From Methanovulcanius yangii (lineage in GTDB: Archaea > Halobacteriota > Methanomicrobia > Methanomicrobiales > Methanomicrobiaceae), in NCBI RefSeq assembly GCF_018687785.1, contig NZ_LTBL01000001.1:1479780-1543779 (forward strand): a stretch of DNA of 64,000 bases, given 5' to 3'. Numbering within the stretch: position 1 is the first letter of the stretch; each line of letters opens with the position of its first letter. A model generated the notes under the pieces. That model was not told where the DNA came from. It made no database searches and was given only the letters and a program-made list of their open reading frames with translations. This document shows, in pieces, positions 1-64,000 of this stretch. The translations under genes were made by a program, and so were the position numbers.

Positions 1-156
1 CATCTGCTCGATGAGCGCCGTCTTGCCGGATCCGATGGCGCCGAGGAGATCAAAGGCCCGTACCGAGGCGTCCATGAGACGGTGATGGTTCCGGTGCGCA
101 AGGCGGTTGTTCGCGTCGAAGACATCCTTCTCGATGCTGACGTCAATATGATGCAT
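1..156 (-). CDS. hypB: Hydrogenase nickel incorporation protein HypB, N-terminal part (cut by window edge)
   Basis: The reverse strand from the ATG at 156 encodes 52 residues that run off the window. It starts MHHIDVSIEKDVF and carries a Walker A motif GAIGSGKT at residues 39-46, preceded by a short helix and the strand AFDLLG, as in archaeal HypB GTPases. HypB delivers nickel to NiFe hydrogenases (in methanogens Frh, Mvh, Ech or Eha/Ehb) together with HypA. The family reads GAIGSGKT where many other P-loop GTPases do not, which makes the call fairly secure despite the truncation. It is divergent from SRP19, and the 56-bp gap must hold both promoters. Confidence 0.85.
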   Translation of the reverse strand, partial: MHHIDVSIEKDVFDANNRLAHRNHHRLMDASVRAFDLLGAIGSGKTALIEQM

Positions 157-212
157 GAATAGTGGTATCTCAGAAGTTCGGTTTATACCTTCACAATGTC
201 ATATAGTACAGC
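157..212. promoter_or_regulatory. Divergent promoter region hypB / SRP19
   Basis: The 56-bp gap contains TTTATACC near 181-188, about 25-30 bp before the SRP19 ATG, consistent with an archaeal TATA box and a leaderless or nearly leaderless SRP19 mRNA. Read on the minus strand, ACTATATGAC (about 198-207) could serve hypB. These are sequence matches only. Confidence 0.45.
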
Positions 213-479
213 ATGGATCCACAACGCATCCTCTACCCGTGCTACTTTGACCAGTCGCTCACGCGCAGCGGAGGGCGCAGAGTGCCGGCAGCAATGGCAC
301 AGGAGAACCCGACGGCAAAGGCCATCCATAAGGCGGCAAAACGCCTCGGCCTTTCCGCGAGGATTGAGGAGGCGGCATCCCACCCGGGCCGCTGGCTGAA
401 GAAGGAAGGCAGGGTCATCGTTGAATGGAAGGGGAGTAAGGAAGAGCTGATCCGCAGGGTTGCGGCAAAGATCCGGTGA
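213..479 (+). CDS. srp19: Signal recognition particle 19 kDa protein
   Basis: This 88-residue protein is normal in length for archaeal SRP19. The N-terminus MDPQRILYPCYFDQSLTRSGGRRVP has the family signature: the IWPxYxD-like strand, then the S-R-x-x-G-R-R-V/I-P RNA-binding turn. The C-terminal half contains the HPGRWLKKEGRVIVEW strand-loop. SRP19 binds helices 6 and 8 of 7S RNA and prepares the site for SRP54, so it acts in co-translational targeting to the membrane. The PHP-domain gene begins 7 bp downstream, so the two are probably co-transcribed. The start is the ATG just after a TATA-like element. Confidence 0.93.
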   Translation: MDPQRILYPCYFDQSLTRSGGRRVPAAMAQENPTAKAIHKAAKRLGLSARIEEAASHPGRWLKKEGRVIVEWKGSKEELIRRVAAKIR

Positions 480-485
480 GTACCC

Positions 486-1130
486 ATGTATGACCTCCAT
501 ACCCACACGATCATGTCGGACGGCGAACTCCTTCCGACCGAGCTGATTCGCCGGGCGGCGGTTCTCGGCTACACCGTTGTGGGGATCACCGACCATGCGG
601 ACGCATCAAATATCGACAGCCTCATTGCGGCAACGGAGAAGGTCCGCACCAGTGCAGCTGCCTATGGCGTTCGGCTGTTAAACGGCGTCGAGCTCACCCA
701 TATCCCCCCGGCGGAGATTGCCGACCTCGCCGCCCGGGCAAAGGCAGCAGGGGCGGACATCGTCATCGTCCACGGCGAGACGACGGTCGAACCGGTGGCG
801 CCCGGCACCAATGCCGCCGCATGCACCTGCCCGGATGTGGACGTCCTGGCCCACCCCGGACTCATCACCCCGGAAGATGCACGCCAGGCCGCCGCACACG
901 GTATCGCACTCGAGATCACCGCACGGGGCGGGCACAACCGCACCAACGGACACATCGTCCAGCTCGCCCGCATGACCGGCTGCAGGCTGGTGGTCAACTC
1001 CGACGGGCATGCCCCCGGAGACCTGATGACGGCGGCCGACCGGATGGCAATTGCAAGGGGGGCAGGCATGACCGCTGATGAGTGCGCCGCCGCCCTCGAC
1101 ACCGCGGCACTTGCCGTCCTCCCCAGGTAA
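486..1130 (+). CDS. PHP-domain metal-dependent phosphoesterase (histidinol-phosphatase-like)
   Basis: The 214 residues carry the PHP motifs in order: HTHTIMSDG (H5, H7, D12), TDHAD (D36, H37), the VEL glutamate near residue 69, a histidine in VHGE (about 96), AHPG (H123) and NSDGHAPGD near the C-terminus. These residues normally bind two or three metals. The family includes histidinol phosphatases, small nucleotide phosphatases and polymerase-associated exonucleases; the substrate cannot be told from sequence. It follows SRP19 by 7 bp. The same SRP19-PHP neighbourhood may have led to annotations such as histidinol phosphatase, which I would not adopt. Confidence 0.88.
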   Translation: MYDLHTHTIMSDGELLPTELIRRAAVLGYTVVGITDHADASNIDSLIAATEKVRTSAAAYGVRLLNGVELTHIPPAEIADLAARAKAAGADIVIVHGETTVEPVAPGTNAAACTCPDVDVLAHPGLITPEDARQAAAHGIALEITARGGHNRTNGHIVQLARMTGCRLVVNSDGHAPGDLMTAADRMAIARGAGMTADECAAALDTAALAVLPR

Positions 1131-1284
1131 ATCAGCCACCCGGTTCCGCGCACCGGAAGCAGAGGGAATGCCACAGGGAAGGGGAACCCATGCCGCAGAA
1201 AATCCCGGATATCGTTTAAAAACTTTCCGGGAACCCTCTCGCGCCCCGTTTTTGCACGGCGCTGTGGCAGGCATGACATCGGAA

Positions 1285-1392
1285 ATTGTTCCACCGATAT
1301 ATAAGGATATTGAAAGGTTTTTTATACCTTTATGCCAAACATATATAGGTTACGAAGCACACCGTCAACCACATTTTGGAAGGTTTTTTAAA
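1285..1392 (+). promoter_or_regulatory. Promoter region of gar1-tfb with several TATA-like boxes
   Basis: The 262-bp gap before gar1 has no gene. Its distal part holds three A/T boxes: GATATATAAGG (about 1296-1306), TTTTTTATACC (about 1318-1328) and CATATATAGG (about 1340-1349). The middle box is framed by a perfect inverted repeat AAAGGT / ACCTTT (1313-1318 and 1326-1331). A copy of the sequence AAGGTTTTTTA recurs at about 1380-1390 and overlaps the gar1 ribosome binding site. This suggests strong, possibly multi-start or autoregulated transcription of the general transcription factor gene. Confidence 0.5.
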
Positions 1393-1617
1393 TTGAAACT
1401 GGCAGGACGAGTAAAACATATCTGTGGCAGTCGGACCCTCGTCATCGAGTGCGATCCGGGACAGCTTCCGCGTCTACACACCACCGTCACGGACCGTCGC
1501 CTGAAACCTGTTGGAAAGCTGGTTGAGGTGTTTGGAAACATCAGAGCGCCCTATGGACTCGTTGTCTGCAAAGGCACGTGCACCACCATCCCGGGGGAGA
1601 AGCTCTTCACGAAATAA
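1393..1617 (+). CDS. gar1: H/ACA RNP component Gar1 (TTG start)
   Basis: The 74-residue product starting at TTG 1393 is KLAGRVKHICGSRTLVIE..., ending KGTCTTIPGEKLFTK. It matches the archaeal Gar1 beta-barrel: the G-x-V strand, then the PVGKLVEVFGNIRAPYGLV motif shared by Gar1/Naf1 proteins. Gar1 binds Cbf5 and controls substrate loading in H/ACA pseudouridylation. The TTG start is chosen because GGAAGG lies about 9 bp upstream; the open frame further upstream is promoter and intergenic DNA. tfb starts 15 bp downstream, and gar1-tfb is a recurrent archaeal pairing. Confidence 0.88.
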   Translation: MKLAGRVKHICGSRTLVIECDPGQLPRLHTTVTDRRLKPVGKLVEVFGNIRAPYGLVVCKGTCTTIPGEKLFTK

Positions 1618-1632
1618 TCAAGGTGAGATACA

Positions 1633-2640
1633 ATGCAGGAAATTGAGAAACTCAAACAGCTTCAGTCCCAGCGCGAGGCTTTGCGCCAGAGAACTGCGGA
1701 AAAACAGGAGAAAACAACAAAGATCGAGGAGACGACCAAGACCGTCTGTCCCGAGTGCGGCAGCCGCCAGCTCGTTCAGGACTACGAGCGTGCCGAACTC
1801 GTCTGCCAGAACTGTGGTCTGGTTCTGGACGAGGAGTTCATCGACCGCGGTCCCGAGTGGCGTGCCTTCGACCACGACCAGCGGATGAAGCGGTCCCGTG
1901 TCGGCGCCCCGATGACGTTTACGATCCACGACAAGGGTCTCTCCACGATGATCGACTGGAGGAACCGTGACTCCTACGGCCGTGCCATCTCCTCCAAAAA
2001 CCGTGCCCAGCTCTACCGTCTGCGCAAGTGGCAGCGTCGTATCCGTGTCTCAAACGCAACAGAGAGGAACCTCGCCTTCGCCCTCTCCGAACTGGACCGT
2101 ATGGCATCCGCACTCGGTCTTCCGCGAAACGTGCGTGAGACCGCCGCCGTCGTCTACCGCGATGCGGTCGACAAGAACCTCATCCGCGGACGGTCGATCG
2201 AGGGCGTCGCCGCAGCAGCGCTCTATGCAGCCTGCCGCCAGTGCAGCGTCCCCCGTACCCTCGACGAGATTGCCGAGGTGTCCCGTGTCTCAAGAAAGGA
2301 GATCGGCAGGACCTACCGGTTCATCTCCCGTGAACTCGGGTTAAAGCTCCTCCCGACGTCCCCCATCGACTACGTCCCGCGGTTCTGCTCCGGTCTGAAC
2401 CTCAAGGGCGAGGTCCAGTCCCGTGCGGTCGAGATCCTCCGGCAGGCGGGCGAGCGCGAACTGACGAGCGGGCGCGGCCCGACCGGTGTCGCCGCAGCCG
2501 CCATCTACATCTCCTCCATCCTCGGCGGCGAACGCCGGACCCAGCGCGAGGTCGCAGAGGTCGCAGGCGTCACCGAGGTCACCATCCGCAACCGCTACAA
2601 GGAGCTTGCGGAGAAACTGGATATCGAGATTATCCTCTAA
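1633..2640 (+). CDS. tfb: Transcription initiation factor IIB (TFB)
   Basis: The 335 residues give a complete TFB. A basic, helical N-terminus (1-35) precedes a zinc ribbon with C39, C42, C58 and C61. The B-reader/linker follows ([14 protein letters not shown] onward), then two cyclin folds at about 130-220 and 225-315. The second repeat has the [20 protein letters not shown] helix-turn-helix that reads the BRE. TFB bridges TBP-TATA complexes and RNA polymerase. The N-terminal extension before the ribbon (about 38 residues) is longer than in many TFBs but common in Methanomicrobiales. It is co-oriented with gar1, 15 bp apart. Confidence 0.96.
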
Positions 2641-2717
2641 TTTGATATTCTCCCACACCAATACTATTTTGGACAAATGACCGGAGACCGCACGCAGGGT
2701 CGCCGGGAGCGTTCCGA

Positions 2718-2789
2718 GGGCCTGTAGATCAGGGGGAGATCGCTACGTTCGCAACGTAGAGGCCGCGGGTTCAAATCCCGCCAGGTCCA
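2718..2789 (+). tRNA. tRNA-Ala (anticodon CGC)
   Basis: A 72-nt cloverleaf folds fully: acceptor GGGCCTG/CAGGTCC, D stem GATC/GATC with loop AGGGGGA, anticodon stem CTACG/CGTAG with loop TTCGCAA, T stem GCGGG/CCCGC with loop TTCAAAT, and discriminator A. The anticodon is CGC, reading GCG. The acceptor has the G3-U70 pair that identifies alanine tRNAs. No CCA is encoded and there is no intron. Confidence 0.95.
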
Positions 2790-3112
2790 CTCGTTTTTCA
2801 TCATTCGGCTGTCAGGAGAATACGCCGTACATCCATTCTTTGGACGTTTTTTCGACATTCCATGCCCCGAATGGACGGCCGCCCCCATCAGCGCCGGTAC
2901 CCTCCGGCGTCCGAAACGATGGCATGACGGTTGGTCAGGCAGCGTGAAAGGCAGAAAGCAGGCGCTCCCTTCTCGAGACCATCCAAAGTCCCTGAACCTG
3001 CGCTCTGCACCCGGGTAACGAAATCCCTGCGGGGGAATGCCCGAGAGGAATATGAAAATATGAACCATGGTACGGGGGCAAAAATCCCCCTCCCTTCCTG
3101 TCCTTCCCTTCC
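2790..3112. other. Intergenic, no gene recognised
   Basis: The 323 bp between the tRNA and the convergent MFS gene contain no supportable gene. A long frame on the minus strand here is an artefact of reading the tRNA antisense. Near 3074-3092 a short G/C stem followed on the minus strand by a T-run could end MFS transcription, but it is weak. Confidence 0.5.
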
Positions 3113-4582
3113 CTACACCATCATCGCTGCTTCTTCGACGACGCACTCGTCGATATTCTCCGGGTCACGCGTGAAGAACGCAAGGACGAGGGCGGCCGCC
3201 GCGACGACGACGCCCACAAAAAAGGCCATGTCAAACGCCGAGGCGAGGAGGACCTGCACCACTTCAGGCTGCCCGGCAAGGGCCCCATCGGTGACCCCCT
3301 CGTGCATCGAGATGGTGACGAGCGCCTGGATGAAGGCAAGTTCGAAGAGGACGATGCCGACCGTGGACCCGGCATTGCGCTCGGTGGTGGCAAGGGACGA
3401 GACCATTCCCTGCTTCTCCTTCGGGGCCATGCACATGATCTCGCTCGTGTTGGGCGAGTAGTAGAGGCCGAGGCCGAACCCGAGGAGGGCAAGGGCGGCG
3501 ATGATGACCGAGGGCGGGGTGGCGACCCCCAGCCTGAAGAGGAGAACGAAGGCGGCCAGATAGATACCGGTTGCCGCGAGGCAGATGCGGCGGGGACCAA
3601 GGCGGTTGTAGAGGGCGCCGGAGACGTATCCGGCGGCCATCAGGGTGACCGAGGGGACGGTAAGAAAGAGCCCCGCCGTCGCGGTGGAGAGGCCGTGGAC
3701 GTACTCGAGGAAGAACGGCAAAAGGAAGTTCGACCCGGAGTAGGCGAGCATCATGAGCATCGCGCCGATGTTTGCAAAGAGAAAGTTGCGGTTCCGGTAG
3801 AGGCTGATGTCGAGGAGCGGGTCTCCGACCGACCGTTCCCTCCGGACAAAGAGGATGAACCCTGCGATACAGAGAACCGCGGCACCGAGGATGACGGGCG
3901 AGGTGAACCCGAGGCTGACCCCCATGTTCAGGGCGTAGATGAGCGCGGCAAGCGAGATGAAGAGGAGGGCGGCGCCGGGGGCGTCGAACTCCGCCGTCCC
4001 GCCCTGCGGCACCGCGGAGGGGATGTAGGCGGCGCCGATGAGAAGCGCAAGGATACCCACCGGGACGTTGATGAGAAAGATCCAGTGCCAGGAGAGCATG
4101 CCGGTGAGAATGCCACCTAAAAACGGCCCGACGGCAACCCCGAGGGACGCCATCGTCACCACCGAACCGATCGCCTTCGCCCGGTCCTCCTTCGGCAGGT
4201 AGGCGGAGACCATGGCGGCACCGATGGCACTGAGCATCGCACCTCCCACCGCCTGCAGGGCACGGGCACCGACGAGCACCAGAAATGACGGAGAGAGGGC
4301 GCAGAGAAGGGACCCTGCGGAGAAGACGACAAATCCGCTGAGAAATATCATCCGGTAGCCGCGCCGATCGGCGAGTTTCCCGAAGATGAGGAGGCAGCTC
4401 GTCAGCACCAGCAGGTACATCGTCGATACCCACGTGACCATCCCCGTCGAGACATCGAAGGAGGTGGAGATGGTCGGCAGGGCGATATTGACAATCGAAC
4501 TGTCCAGTGCACTCATGAACGCGGCGATGGATATGGCAAACAAGAGCATTTTCTGGTTCTTTACACAGGGAACGGACGCCAT
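3113..4582 (-). CDS. MFS drug-type efflux transporter (DHA2 / 14-TM family)
   Basis: The 489-residue membrane protein has 14 predicted helices. TM1 contains ALDSSIVNIALPT, the DHA2-type motif (LDxTIVNVALP). The TM2-3 loop has GKLADRRGYR, the major facilitator motif A. A TM5 motif resembling motif C of antiporters follows (GVAVGPFLGGILTG). This fits proton-coupled export of amphipathic compounds (EmrB/QacA family); the substrate is unknown. GGAG lies just upstream of the ATG at 4582. It stands alone on the minus strand, and no linked regulator is visible. Confidence 0.9.
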   Translation of the reverse strand: MASVPCVKNQKMLLFAISIAAFMSALDSSIVNIALPTISTSFDVSTGMVTWVSTMYLLVLTSCLLIFGKLADRRGYRMIFLSGFVVFSAGSLLCALSPSFLVLVGARALQAVGGAMLSAIGAAMVSAYLPKEDRAKAIGSVVTMASLGVAVGPFLGGILTGMLSWHWIFLINVPVGILALLIGAAYIPSAVPQGGTAEFDAPGAALLFISLAALIYALNMGVSLGFTSPVILGAAVLCIAGFILFVRRERSVGDPLLDISLYRNRNFLFANIGAMLMMLAYSGSNFLLPFFLEYVHGLSTATAGLFLTVPSVTLMAAGYVSGALYNRLGPRRICLAATGIYLAAFVLLFRLGVATPPSVIIAALALLGFGLGLYYSPNTSEIMCMAPKEKQGMVSSLATTERNAGSTVGIVLFELAFIQALVTISMHEGVTDGALAGQPEVVQVLLASAFDMAFFVGVVVAAAALVLAFFTRDPENIDECVVEEAAMMV

Positions 4583-4802
4583 GGAATCTCCTTTCTAAAA
4601 ATACGGTATTAATTCGTTGAACAGGGAATTATTTGACGATTCCTTTTTATTTTTCCACGAATATCTCCAAAACATCCGTTTATTGGCCCGGAAACGGCAT
4701 CGTCAGGACGGCGTCCTCCGTCATTTACCCGTCCGACGGGCACGACGTCCCGGAGGCCAAAACAACCCGGCCGTATGGGCGGGAGATCGTTCCGGCGCAC
4801 CA

Positions 4803-5255
4803 TCACGGGCGGCGGATCCGCAACTGCCCTGGACAGCGGAAGAGGCCCCATATGAGGCCCGTCGCACAGAGCAGGAGAGTCGTGATGGTAAGACCGTGGA
4901 CCATAAAGGAATAGAACGGCAGCCGGACGAGCCAGGAAAATCCTCCCATCACATGGGTGAGAGAGACCGCCATCAGTATGGCAACTGCAAACGGATAGAC
5001 ACAGGTGCCGCACAGCGCCCGGAGGGCGGCGTAGGAGAGGAGATAATACAGGAGTACGAGGGCGACAACCGCAAGCGGGACGATACCGTTTTCGGCGGCA
5101 AATCTCACGACCGGTGAGAACTCATACTGCAGAATCTCCCCGGTGCCCCCGGCATAGAAGAAGGTGAGCGAGTAGTCCGCCATCGCCGAAAGGGCAGGCA
5201 CCAGCGCAAGGACCCGTTGGTTATTGTAGATGCCCTCTCCTGCCGGTCCGTACAT
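4803..5255 (-). CDS. Small integral membrane protein, unknown function
   Basis: The 150 residues are hydrophobic, with about four predicted helices: a weak one near residues 15-35, then 60-80, 85-110 and 118-140. There is a pair of cysteines in ALRALCGTCVYPF between helices and an arginine-rich tail. I recognise no family. The start at ATG 5255 has GGGATGATGGG just upstream. The 220 bp between its end and the MFS start (4583-4802) contain only A/T-rich promoter-like sequence. It could be a cytoplasmic-membrane accessory protein; nothing in the context assigns a role. Confidence 0.6.
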   Translation of the reverse strand: MYGPAGEGIYNNQRVLALVPALSAMADYSLTFFYAGGTGEILQYEFSPVVRFAAENGIVPLAVVALVLLYYLLSYAALRALCGTCVYPFAVAILMAVSLTHVMGGFSWLVRLPFYSFMVHGLTITTLLLCATGLIWGLFRCPGQLRIRRP

Positions 5256-5394
5256 ATCCCATCATCCCCGATCTCCCCGGACATTAACGGCCATGCCGCC
5301 CGTCCGGCGATGACCATACTGCATCCATCAGGGATATAATACTGTTCTCAGGCGAGGAACGGTACCACCGGGAAGAGGGGGAATGCCGGGGGGA

Positions 5395-6294
5395 TCAGCT
5401 GTCGGCAGGGCCCACGTCCCCATTGTCATTCCCGTCCCACCGGTGGGCATATCCCCGGGCGGGCAGCGGCCTTCCATCGAGGCGGACGCCCTCCCCTGCC
5501 ACGACACGCCCGATGATGACGCTGTCAACCCCCTCCAGCGGCCAGCATTCCGCCGGACAGGTGAAGAGGAGGCCGAAATCCCCGCCCCCATAGAGGGCGT
5601 AGCGGGACGCGGCGGGTTCCTTTACGCCTTCGGGGAGGGGAACGGCGGGCATCGCCACCTCGATGCCGACACCCGAGGCCGCGGCGAGGTCATGCAGGGA
5701 GAGGGCAAGCCCGTCGGAGATGTCCATCATGGCAGTCGCCCCGCCCTCTCCGAGGGCCTGCCCCTCGCGGACACGGGGACGGGGCATGACAAGCGCCTTC
5801 CAGTGGTCAGGAGAGCCGTCCAGCCCCGCCTGGGCGCACCCACAGGCCCCCACGACACCGACAACGTCTCCCGGCACCGCCCCGGTCCGCCGGACGACGC
5901 GGTCCGCCGCCACTCTCCCGAGGCCGGTCGAAACAAGCGTGCACTCGTCATGGGCATCGACGTCGCCCCCGGCAAGCCGGCACCCGTAAGTGGTGCAGCA
6001 GTCGTTTGCCCCCGTCGTAATCCCCCGCAGGCGCTCCGGCCGGTCGAGCCCCGCCGCAAGGACGAGGGCCACCGGTGCGGCGCCCATCGAGGCGACGTCG
6101 GAGAGCGTCACCGCGGCCGCCATCCACCCGCGTTCGTAGTCCGTCATCCCCGCGGGAAAATCGGTCGTCTCGTGGAGCATGTCCGTCGTGAGGACGAGCA
6201 CCTCGTCCCCGAACGGGATGATGGCACAGTCGTCCGCGGTGCGGTCCGCGCCGATCACCTCCGCCACCACCTTCACGAGGTCGCGGTCATCCAT
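5395..6294 (-). CDS. thiL: Thiamine-monophosphate kinase
   Basis: The 299 residues carry the ThiL/PurM-like signatures: DDCAII near residue 21, LTTDMLHETTDFP, the GWMAAAVTLSDVASMGA helix, LAGGDVDAHDE, and MDISDGLALSLHDLA. ThiL phosphorylates thiamine monophosphate to the diphosphate coenzyme, using the acidic loops to bind Mg-ATP. Its start overlaps the end of the DUF460 gene by 8 bp, so the two are likely translationally coupled, with rio2 further upstream. The length is normal for archaeal ThiL. Confidence 0.92.
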   Translation of the reverse strand: MDDRDLVKVVAEVIGADRTADDCAIIPFGDEVLVLTTDMLHETTDFPAGMTDYERGWMAAAVTLSDVASMGAAPVALVLAAGLDRPERLRGITTGANDCCTTYGCRLAGGDVDAHDECTLVSTGLGRVAADRVVRRTGAVPGDVVGVVGACGCAQAGLDGSPDHWKALVMPRPRVREGQALGEGGATAMMDISDGLALSLHDLAAASGVGIEVAMPAVPLPEGVKEPAASRYALYGGGDFGLLFTCPAECWPLEGVDSVIIGRVVAGEGVRLDGRPLPARGYAHRWDGNDNGDVGPADS

Positions 6295-8224
6295 GCCGTT
6301 TCACCTCCCGTTCGCGTTCGCTCAGGTATTCCTTGTAGATGGATTCTATCATCTCCGATTTCTTCTCCCTTGTCCACCGGGCACGCCGCTTTTCCCAGCG
6401 TTCCTCCGCCTCTTCCAGCCCCTCCTTCGGGACCGACCCGACCCGTCCGCGGACCTCGGCCCCTGCCGCATCCGCGTCGAGGAGGACGAGCTCCCGTTCG
6501 AGAAACTCCGTCTCCAGCCGCGCATCATGCTCGCGGGTGAGAAGCGCCCGGATGCCGGTCTGTGCAAGGAGGTCGAGGACACTCGTCCCCCACCCCGCGG
6601 TCGCCTTCACATACAGGACGTCGCCCTCCCCGATGCCGAGATCCCCGTCGACCGAGCGCACCCCGTCGCGGCTGAGGGAGGGGAGCACCTTGACGGGCAG
6701 ACGATCTTCGCCGGCCTGCTGTGCGGAGAGGCGCCGGAGCCGCTCGATCTGGCGGATGAGCTTCTTGCTCTTGCGCTCCTCCCGCCGGAGGCGTTTCTTG
6801 ATGGTCGTGATGATCTCGTCCCGCTTTGCGATCTCGGCCTCCTTTCTCAGGTCCTTTGCCTGCCGGCTCCGCTCCTTTCCGATCAGGCCCTCCAGGCGGG
6901 TAATCTCCCGATCCTTCTCCGCCATCTCATCCTGCAACTCCGTGACGTGCGCACGGAGTGACTTGACCATCCCGTCGAGCTTGAGGAGCCGGTCATCCCG
7001 CGGCCCGGGGACGACCTCCCCCTTCTCTTCCGCCTCCTCTGCCGGGGCAGGGACTCCCTTTCGGCCGAGGATCTGCTCGAGGGGAAGACCGCGGACCACC
7101 CCCGCCCGGATCTCGTCGAGGTCCGAGCCCGGCGGGACCCGTTTGGCGATGTTCCGGAACTTGCCCTGGTAGTGACGGTAGGCGGCGACGGCGGCCGCAA
7201 GCGAGTCGCGTTCGTGGTCGTTGTGGAAGGGGTACCCCTCACAGAGCGCCTTTTTTTCCTCGACGGAGATATCCCCCTTCGGGGTGTAGGCGACGGCCGC
7301 AAAGGCCCGGCGTATCCGCTCCACCGAGGCGGGCATGGGGGAGACGTCGGTTGCGACGACGAGGGGTTTTCCCGAGGTATAGAGGGCCTCTATAACATCC
7401 GGCATCGCCATCTGCCGGGAGCTCGTCTGGCAGACGAGTTCGCCGTCGAGCGAGAGGGCGGCAAGACCCACCGTCGTCCCCGGGTCGATGCCCACGATGA
7501 GATACCGCTGTGCGGGGGAGAGGGGGCGGTAGCGTATCCGGTCGAGCCGGCGGCCCGAGACCTTCACCTGCACGTCGGGAAGCCGCATATTCCTGACGGG
7601 GATGTCCTCGCGGGGTGCTGCAACCTCAAAGTGAACGCGGCCGAGCCCCCCGAACGCCTTCACCTCGTGCCGGGTGTAGGAGAGCCCCTCCCGGTCGAGG
7701 ACGGCCTCCACGTCCCGGCCCGTCTGGCGGACGGCGCCGTGCACCTTGCGGGCGTACCGGTTCTGGCTCCACCCGCCCTTCCCGAGCGAGCGGCCGCGGG
7801 AGACGATGATGTCACAGGTGTTCTCGAAGGCGATCACCTCGGCCCCCCCGCCCAGTTCGGCGACATGGGCGGAGGCGCGTGCCTCGGCGTAGGGGTCGTA
7901 TTTGTTGAACTTCAGGTTGTAGCGTCCCGCGATACGGGGGAGGGATTCCTGTTTCTCACCCCCGGTCGACTGCACGAGAATGGTGGCAGGCGGCAGCGCC
8001 TGAAGAATGGCAAAGAGATCCTGAGGGGTTGGCGCGAGTTCCTGCACCGAGTCGACGGCGAGGATATCGGGCTCCTCGTCTGCAACGGTACGGAGGAGGC
8101 GGTACAGGGATACCTCCCCGACGGAGACTTCCTCCCCGTCCACCCGTTGTACAAGGGCGAAATGGGGCCGTTTGGTCCGTGACCGGACCGACCCCCTGAT
8201 GATGTCAATTCCGAATACCTTCAA
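6287..8224 (-). CDS. DUF460 family protein (RNase H-fold plus coiled coil)
   Basis: The 645 residues match archaeal DUF460 proteins. The N-terminus MKVFGIDIIRGSVRS and a second block LIVGIDPGTTVGLAAL (around 240) are RNase H/actin-like strands with acidic residues. A long charged coiled coil spans about 430-525, and a variable C-terminal domain follows. The family is archaea-specific and poorly characterised; the ribonuclease H-like fold suggests a nuclease or nucleic-acid role, which is inference. It sits between rio2 upstream (4-bp overlap) and thiL downstream (8-bp overlap), implying one operon with a ribosome-biogenesis kinase. Confidence 0.85.
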   Translation of the reverse strand: MKVFGIDIIRGSVRSRTKRPHFALVQRVDGEEVSVGEVSLYRLLRTVADEEPDILAVDSVQELAPTPQDLFAILQALPPATILVQSTGGEKQESLPRIAGRYNLKFNKYDPYAEARASAHVAELGGGAEVIAFENTCDIIVSRGRSLGKGGWSQNRYARKVHGAVRQTGRDVEAVLDREGLSYTRHEVKAFGGLGRVHFEVAAPREDIPVRNMRLPDVQVKVSGRRLDRIRYRPLSPAQRYLIVGIDPGTTVGLAALSLDGELVCQTSSRQMAMPDVIEALYTSGKPLVVATDVSPMPASVERIRRAFAAVAYTPKGDISVEEKKALCEGYPFHNDHERDSLAAAVAAYRHYQGKFRNIAKRVPPGSDLDEIRAGVVRGLPLEQILGRKGVPAPAEEAEEKGEVVPGPRDDRLLKLDGMVKSLRAHVTELQDEMAEKDREITRLEGLIGKERSRQAKDLRKEAEIAKRDEIITTIKKRLRREERKSKKLIRQIERLRRLSAQQAGEDRLPVKVLPSLSRDGVRSVDGDLGIGEGDVLYVKATAGWGTSVLDLLAQTGIRALLTREHDARLETEFLERELVLLDADAAGAEVRGRVGSVPKEGLEEAEERWEKRRARWTREKKSEMIESIYKEYLSEREREVKRHG

Positions 8225-9078
8225 CCAACCACCCGTTCAAGGGTCTCCTCCACGGAAATGTCGAGCTGATATTTGCGGATAAAGTAGGTGCATACGTTCG
8301 TGACGTCCCTGCGGAGGATCTCGTCTGCCGAGGGATGGGCGGGGTCCACCCACTGCGGCCAGTCGATGAGCCACGCCTGCCTGCCGTCGACCATGATATT
8401 GAACTCCGAGAGGTCGCCGTGGATGTACCCGAGCGCATAGGCGCCCTGTACATTCTCCACCACCTCCTCGAAGACGTCGGCAGGGTTTTCGAGGGTCGCC
8501 TGGGCGATGGGGCAGCCGTGGATATACGTCATGACGATCAGGTTGCGATTGATGTCCACCGGGACCGGCACCGCGACCTCGCCGTGGAGGGCATGCAGGG
8601 CATCATACTCCTGCCGTGCGGAAAAACTTGACGCAAAGATCCACGGAAAATGCCGGTACTCCGGCATGTAGGTGCGGGACCTGCGAACCGTCTGGAAGGA
8701 CTGCTGCCCCACCCGGTGAAACTTCAGCGCCACCGGCCCGAGCCCCATCCCTTCATAGACGACGGCCTCCTTGCCGACCCCGAGCATGCAGCCGAGGGCC
8801 GTGACCGATCCCTTCCTGCTGACGGCATGGAGAGCGAGGGCGTCGAACCCCCTGAAGACGAGCTGGTATCCCTTGTACGGGACCGAGCTCGACTTGACCA
8901 TGTCCATCGCCATCAGATGCCCCAGCCGGTACTCCAGCTCCGATGCGGAAAGCCCGGTCCGATGTCTCAGCACGTCCTCCGGCACCCAGCGGTACCGCTT
9001 CATCAGGCGTTCGAGAGCGAGCAGGGTCTTTATCTCAAACCGGTGGAGTTCCCGGATATCGTCGGCATCAAGAGGCAT
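8221..9078 (-). CDS. rio2: RIO2-type atypical serine kinase
   Basis: The 285 residues contain the N-terminal winged-helix domain typical of RIO2 (about 1-90), then the RIO kinase: nucleotide loop GVGKEAVVYEG (about 100-110), lysine in VALKF (119), catalytic IHGDLSEFNI (D222, N227) and metal-binding LIDWPQ (D239). Rio2 is an ATPase/kinase used in late small-subunit ribosome maturation. Its C-terminus overlaps DUF460 by 4 bp. A TATA-like GATAAACC lies upstream on the minus strand. Length and domain order are normal. Confidence 0.94.
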   Translation of the reverse strand: MPLDADDIRELHRFEIKTLLALERLMKRYRWVPEDVLRHRTGLSASELEYRLGHLMAMDMVKSSSVPYKGYQLVFRGFDALALHAVSRKGSVTALGCMLGVGKEAVVYEGMGLGPVALKFHRVGQQSFQTVRRSRTYMPEYRHFPWIFASSFSARQEYDALHALHGEVAVPVPVDINRNLIVMTYIHGCPIAQATLENPADVFEEVVENVQGAYALGYIHGDLSEFNIMVDGRQAWLIDWPQWVDPAHPSADEILRRDVTNVCTYFIRKYQLDISVEETLERVVG

Positions 9079-9132
9079 TGTGTACGTATGGGTTTATCAC
9101 GGAAGATGATATATCTTTGATTGATACCAGCC
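9079..9132. promoter_or_regulatory. Divergent promoter between rio2 and the PP-loop gene
   Basis: GATGATATATC (about 9105-9115) lies roughly 20-25 bp before the ATG at 9133 and suits a leaderless plus-strand transcript. On the minus strand, GTGATAAACC (about 9092-9101) could be the rio2 TATA box. Confidence 0.4.
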
Positions 9133-10023
9133 ATGCAGTGTTCCAAGTGCCGACATGAAGCGGTCATTTTTCAGCGATATTCCGGCCTCCACCTCTGTGA
9201 ACGTCATTTTCTTGCAAGTGTGGAAGCACGGACCAAACGAACCATTCGACAGCACGGCTGGATACGGTCCGGGGATACAATCGGGATCGCCCTCTCGGGA
9301 GGGAAGGATTCGGCTGCCCTGATGCACTTCTTTGCCACCACCTTCGGCGACCGGCGGGACATCGAATTTCTTGCGATCACCATCGACGAAGGTATCGGGG
9401 GATACCGCGACGTCTCCCAGCCGAAGGAGATCGCCCGGCGGTATGATATCCCCTGGACGACCGCCTCGTTTGCAGGCGAGTATGCGACGACCATCGATGA
9501 GATCGTCTCCCGGCGGGGGGACCGGCAGTCCTGCTCATGGTGCGGGGTACTTCGCCGTCGGCTCCTGAACCGGGTGGCCAGGGAAGCGGGGTGCACGAAG
9601 GTGGCCTTCGGGTTTACCCTCGACGACGAGGCCCAGTCGGTCCTGATGAATGTCCTGCGTGGCGATACGGACCGGGTGACGATGTCGCCGAAACCGGCGG
9701 AAGGGATGGTGCCGAGAATACGCCCCTTCGAGGCGGTCCCGGAACGCGAGGTGGCCCTCTACTCCCACCTTACGGTAGGCCTTCTCCCTGACCGGGGGTG
9801 CCCGTACTCCCACAATGCCCTCCGGGGAGACGTCCGGCGCCTGCTGGATGACTACTCCTGGCTGCACCCCTCCACGAAATACGCTCTTTTGGGCCTGCGT
9901 GATGATCTTGCCGGATGCGGGGAGGGGACCACGATGACCACCACCATCTGCAGCGAATGCGGGGAGCCGACCTTCGGCCCGTGCCGGAGCTGCGCCATCC
10001 TGAGAGAGGTGAACCGGGGATGA
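9133..10023 (+). CDS. TtuA/Ncs6-family PP-loop tRNA 2-thiolation-type protein
   Basis: From ATG 9133 the product has 296 residues. It has an N-terminal zinc knuckle (MQCSKC, then LCERHF), the PP-loop ATP site SGGKDS at residues 55-60, the DEG and SCSWCGVLRRRLLN motifs with catalytic-type cysteines, and a C-terminal zinc ribbon CSECGEPTFGPCRSC. This is the TtuA/Ncs6/CTU1 architecture, which activates a tRNA uridine or adenosine by adenylation before sulfur insertion, usually with a ubiquitin-like sulfur carrier. An in-frame TTG at 9121 is possible but lacks a ribosome site. The stop overlaps the next start as ATGA. Confidence 0.87.
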   Translation: MQCSKCRHEAVIFQRYSGLHLCERHFLASVEARTKRTIRQHGWIRSGDTIGIALSGGKDSAALMHFFATTFGDRRDIEFLAITIDEGIGGYRDVSQPKEIARRYDIPWTTASFAGEYATTIDEIVSRRGDRQSCSWCGVLRRRLLNRVAREAGCTKVAFGFTLDDEAQSVLMNVLRGDTDRVTMSPKPAEGMVPRIRPFEAVPEREVALYSHLTVGLLPDRGCPYSHNALRGDVRRLLDDYSWLHPSTKYALLGLRDDLAGCGEGTTMTTTICSECGEPTFGPCRSCAILREVNRG

Positions 10024-11732
10024 GGCGGCTGCACCGACGGATCATCGGTGCCGCACCCGACCGGCGCCTGCGCCTGTATATCCTCCTCCTCTTTGCCCAG
10101 ATCGTCCTCTACTCCCTTGCCACCTATGTCATCGTCCGCTATGTGGAGCAGACCCCGTTTACCATGTTGGATGCCCTCTATTTCGTCGTGATGACGATCA
10201 CCACCGTCGGGTACGGCATCCCCTTCCCGGTCGAGAGTGAGCTGACCGTCATCCTGATGATCCTCATCATGTTCACCGGCGTGCTGACGGTGCTCCTCAT
10301 CCTGCCGGCCCTCTTTGCCCCGTACCTGGAGAAGCTTTTCCAGCGCACCCCCCCGAAGACACTCAACCGGAAGGTCCGGGATCATGTGGTCATCGTGGGA
10401 TTCTCCGGGACCGCACGCTCCCTCATCGATATGCTGCGGGTCTCCTCAATCGACATCGTCCTCGTCGAGGACAACATCGACGAGGCGCGTGAAGCCCTTT
10501 CGATGCGCAGGACCGCCCCCTACATCATCTGGGGGGATTACAATGATGACGATACATGGACGAACGCCCATATCGAAAGGGCCGAAGCAGTCATCCTCTG
10601 CGAGGACGAGCATACGTCGGCAAAGGTCATCCTCGGCATACGGGACCGGACGAAGGCGAAGATCATCTCCATCGCGGACTATCCTGATTACGAGCGGTTC
10701 CTCCGCTTTGCCGGAGCGGAATATGTGCTCTCCCCCAAGCATGTCACCGGAAAGAACATCGCCCGCCACGCCATCCCCGGCCCCTACTTCGAGACGCTCT
10801 ACGATGAAAACCCCTACTGCAACATCCACTCCCAGGCCGAGTGCGCCTCCACGGACCGAAAAAAGATCTTTATGCTCCCGATCCTCGAGGGATACACCTG
10901 TGTCGGGAGCACCATCGGCGACCTGAACAAAAACAACCGGTTCGATTTCCAGATCCTCTCCTACTGGAGGGGGTCGGAGTTCGTCATCTCCCCCCGTGAT
11001 GATGATGTGATAGACAAATCAACGATGCTCTTTGTCCTCGGGCCGGAGAAGGCAATCCTCGGGTTCCGGGAGAGCGAACTACGGCGTGGGATTGAGGCGG
11101 GCTATTTCGCGGTCATCGCCGGATACGGCAGCATCGGGGGGATCGCCTTCGGAGAACTCAGAAACGAAGGCATCAAGGCCATCGCCATCGACCCGTACGT
11201 GGACACCGTCCCCGGCATCCACGAAAATGCGGAGTCCGAGGATATCCTGGTACGGGCGGGTATCCGGGAGGCATCGGTCTGTATTATCTGCACGAATGAC
11301 GATGATGTGAATATCTTCACGACCCTCATGGCCCGCAGCCTGAACCCAAGGGTTCGCATCCTCGCGGCGACGCATGTACCCGAATCGGTCGACAAGCTCT
11401 ATAAGGCAGGAGCGGACTATGTAGCCGACACCCCCACCCTCGGGGGAATGATGGCGGCAAATATCGTGCTTGCGGATCACATCCACATCCTCATCGCCCT
11501 TCCCGACGGCAGAAAGATTGCCGCGGCATACATTCAAAAGAAGGGAGGCGTATCCGTGGAATCCCTGCAGCACGATACGGGGGTTCTCGTGCTTGCCGTC
11601 AGGACACGCAGGTCATCCATCGTCCATCCGGGCCCGGACTACATGATGGAGGAGGGCGATGAAGTGATCGTGGTCGGGACGAAGGGGGCCCTTCGAAAAC
11701 TCATCAGAATCACCTCAGGAGAAAATATATGA
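10020..11732 (+). CDS. Potassium channel with two RCK (TrkA) domains
   Basis: The 570 residues start at the ATG overlapping the upstream stop. TM1 (about 20-40), a pore helix with selectivity filter TTVGYG (61-66) and TM2 (about 74-98) form a two-TM pore module. A first RCK Rossmann domain starts DHVVIVGFSGTARS; a TrkA-C-like region follows. A second RCK domain (YFAVIAGYGSIGGIAFGE, about 365) is followed by a final TrkA-C domain (VLVLAVRTRRSSIVHPGPD). Two RCK units on one chain should give an octameric gating ring in a tetramer. The tight coupling with nadE hints that nucleotides could gate it, which is inference. Confidence 0.93.
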   Translation: MRRLHRRIIGAAPDRRLRLYILLLFAQIVLYSLATYVIVRYVEQTPFTMLDALYFVVMTITTVGYGIPFPVESELTVILMILIMFTGVLTVLLILPALFAPYLEKLFQRTPPKTLNRKVRDHVVIVGFSGTARSLIDMLRVSSIDIVLVEDNIDEAREALSMRRTAPYIIWGDYNDDDTWTNAHIERAEAVILCEDEHTSAKVILGIRDRTKAKIISIADYPDYERFLRFAGAEYVLSPKHVTGKNIARHAIPGPYFETLYDENPYCNIHSQAECASTDRKKIFMLPILEGYTCVGSTIGDLNKNNRFDFQILSYWRGSEFVISPRDDDVIDKSTMLFVLGPEKAILGFRESELRRGIEAGYFAVIAGYGSIGGIAFGELRNEGIKAIAIDPYVDTVPGIHENAESEDILVRAGIREASVCIICTNDDDVNIFTTLMARSLNPRVRILAATHVPESVDKLYKAGADYVADTPTLGGMMAANIVLADHIHILIALPDGRKIAAAYIQKKGGVSVESLQHDTGVLVLAVRTRRSSIVHPGPDYMMEEGDEVIVVGTKGALRKLIRITSGENI

Positions 11733-12484
11733 CACCCAGTACCTGTCAAATCGGATGCGAATGCGAACGTATCGAACAGCTGATCCGCCACACCCTCTGG
11801 TCCTCCGGTGCAAAGGGGATCGTCATCGGGGTCTCCGGCGGTGTCGACTCGGCCCTTGCAGCGGCACTCTGCGCACGGGCCGTGGGCGGAGGAAATATCC
11901 TCGGGATCTCCCTCCCCTCTCCGGTCACCCATGAGGACGATATCGAGGATGCCCGCAGACTCTGCGAACTCTTCGCCATCCCCTTCAGGGTCATTCCCAT
12001 CGCCCCTTTCCTCGATGCCGCCGCAAAGATGGAGGATTTTGAGGAGACGCCGTACCTGAAGGGCAACCTCATGGCACGCATCCGGATGTCCATTCTCTAT
12101 TACCACGCCAACCGCCTGGGCGGGCTCGTCTGTGGAACCTCCAACAAATCCGAGTACCTGCTCGGCTACTGTACAAAATACGGTGACAACGCCGCCGATA
12201 TCCAGCCGATCATTCACATGTTCAAGAGCCGGGTCTACGAATGTGCACGGGAGGTGGGTGTCCCCGCCTCCATCATCGAAAAACCTCCCTCGGCAGGCCT
12301 CTGGCCCGGACAGTCGGACGAGAGCGACATCGGTTTTTCCTACGCCCAGATCGACGCCGCGCTCACGGCTCTCGAGGCGAACAGGTGGCAGGCACAAAAT
12401 GCGACCGAGGAGATGATCCTCGGCAAGGTGCGGGCCACCATGCACAAACGGATGCCGGCACCGAGCCTCCTCAATGAAGGCTAG
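11729..12484 (+). CDS. nadE: NH3-dependent NAD+ synthetase
   Basis: The 251 residues include the PP-loop SGGVDSALAAA (36-41 onward), the LGISLPSP strand, ARIRMSILYYHAN, the GTSNKSEYLLGYCTKYGDNAADIQP deamido-NAD binding block, and KPPSAGLWPGQSDE. It makes NAD+ from deamido-NAD+, ATP and ammonia; no glutaminase domain is present. The start overlaps the channel stop as ATGA, so the two proteins are probably made in linked amounts. The stop overlaps the convergent pgi stop by 4 bp. Confidence 0.96.
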   Translation: MTPSTCQIGCECERIEQLIRHTLWSSGAKGIVIGVSGGVDSALAAALCARAVGGGNILGISLPSPVTHEDDIEDARRLCELFAIPFRVIPIAPFLDAAAKMEDFEETPYLKGNLMARIRMSILYYHANRLGGLVCGTSNKSEYLLGYCTKYGDNAADIQPIIHMFKSRVYECAREVGVPASIIEKPPSAGLWPGQSDESDIGFSYAQIDAALTALEANRWQAQNATEEMILGKVRATMHKRMPAPSLLNEG

Positions 12485-13167
12485 AAGAGATCCGGGTATT
12501 CCTCGGGACGGTTGAGGATGCCCGCGATATCCTCCGACCCGACGAGATCATAGATGGGCCGCCCGTGAGCAATGCCGTAGCGGGGGTATTCACAGGCATC
12601 TTCAAATCGGAGGTCCGGATGAGAGGGATAGAGCGGGTTCTTCTCCCACCCCGAACACATCTCGTAGAACGCCGCACCCCGCAACCCCTCGAAGGGTCCG
12701 TAGACGCTGTCGAATGCGTCGGAGACGAGGTTTACCATCCGAAGCTCCTCGTCCGTGGGGTTGATGGTTACATGCCCGTATCCCGGCGGGATGAGGACCA
12801 CATCCCCGGCGGCTGCTCTCACGACCATCGCATCCGAGCCGTCCTCCGTCTGGAGCAGATAGTGCGCCTGACCTGCGATGACCTGGTAGAGTTCGGTATA
12901 TCCGGTCCCGGCGGGATTTGCGGGGTGATAATGCCCCTTCGTCTTGACAAACTCACTGCAGAGCGTCGCCGGGGGAATAACGGTCAGATCATACCGGATA
13001 CGGTTCTCCTCCAGCCACTTTCGATCCGCATCCGTCCGGGCAAGGCTCCGGTACATAAAATAGAGTGGACCGGAAGCCCGGCAGTCCCTGTCGGCAAGGA
13101 CTGCCCGCATCGCATCCACGGTTCTCAGCTGCGGTTCAGGCAGGGGGATATCGGGGAATATCTCCAT
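12481..13167 (-). CDS. pgiA: Glucose-6-phosphate isomerase, archaeal cupin type
   Basis: The 228 residues belong to the cupin-type PGI family. The metal-binding motif TKGHYHPANPAGTGYTELYQ gives H79, H81 and E88 or E92, and a second-strand histidine lies in PPGYGHVTINP (H132). The enzyme interconverts glucose-6-phosphate and fructose-6-phosphate, here for gluconeogenesis and glycogen or sugar synthesis. The family range is about 180-230 residues; the C-terminal tail after about residue 190 (YPSHPDLRFEDACEYPRYG onward) is at the long end. Start and upstream stop overlap by one base with the COG1361 gene. Confidence 0.93.
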   Translation of the reverse strand: MEIFPDIPLPEPQLRTVDAMRAVLADRDCRASGPLYFMYRSLARTDADRKWLEENRIRYDLTVIPPATLCSEFVKTKGHYHPANPAGTGYTELYQVIAGQAHYLLQTEDGSDAMVVRAAAGDVVLIPPGYGHVTINPTDEELRMVNLVSDAFDSVYGPFEGLRGAAFYEMCSGWEKNPLYPSHPDLRFEDACEYPRYGIAHGRPIYDLVGSEDIAGILNRPEEYPDLF

Positions 13168-14459
13168 TACTCATTCTTTTTGCGCTGCGTATATAGATAA
13201 TATCCTGCTCCAAGGACGACGAAGAGCACCAGGATGATGACGATCGGGTTGGAAAGGGCCGACATCAGGCCGGAGACCTCGGTAATCTCGATCTGCACCT
13301 TCACCGGGTCGGATATCAGGCTGTTGGAGAGCGCATCCTTGTAGCGGACTTCGGAGTCGAGACCGTAGGTCTTGATCGTTGCATCCTTGTCGACGATCAC
13401 TTCATACTTTGCAACGGCGCTCTCGCCGGGGGCGATATCGCCAAGGTAGGCGGTGTCATCGTTGCTCGTGAAGGGGTCGACCGCGCTGATGCGGGAGACT
13501 GCGTCATAGGCGGTGGCACCGCCGATATTTTTGTAGGTGACGGTGACGATGCCCGTCTCACCGGGACGCAGCTGGGTGGCGGGCGACTCGATCTCGAACT
13601 CGATCTTCGCACCGGTGGTGATGCCGTTCGTGATGGGAGAAGTGGTCAGTTTGTCCCCGTCCTGGTTCTCGTAACTGAGGAGGATGCTGAGGGGGTAGGT
13701 GGACTGTTCCGCGTCGATCGATGCCGAGGCCTTGAAGGTGGCGGTCACCGTCTCACCGGGCGCGAACTCGCCGATGAAGTAGCTGGCGTCGGTCGGGATG
13801 ATCGGGCTTCCGGAGACACGCTGTATCATCAGCGTGGCTTCTTCGCCGGTCTCGTGCCCGACATTCTTCACGGTTGCAACGATGTAGCCTTCCGTGCCCA
13901 CATTCAGGTCCTGCACCTCAAGGGAGATCACTTCGATGCGGACATCGGGGCGGATGACAATCTCGAGGGGGAGGGTCTCGGTCTTGTCCTTGTAGTAATA
14001 CCGGACGGCACTGTCCCCCAGATCCTCTGCGTAGTAGAGGTAGGTGTACTCGAGGGTCACTGGAAGGGTGAAGGTCCCGGCAGCGGCGTCCTGTGCGGTG
14101 CGAATCTCAAAGGTCGCGGCGGCGGACTTCCCTGCGGTGATATCACCGACCAGCTGGCCGCTGGTCTTTATCTCCACCGGTGCGCCGTCACTCCCCAGCG
14201 AGACAAGGACGTTCTTTGCGGTGTTGGGCCGGTCCTCCTTCGCGGGCGCGGAGGGGTCCTGTGACTGGAAGTCAAGGGTGGCGGTATTCTCTATTTGTAT
14301 GGTGATGGTGGTATAATCATCAGGATAATACTCATCGCTCCCGGCGACGCTGACACGCATCTCGGGAGGGCCGGTGGAGATCTTCTCCGCCGCCATAGCC
14401 GGGGCGCATATCATAAGTATTAGCACAATTGAAACGATTCCAAGGCGTTTTGCATTCAT
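13167..14459 (-). CDS. COG1361-type surface protein, membrane-anchored, with CARDB/NEW3-like repeats
   Basis: The 430 residues begin with a signal peptide (about 1-23, ending APAMAAEK) and end with one helix (about 402-422) followed by the basic tail YTQRKKNE, so the bulk faces outside. The ectodomain consists of about three immunoglobulin-like beta domains with repeated motifs of the type L-x-P-G-E-x-x-x-V-T-x-T-x-K-N-x-G. This is the COG1361 S-layer-associated class seen in many methanogens, and some members sit beside ABC exporters. The divergent TrmB-type gene starts 59 bp away, with a 13-bp palindrome between them. Confidence 0.85.
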   Translation of the reverse strand: MNAKRLGIVSIVLILMICAPAMAAEKISTGPPEMRVSVAGSDEYYPDDYTTITIQIENTATLDFQSQDPSAPAKEDRPNTAKNVLVSLGSDGAPVEIKTSGQLVGDITAGKSAAATFEIRTAQDAAAGTFTLPVTLEYTYLYYAEDLGDSAVRYYYKDKTETLPLEIVIRPDVRIEVISLEVQDLNVGTEGYIVATVKNVGHETGEEATLMIQRVSGSPIIPTDASYFIGEFAPGETVTATFKASASIDAEQSTYPLSILLSYENQDGDKLTTSPITNGITTGAKIEFEIESPATQLRPGETGIVTVTYKNIGGATAYDAVSRISAVDPFTSNDDTAYLGDIAPGESAVAKYEVIVDKDATIKTYGLDSEVRYKDALSNSLISDPVKVQIEITEVSGLMSALSNPIVIILVLFVVLGAGYYLYTQRKKNE

Positions 14460-14518
14460 AATATTACCTGTCGTCTTTGTTGTGACAACATTTAATAGGC
14501 TTCTCGGTATATATTCCT
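14460..14518. promoter_or_regulatory. Divergent control region with palindrome TGTTGTGACAACA
   Basis: A perfect 6-1-6 inverted repeat, TGTTGTGACAACA, lies at 14478-14490. On the plus strand TTTAATA (14491-14497) would give a leaderless start for the TrmB-type gene at 14519. On the minus strand ATATATACC (about 14505-14513) would start COG1361 transcription near the palindrome. A regulator bound there could affect both genes. Confidence 0.6.
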
Positions 14519-15295
14519 ATGCCAATGGCGAAGAGTACCAAAGATATCGGTCCGGTAAAGGAGCACCTGAAGTCACTGGGACTGACCAAATACGAGGCCC
14601 TCGTCTATATTGCCCTCCTCAGGGTGGAGAGTGCCTCAGCAACGGAAATTCATGAAATATCGGGCGTCCCGCGGGCATCGGTGTACCCTGTCCTGGACAA
14701 ACTGATGCGAAAAGGGCTCGTGAGCGTCTCGCACTCAACACCCAAGCGCTTCACCGCAACGCCGCCCGAAGAGGGGGTGGAACACCTCCTCCGGCAGATC
14801 GAACGCGACGCCGAGGCCGCACGGGCAGGTCTTGTGGCGATATTTGAGTCGCGCGGGGACCGGGAGGAGAAGAAACAGGAGATGATATGGACGCTCTCCG
14901 GAAGCGAGACCATCGAAAGCAGGATAAGCGACATGTTCGGCAATGCCACCTCCTCGGTGATCATCTATGGGGACCGTGAACTGTTCACCCCGCGGATCAT
15001 GGAATTTATCCGGGATATCCCTTCGGCCGTCGATATCGATATTGCCACCAACGGCACCTTTGCCCCGGGGGAACTTTCCGGCCATGTCCGCGTACGGAAT
15101 ATCGAACATCTCATTGAAAGCGGCCTCCTGCAGGGCGATCATATGGCCGGCGTCTTCATTACGGACCGTGAACGTGTCCTCCTGCGCATGAACGGCGCCG
15201 ATACAACACCAAGTGCCCTCTACTCCGAATCCCCCGCATTTCTCCAGCTGTTCCTGAATTACTGGAATCACATCATCTCCAATATCTTCGCCTGA
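14519..15295 (+). CDS. TrmB-family transcriptional regulator
   Basis: The 258 residues start with a winged helix containing LKSLGLTKYEALVYIALL and ATEIHEISGVPRASVYPVLDKLMRKGLV, the TrmB/Sug-type HTH. A short coiled coil (about 85-110) and an effector-like C-terminal domain follow, with SSVIIYGDRELF and a phospholipase-D-like layout often seen in this family (PF11495 type). The ligand is unknown. Divergence from the COG1361 gene over a 59-bp gap with a palindrome suggests local control and autoregulation. A second ATG two codons in (14525) is possible. Confidence 0.9.
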   Translation: MPMAKSTKDIGPVKEHLKSLGLTKYEALVYIALLRVESASATEIHEISGVPRASVYPVLDKLMRKGLVSVSHSTPKRFTATPPEEGVEHLLRQIERDAEAARAGLVAIFESRGDREEKKQEMIWTLSGSETIESRISDMFGNATSSVIIYGDRELFTPRIMEFIRDIPSAVDIDIATNGTFAPGELSGHVRVRNIEHLIESGLLQGDHMAGVFITDRERVLLRMNGADTTPSALYSESPAFLQLFLNYWNHIISNIFA

Positions 15296-15359
15296 TCCCC
15301 CCTTCCCGGCGGGGAATCCAACCAAATATGTTTTACAGGAAAGAGCCACATTACTCTTA

Positions 15360-16289
15360 ATGATCCCCGGAAGAGCGCAGGAAATCGTGCAGTGGATACT
15401 GAATGCAGCAGGGTATGACGTCGATGAAGGGGACGGCCGTCATGACCTGTCGGCGTTCAACGACAGGGAATGTGTCGTCATCCTCTGTTCCGACGAGAGG
15501 AACCGGATTGAGGAATTTGCATGGCTGAAATATCGGATCAGCAGCGACAGCGGCCCTGAGGAATGCAGGAAACTGCTGGTGACGGGTGCCGCAGGCGTGG
15601 ATACGGGCAACTGCACCGTCTGGAATGAGGAGGATCTCGCCCGGCAGGCGGCAAAGGCCACGCTCAGCTACGTTCAGGGGGAACGACCGGTCCTGACCTT
15701 CGATGCGCCGGTGACCCGAAGGGTGATCAACACCGTCGCCGAGGAAGAGGAGACCGTCGACATCCCGCATCTGCCCGTCACCATCAGCCAGGAGAAGGCA
15801 GTGAAGATTGCAGGCATCAGGGGGGCTGCAGAGTGCCGGTTTATACCCTACTGGGTCTTCGAACTGGAGAGCACGGGCGAGATCGTCTACAAGAGTCATG
15901 TCATCTCCTTTGATAAGAAGAAGGTGGGCACCATCAGTGCAATTAACGGACTTCCCGGGGACTTTACCGCCGATATCATCGATAATACTCCCGTTCCCGC
16001 CTCCGCCCAGATACTGACGCCGAAATTTTCGAAGACAGAGGCGGCCGAGCAGCTGATTGCCGAGCTCATCAAGGAACTCTCGAAGACCGTCCGGGTCAGC
16101 CAGCCGCAGGGGGACACCATCTGTTACGAAGACCGTGAATTCCGCCCCGAGCGCTCCGACATCACCGTCGACCTCTCCCTCGTCTATGTCCCGGTCTGGC
16201 AGATCCGCGGCAACCGGATCGTCGAGGTGAACGCCTACACCGGCGACATCCTCGAGGTGCCGATGGACGACGGGGTGGAAGTCCTCTAG
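15360..16289 (+). CDS. Conserved-looking hypothetical protein, two-part soluble protein
   Basis: The 309 residues have no transmembrane segment. The N-terminal part (about 1-110: EIVQWILNAAGYDVDEGD, then ECVVILCSDE) has the alpha-beta pattern of restriction-endonuclease-like folds, although a full catalytic triad is not evident. The C-terminal part (about 135-309) is repeat-like, with ISQEKAVKIAG and KFSKTEAAEQLIAELI blocks, and ends VYVPVWQIRGNRIVEVNAYTGDILE, which resembles PepSY-type repeats. I do not recognise the family. The oxidoreductase starts 11 bp downstream, so an operon is likely. Confidence 0.65.
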   Translation: MIPGRAQEIVQWILNAAGYDVDEGDGRHDLSAFNDRECVVILCSDERNRIEEFAWLKYRISSDSGPEECRKLLVTGAAGVDTGNCTVWNEEDLARQAAKATLSYVQGERPVLTFDAPVTRRVINTVAEEEETVDIPHLPVTISQEKAVKIAGIRGAAECRFIPYWVFELESTGEIVYKSHVISFDKKKVGTISAINGLPGDFTADIIDNTPVPASAQILTPKFSKTEAAEQLIAELIKELSKTVRVSQPQGDTICYEDREFRPERSDITVDLSLVYVPVWQIRGNRIVEVNAYTGDILEVPMDDGVEVL

Positions 16290-16300
16290 GAGGAGACGTC

Positions 16301-17644
16301 ATGATCACGGTCATCGGAGGAGGGCCCGCGGGACGGCTTGCCGCCCTGCGTCTTGCCGGGTTCGGCCGGGAGGTCCGTCTCATCGACGGGCGCCCGGAGG
16401 GCCTCGGCGGGCAGTGCCTCCACCACGGGTGCATGGTCATCAATGCCCATAATGATGCGGCAAAGGCCGTCGACGCCGCCCGCACGCTCGCAGGACTCGG
16501 CATCCTCGATGACACCCCTCTTCTCTCCTACGATGCCCTGAAGACGGAGATGGCAGGTATCCAGGAGACCATCGCCGCCGTCATCCATAAGGAGACCATC
16601 GAGGCGGGCGTGGAGGTCATCCGGGCCCATGCCACCGTCAGGGGAAAGGAGGTCTTCCTCGATGGCAAACGGCAGACGCCCTCCGAAGCCATCCTGATTG
16701 CAACGGGGTCACGGCCGTCCGTCCCCGACATTCCCGGAACCGGCCTTCCCGGCGTCTACAGCGCCCATACCCTGCATCACCTTCGCCGCCTTCCCGAACG
16801 GATGGTGATCATCGGCGGCGGCGTGGTTGCCTGCGAGTATGCCTATGCGTTTGCCGCCTACGGGACCGCTGTCACCATGGTGGTCAGAAGTGAGCTTCTC
16901 CGCTCGTTGTATCCGCATCTCAGGGCAGAGGTACGCCGCGATCTCGATGCGGTGACCATTCTGGAGCACTCGGACCCCTGTGCCATCGAGGGCGTTGAGA
17001 CGGCGACGGGCGTCCGCATCCGTACGGAGACCGGGGGGGAGGCGACCATCCCCTGCGATGCGGTGCTCATCGCCGCGGGCCTCGTGCCCCGGACGGAGGA
17101 TATCAATGGCATCGCCCTCGGCCCTGCGGGGGAGATCCTCGTGAACGATCGCTACGAGACATCGGTGGAGGGGGTCTATGCGGCGGGCGACGTGACCGGT
17201 CCGCCCTACCTGACGCCGGTCGCCCGCCGGGAGGGACGGGCCGCTGCGGATGCCATCCTCGGCCGGACGCCCCCACCCATCCCCGCCGCCGTACCCCAGG
17301 CAATCAAGCTTCGAAACGAGCATTCCTTCGCCTTCCTGCCGGGCCGGGAGCAGGACCCGCTCGCCATCCCCTCACCCGCAGGTCCGGGGTCCTTCTGGTC
17401 GGTACCTTCGCGCCGGACCGGCCGCGCCGTCCTCGAGGCCGACCGGACGACAGGGCACCTGACCGGATTCTACGAGGCGTCGCCGACGTCATCGACCGCG
17501 GCGGGATACCTTGCCTGGTGCATCAGCGAGGGGGTAAACGCGGATGCACTGGAATCCTTTCTGGAGGTGCACCCCTCCTCCGAGGGAGTGCCGTGGCTCA
17601 TCCGCTATATCGCCGAACTCCGGGAAAAAGAAGAAAAATTTTGA
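16301..17644 (+). CDS. FAD-dependent disulfide oxidoreductase (dihydrolipoamide dehydrogenase-like)
   Basis: The 447 residues contain the FAD fold GGGPAG (6-11), a redox pair in GGQCLHHGC (C39, C44), the NAD-binding VIIGGGVVACEYAYAF (about 168), the second FAD motif YAAGDVTGPPYLTPVARREG, and a C-terminal dimerisation domain with HPSSE in place of the usual HPTxSE. This is the class I pyridine-nucleotide disulfide oxidoreductase layout. The canonical CxxxxC spacing is kept but flanking residues differ (QCLHHGC rather than TCLNVGC), so the substrate may not be lipoamide. AGGAGGAG precedes the ATG. No 2-oxoacid dehydrogenase genes are nearby. Confidence 0.85.
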   Translation: MITVIGGGPAGRLAALRLAGFGREVRLIDGRPEGLGGQCLHHGCMVINAHNDAAKAVDAARTLAGLGILDDTPLLSYDALKTEMAGIQETIAAVIHKETIEAGVEVIRAHATVRGKEVFLDGKRQTPSEAILIATGSRPSVPDIPGTGLPGVYSAHTLHHLRRLPERMVIIGGGVVACEYAYAFAAYGTAVTMVVRSELLRSLYPHLRAEVRRDLDAVTILEHSDPCAIEGVETATGVRIRTETGGEATIPCDAVLIAAGLVPRTEDINGIALGPAGEILVNDRYETSVEGVYAAGDVTGPPYLTPVARREGRAAADAILGRTPPPIPAAVPQAIKLRNEHSFAFLPGREQDPLAIPSPAGPGSFWSVPSRRTGRAVLEADRTTGHLTGFYEASPTSSTAAGYLAWCISEGVNADALESFLEVHPSSEGVPWLIRYIAELREKEEKF

Positions 17645-17648
17645 TTGT

Positions 17649-18389
17649 TTAGTCCTCTGCCACGAGCCAGTCGTAGAAGAAGACCGCGATGAGGGCACCC
17701 ACTATCGGTCCGATGATGTAGATGGGAAACACCGACCAGACATCCGGACCGCCGAAGAGGGTATCTCCGAGGGCAGGCCCGAAACTGCGGGCGGGATTGA
17801 GGGACGACCCCGTAATGCCTCCCACGACGGTGATGATGCCGGCGACGGTCAGCCCGATGATGAGCCCCGCAAACCCGGGCGGCGCCTTCTCGTCGACGGC
17901 CACACCCATGATGACGAGCATCAGGAGGAACGTGCCGACGATCTCTGCGAGGATCGCCATTGCATAGGTAATCCCCGCCGCCGGTGCCGTCGCCCCCAGC
18001 CCGCCGATCTCGTAGGCGGGTGGGCCGATGATCAGTGCGAAGAGGATACTTGCGATTGCCGCCCCGATGAGCTGCGCAATGATATACGCGACGGTGTCTT
18101 TTGTCCCGAACCGCCGCGTCGCCCAGAGGGCGATCGTCACGGCCGGATTGATGTGGGCACCGGAGATCCGGCCCATCGCATAGATGGCTGCGGCAATGGC
18201 GAGGCCGAACCCGAGACCAATGGCCAGCCAGTCAGCGAGACCGCCGAGTGTGCCGATCGACCCCCCGCCGAAGAGCCCGGAATTGGTGTCTGCAATGATG
18301 AGCGTCATCACCGCCGACCCACAGCCGAAGAAGACCAGGATCATGGTGCCCACCAGTTCGGCAACCGAACGGCGCATCAGCGATGCCAT
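17649..18389 (-). CDS. aqpM: Aquaporin AqpM
   Basis: The 246 residues equal the length of Methanothermobacter AqpM. Six helices carry two NPA half-helices: HINPAVT (N81-P82-A83) and SLNPARSFGP (N198-P199-A200). The family conducts water and, weakly, glycerol; passage of small gases such as CO2 or H2S has been proposed. It converges with the oxidoreductase (4-bp gap) and its start is 3 bp after the DUF2180 stop, so it is transcribed with DUF2180 and probably DUF2193. Confidence 0.93.
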   Translation of the reverse strand: MASLMRRSVAELVGTMILVFFGCGSAVMTLIIADTNSGLFGGGSIGTLGGLADWLAIGLGFGLAIAAAIYAMGRISGAHINPAVTIALWATRRFGTKDTVAYIIAQLIGAAIASILFALIIGPPAYEIGGLGATAPAAGITYAMAILAEIVGTFLLMLVIMGVAVDEKAPPGFAGLIIGLTVAGIITVVGGITGSSLNPARSFGPALGDTLFGGPDVWSVFPIYIIGPIVGALIAVFFYDWLVAED

Positions 18390-18392
18390 GTC

Positions 18393-18611
18393 CTATGTCC
18401 CTCCTTTCTCGTGCAGGGCCGCATGGCAGTCGCCGCAGAGAATCCTTGGCAGCGTCTTCTTCTCCTTTTTCATCGGGAAGGGATAGCCACCTTCCCACAT
18501 AGGCATCTCCTCACGGATCGCATGGTCCATGCACAGCCCCATGCCGCAGACGATGCAGATGGCGACCGCCTCGGTGTCCTTTCCTCCCTTGGCACATACA
18601 TAGCATTTCAT
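18393..18611 (-). CDS. DUF2180 zinc-ribbon protein
   Basis: From ATG 18611 this is 72 residues with CYVC at the N-terminus, then CIVCGMGLCMDH and near the end CGDCH, giving at least six cysteines plus histidines for one or two zinc sites. It matches the archaeal DUF2180 family. The ATG is preferred to the GTG at 18617 because GGAGG lies 8 bases upstream of it but only 2 before the GTG. It lies between DUF2193 (about 60 bp upstream) and aqpM (3 bp downstream). A chaperone or sensor role for the neighbouring protein is possible. Confidence 0.82.
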   Translation of the reverse strand: MKCYVCAKGGKDTEAVAICIVCGMGLCMDHAIREEMPMWEGGYPFPMKKEKKTLPRILCGDCHAALHEKGGT

Positions 18612-18673
18612 TCTCACTACCTCCGTTTCCGGGAGTGGCCCGGGGACGGCGTGGCGGTGTGAGGGGGAGCCCC

Positions 18674-20173
18674 TCAGACCGCCTCACGGTACTGGCAGTA
18701 TTCGTGCCGGAAGTCAACACATGATGCCGAGGCACAGCTCTTGCAGGCACGCACCGGTGCCGCCGCCTTCGCCTTGTCGAGGGCGATGACGTTCGTCATC
18801 ATCGTCGCCGTCACCGGCTCCGACGTGAGCAGGCACGGGTAATCGGCAAGGCTCATGAGCGCTGCGAACCGGACGGTGATGGCACAGGCCGGATAGACAT
18901 AACGCTGCGGGTTCATGATGACCTCGTTCTTCGTCAGGGGCGAAAGGTCGATGGGGAGACCGCTGACGTTGGGCCTCATGTCTCCTCCGCTGCCATTCTT
19001 CACCCTGCGGGCACGGTCCATGATGTTCCATCCGCGGTAGACCATGTCCATGAAGTCACAGTTGTGCAGTTCGGCTGCCGCACCACGGGTCGGATAGAGC
19101 TGCACATAGTTGTGGAAGCGGCGGGTGAGGAGCTCGACGACCGTCAGGCCGTTGAAGCCGTCCATCTCGAGGAGATACTCGGCCGCTGCCGCCCCGGAAC
19201 CGGTTGCAAGCGAGAGCACCTGCCCGGGGTTGGTGAACTTCGGGAGGGCCGCACGCAGCGATGTCTCCATCACTTCGGTAACGCTCTCGATGATTGCCAT
19301 TACCATATCGTCCTTGCACATGTTGTACGTGGACTGGGCGATGTGGTGGGCGATATCTCCCACACAGTAGGCGGGAACAGTGACGATGTTTGCATAGTGA
19401 ACATCGTCATCGACTGCCGCCTTGACATAGGGGAGCATCCGGTCCCGGTAGGTCGCCATGTACTTGCGGACATCGAAGGAGTCGACACCGGCGCCATCCA
19501 TGAGCTTTGCCTGAGCCTCGACCGGTGTCTCGTAGATCGCCTGAAGCTGAGCAATCTCCTTGTCTACGGCAGCGGCGAGGGTATCGCCTGCTTCGACGGC
19601 ATGGGCAAAGACCTCCCCCACACCGTAGGAGGTGTTCATCCCCCATGATTTTGCCGCAAGAATCGCCTTCTTGTGGTCGGCGGGGATGTCCGTCTTCTGG
19701 AGAATCTGGTTGACCACGTTGGAGGTCGACCCCGGAATAAGGGCGAAGTCCACCACACAGGTCGGGCCGTAGAATCCCGCATACCTGCGGGCGGATTCAA
19801 GACCGATGAGGGCTTCGGACTTCTTAATCTGTGCAATGAAGGTATCGAGGCTCTTCTTGAAGGCTTCGTCCTCGTCACAGAGGATCTCCAGGACGACCGG
19901 CGTCTGGTAATGTTCGACGAACGGGTCATCCTCCGGCTTGACGAAGTCCGTCAGCCCCTTCAGGGTGTCGAAGTGGGCATTCACCGACTGTACATGCAGG
20001 TCGATAACCGCCTTGGACTGGTCGCCTTCCGCCTTCATTTTATTGACGGCATCGACGTATCCCTGCCCGTCGGCCACCTTGAACGGCCCGCCGCGCTTTG
20101 CTTTCAGGATGTTGACGTCGGCTCGCTGGGCGCCCATCGCCTCGTCAATCATCTTCTTGTAGAGTTTTTCCAT
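18674..20173 (-). CDS. DUF2193 family protein
   Basis: The 499-residue soluble protein matches DUF2193, known mainly from methanogens and without an assigned function. It is largely helical, with conserved-looking blocks GFYGPTCVVDFALIPGSTSN, AAKSWGMNTSYGVGEVFAHAV, VPAYCVGDIAHHIAQSTYN and LATGSGAAAAEYLLEMDGFNG. The C-terminus has a cysteine cluster (CKSCASASCVDFRHEYC) that could bind an Fe-S cluster or metal. ATG 20173 has GAGGTGG 5-6 bases upstream; a GTG three codons earlier is closer and less likely. Upstream lie a clear TATA box and an 8-bp inverted repeat. It is followed by DUF2180 and aqpM. Confidence 0.85.
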   Translation of the reverse strand: MEKLYKKMIDEAMGAQRADVNILKAKRGGPFKVADGQGYVDAVNKMKAEGDQSKAVIDLHVQSVNAHFDTLKGLTDFVKPEDDPFVEHYQTPVVLEILCDEDEAFKKSLDTFIAQIKKSEALIGLESARRYAGFYGPTCVVDFALIPGSTSNVVNQILQKTDIPADHKKAILAAKSWGMNTSYGVGEVFAHAVEAGDTLAAAVDKEIAQLQAIYETPVEAQAKLMDGAGVDSFDVRKYMATYRDRMLPYVKAAVDDDVHYANIVTVPAYCVGDIAHHIAQSTYNMCKDDMVMAIIESVTEVMETSLRAALPKFTNPGQVLSLATGSGAAAAEYLLEMDGFNGLTVVELLTRRFHNYVQLYPTRGAAAELHNCDFMDMVYRGWNIMDRARRVKNGSGGDMRPNVSGLPIDLSPLTKNEVIMNPQRYVYPACAITVRFAALMSLADYPCLLTSEPVTATMMTNVIALDKAKAAAPVRACKSCASASCVDFRHEYCQYREAV

Positions 20174-20285
20174 ACATACCACCTCACATAGCGGTGATGC
20201 CCCTTATTGTGTGGCACCAGATAAGGCTATCTATAGTGCCACAAAACTACTAATAATCGTAAAATTTCCAATATAAAAGTTAATA
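20174..20285 (-). promoter_or_regulatory. DUF2193 promoter with inverted repeat TGTGGCAC/GTGCCACA
   Basis: On the minus strand CTTTTATATTGG (about 20268-20280) is a good TATA box. Perfect 8-bp arms TGTGGCAC (20210-20217) and GTGCCACA (20236-20243) flank an 18-base spacer, lying just downstream of the expected transcription start. They could be an operator or a 5'-leader hairpin. Confidence 0.6.
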
Positions 20286-20370
20286 TGGTTTAATTTTATT
20301 GATCAACACACAAATCGGGGATAGATCAGATATCCGTGCTGTTTCAGACGGAGATCACGAAAAATACGCC

Positions 20371-20664
20371 TCAGCTTCCCGCAGGATCATCCATCTTCCT
20401 GTCGATCCATGCGGCGATGATCGCCCTGAGATCCTCCCTTCCGGGATTCTCCGGTGCCTTTTTTCGAACCTCTTCCTCGAGCTCGTCGAGGAGAGGATGG
20501 ATCACATCCTGTACCATATCCGCGGCCCGTACCCCTTCCATATCCTGCGCCCGGTGCCGAAGCAGGGCGGCAAGGTGGTCCATCTCACCGGTCATGATGA
20601 GGATCGTTTCCAGGTTCATCGCCCCCATCTCCGGTTCGCCGGGGTTTGTTGTTCCGTCTGTCAT
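20371..20664 (-). CDS. Small hypothetical helical protein
   Basis: From ATG 20664 there are 97 residues: an N-terminal MTDGTTNPGEPEMGAM, then amphipathic helices (LETILIMTGEMDHLAALLRHRAQDMEGV, VIHPLLDELEEEVRKKAPE, LRAIIAAWIDRKM). GGGAGCGG sits about 4 bases before the ATG, which favours this start over the longer frame. It has no cysteines or membrane segments. I recognise no family. It is acidic and may be a small DNA-free regulatory or partner protein. Support is moderate: base composition and ribosome site fit, but homologues were not checked. Confidence 0.5.
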   Translation of the reverse strand: MTDGTTNPGEPEMGAMNLETILIMTGEMDHLAALLRHRAQDMEGVRAADMVQDVIHPLLDELEEEVRKKAPENPGREDLRAIIAAWIDRKMDDPAGS

Positions 20665-21394
20665 AATCCGCTCCCTGCCGGTCTGTCGGCAAAAATCAGC
20701 CCCAATCACCACCGACCATACCGGGGGTAGAATGTGGCCGTTCCCGCACATTAATGCATCCCCCTGTGCGAATGGGCGAACCAGCCGCCCATTTTGCCTA
20801 TCGTTATTGCATATCAGATTAAGGAAACCATAAATAACTGAAACATCCTATAAAAATATGGCAGAGTCATGCCGGTACATTATGTACTGATACTCCCCGG
20901 AAATGAGTGAAGAAGATCCATCCAAACACTAGGACAACCTCGGTAATTCCTGACGCTGCCGCCTGATCCCCAAACAGGTGGCCAAAGCCTCTATCGAATC
21001 ATGTTGTTCACCTCTTCAACAAACACCCCCCAAATGTTACATTGAGGAGATATTCCCATTCTCATTCCCGGGCACGCCGGAAGGGTACCGGACATATTAT
21101 CCGGTACGGGCATCGTCGTCTGCCGCCTAACAGGACCGGATGCATACGGGTACCCCCAACATCCCTGTGCTCCGCATATAATCCCCCTTCCGGCACACCC
21201 CACCTCTTGTCACCGTTTTCCCATCATTCAATTATGCCGGTAAAACCCGTCTTTACCCTTGACAGGATGGCCGGACATCCCGGCGCAACGGAGTGTCAAC
21301 GCCGATGCCGGCGGTATGCTCCTGAACATAAGAGAAATTAATGCCATAGAAGAACCACATTTCCTCACGACCTCCGCGGGAGTGATGTTGGCCT
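20665..21394. other. Large intergenic gap; possible ncRNA or decayed gene
   Basis: The 730 bp before the TPR gene hold no convincing coding frame. A strong TATA-like CCTATAAAAATATGG (20847-20861) on the plus strand is followed at the expected start distance by the perfect palindrome GTACATTATGTAC (20875-20887). A nine-codon frame starting ATGAGTGAAGAAGATCC follows at about 20903. The rest has no protein or RNA signature I recognise. It may be a remnant or an untranslated RNA. Confidence 0.4.
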
Positions 21395-24300
21395 ATGGCG
21401 ATTTTTGATAATATCTTCGGGCAGGGAAGCGGCCCGGACCCCTGGATCGAGAAGGGGAAGGCAAGCTTCGGACAGGGGAAGTACGAGGAGGCGCGCAGGC
21501 ACTTCGACAAGGCCCTTGAACTCAACGACAACAACCCGGGCATCCACTATCTGCGCGGCCAGGCACTCTTCAATCTGGGGGACATGCGGGGAGCGGAGGC
21601 GTCCTTTAGGAGATGCGTGGCCATGGTACCGGACGACATCCCCTCATGGGAGGCGCTCGGTGCGGCACTGATGCGCGAGGGGAACTACGAAGGGGCGATC
21701 GAGTGCCACGACCGCGTGCTCGCAGCGAAGAAGGCGGACCTGCATACCTCCCTCCAGAAGGTGCGCTGCCTCGAACACCTGGGAAGCTACGCCCGGGCGG
21801 CATCGCTGATGGAGGACGTGGCGGCCCTCCAGCCGGACGACATGGCATTTCGCGAGGAGGCGGGACGGCTGGCCCTCATCGCCGGGAACTTCGCCGACGC
21901 GTCGTCCCATTTTGCCGCCGTCCTGAAGTTCAGGCCCGATGACGCCCATCTCCTCGCCTCGGCGGCTGAGGCCGCCCAGAAGAAGGGGGACAACGAGGCG
22001 GCCGCCGATCTCTACCGCCGGGCGATTGCCGCCGAACCGGAGGACCGGGGCACCACGATGCGCCTTGCCCTCCTCTATGACATGCTCGGCCGTCACAGCG
22101 ATGCCGCGGAGGCCTACCGGAAGGTGCAGCTCGCCGACCCGGACAACCCGACCGCTGGGTTTCTCCCGGGCCGCGTGCCTCTTCTTCCGGGGCGATTACC
22201 GCGAGTGCACCCGGGCTCTTGAGATCGTGACGAAGAAGAACCCGGAGGACGTGAATGCATGGTACATCATGGGGGCGGCGTTCGAGGCGACGGGCGAATT
22301 CGCCCGCGCCGGGGAGTCTTTCGATGCGATGCTCAAGATCGACCAGGAGAACAGCCTTGCCTGGTACCATCGCGGCATCGCCATGATCAACACCGGCCGC
22401 TACGAAGACGCCCTCTACAGCTTCGAGAAGGTGATGACCGGCGGCGGAGGTGACAGTGCAATGTCCTGGATCAACACCGAGGCGGACCTCAACCTCTTCG
22501 GCCAGGAGACATCGAAGCGGCAGGCGGTGGCCCGGACGATGGACATCGACGTCCGGGAAAATGCCCTCCTTGAACGGCAGGCGGATGCATATATGCACCT
22601 GAGGAAGTACCGCGAGGCGCTCACCGTCTATACGCGGCTTCTCGACGCCGACCGCAACAATGTCGACGCATGGCGCAACAAGGCAGAGGCGCTCATGAAT
22701 ATGGGCGACTACGAGCGGGCCGCCGAGGCGCTTACGAAGGTGACGACGGCCTACCCCACGGACTGGCCGGCCCTGACGATGCTCGGCGACGCCTGGATGA
22801 AGACGGGGAATCCCGCAAAGGCAGAGGAGGTCTACCACAAGGTGGTCGGGGCGGGACACGGAGATATCGGCACGGTGCGCAGGCTCGGGGAGATGTACCA
22901 GAACAGCGGGCGCCACGAAGAGGCGCTTGCCCTCTTCGATGAAGTCCTCGCCGTCCACCCCGCCGATGCCGGCACCCAGGTCCTCAAGGCGGCATCCCTC
23001 CTCGAACTCGGCCAGTACCACGAGGCCCTTGCGGCCTACGAGGCGGTCGGGGGCAAGCACGCCCGCGACCTGACCGTGCTCCGGTCGATGGCGACGGCCT
23101 TCGAACATCTCGGCATGTATCCCGACGCCCTTGCGATGATTGATCAGGCGCTCGCGATTGCTCCGCGGGACATCAGCCTCTTCTCCCAGAAGGCGGGACT
23201 TCTCGAGAAGGCCGGCGAACTCGAGGCCGCGGCCGAGTACTATACCCGTGTCGTCGAGGAGGAACCGGGACGAGCCGGGGCCACCCTCCGGTTCGGGGAA
23301 TCGCTCAAGTGCCTGGGGAAGTTCGATGAGGCGATCTACTTCTACCAGCGCTCGCTCGAGCGCAACAAGGAGGACCCGGATGCATGGATTGCGCTCGGGA
23401 ACGCCTATCTGAGAAAGGGCGATCCCGCCCATGCCCACCGGTGCATGGAGAAGGCCGAAGCCCTTCGCCCGGACGACCCGGTGATCCGGTTCGAGCACGG
23501 ATGGATTCTCGCAAAGATGCGGATGTACCCCGAGGCGATCGCCGCCTTCGACGAGGCGCTCGCCCGCAACCCCGACCACGCCCCCTCACTTCGGGAGCGG
23601 GCAAATGCCCTCCTTGAAAGCGGCAGGCCGGATGAGGCGGCAAAAGGGCTCACCGGGTACCTCGCCCTCGTCCCGGACGACACCTCCGCCCGCATCCTTC
23701 TCGGGCATGCTGAGGAACAGAACGGCAACTACGAAGAAGCGATTGCCCGGTACCGCGAGGCGCTGGAGGCAAACCCGAAGGACACGGACACATGGCTGCG
23801 CCTCGCAGGGGCCTTCATGCACGAGGGCCGGTACGGGGAGGTCGCCGATGTTGCGGCCGCGGTGACCGAAGAGGACCCTGCAAGCCGGGCGGCCTGGGAG
23901 TTCCGCGCAGCCGCACTGGAGCGCCTCGGGCGCTACCAGGAAGCCATCGCCGCGTGCCGCAAGCTGATCTCCTTTGACGAGGGCGACACCCTTGCCCGCT
24001 CACGGCTGGCAGGAGCCCTCCTCAAGTCGGCGAATTATGCGGAGGCCGCAGAGGCATATGCCGCGGTCGTTGCGGCAGAACCGGAAAACGCCGAGGCCCG
24101 GTACCTGATGGCCGAGGCGCTTCTTGCCTCCGGGCAGTACAAAGACGCCCTCCGGGTCGTCCGGGAGATCCGCGGGCTCTCGCCACGGTCCCCGGTTCCC
24201 CCCTTCCTGTCGGCCCGCATCAACGAGCGGCTCGGCCTCTTCGATGACGCGGCAGAGGATTACCGAAGCTCCATCGAGCTCGACCGGAAGAACCCGGCGT

Positions 24301-24644
24301 TCTGGTGTGCCTATGGCCTCCTTCTCGATGCAGTGGGACGCTACCAGGAGGCGGGCAAGGCCTTCGAGACGGTCCTCGAAACAGACCCCGAAAATATCAC
24401 CGCCCTCTACGGAAAGGGCATCGCCCTCGCCGACATCGGCAGGCACGAAATGGCCGTGGAGGCATTCAAAAAGGTGATCGCCCGGAATCCGGCCTTCACC
24501 GCGGCCGCAACGAGAATGGGGGCGTCGCTTGCCTGCCTGGGCAGATATGAAGAGGCGGCGGAGGCCTTCGCCACCCTCGCCGAACCGGAACCTCCGGCAG
24601 AAAAGACGGGCCCTGCCACCTCCCCCACGTCCGATTTTGACTGA
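21395..24644 (+). pseudogene. Giant TPR-repeat protein with a +1 frameshift (1,082 residues if corrected)
   Basis: Two overlapping frames form one protein. The first runs from ATG 21395 (GGGAGTGAT ribosome site upstream) through DPDNPTAGF; the second continues as SRAACLFFRGDYREC to 24644. Removing one base in the CTGGGTTTCTCCCGGG stretch (22155-22170) restores a continuous chain of about 27 tetratricopeptide repeats (pattern W-x-x-x-G-x-A-x-x-x-x-x-x-x-Y-x-x-A-x-x-x-Y). TPR arrays are scaffolds for protein assembly. The shift may be a real mutation, phase variation, programmed frameshifting or an assembly error at the G/T runs. Both halves remain repeat-perfect, so decay, if real, is recent. 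Confidence 0.85.
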
Positions 24645-24669
24645 CCGGCAGGAAACCGGGACATACCCC

Positions 24670-26106
24670 TTATTTTGATGCCGCCTCTTCACGCCGTGCG
24701 TCGCTGAATATCAGGAGACGACCGTCTTCGCCTTCATAGACAATCGGAAGCACCCGGACACGGGCGCTGACCTTTCCTGCGCAGGCGGCCCAGGGGGCGG
24801 GTTCGCTCTCCGCGAGGGAGGGTTCCGGGAGCGTGCCCCCGAAGAAGAGGGTGGCAAATGAGATGCCGCGGAGGCGTCCGGGGTCGGGGATGCCGGCAAG
24901 GGCGGCCATCGGATGGTTGGCAAAGACGATCTCCCCCTTTTCACCGAGAACGGCGACCGGGACGCCCACCCCTTCCGCGAGGAGCCGGAACGATTCGCGT
25001 ACCATGTGCATCCAGCGGTCGTCGAGACAGCTGACCACCAGACGCTCCGGCTCCTCCCCCTCTCCGGAGACCCGCACCGCCCGGATGCGCAGGTGGACGG
25101 CGCCGTCCCTGCCGGTGACGGCATGACCATAGCCGGTGCCGGTCTGCATCGCATCGCCGATGATGGCCCGTACGGCGTCATGGTCGCCGATGAAGTCGCC
25201 GAAGGCCATACCGACCGCCGCCGTCCCGGCCTCCCCGAAGATCGCCGTCGTACTGCCGCTGGTGGAGAGGATCTCTCCTTGCGGCGTGAGGACAAAGATG
25301 GCGCAGGGGAGGCTTTCGATGAGGGCGTGGAGAAGCCTGAGCTCCCCCTGCCCCCGCCTGAGTTCGGAGACATCCCGGAAGATGCCCCGGGTCGAGAGGG
25401 GGTTGCCGTTGTCGCACCGGCAGTTGACGCTCCCCTCCAGGTAGACCCTTCTCCCGTCGCGTGTGAGATAGGTGGTACGGAACCGCGAGTGCTCGGCACA
25501 GTTCATCAGTCCTGCGAAGAGGTGCATGTACTCGTCGAGGGATTCGGGGGCGACGACGTCGAAGATCGTCATCGAGTTGATCTCCTCTTCCGTATAGCCG
25601 AGCGTCTCCCGCCAGGCACGGTTCACATGGATGATCGTCCCGTCCGGACGGACCGATTCGATCAGGTCATTTGCGTGTTCGACGAGATCGAAGAACCGGA
25701 TCTCGCTCTGGGCGAGTTTTTGTTCCATCTGCCGTTTCTGAACGGCAATTCTCAGCTGGTTCGTGATGTCGGTGAAGATCTCCCTGACCGCGATGCCCTT
25801 GCGCTGGTATCCTGTGGCTCCTGCATTGAGGGCCTCGATGACCACCTCCTCTTCCGACTTGCCCGTGAGGATGAAGAAGGGAATGTCGTCGTACCGTGCC
25901 CGGACCTCCCGGAGAAACTCGACCCCGTTCATCCCCGGCATGTGATAATCCGAGACGATGGCGTCATATTCCGATACCGCGAGCTTTTCAAGGGCCCCTT
26001 TCCCGGACGTGGCCGTATCCACCTGAATATCGCCGTCCTTTTCCAGAAAGAGTCTGCCTGCCTTGAGCACGTCCTCTTCTTCATCCACCATCAGCACTCG
26101 AAACAC
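24670..26106 (-). CDS. Response regulator with PAS domains, no kinase or DNA-binding domain
   Basis: From GTG 26106 the product has 478 residues. A receiver domain (1-120) has acidic VDEEED, phospho-acceptor D53 in SDYHMPGMN, and the K in RKGIAVREIF. Three PAS-like domains follow: about 132-250 (LVEHANDLIESVRPDGTIIHVNRAWRETLGYTEEEI), 255-365 (LLHALIESLPCAIFVLTPQGEIL), and 370-470 (FRLLAEGVGVPVAVLGEKGEIVFAN). It ends without a histidine kinase. The GTG is chosen because AGGTGAGG lies 5 bases upstream; ATG 26124 is an alternative. Methanogens often use such receiver-PAS proteins as adaptors. No partner kinase is in view. Confidence 0.87.
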   Translation of the reverse strand: MFRVLMVDEEEDVLKAGRLFLEKDGDIQVDTATSGKGALEKLAVSEYDAIVSDYHMPGMNGVEFLREVRARYDDIPFFILTGKSEEEVVIEALNAGATGYQRKGIAVREIFTDITNQLRIAVQKRQMEQKLAQSEIRFFDLVEHANDLIESVRPDGTIIHVNRAWRETLGYTEEEINSMTIFDVVAPESLDEYMHLFAGLMNCAEHSRFRTTYLTRDGRRVYLEGSVNCRCDNGNPLSTRGIFRDVSELRRGQGELRLLHALIESLPCAIFVLTPQGEILSTSGSTTAIFGEAGTAAVGMAFGDFIGDHDAVRAIIGDAMQTGTGYGHAVTGRDGAVHLRIRAVRVSGEGEEPERLVVSCLDDRWMHMVRESFRLLAEGVGVPVAVLGEKGEIVFANHPMAALAGIPDPGRLRGISFATLFFGGTLPEPSLAESEPAPWAACAGKVSARVRVLPIVYEGEDGRLLIFSDARREEAASK

Positions 26107-26287
26107 TACAACCTCACCTGCCATTCCTGACCCCTTGCAGCGCTTCCCACGCCGCATAGGATAAACAACCGCAATATGTCCTGTCTATTAGAAAAATGTT
26201 ACCAAGAGCGGTGATATTCTGCGCTTTTAAGAGAATTTTTGTCCCGACGGGGATGAATCGGCCATTTCGGGGGGATGTATTGGATTA

Positions 26288-26333
26288 ATTTTATAAGCAC
26301 ACAATAAATATCCATATGCTTACAGGTAATTCT
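26288..26333 (+). promoter_or_regulatory. Promoter and ribosome site of the first DUF4013 gene
   Basis: TTTTATAAG (26289-26297) is a good TATA box. AGGTAATTCT before ATG 26334 supports that start over the upstream in-frame ATG at 26316, which would lie at or before the transcription start. Confidence 0.5.
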
Positions 26334-26984
26334 ATGGATATTGGTGAAATGCTTGGATCCTCCTTTACATATGCAAAGGAAGGACTTATCGGCGAATGGA
26401 AGCGATGGGCGCTCCTGCTCATCTCGACGATCATATTCCCGTTCCTGTACGGATATCTCCTCAGGATCTACCGGGGCGCCGTACCGGCACCGGACCCCGA
26501 TGACTGGGTGAAGATGTTCGTGGACGGCATCCTGATGATCGTGATTGGGTTCATCTACGCCATCCCCGTGATCATCGTGGCGATGGTTCTCATGGGTGCG
26601 TCCATCTTCGCACTCATTGCAAACCCCGAATCCGCCGCAGGAATGGGCGGCATGATCGTGGGCATACTCGTTACCCTCATCCTCGCCCTGATCATCAGCC
26701 TCATATCGAACTTTGCCCTCATCCGGTTCGCCCGCGAAGGAAAGTTCGGCGAGGCATTCAACCTGAAGGCGATCCTTGCGGTCATCTCGAAGGTCGGCTG
26801 GCTGCACTACTTCATCGCCGTGCTCGTCTTCGGCATCATCACGACCGTGATCATGATGGCCCTTCAGTTCATCCCGTTCATCGGCTTCATCCTCTACCTC
26901 ATCGCCCTGCCCTTCATCGCTGTCTGGTCGGCCCGCTACATCACGCTGATCTACGAGAGCGGGGCACCTGCGGATAACTGGTAA
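26334..26984 (+). CDS. DUF4013 membrane protein (paralogue 1)
   Basis: From ATG 26334 there are 216 residues. An N-terminal amphipathic segment (MDIGEMLGSSFTYAKEGLIGEWKRW) is followed by five or six hydrophobic helices separated by short loops. The loop FALIRFAREGKFGEAFNLKAILAVISKVGWLHYF matches the DUF4013 signature. The family is common in methanogens and haloarchaea and has no known function. A close relative begins 148 bp downstream and shares the KFGEAF loop and SSF-YAKEGL start. A T-run at 27005-27011 may end its transcript. Confidence 0.85.
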   Translation: MDIGEMLGSSFTYAKEGLIGEWKRWALLLISTIIFPFLYGYLLRIYRGAVPAPDPDDWVKMFVDGILMIVIGFIYAIPVIIVAMVLMGASIFALIANPESAAGMGGMIVGILVTLILALIISLISNFALIRFAREGKFGEAFNLKAILAVISKVGWLHYFIAVLVFGIITTVIMMALQFIPFIGFILYLIALPFIAVWSARYITLIYESGAPADNW

Positions 26985-27004
26985 ATAATAATTTCATCCC
27001 CATC

Positions 27005-27011
27005 TTTTTTT
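27005..27011 (+). terminator. Oligo-T stretch after the first DUF4013 gene
   Basis: CATCTTTTTTTCC about 20 bp after the stop is a U-rich archaeal-type termination signal. There is no strong hairpin. Confidence 0.4.
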
Positions 27012-27083
27012 CCGCCACTTCCGACGAATTTGAAAGAAATATTCCGGGAAATCCCGGTATTTCCTGACGTTTCCCTGAAGAAA

Positions 27084-27132
27084 ATTTTTATATTATAAAA
27101 AAAAGAGGAGGACATACCTAAGAGGTGTTCTT
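27084..27132 (+). promoter_or_regulatory. Promoter of the second DUF4013 gene
   Basis: TTTTTATATTATAAA (27085-27099) is a strong TATA-like element. GAGGTG five bases before ATG 27133 is its ribosome site, so the second paralogue has its own promoter. Confidence 0.55.
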
Positions 27133-27810
27133 ATGGGCATTGCAATCGGAGAAACACTCGGAAGCTCCTTCGAGTACGCGAAGGAGGGACTGTTCGGACA
27201 ATGGGTGCGCTGGATTCTGCTCATCATCATCAGTGCCATTCCCATCATCAATTTCATCTTCACGGGGTACACCCTGCGCGTGATGAAGGGTATCACTCCC
27301 GCACCGGAACTGGAAGACTATGTCGATCTCTTCGTCACCGGTCTTATCGCCTTCATCATCGGCTTCATCTGGTTCCTGCCGGCGATGATCGTCGGGATGA
27401 TCCTCATCGGAGGGGCGATCATCAGCGGAACCCTGTTTGACGTATCCTCCAACGCAGCGGCGCTTGCGGGCGCCCTGGTCGGACTGGGTATCGGCGCTGC
27501 GGTGACCGCACTCGTCTTCATCATCTTCTCGCTCGTTGCGATCATCGGGATCATCCGCTATGCACGGACGGGGAAGTTCGGCGAGGCCTTTGCCTTCAGC
27601 GCCATCCTCGAGACAATCAAATCCATCGGCTGGCTGAACTACTTCCTCGCCATCCTCATCTTCGAGATTGTCGCTGTCATTGTCTATGTCATCCTCGCCA
27701 TCATCCCCATCATCGGGTGGCTCCTCGCCATCATCGCGGTTCCCTTCATCGGCATCTGGTATGCCCGCTATGTTGCAATCATCTATGACAGTGCAGGCGT
27801 CACGGCATAA
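27133..27810 (+). CDS. DUF4013 membrane protein (paralogue 2)
   Basis: The 225 residues repeat the architecture of the upstream gene: MGIAIGETLGSSFEYAKEGLFGQWVRW at the N-terminus, several helices rich in isoleucine, and IGIIRYARTGKFGEAFAFSAILETIKSIGWLNYF near the middle. The C-terminal GIWYARYVAIIYDSAG corresponds to AVWSARYITLIYESG in paralogue 1. The two therefore arose by tandem duplication. The hydrophobic core differs strongly, so the duplication is old or selection on the helices is loose. Its function is unknown. Confidence 0.87.
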   Translation: MGIAIGETLGSSFEYAKEGLFGQWVRWILLIIISAIPIINFIFTGYTLRVMKGITPAPELEDYVDLFVTGLIAFIIGFIWFLPAMIVGMILIGGAIISGTLFDVSSNAAALAGALVGLGIGAAVTALVFIIFSLVAIIGIIRYARTGKFGEAFAFSAILETIKSIGWLNYFLAILIFEIVAVIVYVILAIIPIIGWLLAIIAVPFIGIWYARYVAIIYDSAGVTA

Positions 27811-28074
27811 CCCGACCCTGACCACCATCACCATCACATTCTCTTTTCTTTTGCCGGATGACCCGGATACCCCGGGGTACGTGGTTTACGGATACCAAGG
27901 CGGATTCCAACCCGTGTTCATCGAAAATAACGCCATTGGGGCCTGATATAGACAAGTAACTCTAAAAAATGGTAATATGTACGAATATGTGTGATCAGGT
28001 GCCCGCCGGCCACACGCATCCTTTTCCTGTAAGCGACGGAGGGCTGCAGGGACCGGAGGGAAAATCGCCGGATT

Positions 28075-29286
28075 TCAGCCGAAGATGGTCCGGGACTCTT
28101 CCAGGGCCGCAACGGCAGGAAGCGTCTTTCCCGTCAGAAACTCGATGCAGGCCCCGCCGCCGGTGGAGATGTGGGAGAAGCCGGATGCGATGCCCATCGA
28201 CTCGATGACCGCCGCCGTGTGGCCGCCGCCGACGACCGAGAACTCCGCCGCGGCGGAGGCGCGGAGAATTTCGTTCGTCCCGGTGGCAAAGAGCGGGTCT
28301 TCGAAGACGCCCGCCGGGCCGTTGAGGACCACCGTCCCCGACGAGCGGATCAGGTCGGTGATGGGGCCTACGGACTCGAGGCCGAGGTCGAGGACGGGGA
28401 GGTTGCCGATGGCCTCCACCGGCACATCACGGCGGGCATCACCGTCGCGGACCGCAACGGTCTCCGGGAGCACCACGCGGTCGCCGTGGCGGGCGAGGAT
28501 CTCCTTCGCCTTTGCCACCTCGCCGGTGTAGCCCAGCTGGGTGATGAGATCGCGGGCGGGCGTGCCGACATCGATGCCCTGTGCCATAAAAAAGACATTT
28601 GCGACGACGCCGACCGCAAGGACTGTATCTGCAATCCCCTTTTCGAGGACGTTGGCGGCGACATCGAGGGAGTCGTCCACCTTCGTCCCCCCGAGAACGA
28701 AGGTCACCGGGTCCGGGGCGCCGGAGAAGACCCTGCCGAGGGTGGACACCTCCTTCTCCATCAGGAGTCCTGCCACCGAGCGGAGGGCAAGGGGAAGGCC
28801 AACGATCGTCGGCTGGGACCGGTGGGCGGTCCCGAAGGCGTCGTTGACGTAGAGGTCGCCCATCGCGGCGAGCCTTCGGACGAGATGGGTGTTCTTCGCC
28901 TCCGCAGCGGGCATCTTCAGGTTCTCCTCCGCGTTGAAGCGGACGTTTTCGAGCATGACGACCTCACCGGGTTCCATCGCGGCGACCGTCTCCCGGGCGC
29001 TCCGGCCGAAGATGTCGTCCACATAGGTGACCGGCTGGGGGATCATCTGGTCGAGTTTTGCCGCATGGCCCTCGAGGGTCGTGAAGTCCTTCTTTCCCGG
29101 CCGGGACTGGTGGGTGAGGATGACACACCGGGCGTCCTCGCATGCCCGCACCGTCGGCACATGTTCGCGGAACCGTTTGTCATCCAGAATCAGGTTCGAT
29201 GCCGGGTCAATGGGCGAGTTGAAATCGACACGGAGAAGCACCGTCTTTCCATGAATATCAGCATCGTTGAGGGTTCCAAACTTCAT
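28075..29286 (-). CDS. pgk: Phosphoglycerate kinase
   Basis: From ATG 29286 there are 403 residues, as usual for archaeal Pgk. Motifs in order: RVDFNSPID (substrate site), HQSRPGKKDF, MLENVRFNAEEN, YVNDAFGTAHRSQPT, LGGTKVDDSLDV, VLNGPAGVFEDP and the phosphate-binding VVGGGHTAAVI. The enzyme transfers phosphate between 1,3-bisphosphoglycerate and ADP; in a methanogen it serves mainly gluconeogenesis. The ATG has GGTGG five bases upstream; an in-frame GTG three codons earlier is less well placed. It stands as a single gene. Confidence 0.97.
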   Translation of the reverse strand: MKFGTLNDADIHGKTVLLRVDFNSPIDPASNLILDDKRFREHVPTVRACEDARCVILTHQSRPGKKDFTTLEGHAAKLDQMIPQPVTYVDDIFGRSARETVAAMEPGEVVMLENVRFNAEENLKMPAAEAKNTHLVRRLAAMGDLYVNDAFGTAHRSQPTIVGLPLALRSVAGLLMEKEVSTLGRVFSGAPDPVTFVLGGTKVDDSLDVAANVLEKGIADTVLAVGVVANVFFMAQGIDVGTPARDLITQLGYTGEVAKAKEILARHGDRVVLPETVAVRDGDARRDVPVEAIGNLPVLDLGLESVGPITDLIRSSGTVVLNGPAGVFEDPLFATGTNEILRASAAAEFSVVGGGHTAAVIESMGIASGFSHISTGGGACIEFLTGKTLPAVAALEESRTIFG

Positions 29287-29615
29287 CGCTTCCACCGGTA
29301 AACACCAGAGAGGTCGAACGGCTCTCTTCTGAGGTACCTTTTGAGCTGGAATGAGATATTGGTTTCTTCAGGGCCGGGGACGGGAGCTGCAGACAAGAGG
29401 GGCAGGCCCCTTCATTCTCTGGCACAAGAGCGCCGTCAGGGCCGGACGTGGCACCGGAACCTCTCATTTGCACCGGGCCGAACTTCTCCTGTTTCTCAGG
29501 CGCCCCGGTCTCCGCGACGACGAAGGGGCACATCCACGAACCCTGCCCCGACCGGCGAGGCCGCGGCTCACGGGACGGAGATTAAAAAAACGAAAAATTG
29601 GGGTACTAATGAGAA
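29287..29615. other. Intergenic, no gene recognised
   Basis: The 329 bp between pgk and the RGG protein contain no supportable gene. The right end holds the terminator of the minus-strand RGG gene; the left end should hold the pgk promoter. Confidence 0.5.
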
Positions 29616-29621
29616 TTAGTA
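29585..29621 (-). terminator. Hairpin plus T-runs ending the RGG/zinc-ribbon gene
   Basis: A perfect 7-bp hairpin TACTAAT-gaga-ATTAGTA (29604-29621) overlaps the stop codon. On the minus strand it is followed by TTTTTCGTTTTTTT, resembling an intrinsic terminator. Confidence 0.6.
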
Positions 29622-29942
29622 TCTGGGTTTTCTGTGCTTCGGGAAGCAATCGTTGCAGTACACAGGTCTTCCTTCAGCAGGCCTGAACGGAACTTCACAT
29701 TCCTTTCCGCAATCTGAACAGGTTGCCTTATGCATCTCGCGGGGACCGTCAAACGAGCGTCTCTGTCCACCGCCGCCACGGGGGCCGCCGTAGGAGCCGC
29801 CACGCTGGCCGCCACTGGCACCACGGGGACCGCCGTAGGAACGCCGCTGTCCGCTGCCTTCGCCGCGGTAATCATCGCCGGATCGTCCCCTACCACTACT
29901 GTTCCCACGGCTACCGCCACGGTAATTGTTTCTGTCGTTCAT
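29616..29942 (-). CDS. RGG-rich protein with C-terminal CxxC-x17-CxxC zinc ribbon
   Basis: The 108 residues divide into a glycine/arginine/serine-rich N-terminus (about 1-70, with repeated RGG and YGGPRG units) and a zinc ribbon at about 74-100, where CSDC and CNDC are separated by exactly 17 residues. RGG tails bind RNA and the ribbon may add nucleic acid or protein contacts. Such proteins are frequent in Methanomicrobia. The low-complexity part is continuous with the ribbon frame and ends at a hairpin terminator. An RNA-chaperone-like role is inference. Confidence 0.82.
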   Translation of the reverse strand: MNDRNNYRGGSRGNSSGRGRSGDDYRGEGSGQRRSYGGPRGASGGQRGGSYGGPRGGGGQRRSFDGPREMHKATCSDCGKECEVPFRPAEGRPVYCNDCFPKHRKPRY

Positions 29943-30286
29943 GAGATAAACTCAGAAAGATACATGTTGTATGAGATAATAGAGCTTCGCATCACTCCCA
30001 AATCAACCGGAAGTGGATCAACTCACCTCAAACCGAATTTTAGAGGAAATATCGCCTTGAAATTGATATCAAACGCAGATTATCCCATTTTTATCCGCAG
30101 GCGCACCACGCCCCCCTGAGAGGATTTTTGAACAATACTGACCAAGTACATCCGACAGAGGAGAAGGGGAGATGGCGCACCGCCCCAGGGGGGCGCCACT
30201 CCCCATCCCCCCTCCTCGTAGCAAGAGGCAACAGGATGAAAACAACAGATACCACCGGAAGGGCAGGTCCGCCGGAGGACCAGCAC
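29943..30286. other. Intergenic gap before the UPF0114 gene
   Basis: The 344 bp between two divergent genes hold no gene. The open frame that extends the UPF0114 reading frame upstream to 30128 looks noncoding, and the family start argues against it. Promoters for both genes should lie here, but I see no single convincing TATA box. Confidence 0.4.
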
Positions 30287-30781
30287 ATGGTCGAACGAAT
30301 CTTTGAGATGGGACTCTGGAGCACCCGCTATATCGTGATCCTCGGGGTCATCTTCGGGGCAATCAGTGCAGTCGCCCTCTTTATCGCGGGCTCCCTTGAG
30401 ATCTATAACGTGCTCAGCGAGTTTCTCTTTGCAGCGGAATCGCATATCGGGCATGAGGAGATCCTCATCGCCATCATCGGCGCAATCGATTTCTATCTGA
30501 TTGCGCTGGTGCTGCTGATCTTCTCCTTCGGGATATACGAACTCTTCATCTCGGAACTGGACATCGCCCGCATGGCAGGCGATTTCGGGAACATTCTCGA
30601 GGTGACAAACCTGGACGACCTGAAGAACAAGATCGTCAAGGTGATCATCATGGTGCTCATCGTCAGTTTCTTCCAGCGCATCCTCTCGATGACTTTCACC
30701 ACCTCCCTCGACATGCTCTGGATGGCCATCTCCATCTGTGTCATCTGCGTCGGCGTCTACTTTTTGGGACGCCACGTCTGA
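30287..30781 (+). CDS. UPF0114 (YqhA-like) membrane protein
   Basis: From ATG 30287 the product has 164 residues, the same length as E. coli YqhA, and starts MVERIFEMGLWSTRYIVILGVIFG, like the family start MERFLENAMYASRW. A GGAGG lies 8 bases upstream. Three or four helices surround a conserved-looking loop FELFISELDIARMAGDF-type region (here YELFISELDIARMAGDFGN). The family has no established function. Longer starts (30128, 30236) are in frame but lack support. A T-run near 30800 may terminate it. Confidence 0.86.
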   Translation: MVERIFEMGLWSTRYIVILGVIFGAISAVALFIAGSLEIYNVLSEFLFAAESHIGHEEILIAIIGAIDFYLIALVLLIFSFGIYELFISELDIARMAGDFGNILEVTNLDDLKNKIVKVIIMVLIVSFFQRILSMTFTTSLDMLWMAISICVICVGVYFLGRHV

Positions 30782-30958
30782 TTTCCCGGCAGTTCCCCCA
30801 TTTTTTTCTCACCGGCGCCGATGCCCCCCAACCATACGGGCGATATCGACGGAAGGGCGTGACATGCATCGATACGACATCAATGTAACCACGTATATTC
30901 TACACTTTTTTATTATCCGGGCCACATATTCAGATCATACACTCTTCCGGAACCAGCA

Positions 30959-32215
30959 ATGAACACCTCCTCCCTTCGACGAATCCTCCCCGCAGGGGCG
31001 GCCGGGACGGCGATGCTTGCCGCCCCCGCCTGTGCGGCCGTCTGCCCGAAAGGTATCGGCAACTGCCCGTATCCGGGGAGGTGCCTGATGTACACCGATG
31101 CAGACGGCAACCGGCTCTGTGATTTCACGGCAACGGACGCCGGAAGCCCCGCAGGCGAGGTCGCCGCCTCCGCAGGGGACGGCACCTCCGCGGCCGGCAC
31201 GACCCTCGACGGCCTCTCATCGTCCTCCCCGGACGCCGGCAGTACGGGGGCGGCCGATATCATCCTTGCAAGCCCCGCCCTTCTCTGGGCGGTGCTCTTT
31301 GTCATCATCAATATCGCCCTTCTCTGGGCAGTCCGGTCGGGCCGGACGGGCCTTCCGGCGAACCTGGACGTCGGCACCGTCGCCCTCACCTCCCTTGTCG
31401 CCCTCCCGGTCTCCGGGTGCCTCGCTCTCCTTCTCTCCGGCGACGTGATGCTCGGGTCGACGGGGGCGATCGTGTACATGCTCGCGGGGACCGTGCTTGC
31501 CGCCGTTGTCTGGACGCGGGGGCTGATGACGAAGAAAACGACACTTCTCCTGCTGGGGGCGACGACCGCCTTCGGTTTCGTCTTCGCAGCTCCGCTCATG
31601 CCGGTGTATTTCTACGGCTTCGTGGCGACGCTCACAGGCATCCAGGTACTGGGACTGGGCATGGCAGCCATCCTCCTCCTCGTGCTGCTGACCTTCTTTA
31701 CCGGGCGGGCATTCTGCGCCCACATCTGTCCGGTCGGGACTCTACAGGAGCTTGCCTCGCGGCTTCCCGGCAGGAAATTCCGGGTGAACAACCGCATCGT
31801 TCCGCAGGCGGTCCGGCTCGTGGTGCTCGCGGCGGCCGTCGCCGGGGTTTTCGTATCGGTGAACCTCCTCGCCGCCACGGGGGTGGAGTCGTTCTTCTCG
31901 CTCGCCCTTACGGCAGGAACCCTCGTCTTTGCGGCGATCCTCGTGGTCTCGATCGTCGTGTACCGGCCCCTCTGCCGGTTCCTCTGCCCCTTCGGCGCGG
32001 TCTTTTCGGCCTGTGCGGCGGTCGGGACGACCGGTATCGTCCGCACCGACGCCTGCATCGGGTGCCGGAAGTGCGAGAAGGTCTGCCCGACGGGGGAGGC
32101 GGCACCCGATACGAGAAACGCCGAGTGCTATCTCTGCGGCCGGTGCACGGAGGTATGCCCGGTCGAGGGGGCGCTCGTCTTTTCGGACCCGTTTGCCGGT
32201 GAAAAGAAGATCTAG
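30959..32215 (+). CDS. NapH/NosR-like membrane Fe-S protein
   Basis: The 418 residues begin with a signal/anchor segment (RRILPAGAAGTAMLAAPACA) and a small cysteine domain VCPKGIGNCPYPGRCLMYTDADGN. Several helices follow from about residue 100. Two CxxxCP motifs on the inner face (CAHICPVGTLQE and CRFLCPFGAVFSACA) and two ferredoxin-type 4Fe-4S motifs (CIGCRKCEKVCPTGE and CYLCGRCTEVCPVEG) sit at the C-terminus. This layout passes electrons between a membrane donor and cytoplasmic ferredoxin-like partners. The specific pathway is not shown by the context. Confidence 0.87.
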   Translation: MNTSSLRRILPAGAAGTAMLAAPACAAVCPKGIGNCPYPGRCLMYTDADGNRLCDFTATDAGSPAGEVAASAGDGTSAAGTTLDGLSSSSPDAGSTGAADIILASPALLWAVLFVIINIALLWAVRSGRTGLPANLDVGTVALTSLVALPVSGCLALLLSGDVMLGSTGAIVYMLAGTVLAAVVWTRGLMTKKTTLLLLGATTAFGFVFAAPLMPVYFYGFVATLTGIQVLGLGMAAILLLVLLTFFTGRAFCAHICPVGTLQELASRLPGRKFRVNNRIVPQAVRLVVLAAAVAGVFVSVNLLAATGVESFFSLALTAGTLVFAAILVVSIVVYRPLCRFLCPFGAVFSACAAVGTTGIVRTDACIGCRKCEKVCPTGEAAPDTRNAECYLCGRCTEVCPVEGALVFSDPFAGEKKI

Positions 32216-32294
32216 TACCGGTATTGTTCCGGAAACGGGGGTACGAGGCAAAACGGGAGAAAGGCTTTGGCGTCCACACCCCAAGATTCGGATC

Positions 32295-32810
32295 ATGCTC
32301 TCTGCCCAGACCATCTTTTTCATCGTGGTGTTCCTCTTCCTCATCCAGGGACTCACCCACGCCATCGTCGCCATCGTCCTCTATGCCCTCCTAACGCGCC
32401 TGCCGGTCCCGGCACCGGGACAGGCGGCAGTGGCGCTCGGAGGGGCCGCCGTTCTTCTGGTGGCATTTGCATTCGCAAGTTCACAGATGGGCTATGCGTT
32501 GGGCGCCATCACGCTCATGCTCACCACCCCCCTCCTGATCGCCGCCCCGCTCCTCGTCCTCTCCGCACAGGAGCGGTACCGGGCCTGCACAGGGTATCCG
32601 GCCATCTTCGGTGCCCTCTTCCTCGGCGCCGCCACCGGGAACGTGCTCCAGCTCGCCTATCCATCAATGTACATCGCCTCGCTTGTCGAGGGACCGTCCC
32701 CGTGGCTCTTTCTCCTGCGTATGGGGATCATCGGTATCATGTACATCGCCCTCACCGCGGGCTCGTTTGCCGTCATCTGCAGGATGCAGCGCCAGAGTGC
32801 GATCTGCTGA
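32295..32810 (+). CDS. Five-helix membrane protein, unknown
   Basis: From ATG 32295 the product has 171 residues, nearly all hydrophobic: MLSAQTIFFIVVFLFLIQGLTHAIV, then helices at about 40-60, 65-90, 100-130 and 140-165. It ends with a short tail MQRQSAIC. No family is recognised. It follows the Fe-S membrane protein by about 80 bp on the same strand and could be its partner. The start is the first good ATG; the frame also runs upstream through the end of the previous gene, which is not meaningful. Confidence 0.6.
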   Translation: MLSAQTIFFIVVFLFLIQGLTHAIVAIVLYALLTRLPVPAPGQAAVALGGAAVLLVAFAFASSQMGYALGAITLMLTTPLLIAAPLLVLSAQERYRACTGYPAIFGALFLGAATGNVLQLAYPSMYIASLVEGPSPWLFLLRMGIIGIMYIALTAGSFAVICRMQRQSAIC

Positions 32811-33107
32811 ATTCTTCCAGCTACCTCAACGACCCGACGGAGACGCCGGAAGACGACCGCCTCACCTAGATCCAGTATCCGGTGCAGGAGAAGAGTGAGG
32901 AAAGAGGCGGCCAGTCAGGCCGGAAATGATTTTTCTTCTCCGGGGCGCATCCACGTCCCTTACCGGGTGCCAGATGCGACGATTTTTCCGCATCAGGAGG
33001 ACATCCGGGCAGAATTGATTTTTAATTTTTTTTTGATACCGAAAACGGGAGAACAAACCGCAGGGTGACCGTCATACATAAATGAAAGCGAGGGAATATC
33101 ACTTCCT

Positions 33108-33785
33108 ATGATCCGAAAAGCAGTAACGGTTCTTCTTTTCGTCGCATGTATCGTCGCAACGGCGGCAGCGGCGGAAGGCGCCACGATTGGCGGTGATATC
33201 GGCTATTACCAGGTCAATGCCAATGTCGCGGGGGCAGAGGTCTCCTTCAACGATGATTACAAAGGTGTCACCGGGGAGGACGGCACTCTCACGGTCGAGG
33301 TCTATGTGACCGGCACGCCCTATACCACCTACTCCGTGGCAAAGGAAGGCTACGAGACATTCAACGGCGAGATCACCCGGTACCCGGCAAAGGGCGAGAC
33401 CGTCCAGCTCGAGGCAGAGCTCTCCCCGCTGACGGTCGGCGGTGACATCGGCTATTACGAGGTCGTCACCAACGTCCCCGGTGCAGAGGTCTCCTTCAAT
33501 GACGACGACAAGGGTGTCACCGGCGCAGACGGCACCCTCACGGTCGAGGTCTACGTGACCGGCACGCCGTACACCACCTACTCCGTGGCAAAGGAGGGCT
33601 ACGAGACATTCACCGCAGACATCACCGGGTACCCCGCGAAGGGCGAGACCGTCGAGCTGCAGGCCGACCTGATGATGATCCCGGTCACCCAGCCGACGAC
33701 CGAGCCGACGCAGAGTCCATTCCCGCTGGCCGGGCTTGCAGGCCTTGCTGCCATCGGTGCGGTCCTGCTCACCCGGAGAGACTAA
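33108..33785 (+). CDS. Secreted protein with two near-identical PEGA-like repeats and C-terminal anchor
   Basis: The 225 residues have a signal peptide (1-24, ending ATAAAAEG), two tandem domains of about 79 residues starting GGDIGYY and containing GAEVSFNDD-KGVTG-DGTLTVEVYVTGTPY (residues about 27-108 and 110-191), a Pro/Thr linker (PVTQPTTEPTQSP), and a hydrophobic segment with a basic tail LTRRD. The tail looks like an archaeal surface-sorting or anchor signal. The domains resemble PEGA carbohydrate-associated folds. The near identity of the repeats indicates recent duplication or gene conversion. Confidence 0.82.
   Translation: MIRKAVTVLLFVACIVATAAAAEGATIGGDIGYYQVNANVAGAEVSFNDDYKGVTGEDGTLTVEVYVTGTPYTTYSVAKEGYETFNGEITRYPAKGETVQLEAELSPLTVGGDIGYYEVVTNVPGAEVSFNDDDKGVTGADGTLTVEVYVTGTPYTTYSVAKEGYETFTADITGYPAKGETVELQADLMMIPVTQPTTEPTQSPFPLAGLAGLAAIGAVLLTRRD
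33189..33669 (+). repeat. Tandem duplication inside the PEGA-like gene, 249-bp period
   Basis: The segments starting at 33189 and 33438 both read GGCGGTGA(T/C)ATCGGCTATTA and stay highly similar for about 230 bp, including at synonymous positions. The period of 249 bp is 83 codons, so the frame is kept. Confidence 0.85.
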
Positions 33786-33786
33786 C

Positions 33787-33797
33787 CCTTTTTTTCC
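33787..33797 (+). terminator. T-run after the PEGA-like gene
   Basis: CCCTTTTTTTCCC lies directly after the stop codon, a likely U-rich termination signal. Confidence 0.4.
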
Positions 33798-33931
33798 CGC
33801 CCGGTCTTTCGGGCACCAGCCCATCCCCCGGACAGTACCGTCGCAGTTCTCCTGCACCGCCACAGAAAGGCTCATAACCCCGCCGGACAATCAGCACCCA
33901 TGCCCGGTGCCGGGCGAAAGAGAGATGGACA

Positions 33932-34579
33932 ATGCTGGTGATGGCCTTCAACGGGAGCCCCCGAAAGAAATGGAATACGGCAACGATGCTCGAACATGCC
34001 CTCGAGGGAGCGGCGTCCCGGGGGGCACGGACCGAGCTCGTGCACCTCTGCGACCTTGATTATTCCGGGTGTACGAGCTGTTTTGCCTGCAAGCGGCTTG
34101 GCGGAAAGAGCTACGGTACCTGCAGCGTTGAGGACGACCTCACCCCCGTCCTCGAGCGGGTGGAGGAGTCGGCGGATGCCGTCATCCTCGGAACGCCGAT
34201 CTACTTCATGGCCGAGACGGGGATGATGCGAAACCTCATGGAACGCCTCCTCTTTCCGTATCTCACCTACTCGAACGCCCCGAACCTCTTTCCCCGGGAG
34301 ATGCCGGTGGCGCTCATCTATACGATGAACATGCACGAGGATCAGGCGGGGGACACCTTCTTCGACGCCCGCGTGGCCCTCAACGAGGAGATCTTCCACA
34401 GCGTCTTCGGCCGGACGGAGTCTTTGATGAGCTATGACACACTCCAGTTCGACGACTACGCGAAGTACGAGACGGACATCTTCGACGCGGAGGCGAAGGC
34501 GAGACGGCGCAGGGAGGTATTCCCGGCCGACTGCGAGCGGGCGTATGCCTTGGGTGACCGGCTGGTCCGGCGGCCGTAG
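33932..34579 (+). CDS. Iron-sulfur flavoprotein (Isf-type, NADPH-dependent FMN reductase fold)
   Basis: The 215 residues open with MLVMAFNGSPRKKWNTATML, the flavodoxin-like FMN phosphate loop. The compact cysteine motif CTSCFACKRLGGKSYGTC follows at about residue 48, as in methanogen Isf proteins (4Fe-4S plus FMN). GTPIYFMAETGMMRNLMERL continues the flavin fold. Family members pass electrons from ferredoxin to acceptors such as O2 or peroxide. A GC-rich stem and T-run follow at about 34580-34606. Confidence 0.88.
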   Translation: MLVMAFNGSPRKKWNTATMLEHALEGAASRGARTELVHLCDLDYSGCTSCFACKRLGGKSYGTCSVEDDLTPVLERVEESADAVILGTPIYFMAETGMMRNLMERLLFPYLTYSNAPNLFPREMPVALIYTMNMHEDQAGDTFFDARVALNEEIFHSVFGRTESLMSYDTLQFDDYAKYETDIFDAEAKARRRREVFPADCERAYALGDRLVRRP

Positions 34580-34696
34580 GGCCGCAGACCGCCGGTACCT
34601 TTTTTTCCCGCTCCCTGATATCCGCTCCCGGCATGCTGCCATGCGGAATGTTTATCTCCTTGAAACGGATTGAACGGTTCATACAGGGGGAGTTCC

Positions 34697-35890
34697 ATGA
34701 GACGAAGGGAGAATCGTACATACGGACGGAGTCGTGAACAGGCAGACGGTGAGACGGGGATGTCCCCATTTGCCATCGCCGTCCTCATGCTCGGAGGGCT
34801 CCTGATTCTCTGTGCTTTTCTCATCACCCCTGCCGTCGCCCATGTGCCGCTCACACCGGAGGGAAACCACCACATCGACGATGCCTTCGTCCTCGCCGAC
34901 CCGACGAAGTCGTGGGTGGTCTATGGGGACCTGGACGGGGCGGGCGATGTCCGGTATTATAGCATGGCGATGGCGACGGGCGATGAGCTTCGACTGAGCC
35001 TCTTTACGCCGGATGGGTCGACAGCATTCGTGCCGGGGATCGTCGTGACGGGGCCGGGCCTCGCACCCTCGGGGACGCTCCCGCCGTTCGTGGAGATGCC
35101 CCATGACCATGCGGGGGTCCATGACGAGGAGCACGACGACGCACACCCCGGCGATGGGACCGGGGCTGAGGAGTACGGGGCGGTGGTGATCGAAGGGACG
35201 GTCGGCGAGGCGGAGTTCGAGCCCTTCACTCCGTCGGCCCTCTACCCCTCGGCGGAGTATTCGCAGGTGGTGACGGAGGCAGGCACGTACTATGTCGCAG
35301 TCTACGCCCCGGACGGCTCTCCTGCGGGCGGGAACTTCGGTCTTGCCGTCGGGTACCGGGAGGAGTTCACCTTCTCCGAGTGGCTTCTCGTCCCGTTCTC
35401 GGTCCTCGCCATCCACCGCTGGGAGGGGCAGTCATGGGCGCTTCTCTTCGGGCCGCTCGTCCTCACCCTCGTGGTGGGGTTCGGGCTGATCCTCCGGCGG
35501 GGACGCCGGGTGGGGCCGACGGGCGAGAGGGCGGCGCCCAACCGCGGGCCCTTCGGGTGGCTCGCGGTGACTGCGGGCCTCCTCTATCTCGGGACCGGGG
35601 CGATGCTCCTCGTCCAGACGGCCGTGGCACTGGCAAAGTCGGGGCCCACCGCAGCGGCCGCCCTCCCCGGAATCTACCTCCTCGTCGCCGTCCTGCTGGG
35701 TTCGGTGGCGCTTCGAAACGGCCTGCACCGCACGGGCCGGGACGGCTGGGGGACGCGAAACGCCGGGCTTTCGATGATCGTCGTGGGCATCGTCGGGCTC
35801 GTCGCGTGGGCGGGACTTCTCGTGGGGCCGGTCCTTGCGATTGCGGCGGGCGCAGGGGCGCTCGTGCGGGGGGAGACGCGGACGGAATGA
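34697..35890 (+). CDS. Membrane protein with His/Asp-rich extracytoplasmic loop
   Basis: From ATG 34697 (GGGGGAG five bases upstream) the product has 397 residues. An N-terminal helix (about 20-47) leads to an ectodomain (about 50-220) that starts HVPLTPEGNHHIDDAFVL and contains the insert MPHDHAGVHDEEHDDAHPGD, with seven His/Asp-dense positions able to bind divalent metals. Four or five helices follow (about 225-385). The ectodomain has a carbohydrate/beta-sandwich-like pattern (TYYVAVYAPDGSPAGGNFGLAVGY). I do not recognise the family; a metal-sensing or metal-transport accessory role is a guess. Confidence 0.65.
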   Translation: MRRRENRTYGRSREQADGETGMSPFAIAVLMLGGLLILCAFLITPAVAHVPLTPEGNHHIDDAFVLADPTKSWVVYGDLDGAGDVRYYSMAMATGDELRLSLFTPDGSTAFVPGIVVTGPGLAPSGTLPPFVEMPHDHAGVHDEEHDDAHPGDGTGAEEYGAVVIEGTVGEAEFEPFTPSALYPSAEYSQVVTEAGTYYVAVYAPDGSPAGGNFGLAVGYREEFTFSEWLLVPFSVLAIHRWEGQSWALLFGPLVLTLVVGFGLILRRGRRVGPTGERAAPNRGPFGWLAVTAGLLYLGTGAMLLVQTAVALAKSGPTAAAALPGIYLLVAVLLGSVALRNGLHRTGRDGWGTRNAGLSMIVVGIVGLVAWAGLLVGPVLAIAAGAGALVRGETRTE

Positions 35891-36048
35891 ACGGAAGGTG
35901 ACGGTGTCCCCGAAGAAGGGGCACGATTCCGGCACACCTCCGCCCTTCCCTGATGCAGGAATACTCCCGCTCCACCGCGTGAAGGACTGAACAATGACGA
36001 TTTTTGCTCTATCAGGGGAGCATGGGCGCAGAAATGGATTTTAATCTC

Positions 36049-36060
36049 AAAAAAAAGGGG
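36049..36060 (-). terminator. T-run ending the repeat/PKD surface protein
   Basis: On the minus strand CCCCTTTTTTTTGAG lies about 16 bp after the stop of the surface protein gene. Confidence 0.45.
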
Positions 36061-36075
36061 TTGTTCCCGGTTCAC

Positions 36076-38502
36076 TTACCGCTTCTTTCTCAGGAAGGAG
36101 AATGCCCCGAAGGCCGCGACCGGCACGAGGACGAGCGGTGAGGCGGGAGTGGGTTGTGGCCCGGCTTCCTCCTCCCCGCCGGTCACATCAACAGCCGGGG
36201 TGGCTGGTGCCGGTGTGGCGGCGTCAGTGGATGCGGGGGTCACATCGGACGGTGGTGCGGTCGTTCCCACGGCTTCGGCGAAGAGGGCGAAGATAGAGAA
36301 ATGCGAAGCTTCCGCCGTGACAGTGCGGGCATCTTCGTCGACGGTCACCGGGATCTCCACCCATTCCCCGGCCTCGTCGTCATAGAACCTAACGCTCAGA
36401 TCACCGTCGAGTGCCTCCCATTCCTCCGCGGAGAGGGTGAAGGCGAGCGTGATGGACGGTGCGAATGTCGCACCTGCCGGGCTGCATTCGTAGGCGTATC
36501 CCGCAAAGCTGAACGTAGCCCCGTCAGGTACCGTGTTGACCGCGGATGCATTGATCTTCTCGATCGTGATCTCGTCCACCGGTTTGCCGTCGCCGCCGAG
36601 GGCGACCGCGCCCTGCGGGATGATCAGGGCCGCAATTCCGTCTTCTGCAGTGAATGTAGTCTCTCGCAGTACCATCCCCCCGGAGGAGGTGAGGAGCGCG
36701 CCCGTGCCGATAAAGTCGAATTCCGCTGCATTGGCTCCGCGGCCGCCGGAAGACACGGCATTGGTTACCGTGATGTACCCGGACCGTGCGACGGTATCAT
36801 CCCCGGCAGCGTTTTCCACCGTGAGCGTCACGGTGTAGGTGCCGGCGGTGGTGTAGGTATGGCTTGGGTGCTGCCCGGTGGAGGTCGCACCGTCGCCGAA
36901 GTTCCATGCCCATGTGTCCACGACTCCGGAAGTCGCATCGGTGAACTGCACGGTGAGAGGAGTCCTGCCCGATACGGGGACCGCACTGAAGCCTGCAACC
37001 GGCGGGAGCATATCGAGGCTGAATGTGACGCTCCCGGTCGCACCGCCTGTCACCGTCACGGTCTCGTTTGCCGGGGTCGCATACCCCTGTTTTGTTACCG
37101 TCACATTGTAGGTGCCGGGGGTGATGCCGGTGAGCGTCGTATTCGTCTGCCCGGTCGTGTTCACGCCGTCAATCCAGATCCATGCCGCAGCCGGTACGGA
37201 GGTGACGGTGAGGTTGCCGGACATGGGTGAGAGCGCGAAGTGAACGCTGGTTGTCGCGCCTGAGGTGACCTGCACGGACTCATTGATACCGGGCTGATAA
37301 TCGTCCAGAAGCACAGTGACGTTATGGGTGCCGGCAGCGACATTCAGGAGATTCGCCGGTGTCGTGCTTCCGGTTGACGCACCATCGAGGTAAATTGCCG
37401 CACCCGCAGGGGCGGAGGTGACGTTGATGGTGCCGGTCGGCGTCCCGGATGCATACATGATGGTATTCATGGATCGGTAATAGCTGATCGCAGGGTTGCC
37501 AGAGGCGTCGAAGGCGAGCGAGGTGTGCGTTCCGACGTATCCTTCAGCATTCACGGTGGTGTTCTGCCAGTCACCATTCCCGTCCCTCCATGCGAACTTC
37601 AGATCGGCGTTGGTGTTGTCGAAGTAGCTGATCGCAGGGTTGCCGGCGGCATCGAACGCGAGGGAGGTATATCTGCCGACATCTGTTGCATCCGCACCAT
37701 CGATGGTGGTTTTCTGCCAGACGTCCCCGTCATGCCATGCATACTTCAGGGCTCTGTTGGTGTAATCGTAGTAGCTGATAGCGGGGTTGCCGTCGCCATC
37801 GAAGGCGAGCGAGTTGAACTCGCCGACGGTCCCCGTGGCGTCAACGATGGTGGTCTGCCACGCGCCATCCCCGACCTTCCACGCATACTTCAGGTTATCA
37901 ACGCCCAGGTAGCTGATCCCGGGGTTGCCTGAGGCATCGAACGCGAGCGAAGATGAGTCCCCAACTCCCGGTACGGCATCGACGGTGGTGTTCTCCCATA
38001 CGTCTCCAGCCATCCATGCATACTTCAGGTGGCGGTTGGTTAAGTCGTAGTAGCTGATGGCAGGATTGCCGGTCCCGTTGAACGCAAGGGAGGGGGATTG
38101 ACCAACATCTCCTGCTGCATCGACGGTGGTATTCCGCCAGACGCCATCCCCGTCCTTCCAAACATACCTGACGTCATACACGGAATTGTCGTAATAGCTG
38201 ATCGCAGGGTTGCCGTCGGCATTGAACCCGAGTGAGCTGTACGTCCCCATGCCGCCCGTTGCAGCGACGGCGCTGGTCCATGCTTCTCCGTTCCACTCGA
38301 AATACTTCAGTTCCTGTGCATTGGATCGGGGGGAACTGATCGCAGGGTTCCCGTCGCCATCGAATGCAAGCGAGGTTTCATAGAAGGCAGAATTTCCTTC
38401 TTCGACGATACTGTTCTCCCAGACATAGGCCGCCGATACCGGCAGTACGAGGACGAGCAGGAGAAGAACAGTGTATACTGAAATCCGTAGAAGTGTCTTC
38501 AC
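36076..38502 (-). CDS. Large surface protein: propeller-like repeats, PEGA, PKD and C-terminal anchor
   Basis: From GTG 38502 the product has 808 residues. A signal peptide (MKTLLRISVYTVLLLLVLVLPVSA) precedes seven to eight repeats of about 48 residues (about 35-360) with SLAFDxxGNPAISYYDxTNxxLKYAW and W-x-x-T-T-V-D. Two PEGA domains follow (about 365-510: TGTINVTSAPAGAAIYLDG, GNLTVTSVPAAAWIWIDG), then a PKD domain (about 515-600: WAWNFGDGATSTGQHPSHTY), a C-terminal beta region, a Thr/Pro linker, and a sorting tail ASPLVLVPVAAFGAF ending RKKR. GAGTGAT lies 5 bases before the GTG, and the signal peptide supports this start. The repeats suggest beta-propeller blades; a role in adhesion or the cell surface is inferred. 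Confidence 0.83.
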   Translation of the reverse strand: MKTLLRISVYTVLLLLVLVLPVSAAYVWENSIVEEGNSAFYETSLAFDGDGNPAISSPRSNAQELKYFEWNGEAWTSAVAATGGMGTYSSLGFNADGNPAISYYDNSVYDVRYVWKDGDGVWRNTTVDAAGDVGQSPSLAFNGTGNPAISYYDLTNRHLKYAWMAGDVWENTTVDAVPGVGDSSSLAFDASGNPGISYLGVDNLKYAWKVGDGAWQTTIVDATGTVGEFNSLAFDGDGNPAISYYDYTNRALKYAWHDGDVWQKTTIDGADATDVGRYTSLAFDAAGNPAISYFDNTNADLKFAWRDGNGDWQNTTVNAEGYVGTHTSLAFDASGNPAISYYRSMNTIMYASGTPTGTINVTSAPAGAAIYLDGASTGSTTPANLLNVAAGTHNVTVLLDDYQPGINESVQVTSGATTSVHFALSPMSGNLTVTSVPAAAWIWIDGVNTTGQTNTTLTGITPGTYNVTVTKQGYATPANETVTVTGGATGSVTFSLDMLPPVAGFSAVPVSGRTPLTVQFTDATSGVVDTWAWNFGDGATSTGQHPSHTYTTAGTYTVTLTVENAAGDDTVARSGYITVTNAVSSGGRGANAAEFDFIGTGALLTSSGGMVLRETTFTAEDGIAALIIPQGAVALGGDGKPVDEITIEKINASAVNTVPDGATFSFAGYAYECSPAGATFAPSITLAFTLSAEEWEALDGDLSVRFYDDEAGEWVEIPVTVDEDARTVTAEASHFSIFALFAEAVGTTAPPSDVTPASTDAATPAPATPAVDVTGGEEEAGPQPTPASPLVLVPVAAFGAFSFLRKKR
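37480..38400 (-). repeat. Repeats of about 150 bp encoding the SLAFD-GNPAISYYD module
   Basis: Within the surface protein gene the block encoding AGNPAISYYD recurs about seven times at spacings near 140-150 bp (for example around 37490, 37635, 37790, 37925, 38060, 38215 and 38350). The copies are diverged but in frame, so this is a coding array, not a CRISPR. Confidence 0.8.
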
Positions 38503-38892
38503 GATATCACTCAGAATAATAATAATATAAAAAAACAACAGGACTGGGGATATAAATTTTTATTTTGCACGCCATATTCATCGCGATGTTGGATTCGCCA
38601 CTATTTGACACATATTTTTGGAATAAATTGCCTCTTCGGATCGTATCAGGGAAATATTGGTACCTGCCCTGATTGAATTCCCCACCCTGATCCCCGGAAC
38701 AGGTGACCGGTTCGCCATACGGAGCAGTGTTGCGAAAAAACACCATTCCTCAACGATTAGTTGTGGCCCGGATGTACATCGGGGGAGATGGGCAGCTCCT
38801 CATGGCCTGCGAGAGGACTTCGGGTTGGCAGTGGCAAGGCCGGCCACCAGCATGTATTTAATGATGGCAGACCTCTCTCCCCACAGGAGCAG
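38503..38892. promoter_or_regulatory. Divergent gap between the surface protein and the MBL gene
   Basis: The 390 bp contain no recognised gene. On the minus strand AAAATTTATATCCC (about 38547-38560) is a TATA box for the surface protein. On the plus strand GTATTTAATG (38854-38863) lies about 30 bp before the MBL start. The interior is featureless to me. Confidence 0.45.
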
Positions 38893-38895
38893 ATG

Positions 38896-39558
38896 ATGAC
38901 AGCAATCGAGGTCCACCCGGTCAAACTCGGTATCGCAAACGCCTACATCGTCCGTCAGGAGGGCGCAATCATCGTCGATACCGGCGACCCGGGAAACGAG
39001 GAGGCGATCCTCGACGCGGCGAAGGGGCGGGGCATTCGTCCGAAGGATGTCCGGCTGATCCTCCTCACCCACGGCCATGGCGACCATGCGGGATCGGCGC
39101 GGGGGCTCCGGGAGCGGACCGGGGCACCGGTCGCCGTCCACCGCGATGATGCGGAGAAGCTTCGCTACGGCAACCAGGGGAAACTGCGGCCCGCCTGCCT
39201 GACGGGGAGGATATTGGGGCCGCTGTTTGGCGGGAAGAAGGCCCGCTACCCACCGCTCGACCCGGAGATCGTCATGGGGGAGTCGTTCGACCTGCGCCCC
39301 TACGGCGTCGACGGGACGGTGGTCCCGACGCCGGGGCATACCCCGGGGTCGGTCTCGGTCATCCTTGCGGGCGGCGACGTCATCGTCGGCGACCTGATCT
39401 TTTCCTCCATCCCCGCGGAAAAACCCTGCCTGCCCTTCTGGGCGGACGATATCGGGGCGGTGAGGGAGAGCATCGCCCTCATACGAAAGCGGCAGCCCCG
39501 GACGGTTTATACGGGGCACGGGGGGCCGTTTCCCGGCAAAGCGATCGAGGGGTTGTAA
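38896..39558 (+). CDS. Metallo-beta-lactamase-fold hydrolase
   Basis: From ATG 38896 there are 220 residues. The core motif LTHGHGDHAG provides the H-x-H-x-D-H zinc site, with other ligands in PTPGHTPGSVSV, GDLIF and the final TGHGGPF. Candidates in this family include glyoxalase II-like and general hydrolases; the substrate is not determinable. ATG 38893 is immediately adjacent, and AGGAG spacing (6 against 3) favours 38896. Confidence 0.86.
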   Translation: MTAIEVHPVKLGIANAYIVRQEGAIIVDTGDPGNEEAILDAAKGRGIRPKDVRLILLTHGHGDHAGSARGLRERTGAPVAVHRDDAEKLRYGNQGKLRPACLTGRILGPLFGGKKARYPPLDPEIVMGESFDLRPYGVDGTVVPTPGHTPGSVSVILAGGDVIVGDLIFSSIPAEKPCLPFWADDIGAVRESIALIRKRQPRTVYTGHGGPFPGKAIEGL

Positions 39559-39711
39559 TCAGGGGGCTGACGGCCCCTGCCCCGCGTTTTTTAATGCCGC
39601 ATCCTTCACGGGGAATCCCAACCATTGACGGCATTGCGTTCGTTTCAGTGACCGGGGCGGGGTGCCCCATGGGAGGGGATTAATTCTCCCGGAATCCAAA
39701 TATCTGAACAG

Positions 39712-39996
39712 ATGAGCGCGCCCATAAAGAAAACCATCATTACCGTCGTCGGCAAGGACACCGTCGGCATCATCGCGAAGGTCTGCACCTACCTCGCGGA
39801 CAACGACGTAAACGTGGAAGATATCTCCCAGACCATCATTCAGGGCTTCTTCAACATGATGATGATCGTCGACACCAGCAGGTCGTCCAAACCGTTTGGG
39901 GAGATGGCAGGAGACCTGGAACGGATCGGCGAGGAGATGGGTCTGAAGATCAGATGCCAGCATGAAGATATCTTCACCAGAATGCACCGTATCTGA
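39712..39996 (+). CDS. ACT-domain protein (UPF0237)
   Basis: The 94 residues form a double ACT-like fold: IITVVGKDTVGIIAKVCTYLADNDVNVEDISQTI, then FFNMMMIVD and a second half. This matches UPF0237. In genomes it is typically followed by UPF0210, as here (12-bp gap), pointing to a regulatory subunit binding an amino acid. No ligand is known for certain. Confidence 0.9.
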   Translation: MSAPIKKTIITVVGKDTVGIIAKVCTYLADNDVNVEDISQTIIQGFFNMMMIVDTSRSSKPFGEMAGDLERIGEEMGLKIRCQHEDIFTRMHRI

Positions 39997-40008
39997 GAGG
40001 AATTTCCG

Positions 40009-41373
40009 ATGATCAATATCTTTGAGGTCTATGAAACAAACAAGATGATCGAGCAGGAGCAGCTGGATGTCCGGACCATTACCATGGGCATCAGCCTCCT
40101 CGACTGCTGTGATGCCGACCTCGATACCTTAACCCGGAACATTTACGACAAAATCACCCGAACGGCGAGGGATCTCGTCTCCGTGGGAAGGGAGATCGAG
40201 CGGGAATACGGCATTCCGATCGTCAACAAACGCATCTCGGTGACCCCCGTCGCGCTTATCGGCGGACGGGCCTGCACATGCCCGGAGGACTTTGTTGCGA
40301 TCGCGAGGACACTGGACGCGGCCGCGAAGGCGACGGGAGTGAACTTCCTGGGAGGCTACTCTGCGCTCGTCTCCAAGGGCATGACCGCGACGGACGAGCA
40401 CCTCATCCGCTCCATTCCCATGGCGCTCGCCTCGACCGAGCGGGTCTGCAGTTCGGTCAATATCGGCTCGACCCGGACCGGCATCAACATGGACGCCGTC
40501 AAACTGATGGGGGAGATCGTAAAGGAGACCGCGGAGGCGACGAGGGACGACAGCTCTCTCGGCTGTGCAAAACTCGTGGTCTTCTGCAACGCCCCCGACG
40601 ACAACCCGTTCATGGCCGGCGCCTTCCACGGCGTCACGGAGGCCGATGCGGTGATCAACGTGGGCGTCTCGGGGCCCGGCGTGGTGAAGCGCGCCCTCGA
40701 GGAGGTCCGGGGCGAGAACTTCGAGGTGCTCTGCGAGACCGTGAAGAAGACCGCGTTCAAGGTGACCCGTGTGGGCCAGCTGGTGGCGCAGGAGGCCTCC
40801 CAGAAGCTCGGGGTGCCGTTCGGGATCGTGGACCTCTCGCTCGCACCGACCCCCGCCGTGGGGGACAGCGTCGCGGAGATTCTGGAGGAGATGGGCCTTG
40901 CGTCGGTCGGGGCGCCGGGGACGACGGCGGCGCTCGCACTCCTGAACGACCAGGTCAAAAAGGGCGGCGTGATGGCAAGCTCGTTTGTCGGGGGGCTCTC
41001 CGGGGCCTTCATCCCGGTGAGCGAGGATCAGGGGATGATCGATGCGGTGTGCCGCGGGGCGCTCTCCATCGAGAAGCTCGAGGCGATGACCTGCGTCTGC
41101 TCGGTCGGGCTCGACATGATCGCGATCCCCGGTGCGACGTCCGCGGCGACGATTGCGGGCATCATCGCCGACGAGGCGGCGATCGGGATGATCAACCAGA
41201 AGACGACCGCCGTCCGGCTTATTCCGGTGGTGGGCAGGGACGTCGGCGATACGGTGGAGTTCGGCGGGCTTCTCGGGTATGCCCCCGTCCAGCAGGTGAA
41301 CACCTTCTCCTGCGAAGACTTCATCAACCGGGGCGGGAGAATTCCCGCACCGATTCACAGTTTTAAGAACTGA
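40009..41373 (+). CDS. UPF0210 / PFL family protein (DUF711)
   Basis: The 454 residues start [33 protein letters not shown] and contain the DUF711 signature blocks [43 protein letters not shown] and [16 protein letters not shown]. Related proteins adopt a glycyl-radical-like (PFL) fold, but no glycyl radical motif is seen. The pair with UPF0237 is conserved widely and its function is unsettled. GAGAGGAATTTCCG precedes the ATG. Confidence 0.92.
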
Positions 41374-41488
41374 AGAGAACCGAGACAGCATCTCCCTCTG
41401 GGAAGAGAGAGGAATGGTGCAGTGAGAGGATGGACCTCATACGGGTGATGAGGGGGGACATCCATAATAGAACTACGAATTCCTTTTT

Positions 41489-42358
41489 TCATACCATCGG
41501 CAGGAGAATGCCGGATACGACCAGCACGATTACGAAGGCACCCCAGGCAAGATACAACCGCCGTACCTGTCGGTGTCCTTCTTCTATTGAACGATCCCTG
41601 AGCAGTTGAATGGTACACCAGATCATCCAGAGATCGATGACGGCGGCAAGGAGTAGATATTCATACCCGAACCACCCCATGACCACCGGAACCAGCGTCA
41701 GGATGTAGAAAACCCCAAACACCGCGGCTGCGGTTGTAATCGCAACCTTCCTGCCTTTTACCTTCGCCAGGCTTCGCGAGGGACGAAGCTGATCGCCGGT
41801 GACATCCATGGCATCAGCGGCAATCTCCTCCCCCAGGTCAAAGAGAAATGCCAGAATACCGAAGAGCAGAACAGGGCCGGTCACCATCCCCATCGTGATC
41901 CCGCCGGTCACAATGGTCATGCCAACACAGAATGCCACGACAAGGTTGCCTGCGAGGCCGTACTCCTTGATTTTTACATTATAGAGGAGCGAAAGGCCCC
42001 AGAGGACCACGCCGAGGACCAGCACAGGGAGGCTGATGAACGCCGCAGCAGCAAACCCGACGACAGTGCATGCAACAAACAGCATCCAGAGTCCTCGTGG
42101 GGTAATCCTCCCGGAAGGAAGCGGGCGGTCCGGCCTGTTGACACGATCGACCTCCCGGTCAAAGTAGTCATTGGAGATATTTGCAGAACCGGAGATGCAA
42201 AAGAGCATGATAAACCCGGCAAGTGCCATTTCGAAAGGGGGGACTCCCCCTATGGCGAGGATCTGCCCGGCAACCAGGAAGAACCCCGCACCAAAGGCGA
42301 GGTCGAGCCTGATGAGCTCGAACATTGCCCTGACGGGTATTCCTGCGCCGAAAGTCAT
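41489..42358 (-). CDS. UbiA-family prenyltransferase (DGGGP-synthase-like)
   Basis: From ATG 42358 there are 289 residues with about eight or nine helices. The first aspartate motif reads NDYFDREVDRVNRPDRPLPSG, the N-D-x-x-D-x-x-x-D prenyl diphosphate site, closest to digeranylgeranylglyceryl phosphate synthases of archaeal lipid synthesis. The second aspartate motif lies in LFDLGEEIAADAMDVTGDQLRPSRSLA. An alternative is a UbiA member for another lipid or cofactor. The long upstream frame to 42436 lacks a ribosome site. It is a single gene on the minus strand. Confidence 0.87.
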   Translation of the reverse strand: MTFGAGIPVRAMFELIRLDLAFGAGFFLVAGQILAIGGVPPFEMALAGFIMLFCISGSANISNDYFDREVDRVNRPDRPLPSGRITPRGLWMLFVACTVVGFAAAAFISLPVLVLGVVLWGLSLLYNVKIKEYGLAGNLVVAFCVGMTIVTGGITMGMVTGPVLLFGILAFLFDLGEEIAADAMDVTGDQLRPSRSLAKVKGRKVAITTAAAVFGVFYILTLVPVVMGWFGYEYLLLAAVIDLWMIWCTIQLLRDRSIEEGHRQVRRLYLAWGAFVIVLVVSGILLPMV

Positions 42359-42521
42359 AAAATTACATCTCTTCTGATGGTATTTTGATTGTTGCCTGGG
42401 ATGTCTGCCGTCCAATAGGTTGCCCATATGCTTCACGGTCTTTATCGGCCGCTACGGATGGTCAGGCACCGATTCGGCGTGTAGATCGATGACAGTGGAG
42501 GGACTTTTTCCCTCACGAGGG

Positions 42522-43232
42522 CTACCAGTCCTTCTTCATCGCCTCTGTGCGCAGCTCCTTCGGCAGCTTTTCGACGGCGTACCGCAGCGCCGTTCTCGGC
42601 ATGGCTTTTTTGTTCTGCATGATGAAGTCGAAGACCTCTTCCGGGTGTTCCCGGCTCGCTTCTTTTAACAGCCACCCGTAGCCCTTCTGCACCATGTCAT
42701 CCGTGTCGGTGAGGAGGAGAGCGGCGATCTCGAGTGCATCGTCGAGGAATCTGCCGCGCTTGGCGGGGACGATCAAAGAGACCGCCGCCGCCCTCCGCAT
42801 CCAGCGGTTCTGTGACTGTGTCCACGCCTTCAGTTCGGCGGTGCACTCCGGGTACCGGTCGATGAAGTCCCCCACGGTGTGGTTGCAGAAGGTGTCGCAG
42901 GCGGCCCAGTTGGTGATATATGCGTCAATCCAGTGGCGGAAGAGGAGGAGGTCCGCCTTCTCGTAGGTGGCAAGGTGCTCCGTGAAGTACGAGGCGATGA
43001 AGGACTCCTCCAGGTAGCCGGAGGCGAAGAGTTCCTCACAGAGGGCAAAGACCTCCTCTTTCGGGCGGCCCTTCACCTCCGTCCGGCAGGCCTTCGCGAT
43101 GGCCCGTGCGGTGGCGGTCTTCATCCCGTAACAGCGGATCTCTTCTTTGAAGAATCGCTTTGAACTCTCGCGGATGTCGGGGTCGGCGTGGTCTTCGAGT
43201 TCGCTGCGGATACGGGTGAGGAGGGGGTCCAT
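42522..43232 (-). CDS. AlkD-like DNA alkylation repair protein
   Basis: The 236 residues are all helical HEAT-like repeats: MDPLLTRIRSELEDHADPDIRESSKRFFKEEI, then YFTEHLATYEKADL, WAACDTFCNHTVGDFIDRYPE, and RWMRRAAAVSLIVPAKRGR. This matches the AlkD/DNA-7-methylguanine glycosylase family, where an Asp and Trp set (WAACD, RWMRR) line the lesion cleft. Such enzymes remove cationic alkylated bases. It lies between ubiA and a toxin-antitoxin pair; no other repair gene adjoins. Confidence 0.86.
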   Translation of the reverse strand: MDPLLTRIRSELEDHADPDIRESSKRFFKEEIRCYGMKTATARAIAKACRTEVKGRPKEEVFALCEELFASGYLEESFIASYFTEHLATYEKADLLLFRHWIDAYITNWAACDTFCNHTVGDFIDRYPECTAELKAWTQSQNRWMRRAAAVSLIVPAKRGRFLDDALEIAALLLTDTDDMVQKGYGWLLKEASREHPEEVFDFIMQNKKAMPRTALRYAVEKLPKELRTEAMKKDW

Positions 43233-43326
43233 GGTGAAATGTTGCGGGAGCGAGGGAAAAAATAGATCGGTGCGGCGGGAAGATGGGAAGGGAGAGTGCT
43301 GGGGGGAACGATCAGTATAGCATCCC

Positions 43327-43599
43327 TTAGAATTTCCTGTATCCGCTGCTCCGGTGCCCGACTTCGATCACATGAATCACCATCACCTCGTCCAGAATGG
43401 ACATGATGGCCCGGTACTGCCCGATGCGAAGGGAATAGAAGGGGGGCTCACCTGCACCCCGGAGCCGTTTTACATAGAGTCGCGGGTCCTGTTCGTCGGC
43501 CAGGTCTCCGAATTCGGCGACAAATTTCAGGGCAATCTCCCGCGGGATTTTTCTCAGGGTGTCTCGGGCGGCGGAGGAATACCGGAGCTGGTAGCGCAT
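43327..43599 (-). CDS. RelE/ParE-family toxin
   Basis: The 90 residues fit the RelE fold: MRYQLRYSSAARDTLRKIPREIALKF, a loop, LYVKRLRGAGEPPFYSLRIGQYRAIMSI, and a final VIHVIEVGHRSSGYRKF. The basic strand and the R-Y-R pattern agree with ribosome-dependent mRNA interferases. Its ATG overlaps the antitoxin stop by one base, the classic order with antitoxin first. Confidence 0.88.
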   Translation of the reverse strand: MRYQLRYSSAARDTLRKIPREIALKFVAEFGDLADEQDPRLYVKRLRGAGEPPFYSLRIGQYRAIMSILDEVMVIHVIEVGHRSSGYRKF

Positions 43600-43889
43600 C
43601 AGGCATCCTTCGTATCTTCACGGGATTTTTTTGGCCTGTACGCCATTTTCGGTTCCTCGGCAACACCGAGGTCCGCGAGGATCTCCTCATGGGTATGGTA
43701 GACGCCCTCCCGGTATTCCTTCAGCGACTGCTCGATCGTCGCAAGCGTCTCTTCACTGAGAGGTTCGGTGTCGACGCCTGCGTCGATGAGGCGGGAGATG
43801 ACATCGTCGAACGATTCACGGGGATGCTTCTTGAGCCGCTGCAGGTGATCGCGGGTCTCCTTCCGGATCCGGATCGAGGTGGAATGCAT
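43599..43889 (-). CDS. Antitoxin partner of the RelE-type toxin
   Basis: From ATG 43889 there are 96 residues: a ribbon-helix-helix-like N-terminus (MHSTSIRIRKETRDHLQRLKKHPRESFDDVISRLID) and an acidic C-terminal tail (SLKEYREGVYHTHEEILADLG) that would wrap the toxin. This matches DUF7557-like/VapB-type antitoxins. The stop overlaps the toxin start. Autorepression is expected of such pairs, but no operator was identified here. Confidence 0.82.
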   Translation of the reverse strand: MHSTSIRIRKETRDHLQRLKKHPRESFDDVISRLIDAGVDTEPLSEETLATIEQSLKEYREGVYHTHEEILADLGVAEEPKMAYRPKKSREDTKDA

Positions 43890-43995
43890 ACACACGACTG
43901 CATGTGCATACGTCATAGATGTTTGGATGGTCCCCCTCGGCTCGAAGGAAGCCCCCGGAGCGGTGGAGAGGGGGACGCAGGAACGTGAACGAGGA

Positions 43996-44475
43996 TCAGT
44001 TCCCGGCGGATTTGACCGCTTCGATCAGTGCGTCGATCTTTTCCGCATCCTGCACATCCTCGGTGGTCAAAACGACCATCGCCGCGGTCGTCACACCCTT
44101 TGCCGCGAGAGCTTCTGCGAGGTGGGGGAGCGTGTCCTTCGCGGCCCCGCCGCAGGTCGCAAAGAGGACGGCGGTCTTTCCTTCGCAGCCGGCAAGGGCC
44201 TCCACGGCGCCGTTGATGGCTGGTGCCGCCCGCAGCATCCATACCGGCGTTCCGATGACGATCACATCCGACGCGGCGACATCGATCGTCGCGGGCTCGA
44301 TTTCGTCGGCCTCCCCCCTCGCCGCCCTGTAGCACCCCGTCGTGTACGCAGTCAGCTTCGAGTAGGGCTTTACCGACTTCACCTCAATGATCTCCCCGCC
44401 ACAGGCAGCCTGTACTTTCTGCGCTACGCCGCGGGTGACGCCGGTATAGGAATAGTAGATGGTGGTTATGGTCAT
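43996..44475 (-). CDS. Flavodoxin-family protein (copy 1)
   Basis: From ATG 44475 there are 159 residues: MTITTIYYSYTGVTRGVAQKV is the FMN phosphate-binding loop, IVIGTPVWMLRAAPAING the second flavin loop, and VLFATCGGAAKDTL the third. It should carry electrons as a flavodoxin. A paralogue lies at 46692-47180 with the same start MTITTIYYSY-GVTRGVA. GGGGATATGAG precedes the ATG. Confidence 0.88.
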   Translation of the reverse strand: MTITTIYYSYTGVTRGVAQKVQAACGGEIIEVKSVKPYSKLTAYTTGCYRAARGEADEIEPATIDVAASDVIVIGTPVWMLRAAPAINGAVEALAGCEGKTAVLFATCGGAAKDTLPHLAEALAAKGVTTAAMVVLTTEDVQDAEKIDALIEAVKSAGN

Positions 44476-44673
44476 GGTCTCATATCCCCTTTTTTGCGTT
44501 TCCTCCCACGTTCCCGGCAAAATGGCTCTCAGAAGCATATTTTTCTGCAGGATACCTGCCGCAGTGGAGCGGGGCCGCACCATTCGGTAACGGGAGTACT
44601 GTTTGACGGGATATAAATGCTCCGCGAAACCACGGGACCTGCACCTCCACCGGCGGCGCAGGGCCGGTCGGGG

Positions 44674-45372
44674 TTAGGGGGTGTCGCCCGGACGAAGCTT
44701 TCTCAGCGCAACTCCTTTGCTGAACCATGCACTGGCGTGTTCGGGATCGACTGAGAGCGCCTTGTTGTACGCCTCAAGCGCCTCCTTGAATCTCAGCATA
44801 CCCATCAGGGCGTCTCCTTTCATGTTCCAGGCGTGTGCATCCTCTGAATCCAGAGCGAGAGCGAGGTCGCCTGCGTCGAGTGCCTCCTCGAAGCGTCCCA
44901 GAATATTGAGCGAGGTGCCCAGATTGACCCATGCAGGGAGGGAGTCGGGGTCATATTCGAGCGACAGGCAGAAGGCCCGGACGGCCTCGTCGTGTTCCTG
45001 AATTCTCGCGAAGGCCCATCCTTTGTGATACCAGAGGGAGGCATTCTCCGCATCGATGGCGAGGGCCAGGTCAATGGCCTCGATTGCCTCTTCAAACTGG
45101 TTCAGATTGATGAGAGCGATGCCAAGGGAGTCCCATACGGGGATGTTGTCCGGGTCACATTCGAGTGAGAGGCCAAAGGCCAGGACGGCCTCCCCGTACT
45201 GGTGCAGTTCATACTGGGCACAGCCTTTCCCGTACCAGGCAGCGGCGCTCTGTTCGTCCGCCGCTATCGCCCGGTCATATGCCGCAATCGCCTCCTCGTA
45301 GTTCCCCTGTTCTGCAAGCGCCATTCCTTCGGCAATACAATCGTCTGCGCTGGTTATCTCTGATGTTTCCAT
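44674..45372 (-). CDS. TPR-repeat protein, 232 residues
   Basis: The product has six TPR units from about residue 10 to 225 (for example CIAEGMALAEQGNYEEAIAAYDRAIAAD, ASLWYHKGWAFARIQEHDEAVRAFC, AHAWNMKGDALMGMLRFKEALEAY). It is acidic, soluble and likely a scaffold. It lies between the two flavodoxin copies with a nucleotidyltransferase-HTH gene upstream on the same strand. No partner is obvious. Confidence 0.85.
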   Translation of the reverse strand: METSEITSADDCIAEGMALAEQGNYEEAIAAYDRAIAADEQSAAAWYGKGCAQYELHQYGEAVLAFGLSLECDPDNIPVWDSLGIALINLNQFEEAIEAIDLALAIDAENASLWYHKGWAFARIQEHDEAVRAFCLSLEYDPDSLPAWVNLGTSLNILGRFEEALDAGDLALALDSEDAHAWNMKGDALMGMLRFKEALEAYNKALSVDPEHASAWFSKGVALRKLRPGDTP

Positions 45373-45562
45373 GGTGCACCCACACGTATCCGTTCTATGT
45401 ACTTCACGTCCCGCAGTTCATACACTTTCCTTTTTGGAGCCTGATAAAAATACAAGAAGAGTGAAGGTGATACAGGGCAGGTCGGGCTCGATATTTTATG
45501 ATATCGGGATCATTGTGCCCGGAGCAGATTCTGAGATCTTTCCACCCCACCATTCCATTTCA

Positions 45563-46210
45563 TCAGAGGCTCACACCCGCAAGCAGGATATGATCCCGCA
45601 TGACACTTCGTGCAAAGGCGTCCCCCGATTCCTTCATCGGTTCCCAGCGATAGTAGGGGATGGCGGTCACCTGCAGTTCAAAACCGAGTTCCTCTTCAAT
45701 GGCCTGCACTGCATCGTAGCGCACGCACGATTCCTCGCCGATCACCAGAAGATCAATGTCGCTCTGTTCATCATACGTCCCACGGGCTCCGCTCCCATAG
45801 AGAGCCAATGAGGTGCACCCCGGCGCAATGCCGCGTGAGGACGGATACTGATGCGGGCATTCTGATACACCGGACACGTCGATCATGCCGGTCTCGGTCA
45901 TTGTATCGGTTTCATCATGCTCACCAATGCCCTCTGCCACTCCGGCCTCCAGCAGGCGGGCAACGAGGAGGGTCCGTTTCATCTCCCTGACGAGCACATA
46001 TTCGTTATTGAGGGAGATGAGGTGGGCGGTGCCGGCCTTTTGTTTCCGGACAATGCCGTCCCGCAGGAGAATATCCACATACTGCTTCGCACTGGCAGGT
46101 GAGACGCCGACCTCCCGGCCCAGTTCATTGATCCCCGGTGCAGACGAGGGATGCGACAGCAGCCAGGCAAGTACCCGGTTGCCGACAAAGATGCTGAATT
46201 CAGATATCAT
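45563..46210 (-). CDS. Nucleotidyltransferase-fold protein with N-terminal winged helix
   Basis: The 215 residues contain a winged helix (about 1-75: VLAWLLSHPSSAPGINELGREVGVSPASAKQYVDILLRDGIV) and a minimal nucleotidyltransferase core LYGSGARGTYDEQSDIDLLVIG (about 135-157) with the G-S-x10-D-x-D catalytic pattern. This HTH-MNT layout occurs as a regulator or antitoxin-like protein. No HEPN partner is adjacent. Four 20-bp tandem repeats overlap and precede its start, which suggests self-binding. Confidence 0.84.
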   Translation of the reverse strand: MISEFSIFVGNRVLAWLLSHPSSAPGINELGREVGVSPASAKQYVDILLRDGIVRKQKAGTAHLISLNNEYVLVREMKRTLLVARLLEAGVAEGIGEHDETDTMTETGMIDVSGVSECPHQYPSSRGIAPGCTSLALYGSGARGTYDEQSDIDLLVIGEESCVRYDAVQAIEEELGFELQVTAIPYYRWEPMKESGDAFARSVMRDHILLAGVSL

Positions 46211-46287
46211 TCGATGTAGTGAACTATCGTTTGATAAGATAAATAGTTATTCGATAGAATAAATGATTGTTTGGTGAGACGAATGAT
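46208..46287. repeat. Four tandem 20-bp repeats over the nucleotidyltransferase start
   Basis: Units at 46208-46227, 46228-46247, 46248-46267 and 46268-46287 share a pattern (Y)(R)TT(Y)G(R)T with a second conserved A-A-T half. Examples are TATTCGATAGAATAAATGAT and TGTTTGGTGAGACGAATGAT. The first unit includes the start codon. Helical phasing (20 bp, about two turns) puts the sites on one face, as expected for a cooperative operator. Confidence 0.8.
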
Positions 46288-46691
46288 TCCAGCGTCCACT
46301 ACTGGGGGCTCGAAACGGGCGGGCCGCATAAGAAACGCTTAAATATGCCAATTTTTGCTGAAAAAACGCCATATATCCGATCGACACAGACGCGAAATGC
46401 GGGCGGATCACACCCGCCCCCGACCACTGGCACCTCGGGAAATCACCCGCCTGTACCGGGCAGGTATACCCCTTGGAAAACCGCCCGTTTCCCATGAGAT
46501 GGGATAAGAATGGTTCTTTTTTGAGCGCCGGAAATACACCCGAAAATCGGCCAAAATACGCCCAAATCGGCCCTATTTCGACAACGAACAGGGGCCGTCA
46601 CCACCATACAATGGCTGACCTTCCCGGCAATATGCCCCTGCAGAGGTCACCCTCCTCCGCAGGGCATCTCCCGGCCGGGGACGGCGGGGAT
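46288..46691. other. Intergenic region with candidate structured RNA
   Basis: The gap of about 400 bp has no gene. On the plus strand CTTAAATATGCC (about 46338-46349) is TATA-like. From about 46370 follows a G/C-rich stretch with stems such as GGGCGG/CCGCCC (about 46400-46417) and CCCAT-gag-ATGGG (about 46489-46502), ending at TTTTTT (46516-46522). A transcript of about 150 nt could be made. No known RNA family was recognised. Confidence 0.4.
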
Positions 46692-47180
46692 TTAGCAGGT
46701 GCTCCCGTCGGCGGCCCTGACCGCCGCAACGAGGGCATCGATCCACGCCGGGTCGGAGACATTACTCTTGGTGAAGACGAATTCGCCTGCGACCCGCACC
46801 TGCTTTGCCGAAAGCGCCCGAGCAAGAATCGGGAGCGTATCCCTCGCCTGCCCGACGCAGGTCGCAAAGAGAATCGCGGTCTTCCCGCTGCACCCGGCAA
46901 GCGCCTGCACGGCGGCGTTCACGGGCGGCGCCGGGTGCGAGGCCCAGACCGGCGTCCCCAGCACGATCACGTCCGACCCCGCGACATCAATAGTTGCAGG
47001 CTCGATCACGTCAGCCCTCCCCTTCCGGGCCCGCCTGGCCCCCGACAGGAACACGGACAGCTGCGAATACGGCGCAACGGGCCGGACCTCGACGAGCTCG
47101 CCGCCGCAGGCGGCATGGACCTTCTCCGCCACCCCGCGGGTGACGCCGGAGTAGGAATAGTAGATGGTGGTTATGGTCAT
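46692..47180 (-). CDS. Flavodoxin-family protein (copy 2)
   Basis: From ATG 47180 there are 162 residues. MTITTIYYSYSGVTRGVAEKVHAACGGELVEVR, IVLGTPVWASHPAPPVNAAVQALAG and ILFATCVGQARDTL follow copy 1 closely, so the two are paralogues. The C-terminus differs (FVFTKSNVSDPAWIDALVAAVR). It should bind FMN. It lies at the edge of the AT-rich patch. Confidence 0.88.
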   Translation of the reverse strand: MTITTIYYSYSGVTRGVAEKVHAACGGELVEVRPVAPYSQLSVFLSGARRARKGRADVIEPATIDVAGSDVIVLGTPVWASHPAPPVNAAVQALAGCSGKTAILFATCVGQARDTLPILARALSAKQVRVAGEFVFTKSNVSDPAWIDALVAAVRAADGSTC

Positions 47181-47539
47181 TTTTTCTCTCCTCTCTGTGG
47201 GACGCACCGCATATAGGATCTTCTTGGTGGGACTTATCCAACTGATAGGGTTAGAGGTCAGTACGATGAAGATACTGATCGGGTATCGGTTTGGTGGGAA
47301 ATAATGCTTCCTCAGGACAATTTCGAGATGAGGTTTAATTAATCTCGAGAATTATACGGGATTACCACGAGAGAGTACGAAACCCTATGAAAAAGGCATG
47401 GCACTGATAAAGTTGCATAGAGATCGATCAGATTTAAATACAAAATCCAATATTTAATTAACCGCATTTAGTATTTGGGCCAAGATGATTCTATAATTTT
47501 CGAGCATTATTCTAAAAATGTATATATTATATCAACAAC
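47181..47539. other. AT-rich intergenic region, left edge of accessory patch
   Basis: The 359 bp have a sharp drop in G+C compared with the flavodoxin gene. They contain only A/T runs, TATA-like sequences (TTTAATTAA, ATATATTATATC) and a short TCGAGAT/ATCTCGA inverted repeat near 47325-47353. No gene or element end was found. Confidence 0.5.
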
Positions 47540-48517
47540 TCATTCAGCAGGATTCGGAGCAATTTTGATGGGTTTAATCCCTACTTGCTTAACAAATGAC
47601 CGTCCATTTTGATTTTCAATAATTTTTACTGCTGTCGTTCCAGAGAACGTATGTGTTGTCGAGTGATATATGGATAAAACCAAATCCTGTAATCTCTGAT
47701 CTGATTCCAAATATTCAATAATTAAACCAATTTCTTCTGCTTCATTCCTGTCTATGTGATAAGAATGACTTTTAAATTTGGTATGATCAGATAAATTATT
47801 GGCCACATTCTGAGCCTTTTGTATTGCCTCGGGCCTATCGGGGATTTCAGAAAACATATATTCTGAGAGCCAGCTGCAAACAAGCTTTTTTGATAAATCT
47901 AAGTGTTCCTCGCATTGAATAAGGATACCCGGTGCATACTGCTGGAGAATTGGTAACCAAGCGGATAATTTGGAGGGATCAGCACATTCTGTTTTTGCTT
48001 TTTCAAACTCGTCCATTAGGGCTTGAGCAGGTACTGCTCTAGAATTCCCATTTGAAAACAATATCATTTGGGGATCGGTTGGACCTAGAAATGAATGCTT
48101 TCCCATCATGATTTTATTTGAAGCACAAGCTAGCATAGTAGCAGCAGACATAGCAGCATGAGGAATGATAACTCTAATGTCATTGAATTTGGACCGTAAA
48201 TATGAAACCATTGCAGCTGTAGCCTCAGCAGAACCACCTGGGCTGTGTAGAATTATATCCAAACCTCTGCTTTCAAGGCCATGAATAACTGCCATTAACC
48301 CCTGAATATCTTCTTCATTTATGCTAATATTTGCAGGGTCAGCATTTGGAGATGGTTGAGTCCATTTTGTTGCGTATAAAATTGTGTTTCTACCGGTATA
48401 ATCAGATAATTCCTTTAAATATGATCTTCTTACGCCATCATAAGGAATGATTACTTTTCCATCTTGTTCTTCCTTCTGACTGTTTAATTGACCCAGTATT
48501 TCGCTCCAAGAAGGCAT
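47540..48517 (-). CDS. SDH-family Clp-fold serine protease
   Basis: From ATG 48517 there are 325 residues. The pattern HSPGGSAEATAAM (about 91-103) and PHAAMSAATMLACASNKIMMG (about 119-139), with S124 as the likely nucleophile, then FLGPTDPQ, is that of the serine-proteinase (SDH/SppA-like) Clp fold. It lacks a signal peptide and is probably cytoplasmic. Its codons and base composition are much more AT-rich than its surroundings, suggesting horizontal gain. The in-frame GTG at 48526 overlaps the previous stop. A 55-residue gene lies directly upstream, 9 bp away. Confidence 0.85.
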   Translation of the reverse strand: MPSWSEILGQLNSQKEEQDGKVIIPYDGVRRSYLKELSDYTGRNTILYATKWTQPSPNADPANISINEEDIQGLMAVIHGLESRGLDIILHSPGGSAEATAAMVSYLRSKFNDIRVIIPHAAMSAATMLACASNKIMMGKHSFLGPTDPQMILFSNGNSRAVPAQALMDEFEKAKTECADPSKLSAWLPILQQYAPGILIQCEEHLDLSKKLVCSWLSEYMFSEIPDRPEAIQKAQNVANNLSDHTKFKSHSYHIDRNEAEEIGLIIEYLESDQRLQDLVLSIYHSTTHTFSGTTAVKIIENQNGRSFVKQVGIKPIKIAPNPAE

Positions 48518-48526
48518 CGCTACCAC

Positions 48527-48694
48527 TCACGAAGAATTATTGCTTGAAATAATCACCAATGAGGAATATACATGATCCAAATCCGTCTGACCTGATTCAA
48601 TAATATCACTCGATTCTTTAAAAATGTCCATGATTTCTTTAATTCCAGGTTGCGCTAAGCCTTTTTGTATTAATTCTTCATGATTGAGCGACAT
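48527..48694 (-). CDS. Small protein upstream of the Clp-fold protease
   Basis: From ATG 48694 there are 55 residues: MSLNHEELIQKGLAQPGIKEIMDIFKESSDIIESG, then TDLDHVYSSLVIISSNNSS. It is helical, acidic and AT-rich. GGGG lies near the ATG. A longer frame from 48799 begins in promoter-like DNA. Tight spacing (9 bp) with the protease suggests a partner, adaptor or inhibitor; there is no recognised homology. Confidence 0.6.
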   Translation of the reverse strand: MSLNHEELIQKGLAQPGIKEIMDIFKESSDIIESGQTDLDHVYSSLVIISSNNSS

Positions 48695-48821
48695 GTCTAA
48701 ACCCCTAACATCGATAAGGTTATACATAATCTGATATAAATCCTTTGACAAAAATACAATTAAATATAATTGTGCGATGATATTAATTACCCGTACCATC
48801 AGTCAAAGGAAATCTCTGAAA

Positions 48822-48836
48822 TTCTAAAAAAAGAAT
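48822..48836 (-). terminator. T-run after the atpD fragment
   Basis: On the minus strand AATTCTTTTTTTAG follows the fragment's stop codon and resembles the T-run after the real atpD (49681-49695), so it was probably part of the duplication. Confidence 0.5.
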
Positions 48837-49072
48837 TCAGGAAGAAATCTTCGCCTTAATTTCCTTAAGGCGGACAAGTTCACCCCCCCATTTTGAGTGA
48901 TCGCATTTTGATGAAAGCAAAGGCCTCCCCCGCGTTCGGGGATGACCTTGAACTCCAGGGCATTGACACGGCGCTTCGTGCTCTCGATCTCGTCGAGGAG
49001 CCGCTTCATCGTCGTCTCAATCTCGGCGGCCCGGATGATCTCGTCGACCAGTTCCCCGAAGGCGGCCGCGGT
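48837..49072 (-). pseudogene. Duplicated 3' fragment of atpD, decayed
   Basis: This 236-bp segment is about 85% identical to 49696-49932, the last third of atpD, in the same orientation. It keeps RLLDEIESTKRRVNALEFKVIP exactly, then has a one-base insertion and a compensating one-base deletion around 48891-48935 before the ending LVRLKEIKAKISS and stop. Homology starts abruptly at 49072. It lacks a start and most of the gene, so it is a remnant. Confidence 0.9.
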
Positions 49073-49098
49073 TGAACAACAAAAAATTGTAGTTAGAA

Positions 49099-49641
49099 TT
49101 AACTGAGAAGATTCACACTGTCAATTGTTGGAGGAGTTGTTCGTATGAGTGCCACCCGATAGTCTTCCGATGGCTCCAGAAAAAGATTGAACTGCGTATT
49201 TGCATCGAGGGGACTGGACGGTTTTGCAAATATGGTAAATACCTCCCCCGACGTGAGAGAATAATCCGCAGACGAGGTCGAATTGAGTATTGCCCATTCT
49301 CCTGAAGATATCATTGAGTCTGATGAGACCAGCAGCGGCGATGATTTGCTGAGAGTCCCATACGAATGTACGGTAGCAAATTCGACATCCACAGTACGGA
49401 AATCAATCGACTGTCCTTCCGAATTCATCAACACATTGAAGCGAATTGTCGATATCGTGCCGTCATTGTTGCCATCCAGTCCATACACATCCCCTGCTAT
49501 TTCCATACCTGGAGGGCCAAATTCTAAATTTTCATTCTGAATTGGCGTCGAACTCGTTTCACTACACCCACAACTCGTTGAAACGACAATTCCAAGAACA
49601 AAAAACGACAGAACGAGAAGCAATAATTTTCTGTGAGTCAT
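49099..49641 (-). CDS. Secreted lipoprotein with an archaellin-like domain
   Basis: The 180 residues have a signal peptide LVLSFFVLGIVVSTSCGC with a lipobox-like cysteine near residue 24 and a Ser/Thr linker. The rest resembles the archaellin outer domain: MEIAGDVYGLDGNNDGTISTIRFNVLMNSEGQSIDFRTVDVEF, then LTSGEVFTIFAKPSSPLDANTQFNLFLEPSEDYRVALIRTTPPTIDSVNLLS, like archaellin C-termini (NTxFTLEI, RT-P-x-I/S-D-x-V). It lacks the class III pre-archaellin N-terminus. It is AT-richer than its neighbours and lies between atpD and its fragment. The archaellin link rests on motif recall only. Confidence 0.68.
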   Translation of the reverse strand: MTHRKLLLLVLSFFVLGIVVSTSCGCSETSSTPIQNENLEFGPPGMEIAGDVYGLDGNNDGTISTIRFNVLMNSEGQSIDFRTVDVEFATVHSYGTLSKSSPLLVSSDSMISSGEWAILNSTSSADYSLTSGEVFTIFAKPSSPLDANTQFNLFLEPSEDYRVALIRTTPPTIDSVNLLS

Positions 49642-49680
49642 TGAAGAATGAAATACCCACCCTTCGATAAACCTTGCTAA

Positions 49681-49695
49681 ATAAAAAAAAAGGAA
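49681..49695 (-). terminator. T-run ending the ATP synthase operon
   Basis: On the minus strand TTCCTTTTTTTTTATT follows the atpD stop codon directly, suggesting operon termination before the archaellin-like gene. Confidence 0.6.
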
Positions 49696-50325
49696 TCAGG
49701 CGTTACTCTTCGCCTTAATCTTCTTAAGGCGGACGAGTTCGTCCCGTTCCATTTCGTCAAGCCGCATTTTGATGAAGGCGGAGGCCTCCTTGAGTTCGGG
49801 GATGACCTTGAACTCCAGGGCGTTGACACGGCGCTTCGTGCTCTCGATCTCGTCGAGGAGCCTCTTCATCGTCGTCTCAATTTCTGCTGCCCGGATGATC
49901 TCGTCGACCAGTTCCTCGAAGGCAGCCGCGGTCTCATCAATGACCGCGGTGGTGCCGAGCACGCCATAGCCACGCTCGGCAAGGTCCTTCTTCACTTTCG
50001 TCGCCTCGATCTCGGGGACCACGACGCCCATGATGTTCTTCTGCTTCAGGGTGAGCTCGGGCTTCTCGCGGACCGACATTGCGGCCGCCTTCACGCCGAT
50101 GGCACCCTCCACCGTGTTGGCAAGGGCGATCATCGCCTGGGCGCGGGCGTACTTGTCGCCAATCGCGTCCCGGCTGCCCTTTGCCTCCTCGAGCACCTTG
50201 AAGAACTCAAGGATCAGCCCGTCGCGCTTCATTTTCAGAATGTTGTAGCCGCGTTCGGAGAGCTTGATCCTCTTTTTCAGGTTGATCAGCTCCGAGCGGG
50301 TCGGCTTCACATCTTTCAGCGCCAT
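49696..50325 (-). CDS. atpD: A1A0 ATP synthase subunit D
   Basis: The 209 residues form a long coiled coil: MALKDVKPTRSELINLKKRIKLSERGYNILKMKRDGLILEFF at the N-terminus and IETTMKRLLDEIESTKRRVNALEFKVIPEL in the C-terminal half. It is the central stalk shaft that turns inside the A3B3 head. It is the last gene of the operon, 6 bp after subunit B. Its final third was copied at 48837-49072. Confidence 0.97.
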   Translation of the reverse strand: MALKDVKPTRSELINLKKRIKLSERGYNILKMKRDGLILEFFKVLEEAKGSRDAIGDKYARAQAMIALANTVEGAIGVKAAAMSVREKPELTLKQKNIMGVVVPEIEATKVKKDLAERGYGVLGTTAVIDETAAAFEELVDEIIRAAEIETTMKRLLDEIESTKRRVNALEFKVIPELKEASAFIKMRLDEMERDELVRLKKIKAKSNA

Positions 50326-50331
50326 GGGCGT

Positions 50332-51714
50332 CTATGCCTCCTTCGAGCGGTACTTCGGGTGGTACTTGCGGATGAGGTCACGGTCGATACGCACGAGGAG
50401 CTCCTCGGGCAGCGTCGACAGCAGTTCCCAACCGAGATCGAGCGAGTCCTCGATGGACCGGTCCTCGTCGTGGCCCTGCCTGACGAAGCGGTTCTCGAAG
50501 TGGTCGGCGAACTCGAGCAGGAGCTGATCACGCTCGGAGAGTGCGTCTTTTCCGACGATGGCCACGAGACCGCGGAGATCGTTTCCTTCCGCATAGCCTG
50601 CGTACATCTGGTCGGAGACCTTCTTGTGGTCCTCACGGGTCTTGCCTTCACCGATACCCGCGTTCATCAGCCGTGAGAGGGACGGAAGAACGTTGATCGG
50701 CGGGTAGATACCCTTGCGGTGCAGTTCACGGTTGACCACGATCTGGCCTTCCGTAATGTATCCGGACAGGTCGGGGATCGGGTGAGTGATATCGTCACCG
50801 GGCATCGTCAGGATGGAGAGCTGGGTCACGGACCCCTTCTCGCCCTTGATGAGGCCTGCACGCTCGTAGAGCGATGCAAGATCGGTGTACATGTATCCCG
50901 GATATCCACGACGTCCGGGCACTTCCTCACGGGCCGCACCGATCTGGCGAAGCGCCTCACAGTAGTTGGTCATATCGGTGAGGATAACGAGCACGTGGTA
51001 CCCGAGCTCGAATGCCAGGTACTCCGCGGTCGTAAGTGCAAGACGCGGGGTGATGATACGCTCGACGGCCGGGTCGTCTGCCAGGTTCAGGAACACCACG
51101 GCGTGTTCGAGAGCACCCGTGCGCTCGAAGTCGGCCATGAACTGGTTCTCTTCTTCCTTGGTGATACCCATTGCCGCGAACACCACCGCAAACTCCTCGG
51201 TCGAGCCGGGCACCTTGGCCTGGCGGGCGATCTGGAGTGCGATCTCGTTGTGGGGCAGACCGGACCCCGAGAAGATCGGGAGCTTCTGTCCACGGACGAG
51301 GGTGTTCGTTGCGTCGATCGTCGAGATACCGGTCTGGATGAAGTCCGCAGGGGACTGGCGTGCGTACGGGTTGATAGCCGCACCGCCGATGTCCAGGCGC
51401 TTCTCGGCGACGATCTCGGGACCGCCGTCCTTGGGCTTACCGCCGCCGGAGAGGATACGGCCGAGCATGTCCTTGGACACCGGCATCTTGATCGTCTCGC
51501 CGGTGAAGCGGACACCCGAGTCACGGCCGATACCGGCGGTGGACTCGAAGACCTGAACGACCACGATCTCATCGGAGGTGTCGAGCACCTGACCGCGCTT
51601 GACGGTGCCGTCTGCCTGGACAATGTTCACCAGTTCCTCGTATCCGACGGGCTCGGTCTTCTCGACGAAGACGAGCGGACCTGCGATCTGGTTGATTGTT
51701 CGGTATTCTTTCAT
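50332..51714 (-). CDS. atpB: A1A0 ATP synthase subunit B
   Basis: The 460 residues start [29 protein letters not shown] and lack a canonical P-loop, as expected for the non-catalytic B subunit. [19 protein letters not shown] and [47 protein letters not shown] are typical. It alternates with A in the hexameric head. Its start codon overlaps the A stop by one base (51714). Confidence 0.98.
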
Positions 51715-53465
51715 CAGAGCGCCTCCCTGAGTTTCGCAAATTCAGCTTCCATCGCCTTGTTGATTGCAGCGATGTCGGCCTTGTAGTCCTGCGTGAACTT
51801 GATCTGCGGGAGATCGTTCTTGGCGGTGATGGTCACGATCTTTGCCGGCGTGACGCCTGCCTTCAGTGCGGCGTAGGCGAGGTCGGCGTAGAGCTTGATC
51901 GAGAGCATGATGTCGTACTGCTTCTCCATCGAACAGTAGGTATCGACGGGGTCGAACGCGTTCTGCTGGAGGAAGATCTCACGAAGCATACGGGCGACCT
52001 CGATGGTCACCTGCTCCTCGTCGGGCAGTGCGTCGGAACCGACGAGCTGCACGATCTCCTGGAGTTCGGCTTCCTTCTGGAGGACTTCCATTGCCCAGGT
52101 ACGCAGACCGTTCCACTCGGGGGAGACGTTCTCGTCGTACCACTTGGACAGGGTGTCCAGGTAGAGCGAGTACGAGTTGAGCCAGTTGATGGCCGGGAAG
52201 TGGCGGCGCTGCGAGAGCTTGGCGTCCAGTGCCCAGAAGCACTTGACGATACGCAGCGTGTTCTGCGTAACCGGCTCGGAGAAGTCACCACCGGGCGGGG
52301 AGACCGCACCGATAACGGTAACGGACCCCGAGTCGCCTGCGAGGGTATCGACACGGCCGGCACGCTCGTAGAACTCGGAGAGACGGGCTGCAAGATATGC
52401 AGGGTATCCCTCTTCACCGGGCATCTCTTCGAGACGCGAGGAGATTTCACGCATTGCCTCTGCCCAGCGGGACGTCGAGTCCGCCATCAGCGAGACGTCG
52501 TAGCCCATGTCACGGAAGTACTCGGCGATCGTAATACCGGTGTACACACTTGCCTCACGTGCCGCGACCGGCATGTTGGAGGTGTTTGCGATAAGAACGG
52601 TACGCTCCATGAGCGGCTTGCCGGACTTCGGGTCCTCGAGCTCGGGGAACTCGGTCAGAACCTCGGTCATCTCGTTGCCGCGCTCACCGCAGCCGATGTA
52701 GACCACGATCTGTGCATCGGACCACTTTGCAAGCGCCTGCTGGGTAACCGTCTTGCCACTGCCGAACGGACCCGGAATGGCTGCCGTTCCGCCCTTTGCC
52801 ACCGGGAAGAGACCGTCAAGGATACGCTGACCGGTGACGAGGGGGATGTCGGGGTTCTTCTTCTCGGTCACGGGCCGCGGAACACGGACCGGCCAGACCT
52901 GCATCATCTTCACGTCTTCACCGGAGTCGAGGGTACAGACGACCTCGTCGACGGTGAATGCGCCGGACTTGATCTCCTTGACCACGCCGCCCTTGAAGTT
53001 CGGGGGCACCATGATCTTGGTGACAATGTTCGTTTCCTGTACCTCACCTATGATGGCGCCGGGTGCCACCGCATCGCCTGCTTTGACGAGCGGCTTGAAG
53101 TCCCACTTCGTCTCGTGGGACAGCCCCGGTGCCGAGACACCACGCTCGATGAAGTTGCCCATCTTGTCGACGAGCACCTCGAGCGGGCGCTGGATACCAT
53201 CATAGATACTGGTGAGAAGGCCGGGACCGAGTTCGACAGCAAGGGAGAGGCCGGTGTTCGAGACGGGTTCGCCCGGTCTGATGCCGGAGGTGTTCTCGTA
53301 CACCTGGATGATGGTTTTCTCGCCCTCAATCCTGATGACCTCACCCATAAGCTGCTCGTCTCCGACCTGCACCACATCATACATGTGTGCATCGAGGCCG
53401 ACTGCTGTTACAACCGGACCGGAGATGCGCTTAAGTATTCCTTTAGATTCTCCTTTCACTTCCAC
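51714..53465 (-). CDS. atpA: A1A0 ATP synthase catalytic subunit A
   Basis: The 583 residues have the P-loop GPFGSGKT (232-239), the long non-homologous insert (about 110-200) that marks archaeal/vacuolar A subunits, [11 protein letters not shown] and [21 protein letters not shown]. It makes ATP from ADP and phosphate. The start is GTG 53465, within the end of the F gene (10-bp overlap). No intein is present. Confidence 0.98.
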
Positions 53466-53758
53466 AGATCAACACCCACTGCTCTTTTGATCTTCTCGCG
53501 CATCGAGACGCCGCCCTCTTCGCCGCCGATGGTGATGACCGTCGGCTGGACCGATTCTGAGAGCGTCGTTCTGATCCGCTCAGGGAGGCGTTCCATATCG
53601 CTTCCTTTTAACACAAGTATCCCGACAGAACTGTCGTCCAGGACCCCGGTGACCGCTTCTGCAAGTTTTTCGTCGGAATCCGCCGCGATGGTCATTTCGA
53701 CCCCCGCGAGCCGGAACCCGAGGATAAAGTCACTGTTTCCGATAACTGCTATCTCCAT
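53456..53758 (-). CDS. atpF: A1A0 ATP synthase subunit F
   Basis: The 100 residues [25 protein letters not shown], then [38 protein letters not shown] match the Rossmann-like F subunit of the central stalk, with a C-terminal helix. It couples ADP/ATP state to rotation. The reading frame overlaps subunit A by 10 bp and starts 2 bp before the end of C. Confidence 0.95.
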
Positions 53759-53759
53759 A

Positions 53760-54821
53760 TCACATCACCAGGTATCCCTGAATCTGCTCCCCGGAGAGAC
53801 CGGATTCCTTCCCGCGTGCGAGTGCCCGAAGGTTTGCCACCTCGTAGCGCTTGCGCTTGAGGTACACCATCGTCGAGCAGATCGAGAACGGGTAGCGTTT
53901 CGAGATTCTGTCCATCTGTTCGAGCATTACCTGCGTCAGGGCATTCTCCATCTCATGGAGGGCGAAGCCTTCGCCGCCCCGTTCCTCCAGCAGGTCTGCG
54001 ACCGGACCGGAGGGATAGTACTTCTTGACGCCGTCCATGATCTCCTCGATGCTCTCCGACCCCGCGAGGCGTGCCAGCTCATCGATCGAGAAGCTGCCGC
54101 CACCGATCATGAGATCCCGCACATCTTCGCGGACGCCGCCCTGGTAGAGGCGGATGACCGTCTTGATGTTGGTCAGGTCGATTTCGAGCTTGAGGTAGTC
54201 GCGGAACGGTTTGCCGCCTTTGACCCCCGAGGTCGTCTGTTTGAGCACGTATCGGTAAAATGCCTTATAGAGCTCATTTTCCATGTCGGCATAGCTTCCG
54301 GACTCCTGTGCCGCCGCGAACTCGCGTTCGAGCACCGGGTGGAGTTTCCATACCGCAAGGTTTTCGACGATACGCTCGGGAGAGTCCTCTGCGAGGAGGC
54401 GGTCCAGGGTCGCAACATCAAGGGTGCCTGCCGGGATGAGGATCTCCTTGATCTTTCCCGTCTTCACACCTTGGGATTTCCCCCTGAGGATTGTCAGGAC
54501 ATTGAAGATGTCCCAGTGACTGAGGTAGCTCCGGGTAAAGTTCTTCATCACTCCGGGGAGGATGCCGAGCACCCGCTGGTACTCGTTTGCAAGATTCCAC
54601 GAGAGGCCAACCTCAATGAGGTCGATACCCGAGAAGGCAGAGGCGAGTTCGTCGATCTCCGCCTTGTACTCCGTCTCCTCGATGAAACGGGTAATCTCGG
54701 GAAGGCTCATATTGAGGAGCCTCATGTAGTCCTCCCGGGCCAGGAGCTTTGATTTGCGCACACGCATGCGCGTGCTCGCGTAGATGTAAGGAGCCGGGCC
54801 GGTTGTACTCACCGATGTCAT
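53760..54821 (-). CDS. atpC: A1A0 ATP synthase subunit C
   Basis: The 353 residues are all helical: [32 protein letters not shown] at the start, and a triplicated fold with [21 protein letters not shown]. It is the funnel that links the rotor ring to the central stalk. Its end overlaps F by 3 bp (ATG before the TGA). Confidence 0.95.
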
Positions 54822-54836
54822 CTGACTCCCATCCCC

Positions 54837-55415
54837 CTACCCGAAGAGGACCTCGGATGCATCCTTCAGGCCGGTTTCCCAGACCTCGGCGATGAATGTC
54901 GGGTAACTGAAGTCGAGCTGCAGTGTCCCGTCACCGCTCTCAGCGATGATGCCGCCGGAGATATCCTTTGTTCCTGCCAGTGAGAACCCGGAGAGGGTCT
55001 TGAGGCTCGAGAGTGCATCCTCGAGAGCCGGGACGTCACGCTCGTTGCAGTAGAAGACGCCTTCGCCAAGCTCTTTTGCCGCGGCCTTGCACAGTTCGCG
55101 GACCGCCTTCTTGTGGAAGTCTGCCGGAAGCGCCGCGATGGCGGCGACGACCTCTGCATAGACCTCGTCGAGGACGGCCTTCTGTGCATTGAGGACTTCG
55201 CGCTTGACCGCAAGGTTTGCGGCGGCGACCTCCTGGTTGACGATATAGTCAGCCTGGCGGTTTGCCTCCTCCTCCGCTGCGGTCTTGATGGCGATGACGG
55301 TCTCCTGTGCCTCGGCAAGGATTACGTCTGCTTCGGCTTTGCCTTCGGCTTTGACAGCCTCTGCCTCTTTAATGCCCTTGTTCCTGATCTCACTGACTAC
55401 AGCATCCAGTGCCAT
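54837..55415 (-). CDS. atpE: A1A0 ATP synthase subunit E
   Basis: From ATG 55415 there are 192 residues. The N-terminal helix MALDAVVSEIRNKGIKEAEAVKAEGKAEADVILAEAQ pairs with subunit H to form the peripheral stalk; the C-terminal domain (about 100-192) binds the head. The longer frame to 55460 lies in the end of K and is not likely used. Confidence 0.95.
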   Translation of the reverse strand: MALDAVVSEIRNKGIKEAEAVKAEGKAEADVILAEAQETVIAIKTAAEEEANRQADYIVNQEVAAANLAVKREVLNAQKAVLDEVYAEVVAAIAALPADFHKKAVRELCKAAAKELGEGVFYCNERDVPALEDALSSLKTLSGFSLAGTKDISGGIIAESGDGTLQLDFSYPTFIAEVWETGLKDASEVLFG

Positions 55416-55425
55416 TGTCAGTTCC

Positions 55426-55674
55426 TCAGAATAAGAGCAGGAGTGCGACAACAAGACCAAAGATGACGACTGTCTCGGGAATCACAGTAAACAGCAGTGC
55501 GAGACCGAACATATCCTTGTTCTCTGCGGTTGCACCGACGGCGGCGCCACCGATACCGAGCTGTGCGAGACCGGTACCCATACCGGCGAGACCGACGGCA
55601 AGGCCGGCACCAATTGCTTTAAATCCGACTGCGGTTGCCTCTGCAACTTCAACTGTCATAACTTCTACTGCCAT
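55426..55674 (-). CDS. atpK: A1A0 ATP synthase subunit K (rotor ring proteolipid)
   Basis: The 82 residues give two helices: AVGFKAIGAGLAVGLAGMGTGLAQLGIGGAAVGA (about 15-48) and LALLFTVIPETVVIFGLVVALLLLF (about 58-82), with the ion-carrying glutamate E67 in IPETVVIFG. It lacks a clear sodium-type PxxxQ pattern in helix 1, so the ion (H+ or Na+) is open. It starts 3 bp after the end of I. Confidence 0.96.
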   Translation of the reverse strand: MAVEVMTVEVAEATAVGFKAIGAGLAVGLAGMGTGLAQLGIGGAAVGATAENKDMFGLALLFTVIPETVVIFGLVVALLLLF

Positions 55675-55677
55675 AAT

Positions 55678-57651
55678 CTAATCCTCCGTAAATTTTCGTT
55701 TTTTACCAAACGGCTGGTATTTTTTGCCTCCACCCTGGTAGAATTTGGTGAAGAATTCGACATAGTGTAAACGAATGGAATGTAATCCGCCACCCAGAAC
55801 ACCCAGAGCGGTGTTGAGCGTGTGGCCGAGCAGGAACACGAAGATTCCCACGATGATGAGCACGACACCGACGATCGACAGGCTTTCCAGCTGCGGGTCG
55901 ATGATGAGCTCGATTGCAATGTAGTTGGTCACCATCGCGATTGCAACAGACGAAAGACCGACCGCTGCAAGACGTGCATAGGAGAGCACGTGACTGATGA
56001 TGGTAGGGAGCTCCATGAGCTCGAGTGCATTCTCCTGGCCGACACCGATGACACCGACGACGATCAACAGTGCGCCGAGAATGCCAAAGACATTGAATCC
56101 TGCTGCAACCGGCGCAAGTCCGGACAGGTCCGGCATGAGCGGTATTGCAAACATTGACCAGAGAACGAAGAGAATACCCCACATCGTAAGAATCCATCCC
56201 GCCTGGCCGAAGACGACCTTGTTGCGGTGCTTGCCGGGGTGGTGCATCTTCATCGCGTTGTAGATGTGAAGCGAACGCCCGAGCGTGATGTGCAGGATTC
56301 CTATCCATGCGGTAAGGACGAGCATCAGGACTGCATCCGGCCCGTGGCCGCTTGCATGGCTGCCGATATTCAGGTGCCGGTTGATACCGATGGGGTCCCA
56401 CGGCAACGCGAATCCGAGGAATTCGCTGAATATCACACCAAAGATGATACTCGACACTGACGCGTTTCTCAGCACGTCAAGGAGTTGCTGACCTGCCTCT
56501 CCCTTGAGCATCTTTCGAAGATAGAAACTCAGGGCGAGAAGAATCAGACCGTATCCCACATCTCCGAGGATAAATCCAAAGAAGATGGGAAAGACGATTG
56601 CCACCAGTAGCGTGGGATCAAATTCCGTGTACTGGGGACGGGAATAAATGTCGATTAAGAGTTCTGTCGGCTTGGAGAAATCGGGGTTGTTGTACTGCAC
56701 CGGTACCGCATCCTCGACGGGATCGTACTCGATTTCGGTAATGTACACCTTTCCGTCGGTTGCCGACGTAATGTCAGAGATGAGCGCGTCTTTCTTGTCG
56801 ACGGGCACCCAGCCCTCTGCCACGAACGTCTCTTCAGTGGTGGCGAATCGAAGCGGTGCTTCCTTGCGCTCCACTTCTGCCGTGAGCAGCTCATCGCATG
56901 CCACCAGAAACGCTGCGTGTTTTTCTTTCTGAGCGGAAATCCGCCCTTTGACCCCCTCAATGTCAGTGTTGAGGCGGGAGATCTCCTGAGTATACCAGTC
57001 GATCCGCGACTGTGCCATACCCTCTTCATCGGGGATGGCAACGGCCTGGAATCCGGCATCGAGAAGCGAACGTTCAGCCTCCTCGGCGTTTTCCAGCGGG
57101 ACGACAGTGATCAGAAATTGTGTCTTGTCGACAGTGGTGTAGAACGTCTCGTTCGGGACGGCAATTCCGACATGGGCCGGAACGTACCCTGCAAGGACGA
57201 CGAAGTAGTCAAATCCCTTCAGGTCCGCAAGATTGCCCGGATAGCCGGTAAACGGCTTCAGCTCGGCAATCTTTGCCTCGTATTCCCGTACGGTGTTCTC
57301 AAGCGAGTTCTTCTCCTCGATGAGCGCCATTGCCTCCTTCTCGATCGCGGGAAGTTCTGACTCGATCTTGCGTGTCAGTTCCTTCGACCCCGACCGGACG
57401 GCGGTTTCGACCTCAGCTGCGGAGACACCGAAGGTGTTCTCAATGGAACGGATCCTGATGAGATCACTCGATACATCGCCTGCACCGGGAAGTGGCATGC
57501 CGATCTTGCACCCTTCATACCCTTCCTCATCTGATTCCACAAAATCTTCGATATGGAAGAGATTGTGGCGGTATAGCTCACGTACGATAGTGTCAAGCTG
57601 ATCTTTGGACGCTGCAATCAGCAGCCGGCTCATTGTCTGTGTTTTAAACAT
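55678..57651 (-). CDS. atpI: A1A0 ATP synthase subunit I (a-subunit)
   Basis: The 657 residues have an N-terminal cytoplasmic half (about 1-340) with coiled coils (ELPAIEKEAMALIEEKNSLENTVREYEAKIAEL) and a membrane half (about 345-650) with seven or eight helices, containing FIYLARLAAVGLSS-type SYARLAAVGLSSVAIAMVTNYI. It forms the ion half-channels and the collar of the stator. Its start overlaps subunit H by 8 bp. Confidence 0.97.
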   Translation of the reverse strand: MFKTQTMSRLLIAASKDQLDTIVRELYRHNLFHIEDFVESDEEGYEGCKIGMPLPGAGDVSSDLIRIRSIENTFGVSAAEVETAVRSGSKELTRKIESELPAIEKEAMALIEEKNSLENTVREYEAKIAELKPFTGYPGNLADLKGFDYFVVLAGYVPAHVGIAVPNETFYTTVDKTQFLITVVPLENAEEAERSLLDAGFQAVAIPDEEGMAQSRIDWYTQEISRLNTDIEGVKGRISAQKEKHAAFLVACDELLTAEVERKEAPLRFATTEETFVAEGWVPVDKKDALISDITSATDGKVYITEIEYDPVEDAVPVQYNNPDFSKPTELLIDIYSRPQYTEFDPTLLVAIVFPIFFGFILGDVGYGLILLALSFYLRKMLKGEAGQQLLDVLRNASVSSIIFGVIFSEFLGFALPWDPIGINRHLNIGSHASGHGPDAVLMLVLTAWIGILHITLGRSLHIYNAMKMHHPGKHRNKVVFGQAGWILTMWGILFVLWSMFAIPLMPDLSGLAPVAAGFNVFGILGALLIVVGVIGVGQENALELMELPTIISHVLSYARLAAVGLSSVAIAMVTNYIAIELIIDPQLESLSIVGVVLIIVGIFVFLLGHTLNTALGVLGGGLHSIRLHYVEFFTKFYQGGGKKYQPFGKKRKFTED

Positions 57652-57967
57652 TGAGCTTCACCTTGAACTGGTCAACGAGCAGTGCAACCGCTTTGTCAAG
57701 GTTTTTGTTTGATGCTGCTCTGACAGCTTCTGCCTGGCGTTTGCCCTCTTCACGGGTTTCGGCACTCTTCTGTGCCGCAATCGCCTCGGCATCCGCAATC
57801 CGCTTGGCTTTGTACTCTTTCGCACCTTCTGTTTCTTTGGCCACCATGTTCTCTGCTTCCACACGGGCGTCGGCAATCATCTTTGCCTTCGCATCGTATG
57901 CCGCGGCGATCATGGTACGCCGTTCTTCTTCAGTCTGTTTGATGCTCTTTAAGACCTCAGTCTTCAT
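57644..57967 (-). CDS. atpH: A1A0 ATP synthase subunit H
   Basis: From ATG 57967 there are 107 residues: MKTEVLKSIKQTEEERRTMIAAAYDAKAKMIADARVEAENMVAKETEGA, a long alanine-rich coiled coil forming the peripheral stalk with E. GGAGGA lies 4-5 bases before the ATG, which settles the start; the longer frame runs into the leader. It is the first gene of the operon. Confidence 0.94.
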   Translation of the reverse strand: MKTEVLKSIKQTEEERRTMIAAAYDAKAKMIADARVEAENMVAKETEGAKEYKAKRIADAEAIAAQKSAETREEGKRQAEAVRAASNKNLDKAVALLVDQFKVKLNV

Positions 57968-58130
57968 CCAGTCCTCCTTCTCACGGCAATACAATAACTC
58001 ATGAAGAGGATCGGTATTAACTCTTCTTATTTCCGGCACGGAGCGTAATATTTCGTCGGTTGCCGAAGGGGATGCGTGATCCGGATCGGCAGGGTAAACC
58101 AAATACAATATATCGGTATTTTTCCAAAAC
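57968..58130 (-). promoter_or_regulatory. Leader and promoter of the ATP synthase operon
   Basis: On the minus strand ACCGATATATTGTATTT (58103-58119) is a TATA-like element, predicting a start near 58085 and a leader of about 115 nt before atpH. Such a long leader is worth checking for structure; no known riboswitch is visible. Confidence 0.5.
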
Positions 58131-58342
58131 AGATACGATTTGCACGTATTTGACACTCAGGGAAATGACGCTTTTCCCCTGATTCTCCCCCGAATGCGAC
58201 ATATGCCGGACACCGTACCCGCTCTCCTGAAAAAGAAGCATTTCCAGTCCGGCAAAAAAGTATGCCTCCCGGCACCCGGCTGTGGCCGGAAACGGAAACG
58301 AACAACCGCTCCCGTTCCCGCATGCCGGGCGTCTGCCGCCGG

Positions 58343-58789
58343 TCACAGAGAGATGATCTGTGCGTGGCTGACAAGTCCCTCGACCGCAACCCCGTCCCCG
58401 GCCGACCGGAGGACGACGCCGTCGAACTCGGGCGAGGAGCAGATCACGTCCTGTTCGGGATGCGTCCCCCGTACGATGGTGCTGTGGGGGCGGATGACGG
58501 GGCCCGCCGAGACGACCATCCGCAGGCGTCGGGTGCCGGGATGATCCTTCGGGAGCACCACCAGCGGAGCATGGTAGGTCCGCACCAGTTCGAGAAGCAT
58601 CCGTGCCTGTTCGACGTCACCACCTTCGGGGGCGGAGACGACGATAAGATCCCCTTCCCGTACGCCCTGGAATACCTCGGCATCGGTGGTTTCGATGGGG
58701 AGGGCGAACCGTTCCATCGCCCGTCCGATCAGAAAAAAGGAGGAGGTCCCCCGTATGAGCAGGAGCCCGGATTCGAGGGGGATGTTCAT
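58343..58789 (-). CDS. Conserved hypothetical alpha/beta protein
   Basis: The 148 residues show alternating strands and helices: LLLIRGTSSFFLIGRAMERFALPIETTD, VREGDLIVVSAPEGGDVEQARMLLELVRTYHAPLVVLPKDHPGTRRLRMVVSAG, then IVRGTHPEQDVICSSPEFDGVVL. The type of the fold is not recognised; no catalytic motif stands out. Its ATG overlaps the zinc-ribbon stop as ATGA, so the two proteins are translationally coupled. Confidence 0.75.
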   Translation of the reverse strand: MNIPLESGLLLIRGTSSFFLIGRAMERFALPIETTDAEVFQGVREGDLIVVSAPEGGDVEQARMLLELVRTYHAPLVVLPKDHPGTRRLRMVVSAGPVIRPHSTIVRGTHPEQDVICSSPEFDGVVLRSAGDGVAVEGLVSHAQIISL

Positions 58790-58938
58790 ATCTCGGTTAC
58801 ATTCTCCGACTGGCAGGAGGGGCAGACGGGGTGCCGTCCGATCGCCTCGAAGACAGATCCGCAGTCGTTACATCGGTACTTCTTTCCCTTGACGCGTTCG
58901 TTGAGTTCAACATCCATTGGTCCGCCGACGGAACACAT
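58786..58938 (-). CDS. 50-residue zinc-ribbon protein
   Basis: This short gene reads MCSVGGPMDVELNERVKGKK, then YRCNDCGSVFEAIGRHPVCPSCQSENVTEI. The CxxC-x12-CxxC knuckle is a FmdB/rubredoxin-like zinc ribbon. GGTGAG lies 7 bases before the ATG. It is placed between an archaellin-like mini-protein upstream and the hypothetical gene it overlaps by 4 bp downstream. The cysteine spacing, ribosome site and coupling make it real. Confidence 0.82.
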   Translation of the reverse strand: MCSVGGPMDVELNERVKGKKYRCNDCGSVFEAIGRHPVCPSCQSENVTEI

Positions 58939-58944
58939 GGTTTC

Positions 58945-59163
58945 TCACCAAAGGGTGGTAGCACCTGAAGAGGTATAAATGAATGGCATCTGTCCCGGCA
59001 CACCCCCGGCGGTCTCCGAGGTGTCGTAACTCATCGAGAGGACGGCAAAGGAGAGAAACGATGCGACGACGACCCCCACGATGAGGAGGATTGCGGCCTC
59101 GATACCCGAGAGCCCTTCCTCCCGGTCAGACCTGCTTCGCCGTTCTCCCCACAGATTTCGCAT
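58945..59163 (-). CDS. Archaellin/type IV pilin-like N-terminal mini-protein
   Basis: From ATG 59163 (AGGTGAGGTGG upstream) there are 72 residues. A basic leader MRNLWGERRSRSDREEG precedes LSGIEAAILLIVGVVVASFLSFAVLSMSY, the class III signal/archaellin pattern (G-L/F-x-G-I/L-E-A-A-I-x-L-I). The glutamate at position +5 after the expected cleavage glycine is present. The protein ends soon after (PGQMPFIYTSSGATTLW), so there is no outer D2-like domain. It may be a minor pilin or a pseudopilin-type subunit. Confidence 0.78.
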   Translation of the reverse strand: MRNLWGERRSRSDREEGLSGIEAAILLIVGVVVASFLSFAVLSMSYDTSETAGGVPGQMPFIYTSSGATTLW

Positions 59164-59290
59164 CCGCCACCTCACCTCTGCCTGATGCATAGAGGTAGCG
59201 CCCGTCAGGCATTAAAACCGGGGGTCGCAAAAAAGGCCCCCGCCCCGGCATAAGGGATAACCGGCATCACACTCATACTAATGATGAACC

Positions 59291-60403
59291 ATGCAGCCCG
59301 ATGACTTTCTTTTGGAGCGTTACCTTGCACAGCACGAATTTTCCGCCCCCCATCTCCTCTGCACCTCCGACTGCGAGGCGATGACGGCAAGGGCCCTCCT
59401 CGCCCTCTGCTCCGTGTCGCCGGAGGAGTTCGGCGATGTCTGGCTCGGGTACACCGAGGCCCCGGGCAGCCTTCGCCTGCGCCGGGCGGTGGCCGCCCTC
59501 TACGAGACCGTCACCCCGGAGGACCTCCTCGTCTTCACCGGGGCGCAGGAGGGGATCTTCGCCTGCATGAACGTCCTCCTCCGGCCGGGCGACCACGTGA
59601 TCGTCCAGTTCCCCGCCTACCAGTCGCTCTACGCCGTCGCATGGGCCCTCGGATGCGACATCACGTTCTGGGAGATGTCGGATGCGACCGGGGAGTGGGT
59701 CGCCGATACGGAGGAGCTCGCATCGCTCGTCCGCCCGGAGACGAAGGCGATCATCATCAACTCCCCCCACAACCCGACCGGCCACCTCTTCACCACGGGG
59801 GAACTGGACGCCATCGTCGATATCGCCCGCAAAAGCAACCTCTGGCTCTTCTCGGACGAGGTCTATCGCGGCCTCGAACACGACCCGGCCGACCTCCTCC
59901 CCGCCGTCGCCGACTGTTACGACAAGGGCATCTCCCTCGGGGTGATGTCCAAGGCGTTCGGGCTTGCAGGCCTTCGGATCGGCTGGGTAGCCGCCCGCGA
60001 CCGGGACTTCCTCGCACGCCTCGCCGCCTTCAAGGACTACACGACGATCTGCAACAGCGCCCCCTCGGAGTTCCTCGCGACCGTCGCCCTCGAACACCGC
60101 GACCTCCTGCTGGCCCGCAACCGGGCGATCGTCCGGGAGAACCTCGCCCTCCTCGACGACTTCTTCGCCCGCCATGCGGACCTCTTCGCCTGGAGCCGCC
60201 CGAAGGCGTCCTCCACCGGCTTCGTCCGTCTCCGCGAGGGCGGTGCGGAGGCCTTCTGCCGCGAGGCGATCGAGGCGGCGGGCGTCCTCCTCCTCCCCTC
60301 GGCAGTCTACGAGTTCGGCGACGCCCACTTCCGGGTGGGCTACGGTAGGACGGACATGCCCGCAGCGCTTGCCCGCTTCGAGGCATTCCTGGACGAGCGA
60401 TAA
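59291..60403 (+). CDS. PLP-dependent class I/II aminotransferase
   Basis: The 370 residues have fold type I motifs: Y110 region FPAYQSLY, N161-P-T-G in SPHNPTGH, D189 in LFSDEVYRG, lysine K221 in MSKAFGLAGLRIGW and R229. The N-terminal LERYLAQHEFSAPHLLCTSDCE marks a subgroup near capreomycidine-synthase-like enzymes. The substrate is not determinable. It is a single gene followed by a strong terminator. Confidence 0.9.
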   Translation: MQPDDFLLERYLAQHEFSAPHLLCTSDCEAMTARALLALCSVSPEEFGDVWLGYTEAPGSLRLRRAVAALYETVTPEDLLVFTGAQEGIFACMNVLLRPGDHVIVQFPAYQSLYAVAWALGCDITFWEMSDATGEWVADTEELASLVRPETKAIIINSPHNPTGHLFTTGELDAIVDIARKSNLWLFSDEVYRGLEHDPADLLPAVADCYDKGISLGVMSKAFGLAGLRIGWVAARDRDFLARLAAFKDYTTICNSAPSEFLATVALEHRDLLLARNRAIVRENLALLDDFFARHADLFAWSRPKASSTGFVRLREGGAEAFCREAIEAAGVLLLPSAVYEFGDAHFRVGYGRTDMPAALARFEAFLDER

Positions 60404-60427
60404 GGGGATGGAAGAGCCGTCCGCCTG

Positions 60428-60458
60428 ACCGGACATACCCGTCCGGTGTCCTTTTTTT
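60428..60458 (+). terminator. Hairpin and T-run after the aminotransferase
   Basis: ACCGGAC-ataccc-GTCCGGT gives a perfect 7-bp stem (60428-60447), followed by GTCCTTTTTTT. Confidence 0.75.
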
Positions 60459-60556
60459 CCATCATCGACGGCGATCGCCATCCGAATCGCATGCAACGAC
60501 CCACGAGAGTGAATACGGGAAATACGCCGCCGGTGAGAGCGGGAAAAAAGTGGGGT

Positions 60557-60811
60557 TCAGATGGTGATCCCGAACGCATTCAGGATGACGAGGAGGACGA
60601 ATCCCGGCAGCCCGCCGAAGGCACAGACGAGGACGGAGCCGATGCTGAGCGGGATATCGCCCATCCCGAGGATATTGAAGAAGTTGAAGGCAAGCAGGAG
60701 CACTATGCCTATCACCGAGTTGATGAGGAGATTGGTGATGTTTTTGAGGAAGAACCAGATCACCACCGCGATGAGGATCGCGATGATGACGGTGATGATG
60801 GTGTCGATCAT
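60557..60811 (-). CDS. BofA-like membrane protein (pro-sigma-K inhibitor family)
   Basis: From ATG 60811 there are 84 residues: MIDTIITVIIAILIAVVIWFFLKNITNLLINSVIGIVLLLAFNFFNILGMGDIPLSIGSVLVCAFGGLPGFVLLVILNAFGITI. It has three helices and the N-x-x-G-x-x-L-L and L-G-x-x-G pattern seen in BofA-family proteins, which inhibit membrane proteases in bacteria; its archaeal role is unknown. It starts 4 bp after the tldE stop. Confidence 0.82.
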   Translation of the reverse strand: MIDTIITVIIAILIAVVIWFFLKNITNLLINSVIGIVLLLAFNFFNILGMGDIPLSIGSVLVCAFGGLPGFVLLVILNAFGITI

Positions 60812-60815
60812 GCTA

Positions 60816-62132
60816 CTACTTACCAATGATATGCAGATTATTGAATCTTACTGACGGAAGCTCGATTCTCCCGACGGTACGGGTATCCTCGCCTGTTCCG
60901 GCAATATCGGCGAGCATCGCGAAGAGATTTCCGCCGAGCATCGCCGAGCGGATGGGGGTTGCATACTCCCCGTCCTCGACGAAGGCGGCGTTCGAGAGCT
61001 CCACCGAGAAGTCGCCCGTGATCGTATTTGCCGTGTGGGCCCCGATGAGGCCGTGGCAGACGACGGCACGACCCTCGTCCGCACCGCCCGCCGGCCCCTC
61101 GACCGTCAGGTTGTGGAACCCGATGCCCGGCGCCCCGCCCGCACCGCCGCGGACGGCACTCCCCGTCGTCACCGCCCCGTAGCGGTAGGCGGTCTTCAGG
61201 TCATAGGCAAAGGCCGCCACCGTCCCGTCGCGGACGAGCTCCAGCGGCCGGGTTGCGACGCCGTCGTCGTCCCACGGGGTGGCGTGATCGCCGTGGAGGG
61301 GGTCGTCCGTCACCTGCAGGGCGGCATCGAGGCAGGCCTCGCCGAGTCTGCCCGCAAAGTGGGAGCGGCCCGCATGGACATTCTTCCCCGAGAGGGCCGG
61401 GAAGAAGATCGCCGAGAGGAGGGAGGCAAGGGCCGTCGGGGCAAAGACCACGTCCGCCTCTCCCGAGGGCACATCGCCCGCCCCCGCCCAGAAGTCTGCA
61501 TAGAAGGCCGCCTTCTCCCCGACGAACTCCGGGTCGAGGTCAGCGAGGCGGGCCTTGCTGTCATACTCGTAGCCGGTGGAGGTGCCGTTGATCATCTCGA
61601 GCGAGACGCCGGCATGGCTTCCCCGGTGGGTGTAGAAGACGCCGTGGGAGTTTGCGATCGCCGCCGACCCGGTCGAAAGCGAGGCCGACCCGCCGATGAC
61701 GACGGCCTTTGCCCCCTCGGCCGCGGCGAGCGTCCGTTCGATGAGATCACCTGCGAGCGCGACGTCGGGGACGACTGCCGGGTCCCACGGCTCGTCGCAG
61801 GCCGAAAGGGGCGCCGGTGCGGGAAGTCCGCCCCAGTCCTGTTTGTCGGCGAGGCGGGCGCTGGCGACGGCGGCATCGAGGCAGGCCTCCCAGCGGCCGG
61901 GGGACGTCGTCGAGGAGGAGCCGATCCGGCCATCCGTGATCACCCGGATGCCGACGCCCCAGACCTCTGCGAGGGATGCCTCCCCCACGACCCGCTGTTT
62001 GAGCTCGAGGGAGAGCGAGCGTCCCGCCTCGAGGGAGACCTCCACCTCGTCGGCCATCTTCTCGCCCGCCCGGAGGATGTCATCGATGAGGGACTCGAAG
62101 GGGGCGATCTCCGGCGGGATGATTGGGCTCAT
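60816..62132 (-). CDS. tldE: TldE/PmbA-family metalloprotease subunit
   Basis: From ATG 62132 there are 438 residues with the PmbA/TldE fold: VEVSLEAGRSLSLELKQRVVGEASLAEVWGVGIRVITDGRIGSSSTT at the N-terminus and FHNLTVEGPAGGADE plus ITGDFSVELSNAAFVEDGE near the end. TldE pairs with TldD in a hetero-complex that cleaves peptides (as in microcin B17 and antitoxin processing). It lacks the HExxH site, which TldD carries. Its start overlaps the tldD stop as ATGA. Confidence 0.94.
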   Translation of the reverse strand: MSPIIPPEIAPFESLIDDILRAGEKMADEVEVSLEAGRSLSLELKQRVVGEASLAEVWGVGIRVITDGRIGSSSTTSPGRWEACLDAAVASARLADKQDWGGLPAPAPLSACDEPWDPAVVPDVALAGDLIERTLAAAEGAKAVVIGGSASLSTGSAAIANSHGVFYTHRGSHAGVSLEMINGTSTGYEYDSKARLADLDPEFVGEKAAFYADFWAGAGDVPSGEADVVFAPTALASLLSAIFFPALSGKNVHAGRSHFAGRLGEACLDAALQVTDDPLHGDHATPWDDDGVATRPLELVRDGTVAAFAYDLKTAYRYGAVTTGSAVRGGAGGAPGIGFHNLTVEGPAGGADEGRAVVCHGLIGAHTANTITGDFSVELSNAAFVEDGEYATPIRSAMLGGNLFAMLADIAGTGEDTRTVGRIELPSVRFNNLHIIGK

Positions 62133-63463
62133 GCCTGCCCACCCCCGATGACGGCGTCTTCGAGGAGGATGTGGGGCGACCCGTCGCTCACCGGCACGCT
62201 CTGGCCCGCCTTGCCGCAGTAGCCCTGGCTCATCGTCCGGTCGCCTGCGACCATCGTGATGGTGTGGAGCGTCGTGAGGATGTCGCCCGAGAGGGAGACG
62301 TCGCGGACCATCGCGGTCATCTCCCCGCCCTCGACGAGGTAGCCGTACTCCGCGTTGAACTGGAAGACGCCTCTCCCCGGGTCCACCTGCCCGCCGCGGG
62401 AGCCCTTCAAAAGGATACCGTCGCCGCACGCCTCCAGCAGCTCCTCCAGCGTCGCATCGCCGTTTTCGATGAAGGTGTTCGACATCCGGACGACCGGGGG
62501 CGAACCGCCCTGCGCACGGGCGTGGCCCGCGATGCCGCCGCCGACGGCCGCAAGCGTCTGCCGGTCGTGGAGGAAGTTTTCGAGGACGCCGTTTCGGATG
62601 ATGGGGGTCCGCTGAACGGCGGTGCCCTCGTCATCGACCGGCATGAACCCGAATTCGGGCATCGTGGGATCGTCGGTCACGTTGACGACGGGGCTTGCGA
62701 TGGCGACCCCGCGTTTGTCCTTGACGACCGAGGCGCCCTCCTTGACGAGGTCACCCTCGCTTGCGTGCCCGATCGCCTCGTGGGCGAAGACGCCGCCGAG
62801 TTCGGGGTCGAGGATGGCGGTCATCTTCCCACCCTTTGCCGGCCGGGCGTCGAGGAGCGAGAGGGCCCGTTCGGCGGCCTCGCGTCCCTTCGCCTCCTTG
62901 TGGCGGATGTTGAGGCCCGTGATGCCGTGTTCGCTCTCCCGGCCCATCTGCATCTGCCCGTCCCTGCCGGCGACGGCGAGGATGGAGTAGCCCGAGCGGA
63001 CGATCTCGTAGGCGTAGGATGCCCCTTCGGAGTTTTCGAACCGCACCGTGGCGGCGGTCTCGACGTAGCGGGTCCGCGTGTTGACGATGCCCGTAAGAGC
63101 GGCGGCCCGCTCGATGCCGAGGAGGATCTCGGTCTTCTCCTCCAAAGAGACGTTTCTCGGGTCCTCGGCGACGCCGGGAACCGGAAGGATGGAGGAGGTC
63201 ACGTCCGCAAGGGCGACGTCCTCGCCCGTCGCACGGGCGAGGGTGAGCGCCTCGTCCACTTTGCGGCGGATGCCGGCATCTCCCAGTGCGGAGAAGTTGT
63301 CGACGACCACCGTTCCCCAGCCCTTCTCGCCGAGGGCACGGATGACGGCGGTGTCGGAAAAAGCGGTTCCCGCGGACTCGATGACCCCGTTATCGATGTC
63401 GATATGGGTCCCGGAGCCTTCGAGGGCGCGGATATCGTAATATCGTGGTTCTGCAAACCCCAT
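62129..63463 (-). CDS. tldD: TldD-family zinc metalloprotease
   Basis: From ATG 63463 there are 444 residues. FAHEAIGHASEGD provides the HExxH zinc site, and ANTRYVETAATVRFENSEG, RVVRMSNTFIENGDATLEEL and GGQVDPGRGVFQFNAEYGYLVEGG are typical. It forms the active partner of TldE. A GTG four codons upstream overlaps the lonB end; AGGTG before the ATG favours 63463. It is encoded just behind the membrane-type Lon gene. Confidence 0.94.
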   Translation of the reverse strand: MGFAEPRYYDIRALEGSGTHIDIDNGVIESAGTAFSDTAVIRALGEKGWGTVVVDNFSALGDAGIRRKVDEALTLARATGEDVALADVTSSILPVPGVAEDPRNVSLEEKTEILLGIERAAALTGIVNTRTRYVETAATVRFENSEGASYAYEIVRSGYSILAVAGRDGQMQMGRESEHGITGLNIRHKEAKGREAAERALSLLDARPAKGGKMTAILDPELGGVFAHEAIGHASEGDLVKEGASVVKDKRGVAIASPVVNVTDDPTMPEFGFMPVDDEGTAVQRTPIIRNGVLENFLHDRQTLAAVGGGIAGHARAQGGSPPVVRMSNTFIENGDATLEELLEACGDGILLKGSRGGQVDPGRGVFQFNAEYGYLVEGGEMTAMVRDVSLSGDILTTLHTITMVAGDRTMSQGYCGKAGQSVPVSDGSPHILLEDAVIGGGQA

Positions 63464-63467
63464 GTAG

Positions 63468-64000
63468 TCAAGCACCTGTCGGTGCTATTTCGGCTGTATC
63501 CCCAAATAACTTGGGTCGCCGGCTGGAGAGGTCGCGGATTTTTGCAAGGAAGTCTTCCTTCTTTTCGGGCACGAGCGCGTGTTCGAGGACCTCCTCGATC
63601 TTCGTGACGGGGATGATCTCGATCATCTTCGCATACCGGTCCTCGATGACGACGTCGTCGAGGTTCGACTGCGGGATGATGACCTTTTTTATGCCCGCCT
63701 TTGCGGCGGCCTCGATCTTGTAGGTGACCCCCCCGATGGGGAGGACGTCACCCCGGACCGAGAGCGACCCGGTCATCGCGACGTCCTGCCGGACGGGGAT
63801 GTTTTCTATGGCGCTGATGACCGCGGTTGCGACCGTCACCGACGCGGAGTCGCCCTCGACGCCGCTGTAGGTCCCGATGAACTGGACGTGGACGTCCATG
63901 TTTTTGATGTCCTTGCCGGTGAACTTCTTGATAATTGCGCTCACGTTCTTGATCGATTCCTGTGCAATCTCCTTCAAGAGGCCGGTCGCGATCACGCTGC
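63468..64000 (-). CDS. lonB: Archaeal LonB protease, C-terminal part (cut by window edge)
   Basis: The last 177 residues of the proteolytic domain are present. The catalytic serine lies in [15 protein letters not shown] and the lysine in [21 protein letters not shown], the Ser-Lys dyad of Lon. The ATPase and membrane domains lie beyond the right edge. Archaeal LonB is a membrane-bound ATP-dependent quality-control protease. It is followed 5 bp later by tldD, so two protease systems share one operon. Confidence 0.94.

Follow-up and report, generated by a model that had tools for sequence, protein, structure and literature searches.

A predicted lipoprotein with an archaellin outer domain encoded behind atpD in Methanovulcanius yangii

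Processing and assembly of archaellins depend on a class III signal peptide as well as on a long hydrophobic helix. To our knowledge, the archaellin-fold proteins described so far outside the filament are those of the ArlF/ArlG stator, which goes back to an old duplication. The window analyzed here, a stretch of 64,000 nt from Methanovulcanius yangii (contig NZ_LTBL01000001.1, positions 1,479,780 to 1,543,779), contains an open reading frame (49099..49641) whose translation is a protein of 180 aa with a lipoprotein-type signal and an archaellin outer domain. The original prediction gave its coordinates exactly; the gene lies on the minus strand.

The protein resembles archaellins (ArlB/FlaB; PF01917) in its outer beta-sandwich (residues ~45-180), which is 42% identical to that of the organism's own archaellin and has the same conserved C-terminal strands, but it differs from them in lacking the class III signal, the polymerizing helix, and a place in the arl operon, and in carrying a lipoprotein-type signal instead. 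ArlF and ArlG (FlaF and FlaG), which likewise arose from archaellin by duplication and were re-used as a putative S-layer-anchored stator (PMC8667602), would share with it an archaellin-fold domain held at the membrane under the S-layer, as is predicted for the window protein. By contrast, there is no sequence affinity between them (z = 2.0-2.7), and the window protein was derived from archaellin late and within a restricted lineage, and it carries a lipoprotein signal. The layout of this signal and its Cys motif are those of archaeal Sec lipoproteins with an xCGC-type lipobox. No description of an archaellin-domain lipoprotein was found in the open-access literature searched, which is weak evidence of novelty.

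The N-terminus of the protein (MTHRKLLLLVLSFFVLGIVVSTSCGCSETSS) bears out the prediction of a Cys-containing secretion signal in place of a class III peptide. It consists of a positively charged n-region (MTHRK), a hydrophobic run (LLLLVLSFFVLGIVV), and the motif STSCGC; the predicted signal peptide (residues 1-25, ending in STSCG; 49567..49641, minus strand) is kept in six loci of two genera. TIGR02537, which represents the class III N-terminus, matches the organism's own canonical archaellin but not the window protein, and an NCBIfam search yielded no model that matched it. The long N-terminal hydrophobic helix that builds the filament core in archaellins is absent; apart from the signal's h-region, which stops at the Cys motif, the protein has no long hydrophobic stretch. 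A sequence of the form LLVLSxxxLGIxVST[SG]CGC is found only in the lipoprotein-signal group, whereas the canonical relatives start with GFTGLEAAIVLIAFVVVAAVFSYVVLG or variants; their N-termini include ..GFTGLEAAIVLIAF.. or a variant, which the lipoprotein-signal group alone lacks. Cys24 (49570-49572, minus strand) and Cys26 (49564..49566, minus strand) are invariant in both alignments (A2, A3). Cys26 is the likelier lipidated +1 residue because glycine occupies position -1, an arrangement also seen in haloarchaeal lipoboxes of the LAGC type (PMC2945643), with Cys24 as the alternative. The same xCGC ending is seen at other N-termini of lipoprotein-like appearance in the methanogen family (LACGCTTT, LSCGCTTT, AACGCTDS, TFCGCTAQ) and, as LVTCGCTGN, in an ORF of locus L004 named by eye as binding-protein-like. 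The charged n-region, the hydrophobic h-region, and a Cys motif of the local lipobox style match those of an archaeal lipoprotein, and membrane anchoring via a lipid on the cysteine is predicted. Upstream of the gene, ~25 nt from the start codon, an alignment of the six loci shows a TATA-like element (AAGGTTTATC; 49666..49675, minus strand), which reads AAGATATATC or close to it in the relatives and may function as a promoter.

Alignments place a linker (residues 27-44; 49510..49563, minus strand) between the signal and the remainder of the protein (residues 45-180; 49102..49509, minus strand), which is almost certainly an archaellin outer domain, as had been predicted. The HMM search, the comparison with solved structures, and the alignment with the organism's own archaellin all agree on this point, and neither sequence profile nor structure proved unlike archaellins. 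PF01917 matches residues 45-157 with E = 4.2e-4 and 21.1 bits, which is under the gathering cut-off of 29.5 bits, but the cut-off is exceeded by three orthologs (G002, 29.7; G027, 35.5; G011, 38.6 bits). Alignment with the organism's own archaellin gave a score of 258 (z = 40), compared with a mean of 32.5 and a maximum of 56 for shuffled sequences. In this alignment, the strand NTQFNLFLEP and the terminal RTTPPTIDSVNLL, both rightly singled out as archaellin-like, pair with NTKFNLEVRP and RTTPPKIDAVNLL. The organism's own ArlF/ArlG-like proteins reach z values of 2.0 and 2.7. Searched against solved structures, a profile of five lipoprotein-signal proteins matched the archaellin 9i5h (E = 4e-14) and 7txi (1.6e-8). 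The AlphaFold model of the window protein is of low confidence (pLDDT 58.2, pTM 0.55), as is that of the Methanogenium ortholog (mean pLDDT 56.3, with ~66-86 per block across the greater part of the outer domain); the models rest on an alignment of four rows because the contig scan yielded just four relatives. In Foldseek, the best 22 matches of the former low-confidence model and the best 24 of the latter were all archaellins or archaellin-fold ArlF/ArlG, and structures of FlaF and FlaG were among them, indicating that an archaellin-type fold is present. The label "D2" in the original prediction was wrong, since archaellins of this order have only one outer beta-sandwich, to which the domain corresponds.

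The filament genes that the original prediction had suggested looking for are indeed present elsewhere in the genome. The arl cluster is located at ~497-505 kb of C1 and adjoins chemotaxis genes, and the lipoprotein-archaellin gene lies outside this operon, at 1528.9 kb. The organism's own archaellin and two ArlF/ArlG-like genes are identified by PF01917 and by weak NCBIfam matches below cut-off, the ArlH-, ArlI-, and ArlJ-like ORFs and the chemotaxis genes by eye and gene order; further PF01917 matches occur at 2082.9 kb and 1873.8 kb. All six carriers of the lipoprotein gene possess arlH (G000, G002, G011, G017, G025, and G027), two genomes of these genera have neither gene (G001 and G023), and two have arlH without the lipoprotein gene (G006 and G021). 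This co-occurrence is suggestive only, because the genomes without arlH (2 of 10) are both ~80% complete and too few to establish linkage.

Related genes with the same signal number five and occur in the genus of the window organism and in Methanogenium; four of them have kept the outer domain. The ortholog in a second genome of the window genus (G002, L127) is 72% identical, and in the versions of Methanogenium cariaci (L128; 243 aa) and Methanogenium sp. MK-MG (L129; 241 aa), an additional module separates the signal from the outer domain. This insert of ~65 residues in the linker forms a small module of its own, with separate strand and helix elements in the low-confidence model. Of these carriers, MK-MG is the methanogen with which the cultured Asgard archaeon MK-D1 is grown in co-culture (PMC11316595). 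The version in G017 has an outer domain shortened by a premature stop, that in G025 (92 aa) comprises only signal and module, and G027 has an outer-domain remnant. In G017, the N-terminal module of the lipoprotein gene occurs once more, as a degenerate copy that follows another fragment of atpD (L108, 10486-10824, minus strand), which suggests a duplication of the cassette at this site. The signal region was covered by none of the other matches listed from 199 genomes of the order, and a search of IMG/VR with the lipoprotein-archaellin profile revealed no virus-borne copies.

The outer domains derive from archaellins of this lineage, perhaps through more than one capture. In nucleotide sequence, relatives from the two genera have ~70-130 nt of the 5' coding end in common and little beyond, and the outer domains of Methanogenium match archaellin genes of that genus with ~70% identity over 340-410 nt. 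In a protein tree of four outer domains, from which LIPO_G017 was omitted as a long branch, all four fall into one clade with the archaellins of both genera (95/85); the Methanogenium pair is nested inside the archaellin clade, and the pair from the window genus is its sister. The best tree calls for two separate origins of the outer domain carried by the lipoproteins, but a single origin is not rejected by the AU test (p = 0.10); the best fit would be a pair of captures, or a single one with later gene conversion. An origin from the genome's own ArlF/ArlG was rejected because of the alignment scores. Upstream of the ATPase operon lies a pilin-like gene (58945-59190, minus strand) with a class III signal (REEGLSGIEAAILLIVGVVVASFLSFAVLSM), which is truncated and has lost its outer domain; its relative in G001 is an intact archaellin-like protein of 201 aa. 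This gene was also rejected as a source, since the intact relative is the weaker match (30% identity, E = 3.7e-8) compared with archaellin at 42%. The lipoprotein-signal protein is under purifying selection, which is weaker than that on archaellin: dN/dS is 0.39 (95% 0.25-0.64) for G000 and G002 and 0.28 (0.19-0.43) for the independent Methanogenium pair, compared with 0.19 for archaellin.

In every carrier, the lipoprotein gene lies directly behind an atpD 3' end, intact or fragmentary, and is preceded by the common TATA-like stretch. In the window, it is located 54 nt behind atpD, encoding subunit D of the A-type ATP synthase (49696..50325, minus strand; PF01813, E = 1.2e-60), and is followed on its far side by a degenerate repeat, in direct orientation, of the atpD 3' end (48826..49072, minus strand), which is 85.5% identical to 49685-49932. 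At least one such fragment occurs downstream of atpD at 10 of the 22 atpD loci of the family, always in direct orientation; the 5' ends vary, whereas the 3' ends are mostly similar and lie shortly past the stop codon. Fragments are present also in single-contig genomes (G017, G012, and G014). They separate cargo genes, as seen in the window and in L107, L108, L110, L111, L112, L113, L114, L120, and L043. The pattern may reflect repeated acquisition by recombination with donor DNA carrying an atpD 3' end, in which case the newest cargo would be nearest the intact gene; site-specific integration at atpD is unsupported because the 5' ends of the fragments vary so widely. Cargo of the defense type at this site in relatives includes a Thoeris-like gene for a ThsB-type TIR (G021), SIR2-STAND (G023), and TIR-STAND (G006); methylase genes and HicB/RelE-like ORFs, the latter named by eye, also occur there. 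Right behind the atpD fragment of the window, an ORF of 90 aa comes before a gene for an SDH-type ClpP-like serine protease (PF01972, E = 1.5e-17), the two lying within 47540-48799 (minus strand); PADLOC found no match for these neighbors (47540-48526 and 48527-48799). Elsewhere in the window are two flavodoxin-like ORFs, named by eye (43996-44583 and 46692-47207, minus strand; 75% identical over 350 nt), with a nucleotidyltransferase-like and a TPR-like ORF between them, and strong direct repeats of ~240 nt (84.5%) and a set of overlapping repeats (67-72%) at 33183-33670 and 37477-38242.

The favored reading, to which we assign a probability of roughly 45% for the whole statement including its mechanism, is that an archaellin outer domain was re-targeted to the membrane and acts there as an ArlF/ArlG-like accessory of the archaellum or the envelope. 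A short lipoprotein gene behind atpD would have acquired the outer-domain sequence from an archaellin of the lineage, perhaps repeatedly, in a hotspot of gene exchange, whereby the class III signal and the polymerizing helix were swapped for a Sec/lipoprotein signal. As regards lipidation, location, and binding partner of the protein, we infer that export by Sec would be followed by lipidation of the cysteine and tethering at the outer face of the cytoplasmic membrane, leaving the beta-sandwich under the S-layer and unable to join the filament; as an optional accessory, it may bind archaellin, the filament base, or the S-layer via surfaces inherited from archaellin. A linker of only ~18 residues should keep the domain beneath the S-layer and not let it project from the cell, a position that would favor a stator-like role over those of an adhesin or a decoy. 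A stator-like or envelope accessory is favored also by the precedent of ArlF and ArlG, in which an archaellin domain was re-used in a membrane-held, S-layer-binding form (PMC8667602). The lack of sequence affinity to these proteins argues against it, as do the location outside the arl operon, the patchy occurrence with truncation in close relatives, the absence from the arlH-bearing genomes G006 and G021, the higher dN/dS (0.39 vs. 0.19 for archaellin), and the low confidence of the models.

The truncations in G025 and G017, the remnant in G027, the close relatives without the gene, and the rearranged surroundings would also be expected of a transient chimeric cassette without settled function that arose by recombination at the atpD hotspot and is now decaying. 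This is a serious rival, if an unlikely one, but the dN/dS values of both independent pairs lie clearly under 1, and the signal, the upstream TATA-like region, and both cysteines are kept across two genera. Rather unlikely is a role as an anti-virus decoy or receptor mimic, in which the lipid-anchored domain would titrate or block archaellin-binding virus proteins or hinder entry and would travel with defense genes at the hotspot. The defense-type and HicB/RelE-like cargo at the same site is consistent with such a role, as are the fast and patchy evolution and the closeness of the Methanogenium outer domains to resident archaellins; however, an archaellum-binding virus was still undiscovered according to a 2021 review (PMC7911016), the short linker would hold the domain under the S-layer, the neighbors of the window copy have no PADLOC match, and hotspots gather genes of all kinds. 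Quite improbable is a defense-linked receptor mimic in which a lipoprotein expression cassette at the hotspot would repeatedly have acquired outer domains from resident archaellins and would present them at the membrane against agents that recognize archaella. The export signal is of a membrane-anchoring type, and the longer stalk with its extra module in Methanogenium would suit a surface adhesin or sensor whose beta-sandwich binds other cells, glycans, or matrix; this is very improbable, as the window copy has no adhesin-type domain, repeat, or long stalk and would hardly reach past the S-layer. A minor archaellin or cap that still enters the filament has the smallest chance of all, since the outer domain is conserved up to the C-terminus but the class III signal and a hydrophobic alpha-1 helix beyond the signal, both required for processing and assembly, are missing.

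If the membrane-accessory reading is true, the protein would be a second case of an archaellin fold outside the filament, one that is recent and restricted to a lineage. Its route is still legible in the DNA, in the lipoprotein signal, the archaellin domain, and the relatives with and without the fusion, and it would offer a testable example of a filament protein turning into a membrane component. The locus also exposes a site of recurrent gene exchange behind atpD in this family of methanogens.
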